Positions 1 to 40,456 of a DNA stretch of 40,456 nucleotides are shown one piece after another. Below the pieces are notes generated by a model. It was not told where the DNA came from and made no database searches. It worked only from the letters and a program-made list of their open reading frames with translations. The stretch is from a virus, in the IMG/VR virus record IMGVR_UViG_3300042922_001001, positions 1 through 40,456 of that record; one strand, given 5' to 3'. The position numbers and the translations under genes were made by a program. How positions within the stretch are numbered: the first letter of the stretch is position 1; every line of letters starts with the position of its first letter.

Positions 1-43
1 GAGCGCGATGGTTCGCGCGCAGACGTACGAGTGCTTCACCTGA
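1..43 (+). CDS. possible 3' end of a host gene (partial)
   Basis: The first 200 bases are host chromosome, outside the left attachment site. One plus-strand frame is open from base 2 to a TGA at 41-43 and could be the tail of a chromosomal gene. Another plus frame stays open to 150 but runs through the hairpin at 116-141, so it is less likely. There is too little sequence to name a product. Confidence 0.2.
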   Translation, partial: SAMVRAQTYECFT

Positions 44-115
44 TCCGCAAAGCTGACGAGGCAATGCGACATCCAGCCACCCGGCCGAAGCGCACCCTGG
101 CTCAGGAATCAAAAA

Positions 116-141
116 GATCCTCGGCGTATCCGCCGAGGATC
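116..141 (-). terminator. Rho-independent terminator of the host tRNA
   Basis: A perfect 11-bp inverted repeat (116-126 with 131-141) has a 4-base loop. On the minus strand it is followed by five T (complement of 111-115). It lies about 58 bases downstream of the tRNA 3' end preserved in attL, so in the uninterrupted chromosome it would end the tRNA transcript. After integration it is separated from the intact tRNA by the whole prophage. Confidence 0.75.
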
Positions 142-200
142 ATGATGTGAACAACCATAGCCGTTGTTTTCAGGTCGATGGTTTTGAGAAGACTGACTTG

Positions 201-238
201 GTAGCGGGAGCGGGGCTTGAACCCGCGACCTCACGATT
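201..238. repeat. attL core, 38-bp direct repeat
   Basis: Identical over 38 bp to 40330-40367; identity stops abruptly on both sides. The repeat is the T arm, variable loop and part of the anticodon arm of a minus-strand tRNA. In this left copy the host-derived 3' flank continues as A73 then CCA (bases 199-201 read in reverse), so the original host gene encoded its CCA end. Confidence 0.95.
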
Positions 239-343
239 GGGTTTCGACTGAGATCAGAGATTTCTGCGGGTTATCAAGAGGTTCGCAGACCTTTCGCCGA
301 CAGCTCAGGAGCGATCAGGGGGTATCGCCTGCTGTTAGCGATT

Positions 344-363
344 ATGCGGGGTAAGTGCGGGAT
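344..363 (+). promoter_or_regulatory. candidate integrase arm-type sites (left arm)
   Basis: Two near-identical 9-mers, ATGCGGGGT (344-352) and GTGCGGGAT (355-363), lie 11 bp apart in the same orientation about 105 bp inside attL. The same pair with the same spacing occurs just inside attR at 40265-40284. Tyrosine integrases of the lambda type bind such short direct repeats with their N-terminal domain. Assignment is by position and repetition only. A weaker third match, CTGCGGGTT, is at 264-272. Confidence 0.55.
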
Positions 364-379
364 TTTGGATCAGTCCGCA

Positions 380-664
380 TCAGAATCCGATGTCATGCAT
401 ACTTGGGCCGCCTGAGGGGTCGCGTGGCAGCACACGGGGTGCCGGCGGCGGCGGCATCCGCCTCGGGGGTGCGACGTCGAGCACGGCCACCGGTCCGAGT
501 AACGGGAAGATCGTCACACCCCCCTCGTCGGACTCGAAGTGGTAGGCCGATGAGTTGTCTCCTGTCGCGATAGTTTCCGTCAGCTCGGCGTCTACTGCCG
601 CTGCCGTCTTGTCGGAGTCCTTGAGGGTGTAGCGAACGCCGCCGTAGTGCACCTGTACCGTCAT
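380..664 (-). CDS. hypothetical protein, 94 aa
   Basis: I do not recognise this family. The N-terminal two thirds reads like a folded acidic domain with alternating strands (a YGGVRY motif near residue 8, a SAYHFESDEGG stretch near the middle); the last 30 residues are proline- and arginine-rich. It is the first gene inside attL and is transcribed toward the attachment site. The ATG is preceded on the coding strand by TAGGCT and exactly six bases, with no good Shine-Dalgarno, which fits a leaderless mRNA made in the lysogen. It is divergent from the HTH gene at 685. Confidence 0.6.
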   Translation of the reverse strand: MTVQVHYGGVRYTLKDSDKTAAAVDAELTETIATGDNSSAYHFESDEGGVTIFPLLGPVAVLDVAPPRRMPPPPAPRVLPRDPSGGPSMHDIGF

Positions 665-670
665 GCCCTG

Positions 671-676
671 AGCCTA
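671..676 (-). promoter_or_regulatory. -10 hexamer TAGGCT of the 380-664 gene
   Basis: TAGGCT reads on the minus strand, followed by six bases and the ATG at 664. The -35 region is poor. This is the same arrangement as in the repressor and several other accessory genes of the window. Confidence 0.4.
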
Positions 677-684
677 AGCGCGAG

Positions 685-1119
685 ATGATGCACGTCATGG
701 TCACTTATGCGAGCCGTGTTGAGATCGAGTCAATTGTCCGTGAGGAGATACGACGCTATCTGAGCGGTGATGCGGCGTGGCGCGCCGGATCCGGCCGCGG
801 CCCAAGGCGCCGAGTACTTGCTGATGCCGTTCGCGCAGAATTCGCGCGTCGCGACTTACCCAAGGGAAAGCTCGCCGACGTGATCGGGAAGAGTGTGCCA
901 GCCGCGGCTGGGCGCATGAGCGGTGCGTACGCGTTCGATGCTGACGAGATCGACAAGATCGCGGCATTCCTCGGAATGACTGCCTACGACCTCCACACCC
1001 TCGCTGAGCACGGCGCGCGCTTCACCGGACTAGGAACCGACGATCCGACCCCCTCCGGGGATATGGACGTCATGGCGCAACCGCCACGCGCCCGACGTCC
1101 ACGTCCCACCGCTTGGTAG
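685..1119 (+). CDS. HTH (XRE-like) DNA-binding protein
   Basis: A 144-residue protein with a predicted helix-turn-helix at about residues 60-105: the segment KLADVIGKSVPAAAGRMSG is followed by a second helix pair ending in a LGMTAYDL motif, typical of XRE-like domains. A basic stretch precedes it and the C-terminal 40 residues are disordered, Pro/Arg-rich. In-frame ATGs at 688 and 697 are alternatives; no strong ribosome site decides between them. It is a likely regulator of the accessory end of the prophage, but its target is unknown. It is divergent from 380-664. Confidence 0.65.
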   Translation: MMHVMVTYASRVEIESIVREEIRRYLSGDAAWRAGSGRGPRRRVLADAVRAEFARRDLPKGKLADVIGKSVPAAAGRMSGAYAFDADEIDKIAAFLGMTAYDLHTLAEHGARFTGLGTDDPTPSGDMDVMAQPPRARRPRPTAW

Positions 1120-1181
1120 AACGGACTCCATATGGATAACGATACGTCTGATCCGTACGGATAATGCACCTGACCGGGGCA

Positions 1182-1210
1182 TTTTCAGACCCCGATTCGA
1201 CTGCTAACGT
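1182..1210 (+). promoter_or_regulatory. promoter of the 1218 gene (leaderless type)
   Basis: TTTTCA (1182-1187), a 17-base spacer, then TAACGT (1205-1210). The ATG follows after seven bases, so the predicted transcript starts at or next to the start codon. Confidence 0.45.
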
Positions 1211-1217
1211 GCCTCGC

Positions 1218-1418
1218 ATGAACAGTGAAGTCCCTGACCCGTACAAGTGGAAACGCGGCTTCAGTCGAGAGCAGGCGGCGGACTACTGCGCGGTCAGCAT
1301 CGACAAGGTGAAGCGCGCGATCCGATGGAACCAATTACCCGCCGTGCGCCACGGGAGGGACATCATCCTGTTCCGCGAAGACCTCGACGCGTGGATGGAG
1401 AGCTGGGAACCGGTCTGA
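1218..1418 (+). CDS. excisionase-family HTH protein, 66 aa
   Basis: The 66-residue product matches the helix-turn-helix domain 17 / excisionase (Xis, AlpA) pattern: FSREQAADYCAVSIDKVKRAI forms the HTH at about residues 15-34, then a wing with VRHGRDIILFREDLDAWME. The ATG at 1218 is preferred because upstream codons lie within the promoter. It could be the real directionality factor for the integrase or an accessory regulator. A second protein of this type is encoded at 36564-36797. Its promoter suggests expression in the lysogen, which argues mildly against a pure Xis role. Confidence 0.65.
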   Translation: MNSEVPDPYKWKRGFSREQAADYCAVSIDKVKRAIRWNQLPAVRHGRDIILFREDLDAWMESWEPV

Positions 1419-1486
1419 GCCCACGCGATGTCCGAGGTGGGTCCTAGCATGGTGTCCTCTCGGCCGGAGGAAGGATCCGGCGCACC

Positions 1487-1768
1487 GTGGAAACCTGGCA
1501 CCCCATCATGGCCGCCGTCGAAGGCCCGACAGGCACGTGGCGGATGGTCGACCCGCAAGGCCTCGAGTACGGGCGCGTTGAGATCCGACGCGTCATGAAC
1601 GGTCAACAGGTCGCATACAAGGCCATTTACCGCAGCGAGGTCATCGGCTGGGCGCACGCCCTTCGCCTCGCCTGCCACAAGATCCACATGGCGCACCTCG
1701 CGACCATGGGCAACCCCGGCCCACCCGTAGCAAGCTGGGGCGAACCAAGACGCGCTTGTCCGCGATGA
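1487..1768 (+). CDS. hypothetical protein, 93 aa
   Basis: A GTG start preceded by GGAGGAAGG (1466-1474). The product begins with the aromatic METWHPIMAAVEG and contains a GTWRMVDPQGLEYGRVEIRR stretch that looks like a small beta domain. The C-terminus is Pro/Arg-rich and may be poorly structured. No family recognised. It follows the HTH gene by 68 bases on the same strand and could be co-transcribed with it. Confidence 0.5.
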   Translation: METWHPIMAAVEGPTGTWRMVDPQGLEYGRVEIRRVMNGQQVAYKAIYRSEVIGWAHALRLACHKIHMAHLATMGNPGPPVASWGEPRRACPR

Positions 1769-2048
1769 CAGGACGTGTCAGCGTACAGGTGTCCGACGAC
1801 TCCCCGGCCTGGTTGCCGTTCGTCCCGCTTTCCTCGGGTGAGAGGTTGTCGGCGCAGCGCGAATGTCCTCCTGCGTGTCGTGATAGGTAACCGCGTCGGC
1901 GTCGTGTTCAAGGTGACATTGCGACGGCGGGGGTATTGGCAGCCCTCCGTTGTGAGCGCGCCCGGCGCGGCGGCAGTTCCGCGGGTGAGCGTGGAGCACG
2001 GCCCCTGCCTGCTTCGTTGAAGGCGGGGGCCGTGGTGGTGGTCCGCGG
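1769..2048. other. intergenic stretch with one hairpin
   Basis: No convincing gene. Open frames here on both strands are short, arginine-rich and cross the hairpin at 1997-2034. It separates the plus-strand accessory genes from the convergent minus-strand pair at 2049-2756. Confidence 0.5.
1997..2034 (-). terminator. terminator hairpin between convergent genes
   Basis: A 14-bp stem with one G-T pair (1997-2010 with 2021-2034) and a 10-base loop. There is no T tract on either side, as is common in actinobacteria. It lies 15 bases past the stop codon of the 2049-2525 gene and could also stop plus-strand transcripts. Confidence 0.55.
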
Positions 2049-2525
2049 CTAGAGCGTCACGGGCGTGCGGGTGAAGGTGATTCGTGCGGCTTTCGCGTCG
2101 ATGGCCTCTGCACGGGATCCCTCGGCTTCTGCTGCGGACGCCAGCCGTGACTGCTGTGCGAGACGTTCCTTCTGGATGCTCGCTGTAATCGCGGCGAGGT
2201 GGTCGGCAAGGAAGGTGGCCAGACCGTCCTCGAGTTGGTCGAGGTTCGTGTTCTTGATCTCGAGACGCCTGTCCGACACGTGCAGGGTGACCGAGGGATA
2301 CCCTGCCGCGCTGAGCGCTTTCAGGCTGTCCGGCGAGTGGATCGCGGCGACTTCCTCGGACTGCGGGCGCCGGTTGAAGACAGCATCGACCTGGTAGGAA
2401 CCGGGGGCGTTGAGCGTCCCGAGACTCGGCGGCAGTGAGCCGGGGAGGACGGATGTCAGACCGAGGGGGTTGGGGTAGGCAGTCGGGGTGGGTGTTTTGA
2501 GGGTTGCTTGGTCTGTGGTGGACAT
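2049..2525 (-). CDS. hypothetical protein, 158 aa
   Basis: The N-terminal 45 residues are Pro/Thr/Ser-rich and probably disordered. Residues about 48-95 look folded (VDAVFNRRPQSEEVAAIHSP, then TLHVSDRRLEIKNTNLDQLE). A charged Ala/Glu-rich helix of about 40 residues, possibly a coiled coil, follows. No signal peptide or membrane segment is seen and no family recognised. The ATG has GAAAGGG upstream. It lies 54 bases downstream of the small membrane protein gene and probably shares its promoter, so it may be a lysogeny-expressed accessory gene. Confidence 0.7.
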   Translation of the reverse strand: MSTTDQATLKTPTPTAYPNPLGLTSVLPGSLPPSLGTLNAPGSYQVDAVFNRRPQSEEVAAIHSPDSLKALSAAGYPSVTLHVSDRRLEIKNTNLDQLEDGLATFLADHLAAITASIQKERLAQQSRLASAAEAEGSRAEAIDAKAARITFTRTPVTL

Positions 2526-2579
2526 GGGTCTTGAAACCCTTTCAGGGTGCGCGGCAGGGCCGTGCTGCGGGTGGTCCGA

Positions 2580-2756
2580 CTAGAAGGTTCGACGGCCGGC
2601 GCGGTTGCGGATGATGCCGAAGATGATGGTGGCGACGAACAGGATGATGCCGATGATGGCGAGCCAAAGCAGCCCCTGGAACGTGAATCCCACGATCGTC
2701 AGCACCGCCCAAACGACCAGTAAAACGAGAAGCGTTATCCACATATTCGTGACCAT
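2580..2756 (-). CDS. small membrane protein, 58 aa
   Basis: Two adjacent hydrophobic helices cover almost the whole protein (WITLLVLLVVWAVLTIVGF and LLWLAIIGIILFVATIIFGII), ending in a basic tail, RNRAGRRTF. This is a two-pass inner-membrane protein with cytoplasmic or lumenal ends unresolved. The start at 2756 is chosen because it lies just downstream of a good promoter (2774-2802); longer frames would begin upstream of that promoter. A phage membrane peptide with its own lysogenic promoter suggests superinfection exclusion or host-surface modification (inference). ATG 2744 is an alternative start. Confidence 0.65.
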   Translation of the reverse strand: MVTNMWITLLVLLVVWAVLTIVGFTFQGLLWLAIIGIILFVATIIFGIIRNRAGRRTF

Positions 2757-2773
2757 ACGCTCATCTCGCCAGA

Positions 2774-2802
2774 AAGATAGGCGACCACATTTGACGCGAC
2801 AA
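2774..2802 (-). promoter_or_regulatory. sigma-70-type promoter for the 2756 gene
   Basis: On the minus strand TTGTCG (2797-2802), a 17-base spacer, TATCTT (2774-2779). This is among the best sigma-70 matches in the window. It lies in a 335-bp gene-free stretch (2757-3091) and faces the small membrane protein and the 158-aa gene beyond it. Confidence 0.6.
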
Positions 2803-2846
2803 TTTCGCCGTCTTTCGGTCGACTGCACTTTCGTATCGCCGCGTCA

Positions 2847-2888
2847 ACGCCCTCGGCGTCACCTCTCGAGGAGGGACGCCGAGGGCGT
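2847..2888 (-). terminator. 14-bp hairpin, terminator of the 3092-3472 gene
   Basis: A perfect 14-bp inverted repeat (2847-2860 with 2875-2888) has a 14-base loop that itself contains CTCGAG. No strong T tract. It lies between the DUF7882 gene stop and the next minus-strand promoter, so it isolates the two transcription units. The rest of 2889-3091 holds no gene I can support. Confidence 0.6.
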
Positions 2889-3091
2889 GGTCGTTCGGGG
2901 ACCGCGGCGGTCGCGTCGCGAACCGTCCTTCGCTATCACAACCCGGCTTGGAGCCTCGCTGGACGCACTCTGCGAGCCCGTACGGCTGTACGTTCTGCAT
3001 GGGGCACGTCATCGGGTGAGCGAAGGACACTCTTCACTCCCGGTGTGGGACAAGCTCAAGGGATTCATCGCATACGGGACGAGGTGACCCG

Positions 3092-3472
3092 CTACTGCTC
3101 AGCGGTCACTGGCGGTGCGTCGGCAGGCACCTCGTTGAACGTCATCGGCTCCGCCGTCCCGTGAGGACGGGGGTCCGAATCCGGTTCGGGGACAACATAA
3201 AGACCGCGTCCAGAGTTGGCGGTGTAGGTGAGGGCGTGCAGCCATGCGGGGTTGAGTTGCGGTGAGCGGCCGCCGTGGAACTTGAACACCAACGACACCT
3301 GGGGGTGGATATAGACCGTCGTGCGGCCACCACCCGTGCTCACGTCGTCCTTCCACGTGAACGTGAAGCTCTCGCCGCGGCGGACCTTCGCCATGATGAC
3401 CGCTTGCAAATGAGCGAGGAGCCGGTCTTCGAATTCCGTCTTGATGTTCGAGTCGTACGTGAACTTGCCCAT
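3092..3472 (-). CDS. DUF7882 family protein, 126 aa
   Basis: It begins MGKFTYDSN and continues with an FEDRLLAHLQAVIMAKVRRGESF block, then FKFHGGRSPQLNPAWL. The same order of blocks occurs in the product of 4092-4376, so the two are paralogs. The family, which I recognise as DUF7882, is common in Microbacterium-type genomes and has no known function. The C-terminal 40 residues are a Pro/Glu-rich tail missing from the paralog. The ATG is preceded by GGGAGGG, so unlike its paralog it has a normal ribosome site. It is divergent from the 3693 gene. Confidence 0.75.
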   Translation of the reverse strand: MGKFTYDSNIKTEFEDRLLAHLQAVIMAKVRRGESFTFTWKDDVSTGGGRTTVYIHPQVSLVFKFHGGRSPQLNPAWLHALTYTANSGRGLYVVPEPDSDPRPHGTAEPMTFNEVPADAPPVTAEQ

Positions 3473-3680
3473 GGCACCCTCCCGGCTCCGCCGTCAGGTG
3501 GGGGGACGAGAGGTGAGCGGCGGGACCTGGGAGCAAGGTTTCCCCGGCCTGGGCTCTGCGCGACACCCCTGGCGTGCGACGTCGCCTTGTGCGACGATGC
3601 GCGCTGCGCCAGTGATGCGTGGAGTTTGCCTCGCGCATTTCATCAACGCAACCCCGAGTGAAGCTGGCGATAGGGCGACA

Positions 3681-3686
3681 TACCCT
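3681..3686 (+). promoter_or_regulatory. -10 hexamer TACCCT of the 3693 gene
   Basis: TACCCT, then six bases, then ATG. No Shine-Dalgarno is seen, so a leaderless start is likely. The -35 region is weak. Confidence 0.35.
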
Positions 3687-3692
3687 TCGCAC

Positions 3693-4001
3693 ATGGGCAA
3701 CAGCATCGAGCGGGTCACTCTCACGGTCGACGGCACGAGCTTCGCGCTCGGCCCGCTCGAGAGCCTCGACGACCTGCGCGATCAAACCCTCCGAGCCGCT
3801 CGCGCCGCAGGCGGCTTCCTCAACATCACAGCCGACGGCGGGCAGCGTCTTAGCTTCTTCGTGACAGGCACAACATCGATCGTCATCTCCGTTTCGACTG
3901 TCCCTCTCAACGCTCAAACCGCGGATGGCGACTCCCGCGATTGGCGCCCAGGTGGGCCGAGTTACTACGAGGACGATGACGCTCCGTTCGACATCATCTA
4001 G
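3693..4001 (+). CDS. hypothetical protein, 102 aa
   Basis: Not recognised by family name. It has a small alpha/beta pattern: a first strand pair (IERVTLTVDGTSFAL), a helix (SLDDLRDQTLRAARAAGG), then strands around residues 45-70. The C-terminal 30 residues are acidic and disordered (YYEDDDAPFDII). It stands between the two DUF7882 paralogs, 90 bases before the second. The ATG at 3693 is chosen because TACCCT plus six bases precede it, as in other leaderless-type genes here; an upstream in-frame extension is low-complexity. Confidence 0.6.
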   Translation: MGNSIERVTLTVDGTSFALGPLESLDDLRDQTLRAARAAGGFLNITADGGQRLSFFVTGTTSIVISVSTVPLNAQTADGDSRDWRPGGPSYYEDDDAPFDII

Positions 4002-4055
4002 TGGGACCGAAAGAGCGGGCAGCACGACGTCTGATCGGCAAGGGTCAACCGCGCC

Positions 4056-4084
4056 TTGGGGCGGCTGAGCGCAGTTCCTAGAAT
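4056..4084 (+). promoter_or_regulatory. promoter of the 4092 gene (leaderless type)
   Basis: TTGGGG (4056-4061), a 17-base spacer, TAGAAT (4079-4084). The GTG start follows after seven bases, which places the predicted transcript start at the start codon. Confidence 0.55.
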
Positions 4085-4091
4085 CTCCGAC

Positions 4092-4376
4092 GTGGGACGT
4101 CTCATCTACTCGCCGACCTCGAGCTTCGACATCGAGGACCGACTGCTCTACCACCTGCGCGTCGTCATGATGAACAAGCTCCGCCGTAGCGAGAGCTTCA
4201 TGCTCCAGATGGCAACGGAAGGCGGCGGCCGAATCTCAATCTGGATCGCCCCCGATCTTCCGCTGTTCATGCAGTTTTTCGGCGGGCGGATACCGGAGAT
4301 CGACCAGGCCCTGCTCGAGAAAATGATGCGCGACGCGAGCAGCGCCGACGGGCTCACCCTGTCGAGCCGCCTGTGA
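4092..4376 (+). CDS. DUF7882 family protein, 94 aa
   Basis: The GTG at 4092 gives MGRLIYSPTSSF, which aligns with the start of the paralog at 3092-3472 (MGKFTYDSN). An earlier TTG/ATG would add 12 residues unlike the family and would start inside the promoter. Shared blocks are IEDRLLYHLRVVMMNKLRRSESF and FFGGRIPEIDQALL. The protein is shorter than its paralog, lacking the charged tail. Role unknown. The transcript ends at the hairpin 4534-4562. Confidence 0.75.
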   Translation: MGRLIYSPTSSFDIEDRLLYHLRVVMMNKLRRSESFMLQMATEGGGRISIWIAPDLPLFMQFFGGRIPEIDQALLEKMMRDASSADGLTLSSRL

Positions 4377-4533
4377 GACGGGCCGGTGGCCCGCGATCCA
4401 TCCTGTGTGCGCCTCCCCGCCCGGGCGGTGGGTGCGAACGACAGGGTCGTCGTGCTCGAGGTGCCGTGTGATGGTGGGCACTGGTCCCCGGTGGTGTGGC
4501 GGAACGCTGTCACTGTCCGTTCCCGGTGAACGA

Positions 4534-4562
4534 CGAGACGCCCCCACGTGGAGGGCGTCTCG
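4534..4562 (+). terminator. Rho-independent terminator (plus strand)
   Basis: A 10-bp stem (4534-4543 with 4553-4562), a 9-base loop, followed by TTT. It would end the 4092 DUF7882 transcript coming from the left. Confidence 0.65.
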
Positions 4563-4621
4563 TTTGCGCTGCATCTCGCGCTCCCACCCTTACGGGTGAC
4601 CCTGCCTCTAATCAGGGACCG

Positions 4622-4650
4622 TTGCAGCGGCGGGGCTCGAACCCGCGTGG
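4622..4650 (-). other. tRNA T-arm-like remnant
   Basis: Read on the minus strand this has a perfect T arm (5-bp GCGGG/CCCGC stem around TTCGAGC) and a seven-base acceptor-like 3' strand. I could not fold an acceptor, D and anticodon arm upstream into a normal tRNA. It may be a decayed tRNA gene or an old attachment-site scar. Confidence 0.25.
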
Positions 4651-4725
4651 CCGACTGTTCGCCTCCACCCACTCCCCGATTGCTCGGTTCGCCGCCCTCC
4701 GATTCTACCGTCACCAACGACAAAT

Positions 4726-4772
4726 GACGCCCCCAGTGTCACCCCCACAAGGGAGGAGACACCGAGGGCGTC
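4726..4772 (-). terminator. terminator of the structural/fibre operon
   Basis: Inverted repeat 4726-4740 with 4758-4772 (15 bp, two imperfect pairs), 17-base loop, followed on the minus strand by ATTTGTC. It begins 17 bases past the stop of the SGNH hydrolase gene, the last late gene. Confidence 0.65.
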
Positions 4773-4788
4773 AGATGGTGGAGCGGGG

Positions 4789-5844
4789 TCAGACCGCGAC
4801 CCAGGTGGTGCCGTTCCAGATGCGGCGGCCCACGGCAGGACCGTTGAGGCCTGTGCGGACGGCTGCGGCGACGGCGGGACCGTACTTCGAAAGGTTCGCC
4901 CACCCTCCCGGGTGGAGGCTGTCGAACCCGTCGCCACCGGTCCAGGTGATACCGGACAGCAGCGTGATGCGGGACGGCTTCGTCGTCGCGGCGATCGCGT
5001 CGGTGAAGTCCGAGATGCTGTACGCCTGATTGAACGGGCGGATCACCATGATCCGCGCTTTCGTAGTCTGGGCGAGCAGGTTGTTCAGCAGCGTCGTCAG
5101 CCCGGCGGTGAACGTCGCGGCGGGGACGGCGTTGCCGGCGTCGTTCGTTCCGTGGTTGATGATGACGGCATCTGGGTCGACCGCGAAGCTGCGCGCCAGG
5201 CCAGCCGCTTGCAGGTTCCATGCGTCGTTCAGCGCGGGGACGTTGCCGCCGCCTGGCCACGTGATGCCCTGTCGAGCGAAGCCGATCACACCGACTTCGG
5301 CGCCGAGCAGCTCGCCCAGCAGGAACGCCCAGCCGAGCGTTCCGTCCGATCGCACCGTCGGGCTGCCCGACGCAGCGACCGTGCTGTCGCCCTCGGTGAT
5401 CGAGTCGCCGAGCACGGTCGCGGTCAGCGGGGCCTTCGTCGGGGCGACGAGCGTGGGCGTCCCGCCGGTGACGTCGATGCCGGTGAACTTCACCGCCGTC
5501 ACGTAGGGCGACGCCCACCTGTTCGATCCGTCGCTCGACGCGATCATCACGACCTCGAGCATGTGTTTCTGCCATGCGCTCGTGCGTGCTGGCAGCGGGA
5601 CCGTGACCGTCGCCGCGACGCTGACGACCTGCCAACCCCCGGTGCGGTCGATCCGGTACGCGATCTTCGTGGCATCCGCGATCATCGAGGACACGTCGAA
5701 GTTCAGCGTGATCCCGGTCGGTGAGCCGGTGATGAGCGTCTTGAAGTACGCACCCGAGTTGTTCGTGAGCGCCCGGGTCCCGTCGATGTGCCAGTTCCAC
5801 GGGCTGTAGACGATCGCCGCGTTGTTGTGCGCGAAGACGGTCAC
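4789..5844 (-). CDS. SGNH/GDSL-family hydrolase, tail-fibre-associated
   Basis: 351 aa. Residues 1-135 form a beta-rich N-terminal domain. An SGNH hydrolase domain follows, with GDS at 146-148 (nucleophile Ser148), a block II glycine near 188-193, HGTND at 231-235 (Asn234) and DSLH with Asp308 and His311. The last residues ([10 protein letters not shown]) resemble a short fibre-tip repeat. The family hydrolyses esters, often O-acetyl groups on polysaccharides, so removal of cell-surface decorations at adsorption is a reasonable inference. The GTG at 5844 is chosen because GGAGG lies 8 bases before it and it overlaps the preceding stop by 4 bases; a GTG at 5859 is possible. Confidence 0.85.
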
Positions 5845-7457
5845 GACGTCTGCCTCCACTCGTCACCCACGAGCGCATCCGTGGGGGTGCTCTGCCCGAC
5901 GTACGTCACGCACCCAGCCGGCGCTGCGGACGGCCGCGGCGGGTAGGTCCGCGCGCCCGTGACGCGCTTGAGGTAGTTCGCGTCCTCGGCGTGGAACAGC
6001 AGCAGCGTGTCATCGTCCGGCGTGGACGCGGCAGCCGGTGGGGTGAAGGTCCCGGAGTAGCGGTGGCTCTTCGACACTCGACACTCGTCGACCTTCGCGA
6101 ACCCGGCGATGCCGAACTGCGATGCGGTGAAACCGCCGAACACGAAGTCGTCGTTCCACGTGACCGTGGCGGCGCCGACCGTGGCCGCAATGGGCACCCC
6201 GTCCAGCCACCAGCCGACCAAGGTGTTCTTCCCGCCTGTGCGGGTGATCTGCACCGCGATGTGATGCCACGTTTGTGCGCTCACGGTCTCCGTGCTGTCG
6301 ACCTGCACGTTCGAGCTGTTCAGGGCCACGCGGAGGGTGCGAGGCTGCCCAGAGAACCCGAGGAACAGGTTCCCCAGCGACCACAGCACCCGCAATCCGG
6401 TGTCCGTACCCGCCTCGAGCCGCAGCCAGAGTTCAACGGTCAGGGAGAGAGCCTGCGCCTCGGGCACGGTGTCCACCGCCGTCAGCACGCCGTAGTTCAT
6501 TGCACCGGATCCGAACTTCGCCGGCGCTCCGTAGACGGGCGTGCCGCCCACGGATGCCGCCGCCGTGACGTGCGTGATCGGCACGGACTCCACGCACGTG
6601 AACATGAGCGACGTCTGCGCGACGCGCGTGTTCACCGCGGCCTCGACGGTAGTGCTTGCCGCGAGAGCATCGGTGGCTATCTGCTGCGCCGCCGTCCGCG
6701 CTGGACCTGTCGCAGTGAGAGCGTCCGCGTACGACTGTGTCGTCGGGCCGGGACCCTGCGCACCGGTCGCCCCGGCAGGCCCTTGCGGACCCGTGCTGCC
6801 CGTGTCGCCCTTCGGGCCGGTAGCGCCCGTGTCGCCCTTCACTCCCGCCGGCCCCTGCGGCCCCGCGGCACCCTGAGGTCCGGCTGGTCCCTGGATGCCC
6901 TGCGGCCCTGTCGCGCCGGTCGCTCCGGTGTCGCCCTTCGGTCCCTGTCGTCCCGGGGTGTCGACAGCCTCCCACGCCTCGTTACGAAGCGTCAGCGTCT
7001 CATCCCGAAGACCCTGCGTGTCCTCGCGTGCCTGGAACGTCTCCGCCCGCACCGTATCCCACGCCGCGACCACGTCCTCCGTCGGCTGCAACGTCGCCGG
7101 GTCCAGGTTCGGGAGGTCACCGAACGGCACGAAGCCGTCGGTTTGAACCGGGACGCCCTTCAACCATTCCTTCTTGTGCCGACCCGAGAGGATCGACACC
7201 TTCACCAACCAACCCCACGACCCATCCGTGGGCTCCAGGTTCGGCTGCACAGTCGGGACACCGTTGACCAGCTTCATCTCCACCTCAGGAGAGAACGTGA
7301 TCTCGCTCCCGTCCACGGTGGTGTAGCTGACGAGGTCAACCTTCCCACCCATGAGGGTGGCACCAGCTTGTACTGCCTGGAACTTGACCGTCGCGGTCAC
7401 GTGACGGAACTCCGCCTCGATCTCCCGAACCAACGACTCCAAACCGATACGGGTCAC
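5841..7457 (-). CDS. collagen-like tail fibre with C-terminal LamG-type domain
   Basis: 538 aa. Residues 1-165 form an N-terminal virion-attachment-like domain and a helical stretch. About 70 residues of Gly-X-Y collagen repeats follow (170-240, rich in GPQG and GDTG), as in trimeric phage fibres. The C-terminal 250 residues contain a concanavalin/LamG-like jelly roll (strand pattern [30 protein letters not shown]) that typically binds sugars. It is most likely the receptor-binding fibre. A GTG start at 7457 is used. It lies between the LamG-like protein and the SGNH hydrolase. Confidence 0.88.
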
Positions 7458-7468
7458 GGTTATCTCCC

Positions 7469-8233
7469 TCAGATGGTGATGCCGTACTCGGCGGCGAGCG
7501 TCGCGTGCAGCGAGTCAAGGTCTTCGTCGGTGAAAGCGCGACCGAAGATCCTGATGAGGGAGATGTCGCCGGCGAAGAACTGCTGGTTAGCTCCTGAGTT
7601 TGCCCCGATGGTGACGCGCGGGAGAGTCGCGAGATCTCGGGTCGCCTGAGCCTGTCCCGTGACGCCGGGCGATTCGACCGTGTCGACGCGGAGCAGTGCG
7701 TTGGCGCCATGTCGGACGCTGACCGCGTGGAAGCCGGCGGTGTCGGCGGAGCTTGCGTTGACAAGCTCGCCCGAGGCTCCGGCTCCTGCGTCATAGCCGG
7801 TGCTGATGCGGCGGAGGCTGGCGAAGTAGGACTTGTTGTCGATGAACGCGCCGGAGATGATCGCCCCTGTGTTCGTCGATGTGGGCCGGACGACCGCAAC
7901 CTCCGTAAGCGGGAGGCCCAGGGCGGCGCCAAACACCGCGGTCCGGAGGTACTGAGATGCCGCGGCGTCGAAGCGGACGGCCTTGTGTCCGTTGGGCCCC
8001 GCGACGACGGTGGGCTTGGATGGGGACCCTCCGCTGAGGTTGGCGACGGCGCCGAGGGCTCCGCCCGAGCTCGCCCAGGTCGAGACCGACGTGCCGACGT
8101 TGCCGAGGGAGTCGGCGTTGTACTCGAGCAGCAGGTCCGAGGTGATGTCGGGGTCCGCGTAGATGGGGTTGTCGGTGACGAAGCCCGAGTCGTCGCCGTA
8201 CATGTCGGCTGTGGTGGTGACGGGGGTGCTCAT
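7469..8233 (-). CDS. LamG/concanavalin-like minor tail protein
   Basis: 254 aa. After a short N-terminal tail come the hallmarks of a laminin-G-like beta sandwich: [49 protein letters not shown], and a final [20 protein letters not shown] block. Such domains bind carbohydrate in phage fibres and baseplates. The ATG overlaps the stop of the upstream SGNH-like gene by 4 bases (ATGA), so translation is probably coupled. It is inferred to be a virion surface protein in the fibre complex. Confidence 0.75.
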
Positions 8234-9684
8234 GATGCCTCCAGCATCCAGTTGAGTTTCTGAGTGAGGGCGGGGTCGACGAGGTTGGTGACGACGGCGC
8301 CTCGGGCGGGGACGGAAAGATGCAGCGGGTCCACGGCGCCGTCCTTGATCGCGCTGATCTGGGGGGCCTTGTTCCCGAGCGCGATCTCGGCTAGATCTTC
8401 GGACGTCGGTGTGAGGCCGAGGTCGGTGAAGATCTTCGTGGAGGCGACGTATGCGCCCATGTCGCCGAACCGGGCGCCGTAGCGGGCTTTCATCGCGTCG
8501 CGGTACGCGGCGTATCGCACGCGCTCCGGGGCGCCGGCCGGTGTTCCGGTGTCGACGAAGTGTCCGACGATGAAGACGGGCTTGCCGGTGGCGGTGGCCC
8601 ACGCGTAGGCGTCGTGGGTCCACTGGATGATCTGCGACACGTCGGTGGTGATGCCGTAGACGCCGCCGGAGAGGTTGTTCTTCCCGATGTTGAGCACGAT
8701 GATCGCGTCGCGGTACTCGTCGGCGTCGGGGATGAACTTGGTTCCGGCCGGGACGGTGAAGCTCGCGCCGTTCGTGTCGCGGGTGAACGTCCACGAGGGC
8801 GTGCCGCCATGGTCGGGCTTGCTGATCGTGCCGTGCACGCTCGGGAAGCCGTCGAAGTGGCCGGACACGGACCACGCGTTGACGATGCTGGACGGCACGT
8901 TCGACGAGATCACCGCGGACGCCCCGGCCCCGGAGATCTCCGTCACTCCGGAGGTAAGGAGGGGTCGAGAGCCGAGCTTCGCGAGCGTGTGCTCCGCGCC
9001 GACACCCGCGGTCGCGGTGTTCACCAGGGTGGCGCCGTGCGCTCCCGCGAAGGCGGAGAACTGGGATGCCATGCCCGCCCAAGTCGACGTCCCGTTGATG
9101 ACGAGGTGCGTGCGATCGGTCGGGATGAGGCGGGAGCGGATGCCGGTGCTGATGTCGGTGACGTAGGCGACTCCGTTTTCGACGTCCTGGATCAGGGCGG
9201 CGCCGCCACCGGTTCCGGATGTGATGAGGCCGGGAAACTCCTGCCGACCGTCGTCGTAGATGATGCGCGTCGCGCGGCCGGACTGGGTTCTCTCGACGAA
9301 GAACACGCCGGGGATCTTCGACACTTCCCGGATGCCGGCGACCTGGCGACGGAAGAACTTTCGGGTCCACTTCGACAGGTCACCGTTGGCCGCCCAGCCG
9401 ATGAGCATGCGTCCGGACTGCTTGACGGTCTGGGCGATGACCGCGTCGTCGTCGTGGCGATGGGTCGTGACCGTTCGGGCGCGGACGATGCGTTCGACCT
9501 GCAGCGCCTGACCGACCGCGGTGGTTGCCGCCGCGGCCGCCGCGGCGATGACAGGAGGGTTCTCAGCCAGTGCGGGAGTGATGAGGTCGATGGCCGCTTT
9601 GCGGCCCTTCGTACCGGGGGTGCGAAGGATCAGCTCGAGGTGACCGTCGGGGAGCCCGTGGAATTCGCCGAGTCGTGTGAGCAT
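8230..9684 (-). CDS. large minor tail protein with SGNH-like hydrolase domain
   Basis: 484 aa. The N-terminal part (1-190) has an Ala-rich helix (40-60) and a region with VFFVERTQSGRATRIIYDDGRQEF, like baseplate attachment segments. From about 192 it resembles the SGNH fold: GTS at 198-200 in place of GDS (Ser200 kept), LNIGKNN at 331-337 in place of the GxND block, and DPLH with Asp452 and His455. It is therefore a divergent second esterase-like protein in the same fibre module as 4789-5844. The ATG at 9684 shares its A with the previous TGA. Confidence 0.75.
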   Translation of the reverse strand: MLTRLGEFHGLPDGHLELILRTPGTKGRKAAIDLITPALAENPPVIAAAAAAATTAVGQALQVERIVRARTVTTHRHDDDAVIAQTVKQSGRMLIGWAANGDLSKWTRKFFRRQVAGIREVSKIPGVFFVERTQSGRATRIIYDDGRQEFPGLITSGTGGGAALIQDVENGVAYVTDISTGIRSRLIPTDRTHLVINGTSTWAGMASQFSAFAGAHGATLVNTATAGVGAEHTLAKLGSRPLLTSGVTEISGAGASAVISSNVPSSIVNAWSVSGHFDGFPSVHGTISKPDHGGTPSWTFTRDTNGASFTVPAGTKFIPDADEYRDAIIVLNIGKNNLSGGVYGITTDVSQIIQWTHDAYAWATATGKPVFIVGHFVDTGTPAGAPERVRYAAYRDAMKARYGARFGDMGAYVASTKIFTDLGLTPTSEDLAEIALGNKAPQISAIKDGAVDPLHLSVPARGAVVTNLVDPALTQKLNWMLEAS

Positions 9685-10157
9685 CAGGCCACCGCGCTTT
9701 CCGGCCCCCAAAGGACCAATGTGTCACCGGAGATGTCGAAGTAGGGGCGGTTGCCCCCGAGAACGGAGCCGGTGGGGTCGCCGAAGCCGGACAGGATCCA
9801 GGCGTTCGTGAACAGATCCATCTCGAGCAGGTCGTCGATCGCGCCACCGTTGCCCGGCCAGAGCTTGTACGGCCACTCCTGGTATCCGTACGACCACAAC
9901 TCGGGGCGCGGCTCGGCGGGGTTCTGCCGCCAGCGGAATACGGGGACGTAGAACGTGTCGGGTGCAGCCTCGAGACGAACCGTGAACAGGCCCTCGTTGA
10001 TGTTCACCCACTCCGCTTTGACTTCGACACCCACAAGGAGAGCGCCGGGGACGGAGCTCGGTCGCTGCGGGCGGAACCACAGCTCGGGTGAGAGCTCGAG
10101 GGGGAACACGACGCCCTCGTGGGTGAGAACGCTGCCTTCCACGGTCACGGTTGCCAT
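9684..10157 (-). CDS. hypothetical tail-associated protein, 157 aa
   Basis: Mostly beta-strand pattern, rich in Trp, Pro and Gly (RWRQNPAEPRPELW, PYKLWPGNGG), without membrane segments. It lies immediately upstream of the SGNH-like fibre protein with a 1-base stop/start overlap, which links it to the fibre assembly. The ATG is preceded by GAGGAAAA. It may be a connector or chaperone for the fibre. No named family. Confidence 0.65.
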   Translation of the reverse strand: MATVTVEGSVLTHEGVVFPLELSPELWFRPQRPSSVPGALLVGVEVKAEWVNINEGLFTVRLEAAPDTFYVPVFRWRQNPAEPRPELWSYGYQEWPYKLWPGNGGAIDDLLEMDLFTNAWILSGFGDPTGSVLGGNRPYFDISGDTLVLWGPESAVA

Positions 10158-10170
10158 GCGGGTTTTCCTC

Positions 10171-10263
10171 TCAGCCCTCTTCGGAGCGCGCAGGTGGGAT
10201 GTGGGAGAAGACGGCGGCGGCGGCCCACACGAGGAGGACCGCCGCCAGGAGGAGTCGGATCAC
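10171..10263 (-). CDS. 30-aa membrane peptide, holin-like
   Basis: A small ORF in the gap between the holin candidate and the 157-aa gene: GTG at 10263, TGA at 10171-10173. The product is one hydrophobic helix with a single Arg near the N-terminus and an acidic tail (IRLLLAAVLLVWAAAAVF, ending SEEG). The GTG overlaps the preceding TGA by 4 bases (GTGA), as several neighbours do, which favours real coupled translation. It could be a holin partner or lysis-timing peptide. Confidence 0.55.
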   Translation of the reverse strand: MIRLLLAAVLLVWAAAAVFSHIPPARSEEG

Positions 10264-10799
10264 GGCTGGTTGTGCGCGCCCGGATCGCGGAAGTTCGCCG
10301 GGTTGTGAGGGTCGACCGCGGCCGCGATCTCCGCGGGGGTCGCGAGCGCCGTGATATTCACGACGGTGCCGGCCGTGGCAGTGCCAGCGTCGATCGGGAC
10401 GCGAGTGGGGTCGGCGGGCAGAGTCGCGAGGATCAGTCGGACGAGCGAGCCGAGGGCGGCGATGAGAGCCGCCTGCAGGACGAAGGCCCAGTCGACGTCG
10501 GTGATGAGCGTCGCACCGACGAAACCGGCCGCGAGGGACTGGGCGAACGTCTTAACGACGCGCTCGACGGCGGCGAGCCACCACGGCAGGTTCACGCCCT
10601 CGACCTCGGGGAGGCCCGCGAGGCTGGTGACAATCGACGCGAGGAACGCGAGCGCCGAGGTGAGCAGCACCGTCACCCAGGGGATGTCGGCGAGGAGCGA
10701 CGCCCCGAGGTAAGGCACGGCGACGGCGAGGGCGGTGTACGCGGCGCGCTTGCCGGCGTCCGCCCACCAGTGCGGGTTGGTGAGGTTGGAGAGCTTCAC
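10260..10799 (-). CDS. holin candidate
   Basis: 179 aa. The N-terminus (KLSNLTNPHWWADAGKRAAYTALAVAVPYLG) and two hydrophobic helices at about 20-60, with more apolar stretches later, follow the pattern of holins from actinobacterial phages (inference from layout). The C-terminus is soluble. The GTG at 10799 overlaps the upstream stop by 4 bases and has AAAGGA before it. It is placed in a cluster of four small membrane genes just after the endolysin. Which of the four forms the lethal hole cannot be decided from sequence. Confidence 0.7.
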   Translation of the reverse strand: MKLSNLTNPHWWADAGKRAAYTALAVAVPYLGASLLADIPWVTVLLTSALAFLASIVTSLAGLPEVEGVNLPWWLAAVERVVKTFAQSLAAGFVGATLITDVDWAFVLQAALIAALGSLVRLILATLPADPTRVPIDAGTATAGTVVNITALATPAEIAAAVDPHNPANFRDPGAHNQP

Positions 10800-11092
10800 G
10801 GGGTGTCCTTTCGGAACGTGGGTCCCGGCTGGCCGGGGTCGGGGTGGGGGTTCTTGCCGAGGTAGAGGTCGCGCCAGTAGTCGCGGTCGGCTTCCATCCG
10901 CTCGAAGGCGCGGAAGTCGATGTCGTCCTCCTCGTGCTCGGCGACGGCGGGGATGCCGACTTCGGGTGCGGGAGTCTTGTCGGGGCGGCGCCAGGCGGTG
11001 ATGAGGTCGGCGACGGCTTTGGTGAGTCCGGCGATGGCGGTGAGCACGAGGGCCGCGACGCCGGCCAGGGCCGCCCACGCGTCGACCGTCAT
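10796..11092 (-). CDS. single-pass membrane protein of the lysis cluster, 98 aa
   Basis: One N-terminal membrane helix (AWAALAGVAALVLTAIAGL), then a highly charged soluble C-terminus with EEDDIDFRAFERMEADRDYWRDLY, probably helical. This N-in/out helix plus charged tail resembles holin accessory or antiholin proteins (inference). The ATG at 11092 shares its A with the TGA of the previous gene, so the cluster is translationally coupled. Confidence 0.65.
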   Translation of the reverse strand: MTVDAWAALAGVAALVLTAIAGLTKAVADLITAWRRPDKTPAPEVGIPAVAEHEEDDIDFRAFERMEADRDYWRDLYLGKNPHPDPGQPGPTFRKDTP

Positions 11093-11583
11093 CAGGTCTC
11101 CTTCGACTGGGCGATCGCCTCCACGTTGGTGGTGCGTCCGTCTCGGAGCGCCCGCCGGTAGCGGACGAGGCCCCAGATGATCTGCCCGACGCGGATGGCC
11201 GCGGTCAGGCCCAGCCCGCCGACCATGAGCTGTGTGAGCGGGTTCGTGCCGAAGCCGTACTCGTGCACGAGCGCTCCCCACAGCAGCAGGTAGCAGAGGG
11301 CGACTATGCCGGTCGCGGCGGCCTCGACACGCTGCACGGCGCGCATGCGGCTGCCGTGCCCGTCTGCGCTCTTCATCAGCGGGAGCGTGGTGATCGCGAT
11401 GCCCGCGGCCACCAGCAGCACCCACTGCCACACGTCGGCGAGAAGCGTGCTCCACGCCTCGAGCGCGACAGGCTGGTACACCTCGACCACGGACAGGACA
11501 GGGATGCCGGCGGAGATGACCATCGCCCCGGCCGCCCACGCGTTGTCGGGCGATGTCAGCCGGACCGGCTTAGGTTCGTCCAT
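11092..11583 (-). CDS. multi-pass membrane protein of the lysis cluster, 163 aa
   Basis: Four predicted hydrophobic segments (about residues 16-38, 48-70, 88-108, 118-140) and a charged C-terminus with RYRRALRDGR. It has no signal peptide. It lies within the run of membrane genes after the endolysin, overlapping both neighbours by a few bases. A role in holin function is inferred only from position and topology. Confidence 0.65.
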   Translation of the reverse strand: MDEPKPVRLTSPDNAWAAGAMVISAGIPVLSVVEVYQPVALEAWSTLLADVWQWVLLVAAGIAITTLPLMKSADGHGSRMRAVQRVEAAATGIVALCYLLLWGALVHEYGFGTNPLTQLMVGGLGLTAAIRVGQIIWGLVRYRRALRDGRTTNVEAIAQSKET

Positions 11584-11992
11584 CGGCCTCTCCCCGCTGC
11601 ACCAGGCACGCCATCCCCGCCACGAGCGTCAGCGCCGAGATCACCGAGTAGACGATCGGGGCGGACGGAGCGAAGTTCGGCGAGAACGCGATCGGGACGA
11701 CCCACAGCACCCACACGATCCCGAGCAGGAACGCAGGGACGGCGGCTGCGGCGCGCGAGTGGATTAGCAGCGCCACCATGAGCACGGCGAGGACGACCAT
11801 CGTCAGCCCCCACCACTGCGACGGCACCAGCCGGAACGCCTGACGGAATGACGGGACCTGCTCGTACGCCTCGGGCAGGGCGATGATCGACACGCCGAAC
11901 GCGCCCGCGCCCAGCCCGAGGATCACCGTGATGATCTCGGGCAGGTAGATATGCGCGAGCTTGTACCGCCAGGCGGACGGGATGATGCGCAC
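11570..11992 (-). CDS. multi-pass membrane protein of the lysis cluster, 140 aa
   Basis: Four hydrophobic helices (about 18-40, 60-80, 84-104, 110-130) separated by short polar loops; the N-terminus is basic (RIIPSAWRYK). It is the first gene downstream of the endolysin, with a 2-base gap, and overlaps the next gene by 14 bases. Its topology is like the neighbouring 163-aa protein. A candidate holin or immunity-type membrane protein. Confidence 0.65.
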   Translation of the reverse strand: MRIIPSAWRYKLAHIYLPEIITVILGLGAGAFGVSIIALPEAYEQVPSFRQAFRLVPSQWWGLTMVVLAVLMVALLIHSRAAAAVPAFLLGIVWVLWVVPIAFSPNFAPSAPIVYSVISALTLVAGMACLVQRGEADGRT

Positions 11993-11994
11993 GG

Positions 11995-12795
11995 TCAGAC
12001 GCGGATCAGCTCGCCGGGCGCGGGCAGGTTCGACGCCGCCGCGACCTCGGTGAGCCCGTACACGTCGAGGAGTGCGCGGGCGTGGGCTTCGGGCATCTGG
12101 AGCTCACCGTGGGACTCGTCCTTGCGGTACTCCTCGAACGCCTGACCCTCGGGAGGCCACGCGCCCTTGTTGCGGGCCCGCAGGGCGACGCGCGCCCCGA
12201 ACTCGTTGAGGTGCGCCTTGACCCCACGGAACGGCTCGAGCGTGTAGCTGGTTCCTTGGCGCTGGCCGTCTGTGATGCGGAACAGAATCGACATGTCGTC
12301 CTCCTCGGACTGGTTGAACGGCTGTGAGCCGGTGGATGCTGGTGCTTCCGCCCCGATGGGGTCGGCGTACTGCTCGAAGTCGAGCGTGTTGGCGTTGGTG
12401 CCGAAGCTGTACGAGTGCGTGGGCCAGAGCGTGACGTGCACGTGCTGGCCGACCGTGCCGGCGCCGCCAGCGGCGGTCATCGAGCCGTAGCCCGAGCCGC
12501 CCGACTGGGCGAAGATCGTTCCCCGGCTGACCCGGTCGCCACGGGAGACGTACCGGTCCCACAGGTGCAGGTAGCGGATGCGGCGACCGTCGTCGAGGTC
12601 GATGGTCACGAAGTAGCCCGTCGCGGGGCCGGTGCCGCCTCCGACTTCGACGACGGTGCCAGCCGCCGGCGCGCGCAGCGGCGTGCCGAACGCGGCCCAG
12701 ATGTCGGTGCCAGCCTCCTGAGAGGGAGGGTTCCGGCCACGGTGGCAGTCGCGGGAGCAGAGGGTGCGTCCGTCGGTCGGTCTGAGGTAACCCAT
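11995..12795 (-). CDS. endolysin, M23 (LytM-type) metallopeptidase
   Basis: 266 aa. Residues 15-125 form an M23 peptidase with zinc and catalytic residues visible: the HxnD pair is probably His18 and Asp31, then YLHLWD (His77) and QHVHVTLW (His118, His120). A linker at about 145-165 leads to a C-terminal domain (170-266) that may bind cell wall. There is no signal peptide, so release depends on a holin. M23 enzymes cut peptide cross-bridges of peptidoglycan. The ATG at 12795 is chosen with AAAGGA upstream. It lies downstream of two hairpins, so lysis transcription starts nearby or reads through. Confidence 0.85.
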   Translation of the reverse strand: MGYLRPTDGRTLCSRDCHRGRNPPSQEAGTDIWAAFGTPLRAPAAGTVVEVGGGTGPATGYFVTIDLDDGRRIRYLHLWDRYVSRGDRVSRGTIFAQSGGSGYGSMTAAGGAGTVGQHVHVTLWPTHSYSFGTNANTLDFEQYADPIGAEAPASTGSQPFNQSEEDDMSILFRITDGQRQGTSYTLEPFRGVKAHLNEFGARVALRARNKGAWPPEGQAFEEYRKDESHGELQMPEAHARALLDVYGLTEVAAASNLPAPGELIRV

Positions 12796-12850
12796 GCGGG
12801 CACGTCCTTTCCATGACAAAGCCCCCGACTAGTGCCGAGGGCAGGAACGA

Positions 12851-12879
12851 CGAAGCCCCTGCTTGCGGCAGGGGCTTCG
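12851..12879 (-). terminator. 12-bp hairpin ending the zinc-ribbon/membrane operon
   Basis: A perfect 12-bp stem (12851-12862 with 12868-12879) with a 5-base loop, 19 bases past the stop of the 12898 gene. A second, imperfect hairpin with a TTTGTC tail follows at about 12822-12846. Together they separate this cassette from the endolysin. Confidence 0.7.
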
Positions 12880-12897
12880 AGTGTGGATTGGGTGCTT

Positions 12898-13329
12898 CTA
12901 GATCTTCAGAATCGCTCGAACGTCGCGGATGCCGTCCATGTCATCGGCCAGAGCGTCGATCGTTTCCGAGGCGGAGTTCTTGGTTACGTGCGCAGCCCAG
13001 AACATCCCGGCACTCATCAGGACGCCGAGGATGAGCATGGCCCAGAGCGCGGGCCAGATCCATGCGAACTCAATCTGTTGTCCAGGAGGGAGAGCCCTGT
13101 TGGCTGGCGCCCACGAAACCATGCTGAGTAGGGCAGAGATCCCGATGCCGACAAACGCCCACGCAGCGGCAGCGAACTCGCGTCTCTGCTTCTTGAGTCG
13201 GTGCACACGTTTACGCAGCCTTGCCCAGTCAGTCGTGCGCATGGCGAATGAAGCCTCCTCCGCGATCTCGACGGTGACTTTCTGCTGGTAGGAGAGGGTC
13301 AGCCCTCCGTCGTCAGTCACGTTTGTCAT
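12898..13329 (-). CDS. two-pass membrane protein of an accessory cassette, 143 aa
   Basis: A charged N-terminal region with a basic helix (WARLRKRVHRLKKQRREF, about 35-52), then two membrane helices (about 54-75 and 88-112) and a soluble C-terminus. It overlaps the stop of the zinc-ribbon gene by 17 bases, so the two are made together. The unit has its own promoter and terminator inside the late region, typical of a lysogenic accessory gene. Superinfection exclusion or defence at the membrane is a reasonable guess, not shown by sequence. Confidence 0.7.
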   Translation of the reverse strand: MTNVTDDGGLTLSYQQKVTVEIAEEASFAMRTTDWARLRKRVHRLKKQRREFAAAAWAFVGIGISALLSMVSWAPANRALPPGQQIEFAWIWPALWAMLILGVLMSAGMFWAAHVTKNSASETIDALADDMDGIRDVRAILKI

Positions 13330-13630
13330 CTGACTTGAAATCGGGCAGTTGCTGGTACTCGGTCATTCGGACCACGTCGCTCTGTACAGCGCTGAAGAAG
13401 TGGAGGAAACCGCAACGGGTGCAGGTGACAGCAAAGGCGGGGAGGATGCCGCCGCGCGGGCCGCCGACAATGAGGTTCCCTCCGTTGAACGACCGCATTT
13501 CTATGGGGGTGTCGACTGTCCAGTCGTTGTTCTGACAGATCGGACAGATGCGGCGTGCGCGGGGCCAGTGTTTGTCGAGCCATGCAAGTGCTCGCTTGCC
13601 CTCGTTCTGTTTGATCTCTTCGTAATCCAC
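13313..13630 (-). CDS. zinc-ribbon protein of an accessory cassette, 105 aa
   Basis: Two CxxC pairs, CPIC at about residue 30 and CTRC at about residue 71, flank a beta region (EMRSFNGGNLIVGGPRGG), forming a zinc ribbon. It starts at the GTG at 13630, because TATGCT plus six bases precede it and a longer frame would cross the divergent promoter into the lipoprotein gene. The C-terminus is polar (TEYQQLPDFKSDDKRD). No family name recognised. It is paired with a membrane protein by overlap, suggesting a soluble sensor or effector with a membrane partner. Confidence 0.7.
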   Translation of the reverse strand: MDYEEIKQNEGKRALAWLDKHWPRARRICPICQNNDWTVDTPIEMRSFNGGNLIVGGPRGGILPAFAVTCTRCGFLHFFSAVQSDVVRMTEYQQLPDFKSDDKRD

Positions 13631-13636
13631 GCGCTC

Positions 13637-13664
13637 AGCATAAGAGTCTGGGTGTCGATATCGT
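13637..13664. promoter_or_regulatory. divergent leaderless promoter pair
   Basis: Minus strand: TATGCT (13637-13642), then GAGCGC, then the GTG at 13630. Plus strand: TATCGT (13659-13664), then GAGCGC, then the ATG at 13671. Both sides have the same TATnnTGAGCGC block followed directly by the start codon, giving a symmetrical 41-base regulatory region. A shared regulator binding between them is plausible. Confidence 0.5.
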
Positions 13665-13670
13665 GAGCGC

Positions 13671-14090
13671 ATGAAACGCGCACTCGTCCCCGGTGTTCTC
13701 GTGCTCCTGCTGGCGCTGTCCGCCTGCTCGGGAACCGAAACGACGGGCGGGCGATCGGACGCCACCCCCGCTGCCACGACCACGCAGGCAGGCGCCGAGC
13801 GCGCAGCTACTCAATCGCCCGAGGTGCCCGCCCAGCCCGTCGAGGTAAGCGCAGCCCCGGAGCAGTCGCAGGGCGCGACTGACGTTCTCGTGGCTATTCA
13901 GCTCACGGTCGCCGACTATGGCGTTGATGCGACGGCCGATCAGATCAAGGCAGCATCCGACTACACCTGCGATCAACTCGATTCGGGCGCAGATCGGAGC
14001 GGAATCGTTGCGCTCACGGGAGACATCCCGCCGCTGGCGAACGAGGCGCTCGTCCAGCTTTCCGCCGACAGCTACTGCCCCATCCGGTAG
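13671..14090 (+). CDS. lipoprotein with DUF732-like C-terminal domain
   Basis: 139 aa. A signal peptide with lipobox LSAC puts the lipidated Cys at residue 19. A Thr/Ala/Pro-rich linker (20-70) follows, then a domain with two cysteines (DYTCDQL about 104, SYCPIR at the end) that matches the pattern of DUF732, small secreted actinobacterial proteins. It is the only plus-strand gene inside the late block, convergent with the tail peptidase gene. A surface lipoprotein made by a lysogen commonly blocks superinfection (inference). It has a leaderless-type promoter at 13659-13664. Confidence 0.8.
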   Translation: MKRALVPGVLVLLLALSACSGTETTGGRSDATPAATTTQAGAERAATQSPEVPAQPVEVSAAPEQSQGATDVLVAIQLTVADYGVDATADQIKAASDYTCDQLDSGADRSGIVALTGDIPPLANEALVQLSADSYCPIR

Positions 14091-14109
14091 CAGTCTCCCC
14101 GGCCGGGCG

Positions 14110-15174
14110 TCAGGCCTCTGGCAGCTTCGTTCGCGGGTTGACCTTCACCCCGTCGACTTCCACCTCGAAGTGCAGGTGGGCGCCGAACGAGACACCGGTC
14201 TGCCCGACATCCCCGATGATCTGACGGCGCGCCACAGTCTCGCCGACGGACACCGACGGCATCGACTGCATGTGTGCGTAGCGGGTCTTGATGCCACCGC
14301 CGTGGTTGATGACCACGCAGTTCCCGTACCCGCCGTCCTCGCCGGCGAGCACGACGACACCGGGGCCAGCCGACGGAATCGGCGTACCTTCGTCGGCACC
14401 AAAGTCGAGCCCCTCGTGGAATGTCGACGCCCCCTCGCCGGGAGAGTCGCGTGGCCCGTACTCGGACGTGACCATGCTCGGCGGAAACGGCCAGGAGAGC
14501 CGGCTCATCGGCCCGCCGACACTCTTTGAGACCTTGACGAGATACCCGTCTGAGTTTTCTCCGTACCACGCGGCCACATCGTCGGTGGAGGGTTTGAACG
14601 CTCCGCCGAGCCTGACGCCGTTCGCGTCCACCGTGATCACGGGAAGCCCAGGGCCGTGAAGCTTAAGCTCGCTGGCCCCGACCTCGATGTATGCACCCGT
14701 GTTCACGCTGTACAGGGCCAGGGTCTCCCCGCTCGCGTAAACCTCCGGTCCGCCCGGGAATTTCATGGACCCGCCGTTGGCCGATGGGTCGAGGACAACG
14801 TCCCCAATGAACACCTTCCCGTCGCGGATCTCGACGTTGACCGCCTTGATCGCTCCCCCGTCGACGACGATGTCACCGCCATCCTCGACCGTTACGCCGC
14901 CGCCGCCGCGGACGCGCATGCGGCCGAGGAGGTCGATGAGGCCGTTCACCTCGAGGATGCCGAGACCGCTCACGATGAGCCGTCCGATGACGTTGAGCAG
15001 CCCGGAGACGAGCTGAGAGCCGCGGACGATCAGGCTGTTCTCGCCGACGAACTCGGTGGAGCCGCTGTGCACGGAGGCGTTGCGGCCGTAGACCATCGTC
15101 TCGAGGCGCTCGATCCGCTCCATGAGCGCGTCGAAGGTGAGCTCGGGCTGGTCGACGGGGACGCGGTCAACCAT
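14110..15174 (-). CDS. tail tip protein with M23 peptidase domain
   Basis: 354 aa. An N-terminal coiled segment (ELTFDALMERIERLE, 11-25) is followed by a beta-helix-like repetitive region (60-190) with many short VNG/IRDG/VDGG turns. A C-terminal LytM peptidase follows: FHEGLDF (His253, Asp257), RYAHMQS (His301), GAHLHFEV (His333, His335). It belongs to the virion rather than the lysis system, as it lies in the tail module directly after the tail tip protein, so it probably opens the cell wall during DNA entry. The ATG at 15174 is chosen because GGAGG stands 6 bases before it; a start at 15189 is less likely. Confidence 0.88.
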   Translation of the reverse strand: MVDRVPVDQPELTFDALMERIERLETMVYGRNASVHSGSTEFVGENSLIVRGSQLVSGLLNVIGRLIVSGLGILEVNGLIDLLGRMRVRGGGGVTVEDGGDIVVDGGAIKAVNVEIRDGKVFIGDVVLDPSANGGSMKFPGGPEVYASGETLALYSVNTGAYIEVGASELKLHGPGLPVITVDANGVRLGGAFKPSTDDVAAWYGENSDGYLVKVSKSVGGPMSRLSWPFPPSMVTSEYGPRDSPGEGASTFHEGLDFGADEGTPIPSAGPGVVVLAGEDGGYGNCVVINHGGGIKTRYAHMQSMPSVSVGETVARRQIIGDVGQTGVSFGAHLHFEVEVDGVKVNPRTKLPEA

Positions 15175-16279
15175 CTTCGTCCTCCGCATCCTGCAGTGTC
15201 TCGAGCGTGAGCTTCACCGTGTCGGGTTCCGCGAGGGAGCCGGCGTACCCGAGCACCCTGTGGGCGGTCTCGCCGTCAGGTGCGAACCGGTGGTTCTCGG
15301 CGGTGACGTAGATGATCGAGCCGCGGCGAAGGGTCGTGAGGTCGACGCCCGCGGTGTCGAGGTCGAACGACCAGTGCTGCGTGGGCGTCTGACGAGCTCC
15401 GAGGTGGCCCTCGGTGCGCCCGTAGAGCGATCCGCCCGGCTCGGTTCCCGTCTCGGCTTTGAACGTCACCTTGTAATCGCGGATGACGCGGTCGTTCACG
15501 GTTGGCACCTGCGCGACTTGGAGCCGCTGCTCCGAGCCGTCGCCGATGCCGAAAGCACCGGTCCCGACGGCGCGGCCGCGGCGTTTGATCTTGAGGTTCT
15601 TCACCGGCGAATCGTCGCCACCGAGGGCTACCTCAATATCCGGACCGGTCAGGAACGGGGAGCCGATTCGGGCGTCCCACCCGTGCCCGCCATCACCGAA
15701 GATGACGGGCTGGAAGTCGATGTCGGGGCCGCCGGGTCGCTTCTCGATGTCGGCGATGATCGATTCGCCGAGGCGCATTTCGTAGCACCAGGTGATGAAC
15801 TCTTCGACGCCGGCTTCTTCGGGTGGGAGGTTGACGCGCATGGCCCACCGGGGGCTGTCCTCGTAGCGGAGGAGGTAGTACAGCGCTCGAGCGGCCATGC
15901 CGCGCCAGGAGAGACCGGACCAGGCGAAGACCCCGTCGGTGTGGTACCCGCCGACACCGTAGAGGAAGCGGCCCGAGAGGATCTCGCGGACGTCGGTGTG
16001 GGTGACGGCGTAGGTGCCGGCGTTGTCGTCGTAGTCCCAGTCGAGGATGAGGCCGTTGTAGATGGGGACGCCGTCGACCTTGTGCGTCAGCGCACGATCG
16101 CGGGGCCGGTTCTCGCCGAACAGGTCGACCCGGTCGGCGGCGCTGAGCCCGAGGGCGTCGATCTGGAACGTGTGGGTCTTGTCGACGACGCGGCCGCGGT
16201 CCCATTCGCCATCCGAGGGCTCGACGATCTCGAGCTCCTGCCCGGTGAGCGTCTCCCAGATCACGGTCTCTACGGCCAC
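15167..16279 (-). CDS. minor tail protein, tail tip (Gp37/Tal-like)
   Basis: 370 aa. It has the character of siphovirus tail-tip hub proteins that follow the distal tail protein: early strands (ELEIVEPSDGEWDRGRVV), a central domain with many Trp/Tyr and GVEEFITWCYEMRLGESI, and a C-terminal strand-rich part (HWSFDLDTAGVDL, RRGSIIYVTAENHR). Position between Dit and the tail peptidase supports this. It overlaps the next gene by 8 bases. The family is inferred mainly from gene order. Confidence 0.75.
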   Translation of the reverse strand: MAVETVIWETLTGQELEIVEPSDGEWDRGRVVDKTHTFQIDALGLSAADRVDLFGENRPRDRALTHKVDGVPIYNGLILDWDYDDNAGTYAVTHTDVREILSGRFLYGVGGYHTDGVFAWSGLSWRGMAARALYYLLRYEDSPRWAMRVNLPPEEAGVEEFITWCYEMRLGESIIADIEKRPGGPDIDFQPVIFGDGGHGWDARIGSPFLTGPDIEVALGGDDSPVKNLKIKRRGRAVGTGAFGIGDGSEQRLQVAQVPTVNDRVIRDYKVTFKAETGTEPGGSLYGRTEGHLGARQTPTQHWSFDLDTAGVDLTTLRRGSIIYVTAENHRFAPDGETAHRVLGYAGSLAEPDTVKLTLETLQDAEDEDG

Positions 16280-16295
16280 CAGGCGCTCCCTCGGG

Positions 16296-17081
16296 TCAGA
16301 CGAACGTGTGGTCGATCAGCGCGTCCAGGGTGCCCCCGGTGATGGACACCTGGATCGCATTGTCGGCGGGGACGGCGAAGCGCTGCAGCTTGGCGAACGC
16401 TCGGATCACTCTTACGCCGTTGACGTAGAACCGCCCGTTGGACATGTCGATCTCGTGCGTCTCGCCGGCGTTGAGGGGACGACGCACGACGATCTCGCGG
16501 CCACCGGGACCGGTGATCGTGTAGCCGGTTGGCTGGGGCGTGCCGGTCACGATGAGTCGCGGAGTGGACGCGAAGTTGCCGTCGTTGACGAGCGTGATGC
16601 TCGCGCCGGGTGTCGGCAACTGGTGGGGCTTCTGACGCTGGTACAGGCGGGGGTTCGCCGCCCACCATGTCATCGTGAACTTTGCGCGCAGGCCGGTGCC
16701 GTCGTCGTCGAACGTGGTTCGCTGGCCCGCGGCGAGGCGAGCCGATCCGAAGCGCTCGAAGCCGTTCCGCACCACCGAGAAGCCGAAGAGGCCGCCGTCG
16801 GCGCCGTGACCGACGACACGGTCGCGCCATGACTGGAGGTCGGAGGGACTCTCGGCGAGGCAGATGCCCTTGACGGGGATGAGTCTGCCGGCGAGGAAAC
16901 CGGGAACGTCGAACTCTCCGTGCGCGTTGGGCCGCTCCGCGGTGGAGCGGCGGGTGACGGGCTGATCGTCGATGCCGCCGGAGATGCCGCCTGGCAGCAC
17001 GAACAGCCCGTGGTGCCCGGTGTCCCCGTTGGGCGCCTGGCGGATCACCAGGCGCCCGGAGAGGATCTTCAGCAGCTCCAC
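16296..17081 (-). CDS. distal tail protein (Dit-like)
   Basis: 261 aa. This is the gene directly after the tape measure, with a 3-base gap. It shows the siphovirus distal-tail pattern: an N-terminal barrel with GFSVVRNGFERFGSARLAAGQR near the middle, and a C-terminal beta domain with RLIVTGTPQPTGYTITGPGG and NGRFYVNGVRVIRAF typical of such proteins. It caps the tail tube and anchors the tip hub and fibres. No enzymatic motif is seen. Confidence 0.8.
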   Translation of the reverse strand: MELLKILSGRLVIRQAPNGDTGHHGLFVLPGGISGGIDDQPVTRRSTAERPNAHGEFDVPGFLAGRLIPVKGICLAESPSDLQSWRDRVVGHGADGGLFGFSVVRNGFERFGSARLAAGQRTTFDDDGTGLRAKFTMTWWAANPRLYQRQKPHQLPTPGASITLVNDGNFASTPRLIVTGTPQPTGYTITGPGGREIVVRRPLNAGETHEIDMSNGRFYVNGVRVIRAFAKLQRFAVPADNAIQVSITGGTLDALIDHTFV

Positions 17082-17084
17082 GCG

Positions 17085-19964
17085 TCACCCCCCTCGTTTC
17101 TCGATGAACCCGGCAACCGTGTTTGCGGCGACCAGGCCCGACTCGACGGGGTCGCTCGATCCGTGCACGTGCACCTCGACGGCACCACCGCCCTCCGAAG
17201 GCGCCCGCGGCCCCTCGCTGGGGTCGTCTGGTGGTCGGGTCGCTCCCGTGGGCGGGACGGCCGCGATAGCGACCATCGCGCGCTGCACGATCGAGCTCGA
17301 GTCGGTGACGCCGAGGGCCATGCCTTCGCCGACCATCTGCCCGACCTCGGTGCGGAACACCCGCGAGGGAGACTGGATGCCGAGGGTGTCCTTGGCCCAG
17401 CCGATGACGCCGTCGAAGAATCCGCTGATCTGGTCGAGCAGCCACCCGCCCATGCCGGAGATGCCTTCCCAGAATCCGCGAACGACGTCGGCGCCGGCGT
17501 TGAGGAGCCAGCTTCCGGCGTCGCCGATGGCACTCATGACGGTGTCGAAGATGCCGCCGACGAACCCGCCGATCTGCGCGATCGCGCCGGAGACGGCGCC
17601 GACCATCCCGTTCCAGATGCCGCCGAAGAACGCGCTGATCGCGGACCACACGCCGTTCCACCAGTCCGAGAGCGCCTGGATGGGGCCCTGCACGGCGGTG
17701 ATGACGGATGCGACGATCGGGATCAGGAACGCGAGGATGCCGTTCCAGATGCCGGTGACAAAGTCGACGGCCGCGGTCCACACGCTCGCCCAGAACGTCC
17801 ACAGGGCGGTGAAGTACCCGACGACCGTGGTCACGATGAAGGTCACGATGGGGGTCAGGAACGCGACGATCGCGTTCCACACCGTGGTGACGACACCGAC
17901 GATGCCGTTCCAGATCGTCACGAGCACCGCGGCCATGACGAGGATGATGTTGATCCACGTCTCGACGTACACCCGGATGAGGGTCGCGATGAAGTCGAAC
18001 ACCGGCCCGAGGAACGACGCGATGGCGTTCCAGACGGTGGTGACGACGGAGACGATCCCGTTCCACAGGTCCGTGAAGAACGCCGCGAGCGCAGTCCATA
18101 CCGTGGTGGCGACGGCGACGATGTTCGCCCACGCCTCGGCGAGGAATCGGGTGAACTCGCCCCAGATCGCCTGTCCGAGCTCGGTCTGGGTGAAGAACCA
18201 CACCAGCCCGGCGACGAGCGCCACGATCGCGGCGATGATGAGGCCGATCGGGTTCGCCGCCATTGCTGCGTTGAGGAGCCACTGCCCGGCCGCTGCGACC
18301 CGGGCCGCGGTGTTCGCGGCGATCGTGGCGATGGTTCCCCGGACGGTGGCGCCGGTGTTCGCCGTCGTCGCGACGGTGGATGCTCCGGTGGCACCGGCGG
18401 CCGCGGCCTTCGCGAGTGCGAGCTGACGCTCGATGCGGACCGAGTTGTTGCGGAGCAGGTTGTTCGCGAAGTACACCGGGGTCGCGGCGAGCTCACCCGT
18501 GCGCAGCGCGAGGGTCGCGTTCGCCACGGCGGTGGATGCCACCCGCCAGGCGATGAACCCGGCGATGATCAGCGGCATCGCTGCGACGATCGTGTCGACG
18601 TGGTCGGCGAGGAACGACAGCACCTGCGTGAGCACGGTGACGCCGCCGGAGACGACCTTCGACATCGCCTGCCCGACCTTCGGCAGCTCCGCTCCGAACG
18701 ACGCGAACGCGGGCTGCAGCGTCGACATGGAGGTGCCGATGCTGCTGAACGCGCCTCGGACGTCGCCCTGGGTGAACGAGGAGAAGAACGAGGTGATCGC
18801 GTCCCGTGCGCCGAGCACGAAGGTGACGAACCCGGAGTCTTCCTCGACGTTGAACGCGCGGCGCAGCGCCCCCGTGAAGTCGCCCTGCACGATGAGGGCG
18901 TACAGGCCAGTGATCCCGTCGCGGATCCGCTGGATGCGGGTGACGACGGTGGAGTCTTCCTCGAGGTTGAACGCCTCACGGAATTTGCTGGTGAAGTCGC
19001 CCTGGACGATGAGGGCGTACAGGCCCTCGAGCCCGCCGACGATGCGCCCGAAGTCGATGGTGTCGATGTAGGCGGACACGGCGGCCATCGCCGGCGCGAG
19101 ACGCTCGGAGAACGCCGCCGCGTAGGGCTTGAGCGCCTCGGCTGCCCGGTCGACGGCGTTCGCGATCGACGAGAACAGGGTGGGTGCGCCGTCCACCCCG
19201 GACTGAACGAACATCGCCCCCAGGCGGGAGAACGCGGCACCGATATTCGCGAGCGCGCCGCGCGCGGTGGTGCCGGAGGACAGGGCCGCGCCGCCGACGC
19301 TCTTCTCGAGCGCGAGCTGGAACGTCTCGAAGTTGACCTTGCCTTCGGAGACCATCTTCGCGGCCTCGTCGGACGTGACGCCCATCTGGGAGGCCACGGC
19401 CTGCAGGATCGGGATGCCCCGGTCCTGGAACTGCTGCATCGTCTCGGTCGTGAGCTTCTGGTTCGTCGCGACCTTGTTGATGATGCTGCCCATCTCGGAC
19501 AGCGGCGCCTTCGCGATCGTGGCGGAGTCGGCGGTGAGCTTCAGCACCCGAGTGAGGGCCTCGCCGGGGGCGATGCCGGCGGCGACGGAGGAGGCGGCGA
19601 TCTGTGCGGACTGGTCGAGCCCGAACGCGGTGCCCTTCACCGAGGCGAGAGCGGACTCCATGATGGTCTGCACCGACTCGGCGGAGTGCCCGAGCCCGGT
19701 GAGCTGGGCCTTGGCGTCCTGGATGTTGAGGGCTCGGTCGAGGCCCTTCGCGCTGATCGCGGCGACCGCTGTGGTGGCCGCGGCAACACCAGCGGCGATC
19801 CCGACGCCGATGCCACGCACGGCGCGCCCGAAGGCTTCCTTGAACCGGCCCCCAGCTTCCGAGGCGGAGGTGTTGATCTGGTCGAGCACCTCGCCCCGGA
19901 AACCGGGGAATGTGGGCTGGATGGGGACTTCGCCCGCGCCGACAATGGTCACCGGCACCCCCAT
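17085..19964 (-). CDS. tape measure protein
   Basis: 959 aa, the longest gene. N-terminal helical region with RFKEAFGRAVRGIG and a hydrophobic stretch (about 50-75). It contains the TMP_2-type segment (NIQDAKAQLTGLGHSAESVQTIMESAL, SEGKVNFETFQLALEKS). Two copies of a GLYALIVQGDFT block lie around 310-365, and a partial third follows. Many Trp-containing hydrophobic repeats of the WNGIV..VVTTVWNAI type run from about 620 to 800. These features and size are diagnostic of the protein that sets tail length and helps DNA entry. The GTG/ATG region at 19964 lies just after the chaperone stop. Confidence 0.93.
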   Translation of the reverse strand: MGVPVTIVGAGEVPIQPTFPGFRGEVLDQINTSASEAGGRFKEAFGRAVRGIGVGIAAGVAAATTAVAAISAKGLDRALNIQDAKAQLTGLGHSAESVQTIMESALASVKGTAFGLDQSAQIAASSVAAGIAPGEALTRVLKLTADSATIAKAPLSEMGSIINKVATNQKLTTETMQQFQDRGIPILQAVASQMGVTSDEAAKMVSEGKVNFETFQLALEKSVGGAALSSGTTARGALANIGAAFSRLGAMFVQSGVDGAPTLFSSIANAVDRAAEALKPYAAAFSERLAPAMAAVSAYIDTIDFGRIVGGLEGLYALIVQGDFTSKFREAFNLEEDSTVVTRIQRIRDGITGLYALIVQGDFTGALRRAFNVEEDSGFVTFVLGARDAITSFFSSFTQGDVRGAFSSIGTSMSTLQPAFASFGAELPKVGQAMSKVVSGGVTVLTQVLSFLADHVDTIVAAMPLIIAGFIAWRVASTAVANATLALRTGELAATPVYFANNLLRNNSVRIERQLALAKAAAAGATGASTVATTANTGATVRGTIATIAANTAARVAAAGQWLLNAAMAANPIGLIIAAIVALVAGLVWFFTQTELGQAIWGEFTRFLAEAWANIVAVATTVWTALAAFFTDLWNGIVSVVTTVWNAIASFLGPVFDFIATLIRVYVETWINIILVMAAVLVTIWNGIVGVVTTVWNAIVAFLTPIVTFIVTTVVGYFTALWTFWASVWTAAVDFVTGIWNGILAFLIPIVASVITAVQGPIQALSDWWNGVWSAISAFFGGIWNGMVGAVSGAIAQIGGFVGGIFDTVMSAIGDAGSWLLNAGADVVRGFWEGISGMGGWLLDQISGFFDGVIGWAKDTLGIQSPSRVFRTEVGQMVGEGMALGVTDSSSIVQRAMVAIAAVPPTGATRPPDDPSEGPRAPSEGGGAVEVHVHGSSDPVESGLVAANTVAGFIEKRGG

Positions 19965-19968
19965 GTGG

Positions 19969-20358
19969 TTAGTGAGCGAACACGGACCTGGACGCGAGCT
20001 CGGCGCGCAGTTGCGCGCGCTCTTGCGGAGTGACGTCGGCCTCCTGGGTCTGCGACCAGGGGGTCGGCAGCTCCACCGGATCCGGGTGGGTGGCGGTGTC
20101 GCGGTTGGCGTTCATGAACGCCGTCGCGTGCGTCCACGCGATGAACTCCGCGTACGTGACGGTGTGCTTCCACCCCGCCACGGACGCTGTCGTGTGCGAT
20201 CCGAACTCACGCTCGAGCTCGGCGACGAAGTCGATCGCATCCCGGAACGAGATGCTCCGGCCAATGTCGTCGAGATTCAGTCCGAGGTAGCGTCGGAAGT
20301 CGAATCGGAGGGCCCGCCGATGCCGTCCGACGAAGGCGTAGAGGGCGAGGATTCCCCC
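19969..20358 (-). CDS. tail assembly chaperone, -1 frame extension
   Basis: The -1 frame relative to the first chaperone is open from GGGGGAA (20352-20358) to the stop at 19969. It encodes a typical second chaperone module: LRFDFRRYLGLNLDDIG, SISFRDAIDFVAELERE, GWKHTVTYAEFIAW. There is no good independent start until a GTG at 20181, which would remove the most conserved half. Expression as a frameshift fusion with the 20277-20663 product is therefore expected, as in lambda G/GT and most long-tailed phages. The fusion would have about 230 residues. Confidence 0.8.
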   Translation of the reverse strand, partial: GGILALYAFVGRHRRALRFDFRRYLGLNLDDIGRSISFRDAIDFVAELEREFGSHTTASVAGWKHTVTYAEFIAWTHATAFMNANRDTATHPDPVELPTPWSQTQEADVTPQERAQLRAELASRSVFAH

Positions 20359-20663
20359 AGGCCGGCTCCCATCCGGTTACCGAGCTCCTCGGCGTAGCGC
20401 ATGAGGATGACGAACGCGCGGGCACCGTCGCGCATGGCGACGATCTTGTCCCGGTCCTCCGGCCAGAGGATCTCCTCGCGCAGGTACCGCGGGAGTGCTT
20501 TCTCGTCGATCTCGTCCATGTCCATGAACTTCTCGAGCCGGTCGATGGGCACGCGCAGGTCGAGGGAGATCTCCCCCTCGCCGGTCTGGCACTTCAGGTG
20601 ATCCTCGACGACGAGGAAGTCGGGCTTGGGGCCGGGTTCCGGCTTGGTCTTGGTGGTCGCCAT
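20277..20663 (-). CDS. tail assembly chaperone, upstream product
   Basis: 128 aa, starting MATTKTKPEPG. It has an acidic, helical core (VPIDRLEKFMDMDEIDEKALPRYLREEILWPEDRDK) and a low-complexity Ser/Asp-rich C-terminus after the frameshift site, which is only read in the unshifted product. It sits between the major tail protein and the tape measure, the invariant place for this gene. It keeps the tape measure soluble until the tail tube assembles. It is not a virion protein in characterised phages. Confidence 0.88.
   Translation of the reverse strand: MATTKTKPEPGPKPDFLVVEDHLKCQTGEGEISLDLRVPIDRLEKFMDMDEIDEKALPRYLREEILWPEDRDKIVAMRDGARAFVILMRYAEELGNRMGAGLGESSPSTPSSDGIGGPSDSTSDATSD
20352..20358 (-). 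promoter_or_regulatory. candidate -1 frameshift slippery site
   Basis: GGGGGAA on the coding strand, inside CTG GGG GAA. From here the -1 frame is open to 19969 and the zero frame ends at 20277. The P-site GGG re-pairs perfectly after slipping; the A-site re-pairing is imperfect, so efficiency is uncertain. No other heptamer in the overlap fits better. Confidence 0.55.
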
Positions 20664-20740
20664 GATGGGCCTTTCGGTTGGTGATGGGCGGAGGGTGACT
20701 GCTGGCCGGGGTGCCCATCCGGCCCCGGCCAGCAGGTAGG

Positions 20741-21553
20741 TCACGCGCGGGTGTACGCGCGCGCGGTCGATGCACCGGCGGGGCCGGTGACGATGATCGG
20801 CGCCGAACCGGCGGAACCCGGGGGGACGACGACCTTGATCTGGGTGGACGATTCGACGGTGAACAGCGGTGCCGCGACGCCACCGAAGGTGACCCCGGTG
20901 GCGCCGTAGAAGCCGGTGCCGGTGAGGGTGACGACCTGGCCGGCGGCCTGACCCGTCGGGTTCGCCGAGGTGATGGTCGGGGCGACGGTGCTGGCGGGCG
21001 GGATGAGCCACTCGCCGAGGTGCTCGTTGTTCAGCCGCGGCGAACGACGCAGTCCGAAGGTCAGCTCGAGGCCGTTGACCTTGCCGCGCTCGGACTTGTC
21101 GACCTTCGCCTTCGTCAGGAACACGTCGGCGACGCGGCGTCGGATGACGCCCCCCTTGAAGATCTCCTCGGAGAACACGACGAGATCCTGGATGTACCCG
21201 CCAGCGTCGATCGTGATGAACCCGTTCGCGTCGGGCGTCTTGCCCCAGGCGATCTTGCGGGCGAGGCGGTCGTACTGGGCGAGCTTGACCACCAGGGTCG
21301 GGTCCGACAGGCCGCTGGGGATCGAGTACCCGTCCTGGAAGAACTTCTGCCGGTCCCCGTCGGGCTCGAGCGTCCACTCGAACCCGCCGTCCTCGGTGAG
21401 GAGGCCGGCCTTCTCGAACGCGGGGTCGAGGGTGAGAGTGGGGCTGTTGCCCTCGGCGGGGGTGGGAATGGCGGTGCCCGCGGGGGCGATGCCGAGGGAT
21501 CCCGTGACCGGGATACCGACGGCGGAGATGTCGTTGCCGAACGCGTCGACCAT
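20741..21553 (-). CDS. major tail protein with C-terminal Ig-like (IPT/TIG) domain
   Basis: 270 aa. Residues 1-180 are the tube-forming domain (GLSDPTLVVKLAQYDRLARKIAWGKTPDANG and FSEEIFKGGVIRRRVADVFLTKAKVDK). A separate IPT/TIG Ig-like domain begins near 188 with PTITSANPTGQAAGQVVTLTGTGF and ends with APIIVTGPAG. The added domain would decorate the outside of the tail tube, where such domains bind host surface sugars loosely. Place after the tail terminator and before the chaperone fits. Confidence 0.9.
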   Translation of the reverse strand: MVDAFGNDISAVGIPVTGSLGIAPAGTAIPTPAEGNSPTLTLDPAFEKAGLLTEDGGFEWTLEPDGDRQKFFQDGYSIPSGLSDPTLVVKLAQYDRLARKIAWGKTPDANGFITIDAGGYIQDLVVFSEEIFKGGVIRRRVADVFLTKAKVDKSERGKVNGLELTFGLRRSPRLNNEHLGEWLIPPASTVAPTITSANPTGQAAGQVVTLTGTGFYGATGVTFGGVAAPLFTVESSTQIKVVVPPGSAGSAPIIVTGPAGASTARAYTRA

Positions 21554-21600
21554 GCTTGTGCTCCTTCGAAGCGGTGGACCGTCCGGTCCGGGTGGGTGGG

Positions 21601-22026
21601 TTACAGCGCCTTGCCGACGACGCTCAAGGTGAACGTCATGTAGCGCCGGGCGCGCGGCTGTGACTCGCTGACCTCGTACGGGCCGAGCGAGCCGAGGACG
21701 GCCGCGACAGGGTTGTCGGGGCCGACACTGGGAATCTGGGTGCGGAGGGCGTGCACGATAGCGGCGAGGTCTTCCGCGTCCTTCGGGTTCTCCTCGTTGC
21801 CCGCGAGCACAGACAGCCCTACGTTGCGGCGACCGGTCACGATCGACGTGTCGGGTCCGCCGTCGTTGCGGATCACCAGGAGCCGGGCGGGGAACTCGCC
21901 CTTGGGTTCACGGTTGTCGACCTCGACACCGCGGCACACGTCCTCCGGGCGGGCGGCGAGGGCCGCGCGGTACCAGTTGACGAGGAAGAGGGTGAGGTCG
22001 GCGTGGATGACCGCCGGGTCAGACAC
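21601..22026 (-). CDS. tail terminator protein
   Basis: 141 aa. Alpha/beta pattern with ADLTLFLVNWYRAAL as first helix, EFPARLLVIRNDGG as the central strand and NEENPKDAEDLAAIVHALRTQI as the second helix, a layout shared with HK97-type minor tail/terminator proteins. It is located between the gp10-like gene and the major tail protein, the standard position. It overlaps the upstream gene by 8 bases. It caps the tail tube and joins it to the head (family knowledge). Confidence 0.75.
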   Translation of the reverse strand: MSDPAVIHADLTLFLVNWYRAALAARPEDVCRGVEVDNREPKGEFPARLLVIRNDGGPDTSIVTGRRNVGLSVLAGNEENPKDAEDLAAIVHALRTQIPSVGPDNPVAAVLGSLGPYEVSESQPRARRYMTFTLSVVGKAL

Positions 22027-22300
22027 GGCTCGCGGCCTTGCCGAGCGCGCGGGCCAGGGTGCCCTCTCGGGATTCGACGATCATCGCGTGCCGAACGTCC
22101 GCGACCACCGTCGCGACGACCCCGTCGGGCCCCTCGGCGACCTCGACGTGAATGCTGTCGCGGTACTCCCCCGTCGCGACCGGCGCGTCAGCGCGGGCGA
22201 TGTCGCGAACGGTGTCTGCGGCGTCGGTGACGAGCTCGCGAACACCGGCAGAGCGGGCAATCTCGTCGAGCGCGTCATCAAAGAAGACGGCGGCCATCAT
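22019..22300 (-). CDS. HK97 gp10-like tail completion protein
   Basis: 93 aa. It shows the family signature: an N-terminal helix then ADAPVATGEYRDSIHVEV and a C-terminal HAMIVESREGTLARAL motif, typical of the short gp10-like proteins. The ATG at 22300 overlaps the stop of the preceding gene (ATGATGGCC), with a second ATG at 22297. Fits between the head closure and tail terminator genes. Confidence 0.8.
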   Translation of the reverse strand: MMAAVFFDDALDEIARSAGVRELVTDAADTVRDIARADAPVATGEYRDSIHVEVAEGPDGVVATVVADVRHAMIVESREGTLARALGKAASRV

Positions 22301-22632
22301 CCCTCCCGTTCTTCCAGGGGCGCTTCGATGCCCGCTTCCCAGCCGTCGAAGGGGCTGGTGTAGGGCGCGGGGCGGACGTTGACGAAGAAGGTCCCCTCGG
22401 GGGCGCGGATGCGGTCGCCGGGGCTCACGTCGGATCCGACGGCGGCGTAGAGGCTCATCTCGGTGAGCACCTGCGCGCGTGTCGCCGTCTCGCTGCGGGT
22501 GCTGGAACTGGGGGCGAGGAATGCGTCCTCGTTGAGCGCGATCGTGGCCGCGTCGCTCCACGCACCCGGGACAGTACGGGCGGGGTTGTACGGGTCGGGG
22601 ATGGGTGGCCTACGGTCGCGGAAAATCGTCAC
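22297..22632 (-). CDS. head closure / head-tail stopper protein
   Basis: 111 aa, GTG start. Beta-rich, with an SPGDRIRAPEGTFFVNVRPAPYTSPFDGWEAGIEAPL end that matches the small stopper proteins of SPP1/HK97-type connectors. Its position second in the connector block is characteristic. It overlaps both neighbours. Confidence 0.75.
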   Translation of the reverse strand: MTIFRDRRPPIPDPYNPARTVPGAWSDAATIALNEDAFLAPSSSTRSETATRAQVLTEMSLYAAVGSDVSPGDRIRAPEGTFFVNVRPAPYTSPFDGWEAGIEAPLEEREG

Positions 22633-23224
22633 GGCGTCCCCCTCCGCTGGGCTGGGCGTACGTGCCGCCGAGCTTCGGCGGGCGCAGGCTCCGCGCGACC
22701 GCCTCCACAGCCGGCGAGAGAGCGACCTGGCCTCCGACCGCCCACGCGGCGAACGATCCGCCCTCGCTGTATGGGCCGGCGGTGCGGGAGAACTGGGTCA
22801 TTCCTGCACGCGCGCGTTTGTCGATGTCGAATGCTGCCGCGACCGCGCCGGCGACGGTGGTACGCACGATCTCGGGCGCCTCTTCGTCTCCGAACGAGTA
22901 GTCCACGCGCACGAAGCGCGAGGTGCACCCGGTGAGGGTGAGCACGCTCCCGAATCGGGTGTACGCGACTGGGCGGCCGTCGTCGTCGGTGACGGAGTGC
23001 ACGGCGGTGACGGGCGACTCGGAGAGCCGCACCTCCCCACCGTGGGAGCGGAATCGGTTGGTGCGACGCCCCTTCGTGAAGGTGCGGCGAGCTTCCTTGC
23101 GGAACAGCTCGGACACCTTCACGAGGGCGTCGTAGACACGCTGCCGCTCGGAGGAGGTCAAGTCACGGCCGAGTGCCGTCTCGACATCGTCGGCCGTAGC
23201 AAGCGGTGTGTACTCGTCAGCCAT
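22610..23224 (-). CDS. head-tail adaptor protein
   Basis: 204 aa. An N-terminal helical bundle (ATADDVETALGRDLTSSERQRVYDALVKVSELFRKEARR) is like gp6/gp15 adaptors that bind the portal ring. A strand region around 60-110 (FRSHGGEVRLSESPVTAVHSV) and a further helix with VRTTVAGAVAAAFD follow. The last 40 residues are flexible. It is the first connector gene after the capsid, as expected. Confidence 0.8.
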   Translation of the reverse strand: MADEYTPLATADDVETALGRDLTSSERQRVYDALVKVSELFRKEARRTFTKGRRTNRFRSHGGEVRLSESPVTAVHSVTDDDGRPVAYTRFGSVLTLTGCTSRFVRVDYSFGDEEAPEIVRTTVAGAVAAAFDIDKRARAGMTQFSRTAGPYSEGGSFAAWAVGGQVALSPAVEAVARSLRPPKLGGTYAQPSGGGRRDDFPRP

Positions 23225-23246
23225 GACCTGACCTCCTCTCGATGGG

Positions 23247-24488
23247 TCACGCGACGGTGATCGCCGGGGAGGTGCCGCCGGTGAACGACCCGGTCGCGGT
23301 GAAGGTGCCGATGCGCTCGTTGAACGTCACGGTCTTCGCGTTGCCCGGGAAGTTGCCGCCGGCGACCTTCGCACCGGACACGCCGGTGAGCTCGTTGATC
23401 TCCTTGGCGATGTCCGCGTTCGACGCGTTGTACGCGAGCGCGTCGGTGGCCTGACCATCGACGGTGAGCGTGAACGTGCCGCCCGTGGGGGCGCCGGTGA
23501 TGGTCACCGTGTAGGCGTCCTTCTCAGAGCCACCGGCCCCGAAGGTCACCTTGATCGCGCGCTGGAACTTCATGGTCGGCTTCTCGTTCTCGTCGAGAAG
23601 CAGGCCGCCGTCCGGTCCGAACTCGGGGTCCGTCACCGCGGTCGCCCCAGCGAACGAATGAACAACCGAGCGGTCCTTCATCGTGATGCCGTCGTAGTCC
23701 CAGACCTGGGTGACAGCGAGGCCACCACCGGCGGCGACACCGCCGCCCTTCGCACCCTGAGGCACGACGGGAGCGACGTTGGCGATGGCGATGGCGGTCT
23801 CGTGGACGAAGTAGGACTCCGTCGGGTCGAGCGCGTCGACCTCGATGATGACGAAGCCGGCGAGCTTGCCAACCACCCCCTCGCGCAGCGCCTCGGGCAG
23901 ACCCGAGGTGTCCACGTCGAGCAGCTTCTCGTAGGAGGCGATGGCCTCAGAGACGTCCGCGCCGACGAGCCAGTACCGGCCAGCCGAGGGCCAGTGCGCC
24001 TTCTGCGCGAGCTTGCGCGCCCGGATGGCGACCTTGCGCGGGTCCGACTCCGTCGCGTTCCCGGAGGCGGGGTTGAACGTCACACCGAAGACGAACGCTG
24101 CCGCGCGAAGTGCACCCACGACGAGGCTCTCGAACCACTCGAGGATCGCCCGCACCTGCGGCGCCTGGACGTCGCGGACGTAGTCGATGTCGTCGAGGGT
24201 CTCTTCCTCGGGCTGCAGGTGCACCGCGTTGTACGGGTGCCGGTTGAGCGCGACCTGGATCTTCGACTGCGAGAGCTTGTCGACGATGATCGAGTCATCG
24301 CCTCGCCAGTTCTTCTCGCGGGCGACGAGGACAGCGGGACGCTTGATGTTGACGACGTCCCCCTCCGCGCCCTTGAAGTCGGTCTCGCCGAATTTGTAGG
24401 TGAACAGGCTGGGCGCCTTCACCTCTCGGCGGAGCAGCCCCAGCGCGGTCTGCGCGAGCTTCTGCCCCTTGACGAAGATGTTTGCCAC
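23247..24488 (-). CDS. major capsid protein with C-terminal domain
   Basis: 413 aa. Residues 1-315 show the P22-type coat pattern for this position: an N-arm (MANIFVKGQKLAQTALGLLRREVKAPSL), a long charged helix (QVRAILEWFESLVVGALRAAAF) and GRYWLVGADVSEAIASYEK. From about 325 a separate domain (YTVTITGAPTGGTFTLTVDG, AYNASNADIAKEINELTGVSG) resembles a strand-helix decoration domain also found in other phage structural proteins. The start ATG is preceded by GAGGAGG. It follows the scaffold gene. Confidence 0.9.
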   Translation of the reverse strand: MANIFVKGQKLAQTALGLLRREVKAPSLFTYKFGETDFKGAEGDVVNIKRPAVLVAREKNWRGDDSIIVDKLSQSKIQVALNRHPYNAVHLQPEEETLDDIDYVRDVQAPQVRAILEWFESLVVGALRAAAFVFGVTFNPASGNATESDPRKVAIRARKLAQKAHWPSAGRYWLVGADVSEAIASYEKLLDVDTSGLPEALREGVVGKLAGFVIIEVDALDPTESYFVHETAIAIANVAPVVPQGAKGGGVAAGGGLAVTQVWDYDGITMKDRSVVHSFAGATAVTDPEFGPDGGLLLDENEKPTMKFQRAIKVTFGAGGSEKDAYTVTITGAPTGGTFTLTVDGQATDALAYNASNADIAKEINELTGVSGAKVAGGNFPGNAKTVTFNERIGTFTATGSFTGGTSPAITVA

Positions 24489-24545
24489 GATTCCTCCTCA
24501 GGATTGTTGGTGGCCCGTGAGCGTTCGTGGCGAACGTCTCCGGGT

Positions 24546-25100
24546 TCAGCGGCCGAGGGCCGCCTTGACGATGTCGTCGGCCGACATGTCGCCTTCGCTG
24601 ATCTGCTCTCCGTCGCCCTGTCCGTCGGCAGACGGCGCGGCGGGCTTCTTCGGCATGAGCTCGAGCAGCTCGTCGGCGTGCGCCTCGAGCTCCTCTTTGG
24701 TGGCCCCGCGGAGGGCGGACACGGGTACACCCTTCGCCTTCGCGACCTCCGCTGCCGTTGCGGCTGCGGCGTCTTTGGCCTCACGGTCGGCGAGCTTCTT
24801 CTCGGCGGCTTCGGCGCGGGCGAGGAGTTTCTCCTGCTCGGTCTTGTTCGCCTCTTCGAGCTCGTCGAACTTCTTGGCCTTCTCGGCGTTGGCTTTGGCC
24901 TGGTCTTCGTTCTTGCGAGACAGGGCCTTCCACTTCTCGGCTTCGGCGCGCGCCTTGTCGAGGTCGCTGTCGCCGCCCGTTTCGGGCTTGTTCTCGCCTC
25001 CGTCGCCGCCGCCTCCCTGCTCACCGTCGAGGTAGCGCAGGAACGGTCGGTGCCAGCTCGGGGCGAACAGCGGGCCGAGGGTGGGTCGTATGTCGGACAT
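24546..25100 (-). CDS. capsid scaffold protein
   Basis: 184 aa. After a polar N-terminus, residues about 45-125 form one long, highly charged coiled coil (DLDKARAEAEKWKALSRKNE, KTEQEKLLARAEAAEKKLAD), with an Ala-rich end, a pattern shared by phage scaffolds between portal/MuF and capsid genes. The C-terminus is acidic. A start at 25100 is chosen; a longer frame upstream is Pro/Ser-rich and crosses the repeats at 25111-25146. ACGGGG precedes the ATG. Confidence 0.88.
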   Translation of the reverse strand: MSDIRPTLGPLFAPSWHRPFLRYLDGEQGGGGDGGENKPETGGDSDLDKARAEAEKWKALSRKNEDQAKANAEKAKKFDELEEANKTEQEKLLARAEAAEKKLADREAKDAAAATAAEVAKAKGVPVSALRGATKEELEAHADELLELMPKKPAAPSADGQGDGEQISEGDMSADDIVKAALGR

Positions 25101-25110
25101 GGTGATGATC

Positions 25111-25146
25111 CCCGTTTCGGAGTGGTGGAGGCGTCCCCGTTTCGGG
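25111..25146. repeat. paired CCCGTTTCGG repeats upstream of the scaffold gene
   Basis: CCCGTTTCGG at 25111-25120 and CCCGTTTCGGG at 25136-25146, 25 bp apart. The second copy extends into a 16-base match with the pair in front of the small terminase gene (29541-29573). Each forms a four-base-pair stem around TTT. They lie right before the ATG of the scaffold gene. Confidence 0.6.
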
Positions 25147-25173
25147 TCGCCAGGAACCCGCGGGTGCGGGTGG

Positions 25174-26016
25174 TCAGGTGAGGTCGTCGGGGCCGGTGAA
25201 CCGGTCCTCGCGCCAGGCGAGGGTGGGGCCGAGCTCGCCATGCTCACGGGTGACGATCAGCTCGGTGAAGTCGCTGATACGACGCCCCTTGGCGTCCGTC
25301 TTCCCGAGGCCGAGGTCGACGGCGCTGCGGTCGAACCGTCCGAGCTGCTCCCAGATCTCGGAGTGCGTCTCCTCGACCACGTCGCGGTCGATCGAGATAC
25401 CCGGGTCGTACGCTGCGCGGACGCCACGCTCTCCGCAGTCACACCCCGGGTGCAGCGGCTGCAGCTCGCCGACGCGGTAACGCTGCGTCGCCGCGATGAC
25501 GCAGAGAGCGCAGTTCTCGTTGCCGGAGAGCACCCGCACGGTGTACTCGAACCCGGTCGCTGTGTACGCATCCCGTGACTGCCGGCTCCGCGCCTGCTGC
25601 AGGTCGCTCGCCGCGATCGACAGCAACCGTTTCCGGCCGGCGGCGCGGGCTTGGTCGAAGCTCTTACCGTCGGCAAGGGCCGAGTACGCCGCGATCGCAG
25701 GGCGCCGGTACACCTCCGACGCGGGCACGCCGCGGTAGCCGATAACCCGGTCCCGGTCGACGCCGGGCATGGTGCGCACGCGCTGGCCGTCGAGGGTGGC
25801 GAGGCGCTGGACGAACGCGTTCGCGAGGGCGGCGGACTGCATCTGCCCGCCCTGCACCGCCGATGCGACGCGACCGATGATCCGGTCGACATCCTCATCG
25901 CGCAGTTCGCGGGATCCGTCCCACACCGCAGCCGCGTAGGCCAGGGTGCGGGAGCGGATGCCCGCGCTCTGCCGCATGTACGCCGCGGTCAGGGTGTCAG
26001 GAGTCAGCTCCGGCAT
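25174..26016 (-). CDS. MuF-like minor capsid protein
   Basis: 280 aa. Mostly helical N-terminal two thirds. A C-terminal zinc-binding-like motif is typical of phage Mu F / SPP1 gp7 minor heads: NENCALC around 167-173, then PLHPGCDC near 190. The gene follows the portal with a 20-base overlap and precedes the scaffold, the usual MuF place. In this family the protein goes into the head and helps DNA exit. No toxin domain is fused at the C-terminus. Confidence 0.82.
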   Translation of the reverse strand: MPELTPDTLTAAYMRQSAGIRSRTLAYAAAVWDGSRELRDEDVDRIIGRVASAVQGGQMQSAALANAFVQRLATLDGQRVRTMPGVDRDRVIGYRGVPASEVYRRPAIAAYSALADGKSFDQARAAGRKRLLSIAASDLQQARSRQSRDAYTATGFEYTVRVLSGNENCALCVIAATQRYRVGELQPLHPGCDCGERGVRAAYDPGISIDRDVVEETHSEIWEQLGRFDRSAVDLGLGKTDAKGRRISDFTELIVTREHGELGPTLAWREDRFTGPDDLT

Positions 26017-27337
26017 CGGTGATCGCTCCCGTCAGCGCCGCCTGCTGCAGCATCTCCGCGGCACGGTTCGCTTCCTCGCCGTCGATCTCGTCCGGCGACA
26101 TGCCGAAGACGTTCTCGTCGATCCACCGCTGCGACCGCCCGGACCCCTTCGCTGCGAGAGCAGCCGCGGCCTTCTCGGTGAGGGAGACGTGCTCGGGAGA
26201 CTCGAACGACACCTTGATCGTCTCGTCCTCGTCGAGCCCGAGGATCCGCAGCGCCGCGAGCAGGGCTGCTTCCATCGGCGCTCCGCATCGGTTGATGCGG
26301 TCTTTCGCCTTCTGGATCTCGCCCTTGTGCGCGTTCGCGGCGCCCGCGGCCGACTGGTTCTGCCCCTCGGGGATGAACACGTCGATCGGGGTGCGCATGA
26401 CCGCGGCGAAGTCGCGCGCGTCGGTCTTCTCACCGTCGAGGAGGGGCCGGATGTCGACCTCGTTCGACTCCCAGATATCGATGCCTTCGGGAAGATCGAT
26501 GAGGGCGCCGGGGGCGAAGTCGAGGCGCTTTCCCCAGTCGATGTCGTTGCCGTTATCGTCCTCTTCGGGGAGGTTCTTGATCGCGCGGGCCTTGAACGCC
26601 TGGAAGGCGGTGACGACGAGTCGCTGCAGCTTGCCGAGGTTGATGCGGTCGATGACGTCGATGTGAGGCTCGAACTCCGCCACGCCGTCCTCGTTCTCCA
26701 TCGCGAACACGGGCACGGGCCCGTCGTACTCCTCCGGGTCGCCGTCAAGCAACCAGTCCCCGGCGATGGATCCGCGGATGGTGCCGCTCTCGGTCTTCAC
26801 CGTGCGGACGAAACGCTGGCGGATGCCGGGCACCCACACCTGCGCGTAGTCCCGCTCGGTGTCGTTGTTACGCCACGCGCGCAGTGCCGCGCGAGCGCGC
26901 CACGGCTGCGACGGGTCGGGGGCGGTGATGACCTTCTCGGGCGGCTCGGAGGTGATGACCGGCTCACCGTCGCGGATGCCGGTGATGAGGTACGACACCC
27001 GCACGGTGAGCATGGTGCGCACCGCGTCGGCGAACACCACAGATAGGCGGTTGTCGCGCCATACCTTACGCAGCGCCACGACAGCCGGACTCGTGCGCGA
27101 TGACCCGACCCGCACCCCCGTGGGTACGATCCGGCCCGCGAGAGACTGGCACGCCAGGCCCGCGTAGTTGGTGCGCGCCTTCTTCTGGAACGCCACCCAC
27201 GCTTCCTTGGTGTTCTTCCCCATCTCGGGCATCGGCGCGTTCCCGGAGGCGTACGCGCGCAGCTCGGCGACCTTGGGGGCGCGGGCGTCCATCCGCTTGG
27301 CGAGGATCGGGAGCCACTCCTCCGGCGTGCGGGCCAT
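25997..27337 (-). CDS. portal protein (SPP1 gp6-like)
   Basis: 446 aa. Features of the SPP1-type portal: an N-terminal helical region (GKNTKEAWVAFQKKARTNYAGLACQSLAGRIV), an early strand block (VRVSYLITGIRDGEPVITSEPPEKV), the NLGKLQRLVVTAFQAFKARAI helix, and the late TPIDVFIPEGQNQSAAGAANA region before the long crown helices. Its length is normal for the family. It is directly downstream of the large terminase with a 10-base gap. Confidence 0.92.
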   Translation of the reverse strand: MARTPEEWLPILAKRMDARAPKVAELRAYASGNAPMPEMGKNTKEAWVAFQKKARTNYAGLACQSLAGRIVPTGVRVGSSRTSPAVVALRKVWRDNRLSVVFADAVRTMLTVRVSYLITGIRDGEPVITSEPPEKVITAPDPSQPWRARAALRAWRNNDTERDYAQVWVPGIRQRFVRTVKTESGTIRGSIAGDWLLDGDPEEYDGPVPVFAMENEDGVAEFEPHIDVIDRINLGKLQRLVVTAFQAFKARAIKNLPEEDDNGNDIDWGKRLDFAPGALIDLPEGIDIWESNEVDIRPLLDGEKTDARDFAAVMRTPIDVFIPEGQNQSAAGAANAHKGEIQKAKDRINRCGAPMEAALLAALRILGLDEDETIKVSFESPEHVSLTEKAAAALAAKGSGRSQRWIDENVFGMSPDEIDGEEANRAAEMLQQAALTGAITDAGADS

Positions 27338-27347
27338 CGGCTACCCC

Positions 27348-29036
27348 CTATCTGAGCTGTCGCGGCATCCGGCGCCGTGTGTTCGCGGTGACGCCCTTAC
27401 CGATCGCGTCGTTGCCGGCGGCGAAGGCGAACGCAGCCCCGTAGGTCGCGTCGATCTTGCCGTAGTCCTGGTTGTCGTCGGCCTTCTTCAGCACGTACCC
27501 GGCGCGGCGCGGGTCGCGACGCGCGTTGAGGAAGTGCCGGATCACCGCGGGGTCTCCGTCGAAGGTGACCTCGACCTGCCGGATCGACGAGTAGAGCTGC
27601 TCGAACGTCTCGCACGTGCGCGTGACGTCCTTCTGCTTCCATCGGATCGGCTCGGCCACGCTCATCTTCGCCTTGAGGCGCTTGTGGTGCGCGGCCTCCC
27701 ACGACTTCACCTCACCCGCCCACCCGGCGGACGGGTCGGCGTAAAACCCGACCACGTTGTAGTCGCGGAACGCCTTGGCGACGGCCTGCTCGATCTCGAG
27801 CTTCGGCGGCCGCCATCCTTCTCCGGCGGGCCCGTCGGGCTGCTCCCACATGCCGATGACGAAGAAGTGCCGCTGCGTCACGGAGTAGCCCATGAGCACG
27901 GTCGAGTCGGCGAGGTGCTTGTCTTTACGTCCCTCCGAGCCGTCGAAGCCCAGGGTGACCGGCTCGGACTTGCTGACGACCTTCCCGGCTCCCGCTTCCA
28001 CACACGCGCGAATCTCAGGGTCGGACACGTACGCGTCGCGCGCGGCGTCGATCTGGTTCAAGAAGTCCGCGCGCATCACGGCGGGGTCGTTCGCGGTGTC
28101 GAAGAAGTCCAGTGCGCCGCGGTGCACGTCGAACCAGCCCGGCGGGCATGGCGGGTCGTGCAGCAGGCATCCGTCGGGGTGCTTTGCGGAGTCGCCATAT
28201 GCGACGCGCAGACCGTGCACGAGCGAGTCCATGTCGTCGATCTGAGTTCTCGCCGGCGCGGGCCGGTGGTCGAAGTAGATCGAGCGGACGTCCTCGAGGT
28301 TCTTGTACTTGCCAGACTGGATGTCGTTCCAGAACTCGAACGACTGCTCCGCGACCGACCGCTCGCCGAGCGTGTACGCGTTCGGCGTCTCGATCGTGAC
28401 GCCGCCGAGCTTGGTCGCGTTGTTGCGGAGCGTCTGCGCGAGCTTCACTCCGCCATTGGAGCGCACCCACGTCTCGGTCTGGTCGAGCGATGCCGCGACC
28501 GCCTTGAATCCCTTGATCGTCGTCGCCGACGATGTGATGGGCACGATGCGGCCACGCTCGAGCGCGACGAAGGAGTCCATTGGCTCGAGGTTGAACTCGT
28601 CGGGCGCGGACCCCTGGCGGAGCATCTCGAGCAGCGGCTCCCATGTGTTTTTCGTCTGCTCCTCCGACACCGCGGCGATCGCGACGTACGGGGTGCGCAC
28701 CTTCGACCAGGGCTTACCCACCGGCTGCCCGTCGGCATCCCACCCGTCGGGCACGACGTCGAAGATGCCCTCGGCGATCATGATGCCGCCGACAAACGGC
28801 GACTTGCCCCACCCGCGCGGGCGTATGAGCGAGCCACGGTGGATCATCCGACGACCAGTGACGGGGTCGATGCGGTAGAGCTCGTTGAGGAACTCCTGCT
28901 GCTCGACCGTGAGCACGAACGGGTCGAAGATGTCGTCGTCGCCGGCGTCCGGGCGGCCGAGGTACGCGGCCATCTGGTCGGCGATTGACCAACCGAGGGT
29001 CGGGAAGTCGCCCTCAAATTGCGGCACCCACGGCAT
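27348..29036 (-). CDS. terminase large subunit
   Basis: 562 aa. ATPase motifs: Walker A RPRGWGKS at 72-79 and Walker B AASLDQTE (Asp185, catalytic Glu188). Nuclease domain: GFDGSEGRKD with Asp365 and a later acidic cluster including KIDATYGAAFAFA near 535. It cuts and pumps DNA into the prohead together with the portal. A 1-base overlap with the small subunit stop indicates coupling. With the HNH gene nearby, a cos-type mechanism is likely. Confidence 0.93.
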   Translation of the reverse strand: MPWVPQFEGDFPTLGWSIADQMAAYLGRPDAGDDDIFDPFVLTVEQQEFLNELYRIDPVTGRRMIHRGSLIRPRGWGKSPFVGGIMIAEGIFDVVPDGWDADGQPVGKPWSKVRTPYVAIAAVSEEQTKNTWEPLLEMLRQGSAPDEFNLEPMDSFVALERGRIVPITSSATTIKGFKAVAASLDQTETWVRSNGGVKLAQTLRNNATKLGGVTIETPNAYTLGERSVAEQSFEFWNDIQSGKYKNLEDVRSIYFDHRPAPARTQIDDMDSLVHGLRVAYGDSAKHPDGCLLHDPPCPPGWFDVHRGALDFFDTANDPAVMRADFLNQIDAARDAYVSDPEIRACVEAGAGKVVSKSEPVTLGFDGSEGRKDKHLADSTVLMGYSVTQRHFFVIGMWEQPDGPAGEGWRPPKLEIEQAVAKAFRDYNVVGFYADPSAGWAGEVKSWEAAHHKRLKAKMSVAEPIRWKQKDVTRTCETFEQLYSSIRQVEVTFDGDPAVIRHFLNARRDPRRAGYVLKKADDNQDYGKIDATYGAAFAFAAGNDAIGKGVTANTRRRMPRQLR

Positions 29037-29533
29037 CAGGCGGAGTCCTTCCGAGTGATCCCCCGCATCCGATCCCGCGACGACACGGCTCGTTCGACAC
29101 GCTCCGCAGACTCGACCTCCGCCGTCGTCGCGAGCGCGAACTGCATCCGCAACCGCGCCCGGTCCTCCGGGGTGAAGCCGTACTTCGCCTCACGCAGCCG
29201 CAGCTCCCCGGCGAGCTTCACGTCGCCCTTCCAGAACTGCGCATGGATCAGCGCCGTCTCAGCGAGGTACGCCCAGTCCATCTCCGTGAACTCCACGGCG
29301 AGGGGGTGACGGGTGAGCATGTCCCACCAGGCGCGTGTCTGCGCCGGCCACGTAAACCGCTTCTTGACGATCGCGGAGTTGCCGTCCTCGTCCTTGCCGA
29401 CCGCATCGAGGTAGAACGTCGGCAACTTCGGCTGGGTGGTCGGCTGAATCTCCAGCACACGCAGCTCGACGGCATCCTTGTTGCGGCGAGCGCGCTTACT
29501 GGCGTCCTTCGGAGCGAAACCGCGTCCAGCCAT
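29036..29533 (-). CDS. terminase small subunit
   Basis: 165 aa. Basic N-terminus (MAGRGFAPKDASKRARRNKD), a WPAQTRAWWDMLTRHPLAVEFTEMDW block and a helical region with LAETALIHAQFWKGDVKLAGELRLRE, typical of actinobacteriophage small terminases. It recognises the packaging site, likely in the 29534-29701 gap. The ATG at 29533 stands 7 bases after a CCCGAAACGGG repeat. Confidence 0.88.
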   Translation of the reverse strand: MAGRGFAPKDASKRARRNKDAVELRVLEIQPTTQPKLPTFYLDAVGKDEDGNSAIVKKRFTWPAQTRAWWDMLTRHPLAVEFTEMDWAYLAETALIHAQFWKGDVKLAGELRLREAKYGFTPEDRARLRMQFALATTAEVESAERVERAVSSRDRMRGITRKDSA

Positions 29534-29701
29534 GTCACACCCCGTTTCGGGTCGCCGAGGCGCCCGTTTCGGGCATCACAGCAGGGGCGCATCACGCGCG
29601 CACTCGAATTCCCCAGAGTCGTACAAACTGAAAACGCCAGCCCCTCTCCGCGAGACGAGTCCCCGGGGGTGGGGGGGTCCCCGGGTGGGTGTGGGATCTT
29701 G
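29534..29701. other. candidate cos region, G-rich
   Basis: A 168-base gap between HNH and small terminase genes. It contains two GTCCCCGGG copies 18 bp apart (29659-29667, 29677-29685) around a run of G tracts (29665-29694) able to form a quadruplex. The pair of CCCGTTTCGGG repeats (29541-29573) also lies here. Cos sites of HNH-type phages usually lie in this gap. No cut position can be read from sequence alone. Confidence 0.45.
29541..29573. repeat. paired CCCGTTTCGGG repeats upstream of small terminase
   Basis: CCCGTTTCGGG at 29541-29551 and 29563-29573, 22 bp apart. The first is part of the 16-base sequence shared with 25135-25150. These two places, each just before a structural gene, are the only sites I found in the window. 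Confidence 0.6.
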
Positions 29702-30007
29702 TCAGCGCCTGCCTGGATGCCGTTCTCTCGGATGACGTGCTGACGGGTGTCGGGCCGCGTTGCGTGCGGCTACGGCCTCTCGCTGCGTCTCGCGGTTGTG
29801 GTGCCAGTGGCACAGGGTGCGGACGTCAGCGACTGTGGTGCGCTCCCCCGGTCTCCATTGGGTGAGGTGAGCGGCTTGCAGGTTGTCCGTCGCGGGGCAG
29901 CGTGTGCCATCGGACAGCGTCGCTACGCAGCGGTGACCGTCACGCTCGAGACAGGCGGAGCGTACGGCAGAGGGAACGTGGGTCGGTCGACTGTTCTCCC
30001 ACGGCAT
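29702..30007 (-). CDS. HNH endonuclease
   Basis: 101 aa. HNH domain with two structural Cys pairs (RDGHRCVATL and TRCPATD) and the active site in NLQAAHLTQWRPGE and TLCHWHHN (HNH histidines and Asn). The C-terminus is a His/Arg-rich tail. Adjacent to the terminases, as in HK97 gp74-type phages, where the HNH protein is needed with terminase for cos cleavage (established for that group). Starts at 30022 or 30019 are also possible. Confidence 0.85.
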   Translation of the reverse strand: MPWENSRPTHVPSAVRSACLERDGHRCVATLSDGTRCPATDNLQAAHLTQWRPGERTTVADVRTLCHWHHNRETQREAVAARNAARHPSARHPRERHPGRR

Positions 30008-30055
30008 CGCACACCCCATCACTTGAGCGAGCCGTTCGAGACTGAGGTGGCCCCC

Positions 30056-30877
30056 TTAGGAACCGCCCGCGCGGCGCGCCAACATGTCGATTCGTCGGGC
30101 ATCCGCAACGTACACGTCGTCAAGAACGAACCTTGCGACGGTGAGGGCGTCGTTGGCGTCCTCATTCGTGGGCACGTCCTCGATATCCCCGTGGGCCATA
30201 TCGTTCCCCAGTATTCGGAGAGCGTGTGCCATGTCCTTCGTGCCGTTGCGGATGTGGCCGTCAGTTTGAAGCTGGTTGATCTTAGCCACGAGACTCCCAG
30301 AGGTGACCCCGCGATCCTTCGCGGTTGCTTCGATGACGCTCCTGACCAACAACAGGACGGCGCGATACGCGCCGACGCTGTACGCGTCATGCGCTTCTTT
30401 CAAGTACCCGGCGACGCCTGCTGGGATGAACTCGACGTCAACGGGGCGCATGGAGGGCGGGGACCATGAGGTGATCGTCATCGCCTCCCCCTCGTCTGTG
30501 GCTCTGGACGCATCAAGCATCTGATTCGGCTTGAAAGTGATGCTCCTTGCAGCTTCCCGGTCGCCGACTGCCACGTTAAAACGTTGGCAAGCATCACACG
30601 TAGCTGCGATCTCGAACCTGTAATTGGCATAGCGATCAGCCACCAGCTCGGCAACCACGCGCCCTGTTCGGGCGGTGAAGTGCGTTTGATTGCCGCAGAA
30701 GGCGCAGGTTCCGGAGAGCATGAGGTCAATGTTGTCAGCGGCGACGGGCCTGGCGAAAGCCACGTTGGCGCGCCGGCCAGTCACGAACAGGTATCCGCAG
30801 CGGTCAAAGCCGGGCGCAGAAGGTGCTGCGCACGTGAGGCAGAGCGCCCGGTGTGTCACAGCGACCAGGCGCCCCAC
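30056..30877 (-). CDS. DUF4145 (HEPN-like) domain protein
   Basis: 273 aa. The N-terminal half has two zinc-like pairs: CLTC near residue 13 and CAFC near residue 58, with another Cys pair (CDAC) near 94. The C-terminal half (about 145-265) fits DUF4145: IPAGVAGYLKEAHDAYSVGAYRAVLLLVRSVIEATAKDRG, then LRILGNDMAHGD with the GN..AH signature. DUF4145 is a HEPN-related fold found with restriction and defence genes. It stands alone between a terminator and the packaging genes. GTG at 30859 is an alternative start. Function unproven; anti-phage defence or RNA binding are options. Confidence 0.8.
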   Translation of the reverse strand: MGRLVAVTHRALCLTCAAPSAPGFDRCGYLFVTGRRANVAFARPVAADNIDLMLSGTCAFCGNQTHFTARTGRVVAELVADRYANYRFEIAATCDACQRFNVAVGDREAARSITFKPNQMLDASRATDEGEAMTITSWSPPSMRPVDVEFIPAGVAGYLKEAHDAYSVGAYRAVLLLVRSVIEATAKDRGVTSGSLVAKINQLQTDGHIRNGTKDMAHALRILGNDMAHGDIEDVPTNEDANDALTVARFVLDDVYVADARRIDMLARRAGGS

Positions 30878-31182
30878 CCATCACGGGCAGCGTCCCGACA
30901 GCCCATCACCGCTCCGGAGTGTGCACACGATTCAGCAGGCGAGAAGGTGACGGCTTGAGCCCTGCTAGCCCCCGTATTCGGGCATCGTGGCAGGACCGTC
31001 ACCATCTGCGCGTGCCAGTGGCGGGGGTTGGTGAGCGTGTGGTGTCGGGACGAAGCATGGGAACGACAAAGCCCCGGCTACCTGGTGAGGGCCGGGGCTG
31101 TCGTTGCGTGGAAATGTTCCACTGATATCACCGTACCCTGGCCACATTGGCCACATTGGAACAGTTTTTCTTACATCGCCCG
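30878..31182. other. gene-free stretch with terminator and small palindromes
   Basis: About 305 bases without a supported gene. It holds the terminator at 31064-31104, a 15-base palindrome GTGGAAATGTTCCAC at about 31109-31123, and a tandem TGGCCACAT repeat near 31139-31156. These may be operators for the DUF4145 gene or the late region, but no clear promoter was found. Confidence 0.5.
31064..31104 (-). terminator. terminator of the early/replication operon
   Basis: A GC-rich stem (GCCCCGGC at 31071-31078 with 31091-31098, extended on both sides with an A bulge) and a 12-base loop. On the minus strand it is followed by TTTGTCGTT. It stands about 80 bases past the last early gene. Confidence 0.7.
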
Positions 31183-31476
31183 CTAGGCGTGTCGCCGAGA
31201 ACGCTGCTCAGCAACCGAACCGAACATCGACGGCTGCCGGCGCCCGAAAGTCGGGGCATCCCGGTAAGCGCTCTTGATCGCCTCGAGGCGGTACGCGTCC
31301 CCCATGTTCACGAGGATCGTTCCGTCATCGGCGCGCATCGTTCGAATCGCGTCAAGGTCCTCAGCTACCCAGCGGCGGAGCGTGCGCTTCGACCGGCGGA
31401 GTTCCTTCGCTGCTTCGGCATATGACGCCCAAGCCTTCATACGGCGTGTGGGTGCTTCAGTTTCGTTGACGGTCAA
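31183..31476 (-). CDS. small HTH (AlpA/MerR-like) protein
   Basis: 97 aa. HTH at about 18-38: YAEAAKELRRSKRTLRRWVAED, then a wing with DDGTILVNMGDAYRLEAIKSAY. The TTG start at 31476 overlaps the DnaB stop (TTGA) and has GGAGA six bases before it; an internal ATG (MKAWASY) is an alternative. It is the last gene of the replication operon, before the terminator. A regulator of the switch to late genes is conceivable but not shown. Confidence 0.6.
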   Translation of the reverse strand: MTVNETEAPTRRMKAWASYAEAAKELRRSKRTLRRWVAEDLDAIRTMRADDGTILVNMGDAYRLEAIKSAYRDAPTFGRRQPSMFGSVAEQRSRRHA

Positions 31477-32768
31477 CGCATCTCTCCGGTCTGTGAGTCG
31501 TGCGGGGGCGTCCCCCAGTTGTTGAATCCGGCCGTGCCGTGGCTGTTCCACTCCACCGCGCGTGAGAACTGGCCCTGCCACGCGAGGTTGACCTCACCCG
31601 TGTTCCCATGGCGGTTCTTCGCGACATCGATGATGAGTTGCTGATTCTCTCCTTCGCCCTCGCGGCGGAGCAGCAGGACCACATCGGCGTCCTGCTCGAT
31701 GGCGCCAGACTCGCGCAGGTCGGACAGCTTCGGCTTCGACAGCGTCGTCGCCTCGCTGTTGCGGTTGAGCTGTGACAGCGCGATGACGGGGATCTGCATG
31801 TCCTTCGCCATGAGCTTGAGACGGCGGGAGAAGTCGGAGACCTGGAGGTGACGGTCCATGCGCTCGCGGCTGGTCATCAGCTGCATGTAGTCGACGATCG
31901 CGCCGGCGAGGTCGCCCTTGCGAGACACCTGGCGGACGAACTGGCGCACGTCTGTCGCGGAGACCGACGAGCGGTCATCGATCGCGATGCGCAGCTCGTC
32001 GAGGGTCCCTCGCCCCGCGTTGAACTTGTCCCACTCGTGTACCTGCATCCGGGCGTCGCGGATGCGTCCGACGTTGATGAGCAGCCGTTCAGCGACGACT
32101 CGGGCGACGAGCTCGGTCTCGGTCATCTCGAGGCTTGAGAAGGCCACGTAGCCTGACGCGGCGAGAGTCGCCGCGATCTGGCCCGCGACGACGGTCTTGC
32201 CCTGACCTGGCCGCGCGGCGACGACGTAGACCGCGCCAGGTCGGAAGCCGCCGATGAGGCCGTTGAGCGAGTCCCACGGCGAGGGCACGAAGACACGGTC
32301 CTCCCTCATCTTCGACAGCAGCGCCGGGATGATGTCACGCACCAGACGGACGCCTTCCCCGCCGTCGCCGATGGCGTCCTCGAGCAGCTTGCGCGCGCGT
32401 TCCGCGACATCGACCGGGTCGTCAGCAGGCCCGATGTTCGCGAGGCCCGCGCCGGCTGCGGCGAGGCGACGTCGGAGGGAGTGCTGCTTGACCCGGTCGG
32501 CGTAGTAGCCCGCGGAGGCGACTGAGACGGCCGTGTCGGTGAGCTTGAAGATCACGTCGGCCCGGTCGGCGAAACGCTCAGCGAGCGTGAAAGCCTCGAC
32601 GGGCTTCTGCGCCGCGAACATCTCGGTCATGGCAGCGAACACGTCTCCGCGGAACGGTTCGTAGAAGTCGTCACCGGTGAGCCCGGCGAGCTCGTCGATG
32701 CAGTTGCCGTTGGAGATCAGGACGCAGGCGAGGACAGCCTCTTCGGCCTCCTGCACAAGGTCAACCAT
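31473..32768 (-). CDS. dnaB-like: replicative DNA helicase (DnaB family)
   Basis: 431 aa. N-terminal DnaB domain (QEAEEAVLACVLISNGNCID, then YYADRVKQHSLRR) and C-terminal RecA-type motor: Walker A ARPGQGKT at 185-192, SLEMTETELVARV, IVDYMQLM, LSQLNRNSE and SDLRESGAIEQDADVV. Complete motifs indicate an active hexameric helicase for phage replication. The ATG at 32768 has GGAGGG upstream and overlaps the loader gene by 8 bases. An upstream in-frame extension is a different-looking Ser/Thr/Arg stretch and is rejected. Confidence 0.93.
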   Translation of the reverse strand: MVDLVQEAEEAVLACVLISNGNCIDELAGLTGDDFYEPFRGDVFAAMTEMFAAQKPVEAFTLAERFADRADVIFKLTDTAVSVASAGYYADRVKQHSLRRRLAAAGAGLANIGPADDPVDVAERARKLLEDAIGDGGEGVRLVRDIIPALLSKMREDRVFVPSPWDSLNGLIGGFRPGAVYVVAARPGQGKTVVAGQIAATLAASGYVAFSSLEMTETELVARVVAERLLINVGRIRDARMQVHEWDKFNAGRGTLDELRIAIDDRSSVSATDVRQFVRQVSRKGDLAGAIVDYMQLMTSRERMDRHLQVSDFSRRLKLMAKDMQIPVIALSQLNRNSEATTLSKPKLSDLRESGAIEQDADVVLLLRREGEGENQQLIIDVAKNRHGNTGEVNLAWQGQFSRAVEWNSHGTAGFNNWGTPPHDSQTGEMR

Positions 32769-33081
32769 TTGCGCCCTCCTGCACGTCTTGCCATGCCTCG
32801 TACTGCTCTCGGGACATTCCGCGCGGGCCGCCGATGACGGGGCGTCCGTTGCGGAAGAGGAATCCGTCGCGGATATCGTCCGGCGCAGAGCTGCGCCGAA
32901 TGTCGGCGGGCCACAGACGGCGTGACTCCGTCTTGAAGTGCTCGGTGGCCGCGTCCATCGCCTGGTCGTAATCCACGTCACCAACGAGGGTGAACCACGC
33001 TTCGACTTCCAGGTCAGTGGGTTCCCCGCCCTGCACCGAGTGCACGAACACCAGCACCTTCGCCATCTCCGACTTCAACAT
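32761..33081 (-). CDS. helicase-loader-like protein (G39P-like)
   Basis: 106 aa. The N-terminal 60 residues match the shape of the phage helicase loader/inhibitor family (SPP1 G39P): KVLVFVHSVQGGEPTDLEVEAWFTLVGDVDYDQAMDAATEHF, then RRLWPADI. The C-terminus is polar. It lies directly before DnaB and after the initiator, as in SPP1 (gp38, gp39, gp40). ATG at 33081 has GGGAGAA before it. The gene overlaps the initiator's 3' end by 68 bases. Confidence 0.65.
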   Translation of the reverse strand: MLKSEMAKVLVFVHSVQGGEPTDLEVEAWFTLVGDVDYDQAMDAATEHFKTESRRLWPADIRRSSAPDDIRDGFLFRNGRPVIGGPRGMSREQYEAWQDVQEGANG

Positions 33082-33916
33082 CGTTCTTCTCCCGCTCTGC
33101 GTAGCGCTCAACGAGCGACATCGCGTTGTCTTGGCGCTGCTGCGCGTAGGTCTTCGTGCTGGCCGACGATGAGCCCCGTCTCGCTGCTAGTGCGAGCTGG
33201 TCGTATTTCTCGCGCAGCTTGGACATGCTCAGGATGTTTGCCCGCCAGAACTCGTCGTTCTGGCACCACCGGATCGCGTTGGCAACCTGCTCAGTCGTTT
33301 TACCGTCGCGGTCGAGCAGGAGCCGAGCGGCGTCACGGTTCTTCTTGGTGCGCCTAGGGGGTCGGCCTCCATTGCCAGCGATCTCGGCATCGAGAAGATC
33401 CAGGAGTTCGTCGATTTCGGGTCGAGGAGTCGCGTCAGCGACTTCCGACGAAGAAGACTGTTCCTCTGTTCCTCTGTTCCCCTGTTCCCCTGTTCCAGGC
33501 GCGAAGATTCGCGAATGCTCGCGAGAAGTCCCGCCACTTTCGCGAATGTCGGAATCTCCGTAGTTCAACGTGCCGTCTGGTCTGGGGTTTCTTCCTTTCT
33601 GTGGCTTGTCGACGCGCTGGACCTGTTCCCAGAACGACAGGAACAGCAGTTGCGTCCCGTCTGCCTCGTATCGCCACACCAAACCGGCTTGTTGCAGGCT
33701 TCCGAGCGCTTCGGAAACCCTCGCGAGGGTTCGCGAAGGTTCCCGGGCTAGGTCGCGCATGAAGAGGTCACCGCAGATCAGGGCGAGGTCGTCTCGTCCC
33801 ACGCCGTTGTCATCGACGTAGGACTCCAGCGCCTTGAGGACGAGGCGAGCATCCCAGTCGACTGAGGCCACGCGTTCTGAGCGCCAGAACTCGGGCTTGG
33901 TTCCACGGATCCGCAT
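33014..33916 (-). CDS. replication initiator / replisome organizer
   Basis: 300 aa. N-terminal winged-helix region (MRIRGTKPEFWRSERVASVD, then DDNGVGRDDLALICGDLF). A low-complexity linker (about 125-155) follows, and a C-terminal DnaD-like part ends in NDEFWRANILSMSKLREKYDQL. Such proteins open the origin and recruit helicase via a loader. The linker is encoded by short tandem repeats (33458-33497) and the gene carries five TCGCGA sites, a likely origin as in lambda O. The ATG overlaps the upstream 24-aa ORF stop (TGATG). Confidence 0.82.
   Translation of the reverse strand: MRIRGTKPEFWRSERVASVDWDARLVLKALESYVDDNGVGRDDLALICGDLFMRDLAREPSRTLARVSEALGSLQQAGLVWRYEADGTQLLFLSFWEQVQRVDKPQKGRNPRPDGTLNYGDSDIRESGGTSREHSRIFAPGTGEQGNRGTEEQSSSSEVADATPRPEIDELLDLLDAEIAGNGGRPPRRTKKNRDAARLLLDRDGKTTEQVANAIRWCQNDEFWRANILSMSKLREKYDQLALAARRGSSSASTKTYAQQRQDNAMSLVERYAEREKNDVEVGDGEGAGVRALGAGRGTH
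33458..33497. repeat. five tandem 8-bp units in the initiator gene
   Basis: CTGTTCCT, CTGTTCCT, CTGTTCCC, CTGTTCCC, CTGTTCCA run head to tail at 33458-33497. The 8-base unit is out of phase with codons, so three units make one eight-codon period in the linker of the protein. DNA-level function or slippage origin is possible. Confidence 0.75.
33509..33736. promoter_or_regulatory. candidate replication origin (TCGCGA cluster)
   Basis: TCGCGA occurs at 33509, 33519, 33540, 33721 and 33731. Two pairs are 10 bp apart, about one helical turn, and several are extended palindromes such as ATTCGCGAAT. They are inside the initiator gene and beside the tandem repeats. Initiator genes of many phages carry their own origin; binding is inferred. 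Confidence 0.5.
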
Positions 33917-33990
33917 CAGGAGCCCGGTCCCGTTCGTTCGCAGGTAAGGACCGGCATCATCGTCTCCGCGTTGACATTCACGCTGGCCAT
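33916..33990 (-). CDS. 24-aa coupled small ORF
   Basis: ATG at 33990 to TGA at 33916-33918. Both ends are single-base stop/start overlaps (TGATG) with the upstream 267-aa gene and the downstream initiator. The product is a short polar peptide with one Cys (MPVLTCERTGPGS end). It may serve mainly as a translational coupler. Too short for homology. Confidence 0.55.
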   Translation of the reverse strand: MASVNVNAETMMPVLTCERTGPGS

Positions 33991-34793
33991 CAGGCGTCCG
34001 CCCATCCGGGGTAGCACGAGGTCCCCTCGACGAAAGCGGTCAGCTCGGGGTGTGAGTTGCCGCGCCAGTCGGGGTCGTCAACCGTGAGTTCTCCCGCGGC
34101 GAGGGCAGTGCGTACCCACTCGTCCGCGCGGTCGCCTGCGGCTCGCATGTGCGGGTGCGGGGTCGCATGCACGTCGAGGGCGAGATCGTGGTGCCCGTTG
34201 CGCGCGTGCCTGCGCAATAGGGTCTCGGCCGTGTCGATGATGGCTTTCGCTCGCGTCATGCCCCGCAGAACTCGCCGCGGCAACGGCCTTCCCTGTGAGC
34301 GGTACTCGGACACGGCGATGAATATCTCGGGGAAGTAGGCCAGCACCCTGTCGCTGTCGCCGTCCACTCGGTACGGGATGCGACGAGCGGCGCTCCGTTC
34401 GCGCCCCGGGGCGAGCACGTCCGGGTCGCCTCCTCGGGCGAGGCAGACCGCGTGGTACATGTCGGGCGCGATCTCCTCGGCACTCTCGATGGAGAACACG
34501 TTGTGGTCGTCCGTCGAGTTGACCACGCGGATCTGCGGTTCGCCCTGCAGCGTGAGCACGCCGTGGTCGATGAAGCAGGATTGCTCGATCGCCACGGAGC
34601 CCACGTTGCGGCGAAACTCGACCATGTCGGGATCGAGGTCCTCTTCGCCGTCCACGCGTAGAAGATCGACCCACGTCAGGTCGGGATCCGCCCACGCGGG
34701 TCGGACCGCGGCGATCGACTCCACGTGCTCGGCGAACCACCGAGAGAGCTCGACCTTGTCGATCCAGTGGTTCTGGGGTGTTTTCGCGGTCAT
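33990..34793 (-). CDS. hypothetical early protein, 267 aa
   Basis: Soluble alpha/beta protein. Recognisable stretches are the N-terminal DKVELSRWFAEHVESIAAV, a central strand set (VAIEQSCFIDHGVLTLQG), a helix pair around RGMTRAKAIIDTAETLLRRHA, and DVHATPHPHMRAAGDRADEW. No known motif. It sits immediately upstream of the initiator unit, so a replication or host-takeover role is possible. Function unknown. Confidence 0.7.
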   Translation of the reverse strand: MTAKTPQNHWIDKVELSRWFAEHVESIAAVRPAWADPDLTWVDLLRVDGEEDLDPDMVEFRRNVGSVAIEQSCFIDHGVLTLQGEPQIRVVNSTDDHNVFSIESAEEIAPDMYHAVCLARGGDPDVLAPGRERSAARRIPYRVDGDSDRVLAYFPEIFIAVSEYRSQGRPLPRRVLRGMTRAKAIIDTAETLLRRHARNGHHDLALDVHATPHPHMRAAGDRADEWVRTALAAGELTVDDPDWRGNSHPELTAFVEGTSCYPGWADA

Positions 34794-35245
34794 GCCTTTG
34801 CTTCCTCGATCGCGATGAACGTGGCCGTCTCGGTGTTGTCTTCAGTGGCGATCAGTAGCCACGTGCCGAGGAACGTGTGCCACGAGCGGTGCGGTTCGCG
34901 GGTGTACCGGGCTTTCACGCGCTGGTCGATCGGGAGGCTGCACCAGCGGTGCCGGTGCAGCGGGCACCGCTCGGCCGGATGTGCGAGGTAGTCGGGTGTT
35001 GGCGCTGCGGAGCCTTCGGCTTCCCACGTGGCGAGGTGGTGGAGGGTTCCGAGCGGCGCGTTCCGAACTCGCGCCTCGTAGTAGGGGAGTCGCAGCAACC
35101 TGCCGTCCTGGAACTCCGCGTTGTCCACGATCTGCGGGGCGAGAGCCTCGATGCGGGCCGCGGCCGCGTCGATCTGTTCCCGGAGGTACAACAGTTCGTT
35201 TACGCCCGAGACGGTTGCGCGGGGGTGGAGGGTCAACGTCGTCAT
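34790..35245 (-). CDS. hypothetical early protein, 151 aa
   Basis: N-terminal coiled helix (LLYLREQIDAAAARIEALAPQI), a middle polar region, and a Cys/His/Trp-rich centre (ERCPLHRHRWCSLPIDQRVKARY) that could bind zinc. C-terminal strand SWHTFLGTWLLIATEDN. Overlaps its neighbours by four bases on each side. No known family. Confidence 0.65.
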   Translation of the reverse strand: MTTLTLHPRATVSGVNELLYLREQIDAAAARIEALAPQIVDNAEFQDGRLLRLPYYEARVRNAPLGTLHHLATWEAEGSAAPTPDYLAHPAERCPLHRHRWCSLPIDQRVKARYTREPHRSWHTFLGTWLLIATEDNTETATFIAIEEAKA

Positions 35246-35550
35246 GCCGTCACCTCGAACATAAGCGCCCGGAGCTTGCCCGGGTAGACCTTCTCAGCCT
35301 CGGTGACGACGGCCTCGATCTGATCGAGCAGGGACCGCAACACCGCGAACTCGCGCACCGCGTCGCCACTGTCGATGCGCCAGTCCCATTCGAACGAGTA
35401 GCTCAGGAGCTCGTCGCCCTTGTAGGGGTCGAGAGCGATGCGCACGTCGATGTCGTTGCCGTCCGCCGTGGCGACGTCGAGAACACCGGCGTGGAGGGTG
35501 TGGCCGTCTTCGTCCCGGGCGTCGCACCAGGTGAACTCGCACGCGCTCAC
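35242..35550 (-). CDS. hypothetical early protein, 102 aa
   Basis: A small alpha/beta protein: CEFTWCDARDEDGHTLHAGV, strands VDIDVRIALD-like, then a long helix REFAVLRSLLDQIEAVVTEAEKV. The paired Cys and His near the N-terminus may bind metal. Overlaps both neighbours by four bases (GTGA/ATGA type). Function unknown. Confidence 0.65.
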   Translation of the reverse strand: MSACEFTWCDARDEDGHTLHAGVLDVATADGNDIDVRIALDPYKGDELLSYSFEWDWRIDSGDAVREFAVLRSLLDQIEAVVTEAEKVYPGKLRALMFEVTA

Positions 35551-35966
35551 AGGGTCACCCCCGCCTCGGCAGCAGCGGAAAGGATCTGCGCGAACACGGC
35601 TTCGACGTGCTGAGTCTGGATCCAGAACTCATCGTCGGCATGTGCGACGCGGACGGACTCGACGGCGTGAGCCACGATGCCGGTGGCCGTGATCGCGGTC
35701 TCCCGGACGATCGACACTCGGGCGATGTCGGTCTCGCTGAGCGTGGCGCTCTCGTTAATCCAGTAGCCGCCGTCGTGGTCTTCCCAACTCCGGTCGTAGT
35801 CGGCACGATCAGCCCACGAGGGTCCGGGCGCCAGTGCGTCTGCCTGCTCGGGGGTGATCTTCCGTGCCGGCGGAGTGAAGAATCCGACCGCGTCGAGTTT
35901 CGCGAGTAGAGGGTCGCGCAGGGACTCGCGAGCCTCGGGCTCCTGTGAGATGATCGGGGTGTTCAT
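35547..35966 (-). CDS. hypothetical early protein, 139 aa
   Basis: Soluble acidic protein starting MNTPIISQEPEARESLRD. Contains TPEQADALAPGPSWADRADYD, strand-rich ISATGIVAHAVESVRVAH and a final helix ending AAAEAGVTL. The ATG is preceded by CTACGAAAGG, the same leader as the next gene to the right (36063-36518). A GTG at 36059 with GGAGG before it would add 31 residues, but these cross the hairpin at 35992-36022, so I prefer the shorter form. Function unknown. Confidence 0.6.
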   Translation of the reverse strand: MNTPIISQEPEARESLRDPLLAKLDAVGFFTPPARKITPEQADALAPGPSWADRADYDRSWEDHDGGYWINESATLSETDIARVSIVRETAITATGIVAHAVESVRVAHADDEFWIQTQHVEAVFAQILSAAAEAGVTL

Positions 35967-35991
35967 TTCGATGCCTTTCGTAGGTGTCTGG

Positions 35992-36022
35992 CCGCCCGTT
36001 GCTGCTCCAACAGCACGGGCGG
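35992..36022 (+). terminator. plus-strand terminator inside the early operon
   Basis: A 7-bp stem (35992-35998 with 36016-36022), a one-base bulge, a 5-bp stem (TGCTG/CAGCA) and a 6-base loop, followed on the plus strand by TTTCTT. The operon runs the other way, so this faces antisense transcripts. On the minus strand there is no T tract. Confidence 0.55.
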
Positions 36023-36062
36023 TTTCTTCGTGTTGTGCGTGTGCGTGTGGGGTGCTCACAGT

Positions 36063-36518
36063 TCAAACCTCCGCGTACTTCGCTTGCTCGGCCGCGAGAA
36101 CGTTTTGGAGCTTTGCGATGCGGTCGTGGATCCTGCGCTTGCGGCGCTCTCGGCTTGCCTCGGCGACCGTTCGCCACTGCGGGGTGCACTCGATGACCTC
36201 GGCTTCACCGCCCCAGTGACGGATGAGGTCCGCTCGAGATTGCGCGGCCGACCGCGAAAGATAGACGCGCCTGGTCGAGGGGAAGAAGAACGGTCGCACC
36301 TCACCCCATCGCTCGATGCTGTACTCGTTCCAGCCCTCGGGGTCCTTTTCCGGGGCCCAGCCGTGGTCGTCGCCTTCCGGGTGATGCTCGTCCTCATCGG
36401 AGTCGGCGTCCGTGGTGTTGACGGCCATGTACAGACGGGTAGGAGTGCTCATGATGCGTCCCCCTGGACGAGCGCTCACGCTGGTGTCTTTTTGCATGTC
36501 GGGAGCGATGTCGCTCAT
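36063..36518 (-). CDS. hypothetical early protein, 151 aa
   Basis: An N-terminal polar and acidic half (about 35-65), then a folded-looking block with WNEYSIERWGEVRPFFFPSTRRVYLSRSAAQSRADL and a basic C-terminal coiled helix (SRERRKRRIHDRIAKLQNV). GAAAGG precedes the ATG within a CTACGAAAGG leader. An internal ATG (MSTPTRLYMAV) is possible. It is the second gene of the early operon after the AlpA-like protein. Function unknown. Confidence 0.65.
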   Translation of the reverse strand: MSDIAPDMQKDTSVSARPGGRIMSTPTRLYMAVNTTDADSDEDEHHPEGDDHGWAPEKDPEGWNEYSIERWGEVRPFFFPSTRRVYLSRSAAQSRADLIRHWGGEAEVIECTPQWRTVAEASRERRKRRIHDRIAKLQNVLAAEQAKYAEV

Positions 36519-36563
36519 GTCGAACCTTTCGTAGATGGGGTTAAAAGACGCTGCGTGAGGCGT

Positions 36564-36797
36564 TCACGTACGCTCGGGCAGGCCAGCGACATAGCGATCA
36601 GTGCTCCCACCCGTATCGAGTGATTCGAGCCAGGCGAGAACGTCCTCCCGCTGGTACAGCACTCGGCCACCTGCACGCCGGTACTTGGGCCCCTTCCCCT
36701 CGCTTGCCCATCGGGCAAGCGTCGGCGCAGAGACTCGGGTGAAATCTGCGACCTCCCGGCGGGTTGCGATCGCAGGCAAGGTGTCGAGCTTCGACAT
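36564..36797 (-). CDS. AlpA/excisionase-like HTH protein, 77 aa
   Basis: HTH at about residues 13-32: TRREVADFTRVSAPTLARWASEG, then a wing (YRRAGGRVLYQREDVLAWLES) as in AlpA/Xis and helix-turn-helix domain 17 proteins. First gene of the early leftward operon, as expected for a lytic excisionase or Cro-like regulator. ATG 36809 is an alternative start. It is divergent from the repressor and probably transcribed from the promoter at 36861-36889. A related protein is at 1218-1418. Confidence 0.75.
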   Translation of the reverse strand: MSKLDTLPAIATRREVADFTRVSAPTLARWASEGKGPKYRRAGGRVLYQREDVLAWLESLDTGGSTDRYVAGLPERT

Positions 36798-36812
36798 AGC
36801 TGTATCCATTCT

Positions 36813-36841
36813 TTGACAACTCAGTTCTTCACATGTAGGCA
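36813..36841 (+). promoter_or_regulatory. promoter reading toward the repressor
   Basis: TTGACA (36813-36818), a 17-base spacer, TAGGCA (36836-36841). It runs into the repressor region, face to face with the leftward promoter at 36861-36889. Confidence 0.45.
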
Positions 36842-36860
36842 CTTGCGGACTGGTTGGAAA

Positions 36861-36889
36861 AGACTGCACCCCTCCGCGCGTGTTGTCAA
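36861..36889 (-). promoter_or_regulatory. early leftward promoter
   Basis: On the minus strand TTGACA (36884-36889), a 17-base spacer, CAGTCT (36861-36866). It starts about 57 bases upstream of the AlpA-like gene. Its -35 box is in the 8-mer GTTGTCAA (36882-36889), the inverse of TTGACAAC at 36813-36820, a possible operator pair. Confidence 0.55.
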
Positions 36890-36913
36890 GTGGAACTAAC
36901 AGGACTCAGCCGG

Positions 36914-36919
36914 TATGGT
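36914..36919 (+). promoter_or_regulatory. -10 hexamer TATGGT directly before the repressor start
   Basis: TATGGT, six bases, then GTG at 36926: a possible leaderless maintenance promoter for the repressor, in addition to the promoter at 36813. The -35 region (TGGAAC) is poor, so it may need activation. Confidence 0.45.
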
Positions 36920-36925
36920 CATTCC

Positions 36926-37687
36926 GTGACTACCGTGAGGACGCTAAAGGATTGGGAGCGTGAGTATGCGAACCGGATCGTTGATTCGATCAACACGCTT
37001 CGTGAGCGTCGAAAGTGGACCATTCCTCGCCTCCGAGAGGAACTCGCGTCCAACGGCTGGTCGGTGTCCGTCGAGACCTTGAACGGCATCCTGAGCGCTC
37101 GAAAGCGTGGCGCATTTAGCGTGGGCGAGATCTTTGCTTTCGCTCGCGCTCTGGATGTCTCGCCGCTGTACCTGATGAACGGCTTACCTGCATCCGATCC
37201 GCTCCCCGAAGGCCCGTTGCTGCCAGACAGCGACGTTGTGAGCACATATGAGTGGCTGTTCGACTCTCAGCAACGAATCCTCGATGGGAGCGCGATCGGT
37301 TTCATGCCGGAGTATGCCAAAGCAGTGTCCCTGGCGAAGTGGCACAACGCGTTGTGGCTGGCATCCGACGGCCGGTACGGCAAGGAGTACTTGGCGCAGG
37401 ACATCGCCGAGATCGCGCGTCTTCGCGAGCAGTGGCGGGAGTACGACGCGCCCCGCTGGAACGTGCCTAAGCTGCCACCCCTTCCGGATGCGCTTGCCGG
37501 TCTTGATGATGGACCATCACGTCTGCCAACGCGCTCGGCGCCGTGGGTTGAACTCAGCGGCGACGCTTGGATGCAAACCGCAAGAGACTACGTCAGTCGC
37601 ATGGATGCACGGCGAGCAGAGCTAGATCGGCTCGAAAACGCGGGCCGGGGTCCAACCGATAGTTTCCCGGACCACAGAACCGAATGA
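36926..37687 (+). CDS. XRE-family immunity repressor candidate
   Basis: 253 aa. HTH at about 12-65: RIVDSINTLRERRKWTIPRLREELASNG, SVSVETLNGILSARK, then FAFARALDVSPLYLMNG, a typical XRE domain. The C-terminal part is helical and lacks a visible LexA-type protease motif (no clear Ser-Lys pair), so induction may not depend on RecA-type cleavage. Divergent from the AlpA-like early gene, next to the integrase, both typical of a repressor. GTG at 36926 preferred; a TTG at 36854 would add 24 residues. Confidence 0.8.
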   Translation: MTTVRTLKDWEREYANRIVDSINTLRERRKWTIPRLREELASNGWSVSVETLNGILSARKRGAFSVGEIFAFARALDVSPLYLMNGLPASDPLPEGPLLPDSDVVSTYEWLFDSQQRILDGSAIGFMPEYAKAVSLAKWHNALWLASDGRYGKEYLAQDIAEIARLREQWREYDAPRWNVPKLPPLPDALAGLDDGPSRLPTRSAPWVELSGDAWMQTARDYVSRMDARRAELDRLENAGRGPTDSFPDHRTE

Positions 37688-37749
37688 TCGACGCCGTGCA
37701 ACCAGGTGCACGTGGGAAATCCGCAGAAGCCTCATAGGAGGGCAGGCAT

Positions 37750-38892
37750 ATGGCACGGCCGCGAACTCCGCTAAGTAGCTACGGCACGATTCACGCGGCA
37801 CTGGTCGAAACGGGCAAGTGGCGTGCCCGCACTCGCTATCGGTTCGATGACGGCAAGCTGAGGCAGGTAGAGCGCTTCGCGCCAAGCGAGGCGAAGGCGA
37901 AGGCGAAGCTGCGCGCAGCGCTCGTAGACATCCAGGCAACCACGGCAACCGACGTCAGGCGCGAGACCCGCCTCCGGGATCTCGGCGAGCGATTCCTCGC
38001 AGCCAAAGCCGGCCGCGCCCCCCGAACAGTGGAAACCTACGAGCGGGCCGTCAGAAAGATCATTGCGCCCCGAATCGGCGACCTCGCGGTTAGCGAAGCC
38101 ACCCCGGACAGGCTTCAGCGCTTCATCGATACGGTCAGAGAAGACGTGGGGGTTGGCACCGCGAAGACCGTCCGTTCCGTACTGTCCGGCATGCTCGGTC
38201 TCGCAACGAGGGCCGACGCCGTACGCGCTAACCCCGTCCGCGAACTCGCACCGCTCGAGCAGAAAGCAAAGGGCGCGAACCCCATCCCCCTGGACGAACT
38301 CGCGGGCATCCTCGCAAAACTCCGCAGTGACCAGCGAGCTCGTGATCTCGACCTTGTCGACATCGTCGAGTTCATCGCCGGCACCGGCGTTCGCATCGGG
38401 GAGGCGTGCGCGATCGCATGGGAAGACGTCGATCTTGAGGACGGGACGGTCAGTATTCGCGCGAACGCCGTGCGCGCGACGGGCCGCGGATTGATCCGTC
38501 AGACTCACACGAAGACCGAAGCGGGCACGCGGCGCATCCGTGTTCCCGGGAGCGTGCTCGGCATCCTCGGCGACCGCAGGCTCAGAGGAGGTCCTGATCG
38601 AGGGCTCGAGCTTGTTTTCCCTACTTCGATGGGTAATCTTCGGGATCCGCGAAACACCTCTCGGGACTGGGCCGAAGCTCGCGCCCGACTCGGCATCGGC
38701 GACTACTCGTTCCACAGCTTCCGAAAGACTGTCGCGACAGCGCTGGATCAGGCGGGACTCTCGCCCCGCGACATCGCGGAGTACCTCGGACACGCGGACC
38801 CTTCGCTGACGATGGGGACGTACATGTCCAAGACGGTCGGAGGCAGCAGAGCTGCTGATGCCCTAGACGATGTGCTGAGGATCCATCATTAG
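37750..38892 (+). CDS. int: tyrosine integrase
   Basis: 380 aa. N-terminal arm-binding part with YRFDDGKLRQVERF, a core-binding SAM-like domain (TRLRDLGERFLAAKAGRAPRTVETYER), then the catalytic domain: Arg215 (GTGVRIGEA), Lys255 (HTKTEAG), His322-x-x-Arg325 (HSFRKT), His348 (LGHAD) and Tyr358 (GTYMS). All six residues are present, so it should be active. GGAGGGCAGG precedes the ATG. The stop overlaps the PIN gene's stop on the other strand by two bases. Confidence 0.95.
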   Translation: MARPRTPLSSYGTIHAALVETGKWRARTRYRFDDGKLRQVERFAPSEAKAKAKLRAALVDIQATTATDVRRETRLRDLGERFLAAKAGRAPRTVETYERAVRKIIAPRIGDLAVSEATPDRLQRFIDTVREDVGVGTAKTVRSVLSGMLGLATRADAVRANPVRELAPLEQKAKGANPIPLDELAGILAKLRSDQRARDLDLVDIVEFIAGTGVRIGEACAIAWEDVDLEDGTVSIRANAVRATGRGLIRQTHTKTEAGTRRIRVPGSVLGILGDRRLRGGPDRGLELVFPTSMGNLRDPRNTSRDWAEARARLGIGDYSFHSFRKTVATALDQAGLSPRDIAEYLGHADPSLTMGTYMSKTVGGSRAADALDDVLRIHH

Positions 38893-39539
38893 CTCGAGAG
38901 CATGCCCCGCAGGCTCAAGGTATGGCGCGCGGTACGAACCAGCTGGACAAAGCGCGCCGGGGATAGCACCACGGTGTGATTACCAAGTCGCCCCTCGGCA
39001 TACGCGCGAAGGAAGCCGCCGTCGTTAGTGACGCAATAGACGCGCGCAAGCGGATCGTCATTGACTACCTCTCGACAGGCCTTGAGCACTCTGCCGTCCT
39101 CGTGGTCGAGAGGCGGATGACCGTCTGTCCCCACAGAGCCAATCCACCCGCCTCCCGTGGTGTCCACGAGACTTCCGATCAGACCTTCGACGAGGTCCGA
39201 ACTCGCTTCTCCGTTCCAACCGAGGCCGCAGAAACCTTCGGCGTCGGGGGTCAAACTCTGGACTGCCTTGTACTCAACGGTGTCGACGATGTGGTCGGAC
39301 GTCCAGACCTCGATTCGCTCCGAGCCCGCTAATCTCCCCGAAGTACAGACAGCGATGGCGCGGAGCGAGTCCTTCATCGAGTCCGGGTGCGGCAGAGGGT
39401 CACGCGCAAGGCGTGCCACTTCGCGATCGAATGCGTCCCAACTAAACGGCTCACCCACGACGCGGGCGACATCGAGCCAAACATTACAGTCGAAGATCAC
39501 GCGATGTAGCTGCGACCCCCCAGTCGCCGCGGCGTTCAA
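38889..39539 (-). CDS. PIN-domain toxin candidate
   Basis: About 203-216 aa. With numbering from GTG 39500 the acidic PIN residues are Asp4 (VIFDCNVWLD), Glu76 (TVEYKAV), Asp132/Asp135 (LDHEDGRVL) and Asp160 (TNDGGFL). PIN proteins are Mg-dependent RNases common in toxin-antitoxin pairs. It follows the Panacea gene on the same strand by 8 bases, the usual antitoxin-then-toxin order. The TTG at 39539 has AGGG before it; the GTG at 39500 starts right at the first strand. The toxin role is inferred from context. Confidence 0.8.
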   Translation of the reverse strand: MNAAATGGSQLHRVIFDCNVWLDVARVVGEPFSWDAFDREVARLARDPLPHPDSMKDSLRAIAVCTSGRLAGSERIEVWTSDHIVDTVEYKAVQSLTPDAEGFCGLGWNGEASSDLVEGLIGSLVDTTGGGWIGSVGTDGHPPLDHEDGRVLKACREVVNDDPLARVYCVTNDGGFLRAYAEGRLGNHTVVLSPARFVQLVRTARHTLSLRGMLSS

Positions 39540-39547
39540 CGCCCGCC

Positions 39548-40171
39548 CTACGCGTCGGGAGTCTCGTGGAACGTCGGAACCGAGCCTCGCAGGTTCGCAC
39601 CGCCCCAGGCATCGACATCGGGAATGTGGTCCGGGATCTCTCGAAGCAAAGCTTCGACATCTACCGGCGCCTCGGTCGTCGCCTGCCGACGGAGGAACAC
39701 CCCGCCCGCGGCGAGGTCGGCAGCGCGACGCCCCCCGAGCAGCCGATTGGCCCGGTAGAACGACGCCATCACATCCTCGTCGATGGGGGTCTGCGAGTGC
39801 GCGTCCGCCGGAAGGTCTCCTCGGGCGGCAACCCAAGGCTGCTCAACATGTGTGAGCGCGCTCAGTTGATCGCCCGACATCGAGCCATAAGCGGCGAGCA
39901 CTGCGTCAACTATGTCGGACGTAACTTCGTCCAGCTGCACTTCATTCTGCAGCTCAGGTCGACGCGTATGGCGCTCTCTTCGTTCGTGCCAGACCTGAGG
40001 CACGACTGGGCCGTCTCGCCAGGCCTTGAAACGATCGCTAAACACGGGCTCATCCGTGACAGCAAGGTGCCAGGCCTGCACGTAATAGAGCAGCTTCTGC
40101 AGCGTCATCGCGTCAAGCCATTGCCCGGAGCGCGACAGGATCACGGACGCGACTTCGTTCGCACTCACCAT
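39548..40171 (-). CDS. Panacea-domain (DUF4065) antitoxin candidate
   Basis: 207 aa. The SocA/Panacea signature is visible: MTLQKLLYYVQAWHLA (22-37), then FKAWRDGPVVPQVW (48-61), in a helical protein. Panacea domains neutralise many unrelated toxin families and the antitoxin gene usually comes first. Residues 135-207 form a less conserved C-terminus. ATG at 40171 has GGGGTGAG before it; GTG 40180 would add three residues. It lies between the integrase and attR, a place for a lysogen-maintenance module. Confidence 0.85.
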   Translation of the reverse strand: MVSANEVASVILSRSGQWLDAMTLQKLLYYVQAWHLAVTDEPVFSDRFKAWRDGPVVPQVWHERRERHTRRPELQNEVQLDEVTSDIVDAVLAAYGSMSGDQLSALTHVEQPWVAARGDLPADAHSQTPIDEDVMASFYRANRLLGGRRAADLAAGGVFLRRQATTEAPVDVEALLREIPDHIPDVDAWGGANLRGSVPTFHETPDA

Positions 40172-40264
40172 GACACTCACCCCCGAGAAGTCGACTGCAA
40201 CGCAATCGTAGGGCTATCCACGCCGATTTGGACAGATTCACGGCGGAAGGTCACCCAATTGAAA

Positions 40265-40284
40265 GTGCGGGGTTTGTGCGGGGT
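40265..40284 (+). promoter_or_regulatory. candidate integrase arm-type sites (right arm)
   Basis: GTGCGGGGT at 40265-40273 and again at 40276-40284, an 11-bp period. The pair matches ATGCGGGGT/GTGCGGGAT with the same spacing at 344-363. It is 46 bp from the attR core. Confidence 0.55.
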
Positions 40285-40329
40285 GGTTGACCGCATAACG
40301 CCTCGCAGCCGCAGAAACATTAGGAAAAT

Positions 40330-40367
40330 GTAGCGGGAGCGGGGCTTGAACCCGCGACCTCACGATT
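40330..40367. repeat. attR core, 38-bp direct repeat
   Basis: Identical to 201-238. Here it joins the host-derived 5' part of the tRNA, so the phage supplies the 3' part of the restored gene. To the left it continues into phage DNA. Confidence 0.95.
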
Positions 40368-40404
40368 ATGAGTCGTGCGCTCTCACCAACTGAGCTACCC
40401 CGCC
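40331..40404 (-). tRNA. trnM: tRNA-Met (CAT), 3' part restored by the phage
   Basis: A 74-nt cloverleaf on the minus strand: acceptor GGCGGGG pairs with TCCCGCT (two G-T pairs), D arm GCTC/GAGC, anticodon stem ACGA/TCGT with loop CTCATAA, and T arm GCGGG-TTCAAGC-CCCGC. Anticodon CAT: elongator Met most likely; a lysidine-modified tRNA-Ile cannot be excluded. After A73 come CAT rather than CCA, so the end must be added by CCA transferase, unlike the uninterrupted host gene. Confidence 0.9.
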
Positions 40405-40456
40405 GCACGGCATCCGATTGTCGAAAATGATGCCTTGAGCCCCGAGTCAGGATTGA

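Follow-up and report, generated by a model that had tools for sequence, protein, structure and literature searches.

RAZR, which we take to stand for ring-activated zinc-finger RNase, has RNase activity and is triggered by a ring protein. PDB entry 9y9c, titled 'RAZR:GP77 complex', is composed of predicted models fitted into density, and its chain OA is named 'DUF4145 domain-containing protein'. The RAZR chain of this entry matches the PADLOC model of the E. coli defence system PD-T7-4 (PDLC04109) with an E-value of 1.3e-90. According to an excerpt of PMC9519451, PD-T7-4 belongs to a group of 21 systems, each of which lowered the plaquing of the phage used for its selection. The same excerpt describes the PD-T7-4 gene as often overlapping an integrase gene, and reports a defence hotspot in P2-like prophages that is bounded by the genes for the replication endonuclease and the portal. 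The catalytic motif of active HEPN members is given as Rx4-6H in an excerpt of PMC3710099. Another DUF4145 gene, EXM25_05825 of M. abscessus GD01, is located in a candidate PICI. An excerpt of PMC10465359 reports transposon insertions upstream of this gene in phage-resistant mutants, and its authors plausibly credit the resistance to EXM25_05825 overexpression.

We analyzed a window, the whole stretch of 40,456 nucleotides of viral DNA that makes up IMG/VR record IMGVR_UViG_3300042922_001001. One of its genes encodes a protein with a four-cysteine zinc ribbon at the N terminus, joined to a domain of the HEPN RNase fold whose putative R/N/H site is invariant (Table 1). The protein is probably a prophage-borne anti-phage effector, distantly related to PD-T7-4 and RAZR. 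Among the papers listed in a literature search, we found none that tested this branch for RNase activity, a trigger or protection.

The first-pass annotation assigned DUF4145 to an open reading frame at 30056-30877 of the minus strand. The frame, with a GTG start at 30877, and the domain are present (PF13643, E=3.8e-15 with the annotated start and 2.4e-15 with the corrected one; 56.8 bits against a curated cut-off of 23.1), but the start is misplaced. The start codon of the real gene is the internal Met53 of the annotated frame, an ATG at 30721. An ATG is aligned with Met53 in all ten close homologs (L002, L006, L007, L008, L009, L010, L011, L013, L027 and L028), and an in-frame stop precedes it by 12-81 nt in nine of them and by 297 nt in L010. 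The homologous frames of L001-L005 likewise have an ATG at the Met53 position and in-frame stops just upstream. These start positions rule out the reading of the whole frame from the GTG. The first cysteine pair, residues 13/16 of the annotated frame, therefore lies outside the gene, and the three pairs counted previously are reduced to two CxxC pairs, C6/C9 and C42/C45, which form one zinc ribbon. The earlier description of the gene as standing alone holds, as it is a single gene.

Both CxxC pairs are invariant in an alignment of 28 members (A3, which omits L058, L066, L067, L073, L027, L030, L031 and L033), as are R127, E131, R169, G172, N173, M175, A176, H177 and G178. Residues K135, H166, D174 and D179 are conserved at 90% or more, and the upstream Ex3[KR] motif of HEPN members is formed by the invariant E131 and the nearly invariant K135. 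All 28 members match PF13643 at E ≤ 1. The spacing of seven residues between R169 and H177 is outside the range given in the PMC3710099 excerpt, yet it is identical to that of RAZR. The least conserved part of the protein is formed by residues 19-38 between the cysteine pairs, which have a mean majority fraction of 0.46 in seven close members, versus 0.97 around the active-site motif; this variability would suit a recognition surface. The homolog in L032 (about 9736-10358, minus strand) has a frameshift at the active-site motif and is therefore apparently broken in that genome.

Structure prediction had been proposed as a check, with the HEPN active-site geometry in view. In the AF2 model (mean pLDDT 91.8, pTM 0.74), the N-terminal half is β-rich and the C-terminal half helical, and the helical half matches HEPN proteins. 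The top entries in VIA-align are HEPN, with 2hsb at Z 13.1 (rmsd 3.2, 114 aligned residues), 6m6w at Z 11.7 and 3o10 at Z 11.5, on a scale where helical bundles may reach Z ~13 from common arrangement alone. Further entries named HEPN follow at Z 10-12, and the top matches are all located within residues 96-217. The RAZR chain of 9y9c matches the model weakly (Z 4.5, rmsd 8.7, residues 1-206). Foldseek returned zero matches to the PDB at E ≤ 0.001 and one match to BFVD, A0A482IIS2 (4.6e-11). Single-sequence search of the PDB and search of NCBIfam gave nothing relevant to the window protein.

The profile phrog_1305 matches the window protein over its full length (E=3.4e-28, profile positions 15-214 of 226) and the RAZR chain over nearly the same span (1.2e-28, positions 17-215). 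In both proteins, a CxxC...CxxC zinc ribbon is followed by a DUF4145 HEPN domain. The motif from R to H reads RILGNDMAH in the window branch and RIVGNQAVH in RAZR, with the same R-x7-H spacing and GN in the middle. When the 28 members were compared, profile against profile, with seven sequences (RAZR, five RAZR homologs at 34-45% identity, and phage Cartapus), the match reached 99.3% and E=9e-21 over 195 columns that include the zinc ribbon; with RAZR alone, it reached 94.4% and covered only the HEPN half. Both systems are formed by a single gene and have mobile elements as carriers. The two differ in that their identity is low, RAZR has Q in place of the invariant E131, and its motif continues as H-P-G rather than H-G-D. 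The window branch also differs by a leaderless-type promoter box and a mostly terminase-side slot, unlike the frequent overlap with integrase genes described for PD-T7-4 in the excerpt of PMC9519451. A PDB search with the portal protein, aimed at the nature of GP77, gave nothing relevant.

The PADLOC model of PD-T7-4 matched neither the window protein at E ≤ 1, nor a six-frame translation of the window, nor the close homologs in records G006-G009. We therefore do not file the window protein as PD-T7-4, but only as a distant relative. The model reached nine of the ten proteins tested at E ≤ 1, the missed one being the window protein. E-values were 5e-12 for L116, 5e-11 for L072, 5e-7 for L033, 1e-6 for L117 and L056, 2e-3 for L050 and a weak 0.013 for L074; L072, L116, L033 and L056 are distant relatives. 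IMG/VR record G006 contains both a homolog with 71% identity to the window protein and a clear PD-T7-4 gene (9.4e-38), which are located between DnaB and TerS. The PD-T7-4 gene is positioned 1.7 kb from the homolog, on the other strand and on the TerS side. In L011, a 553-residue protein encoded between DnaB and the DUF4145 gene (5334-6995, plus strand) matches phrog_2666, labelled terminase large subunit (6e-22), and the record has another TerL adjoining TerS.

The location of the gene between the replication and packaging blocks, as stated in the first-pass annotation, is borne out by the DnaB-like and RepA-like genes on one side and the HNH, TerS and TerL genes on the other. The early terminator noted before the gene corresponds to a strong hairpin at about 31104-31062 (-29.4 kcal/mol, z -4.66 for the fold of 31050-31115) followed by a T-rich tail. 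The terminator pattern scan did not list this hairpin, probably because of its long loop. The scan gave one terminator-like site, 30374-30358, which is inside the gene and within chance expectation. Because of the integrase and tRNA-Met genes, the phage is taken as temperate. The position of the integrase near one end and of the tRNA-Met gene at the end of the record suggests a tRNA attachment site. The best PHROG (226) of TerS, a gene that matches PF25673, is labelled 'minor tail protein', probably a mislabel. Five homologs are found in contigs of Microbacterium (two) and Leucobacter (three), which places the probable host of the window in that family.

Table 1. Positions of features in the window and, where a locus is named, in homologous loci.
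Feature	Position	Strand	Evidence
DUF4145 gene, start corrected: 221-aa zinc-ribbon and HEPN protein of the phrog_1305 family	30056..30721	-	homolog starts and upstream stops; PF13643; phrog_1305
β-rich zinc-ribbon half, residues 1-60; C6, C9, C42, C45 invariant; residues 19-38 highly variable	30542..30721	-	alignment A3; AF2 strands; conservation in 7 close members
HEPN domain, residues 96-213; R127-x3-E131-x3-K135, R169-x2-G172-N173-x3-H177	30083..30436	-	Pfam; AF2 helices; HEPN structures
-10-like hexamer AACATT, -12..-7 from ATG (predicted leaderless promoter)	30728..30733	-	NANNNT in 11/11 close members; 26/31 wider
Terminator-like hairpin closing the early (replication) operon, upstream of the gene	31062..31104	-	RNA fold; T-rich tail
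HNH endonuclease gene, immediately downstream	29702..30022	-	phrog_333, E=5.3e-14
TerS, terminase small subunit	29036..29533	-	PF25673, E=1.6e-27
TerL, terminase large subunit	27348..29036	-	phrog_9, E=2e-40
DnaB-like helicase, replication side of the slot	31473..32984	-	PF03796, E=1.5e-71
RepA-like initiator	33014..33916		replication gene
Integrase, marks phage as temperate	37750..38892	+	phrog_1, E=4.8e-61
tRNA-Met gene, end of record	40330..40404		tRNA search
Second DUF4145 gene, clear PD-T7-4 member, between the window gene's homolog and TerS	L011:12344-13252 (IMGVR_UViG_3300048858_000111)	-	9.4e-38
phrog_1467 genes	L013:5726-6682, L006:8925-9710, L028:8848-9510, L009:7353-7964, L029:6552-7451		profile match

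The slot is mostly terminase-side. Of 32 loci, a number that excludes the window, 24 have a terminase gene within about 5 kb of the DUF4145 gene. In 18 of these the terminase gene is downstream and has the same orientation, and in six it is on the other strand. In the remaining eight loci, some of which are cut by contig ends, it was not found. As the terminase profile was partly built from the same loci, we also counted the 23 of 32 loci outside the profile, and 15 of these have a terminase. Loci L038-L048 and L108-L110 are outside all counts. In L007 and L030, the DUF4145 gene adjoins tail genes instead, and in the P2-like phage Cartapus it is beside the portal gene, adjoining the site of the hotspot described for P2. 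Cartapus and the P2 prophage hotspot, with tin, old and other genes, thereby resemble the window in having a cargo gene near portal or terminase genes of a temperate phage. In the P2 case, however, the phages and hosts are unrelated to those of the window, and the only other defence gene that we saw in the actinobacterial slot is the PD-T7-4 gene of G006.

The gene is accessory and mobile, and has been exchanged between unrelated phages. In the Microbacterium family, a search of 398 genomes with alignment A1 gave matches in 11 at E ≤ 0.001, including four close ones with E-values below 1e-80, and phrog_1305 as a whole occurs in 27 of 299 genomes. Alignment A3 has no match in 32 IMG/VR records that share the TerL of the window at 39-98% identity, several of which are fragments. 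As the nearest positive control, without which an empty answer shows nothing, alignment A1 recovered the known matches in nine of nine records. The gene is thus sporadic among close phage relatives, as a moron would be. The first-pass annotation held that the constant presence, at this place in lytic phages, of close homologs required for growth would speak against its reading; the distribution seen here is not of that kind. DNA similarity to 16 TerL relatives (blastn) begins at 30006-30016, just inside the HNH gene and 40-50 nt beyond the stop codon of the DUF4145 gene, and one of the 16, L086, is uninformative in this respect since its match starts at the contig end. Therefore, the DNA shared with those relatives includes neither the gene nor its upstream region. 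The window protein has no match in phage records at E ≤ 1e-3, and at E ≤ 10 it has weak matches in 13 records, the best at 2e-3. DNA of positions 20001-40456 matched 53 records, and the 20 of these that were listed share about 2%, near the replication initiator.

Among ten phages with both genes, the DUF4145 proteins are more alike than the TerL proteins in 44 of 45 pairs, with mean identities of 53% and 20%; the TerL identities are lowered by L009, whose TerL best matches another TerL PHROG than most. The two identities have no rank correlation (Spearman 0.008). Co-evolution with the phage's own packaging module was not seen by this measure, so there is no sign of a gene tuned to the packaging proteins of its own phage, which we counted against the defence reading. 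Purifying selection is strong among seven close members, with a mean dN of 0.27 over 21 pairs and a mean dS of about 2.3 in 12 of these pairs, dS being undefined in the other nine.

The hexamer NANNNT is positioned exactly at -12 to -7 from the ATG in the window and all ten close homologs. A at -11 and T at -7 are present in all 11 sequences, G at -14 in nine and G at -6 in ten, while the 60-nt upstream stretches otherwise average 33% identity. The full TANNNT is found in only three of the 11, and the only Shine-Dalgarno-like match is AGGA in L013, which overlaps the box. Of 31 starts in a wider set, 26 are preceded by NANNNT with a spacer of 6 or 7 nt, versus 444 of 5989 ATGs (7.4%) in the same loci, a comparison that ignores kinship; for the 20 starts outside the close 11, the start codon nearest the first CxxC was picked by eye, with the upstream bases in view for most. 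The set of 31 omits duplicates and near-copies (L057, L060, L067, L073), further copies of contigs already included, L065 (which lacks upstream DNA), L058 and L066 (ambiguous start), L032 (frameshifted), and L034 and L035 (weak matches). Two of the five starts without the box have a Shine-Dalgarno-like stretch. A box 6 or 7 nt before the start predicts a transcript beginning at or next to the start codon, and this sequence pattern implies that the gene has a predicted leaderless promoter of its own. A sigma-70 scan did not find a full promoter for the gene. In L006, a tRNA-like stretch with a GGTTCGAACCCC loop (about 9920-9985) is located directly upstream of the promoter box, and ARAGORN did not call it on the same contig (L003).

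Between the anti-phage gene and the regulator that the first-pass annotation had offered, we favor the former. The PHROG family and architecture are shared with PD-T7-4 and RAZR, a close homolog is 1.7 kb from a PD-T7-4 gene, and the gene is sporadic, exchanged and apparently separately promoted. It is unlikely that the protein is instead a phage regulator, a zinc-ribbon nucleic-acid binder acting at the early/late switch or in lysogeny, with the HEPN fold serving for RNA binding only, as the PMC3710099 excerpt proposes for part of the MtlR family. Such a role would agree with the PHROGs label of phrog_1305, 'DNA binding protein', which counts against defence, and with the position between early and late genes. 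It would also agree with four Streptococcus phage records in which a related gene has the same orientation as a regulatory gene, the repressor in three of them and an XRE-family regulator in the other. However, the gene is unmatched in the 32 TerL relatives, and so is not needed for the switch there; it is opposite to the terminase in six of the 24 loci that have one; its putative catalytic R/N/H set is invariant; and PD-T7-4, the member of the family whose role is known, acts in defence. The position upstream of a co-oriented terminase in 18 of 32 loci could indicate a lytic-cycle or counter-defence protein expressed with late genes, for example one that shuts off host RNA or blocks host defence. 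We consider this quite unlikely, given the conserved -10-like box of the gene itself, the opposite orientation in six loci and the sporadic occurrence (0 of 32 TerL relatives, 11 of 398 genomes).

A toxin of a toxin-antitoxin or prophage-maintenance module is very unlikely, even though HEPN toxins of MNT-HEPN pairs (6m6w, 7bxo, 7ae6) are among the nearest folds. These toxins and RnlA share the HEPN fold with the window protein (6m6w Z 11.7; 6y2p Z 6.9), but the matches extend over residues 93-206 at most and thus leave out the zinc-ribbon half. They also work with an antitoxin partner, whereas no constant partner gene was seen in the annotated loci of the window branch. Genes of phrog_1467, whose function is unassigned in PHROGs, are upstream of the DUF4145 gene in five loci, which we counted against the defence reading; they are adjacent to it only in L006 and L028, the latter by a weak match (4e-4). 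No scanned protein of the window matches phrog_1467, and the window gene is alone between the terminator-like hairpin and the HNH gene. That the gene is a decaying passenger without present function would be in line with the frameshifted relative in L032, but it is highly improbable when close members are under strong purifying selection and the promoter-like box is kept in 26 of 31 starts.

We infer that the protein is best explained as an abortive-infection RNase with a RAZR-like mechanism, belonging to a divergent actinobacterial branch, and that it probably protects its host from rival viruses. Low-level expression in the lysogen would supply the protein as an inactive HEPN dimer. On superinfection, the zinc-ribbon half would be bound by a product of the incoming phage, most likely one that forms rings, such as portal; we propose a ring protein as the trigger because of the analogy with RAZR. 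RNA cleavage at the HEPN site would follow, and the infected cell would be stopped before the rival phage is released; an RNase step at this site is more probable than not. The M. abscessus GD01 gene EXM25_05825, as described in the PMC10465359 excerpt, is similar in being a DUF4145 gene in an actinobacterial mobile element.

It is also conceivable, albeit rather unlikely, that temperate phages of actinobacteria have a P2-like defence hotspot where their replication and packaging genes meet, with RAZR-family sensors as recurring cargo. The sensors would be leaderless so that the guard stays translatable when an invader disturbs initiation, residues 19-38 would set which phage rings are recognized, and each carrier would keep its own rings invisible. 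The analysis provides the correct start and likely promoter of a gene that is missed by PADLOC-DB 2.0.0. It brings together a phage-defence protein and a prophage gene whose PHROGs family has no label beyond 'DNA binding protein', and identifies a branch that has moved among phages whose terminases are unrelated, in most cases at a slot near terminase. It also raises the question of how a temperate phage that encodes a sensor of phage rings would keep its own rings from setting it off.
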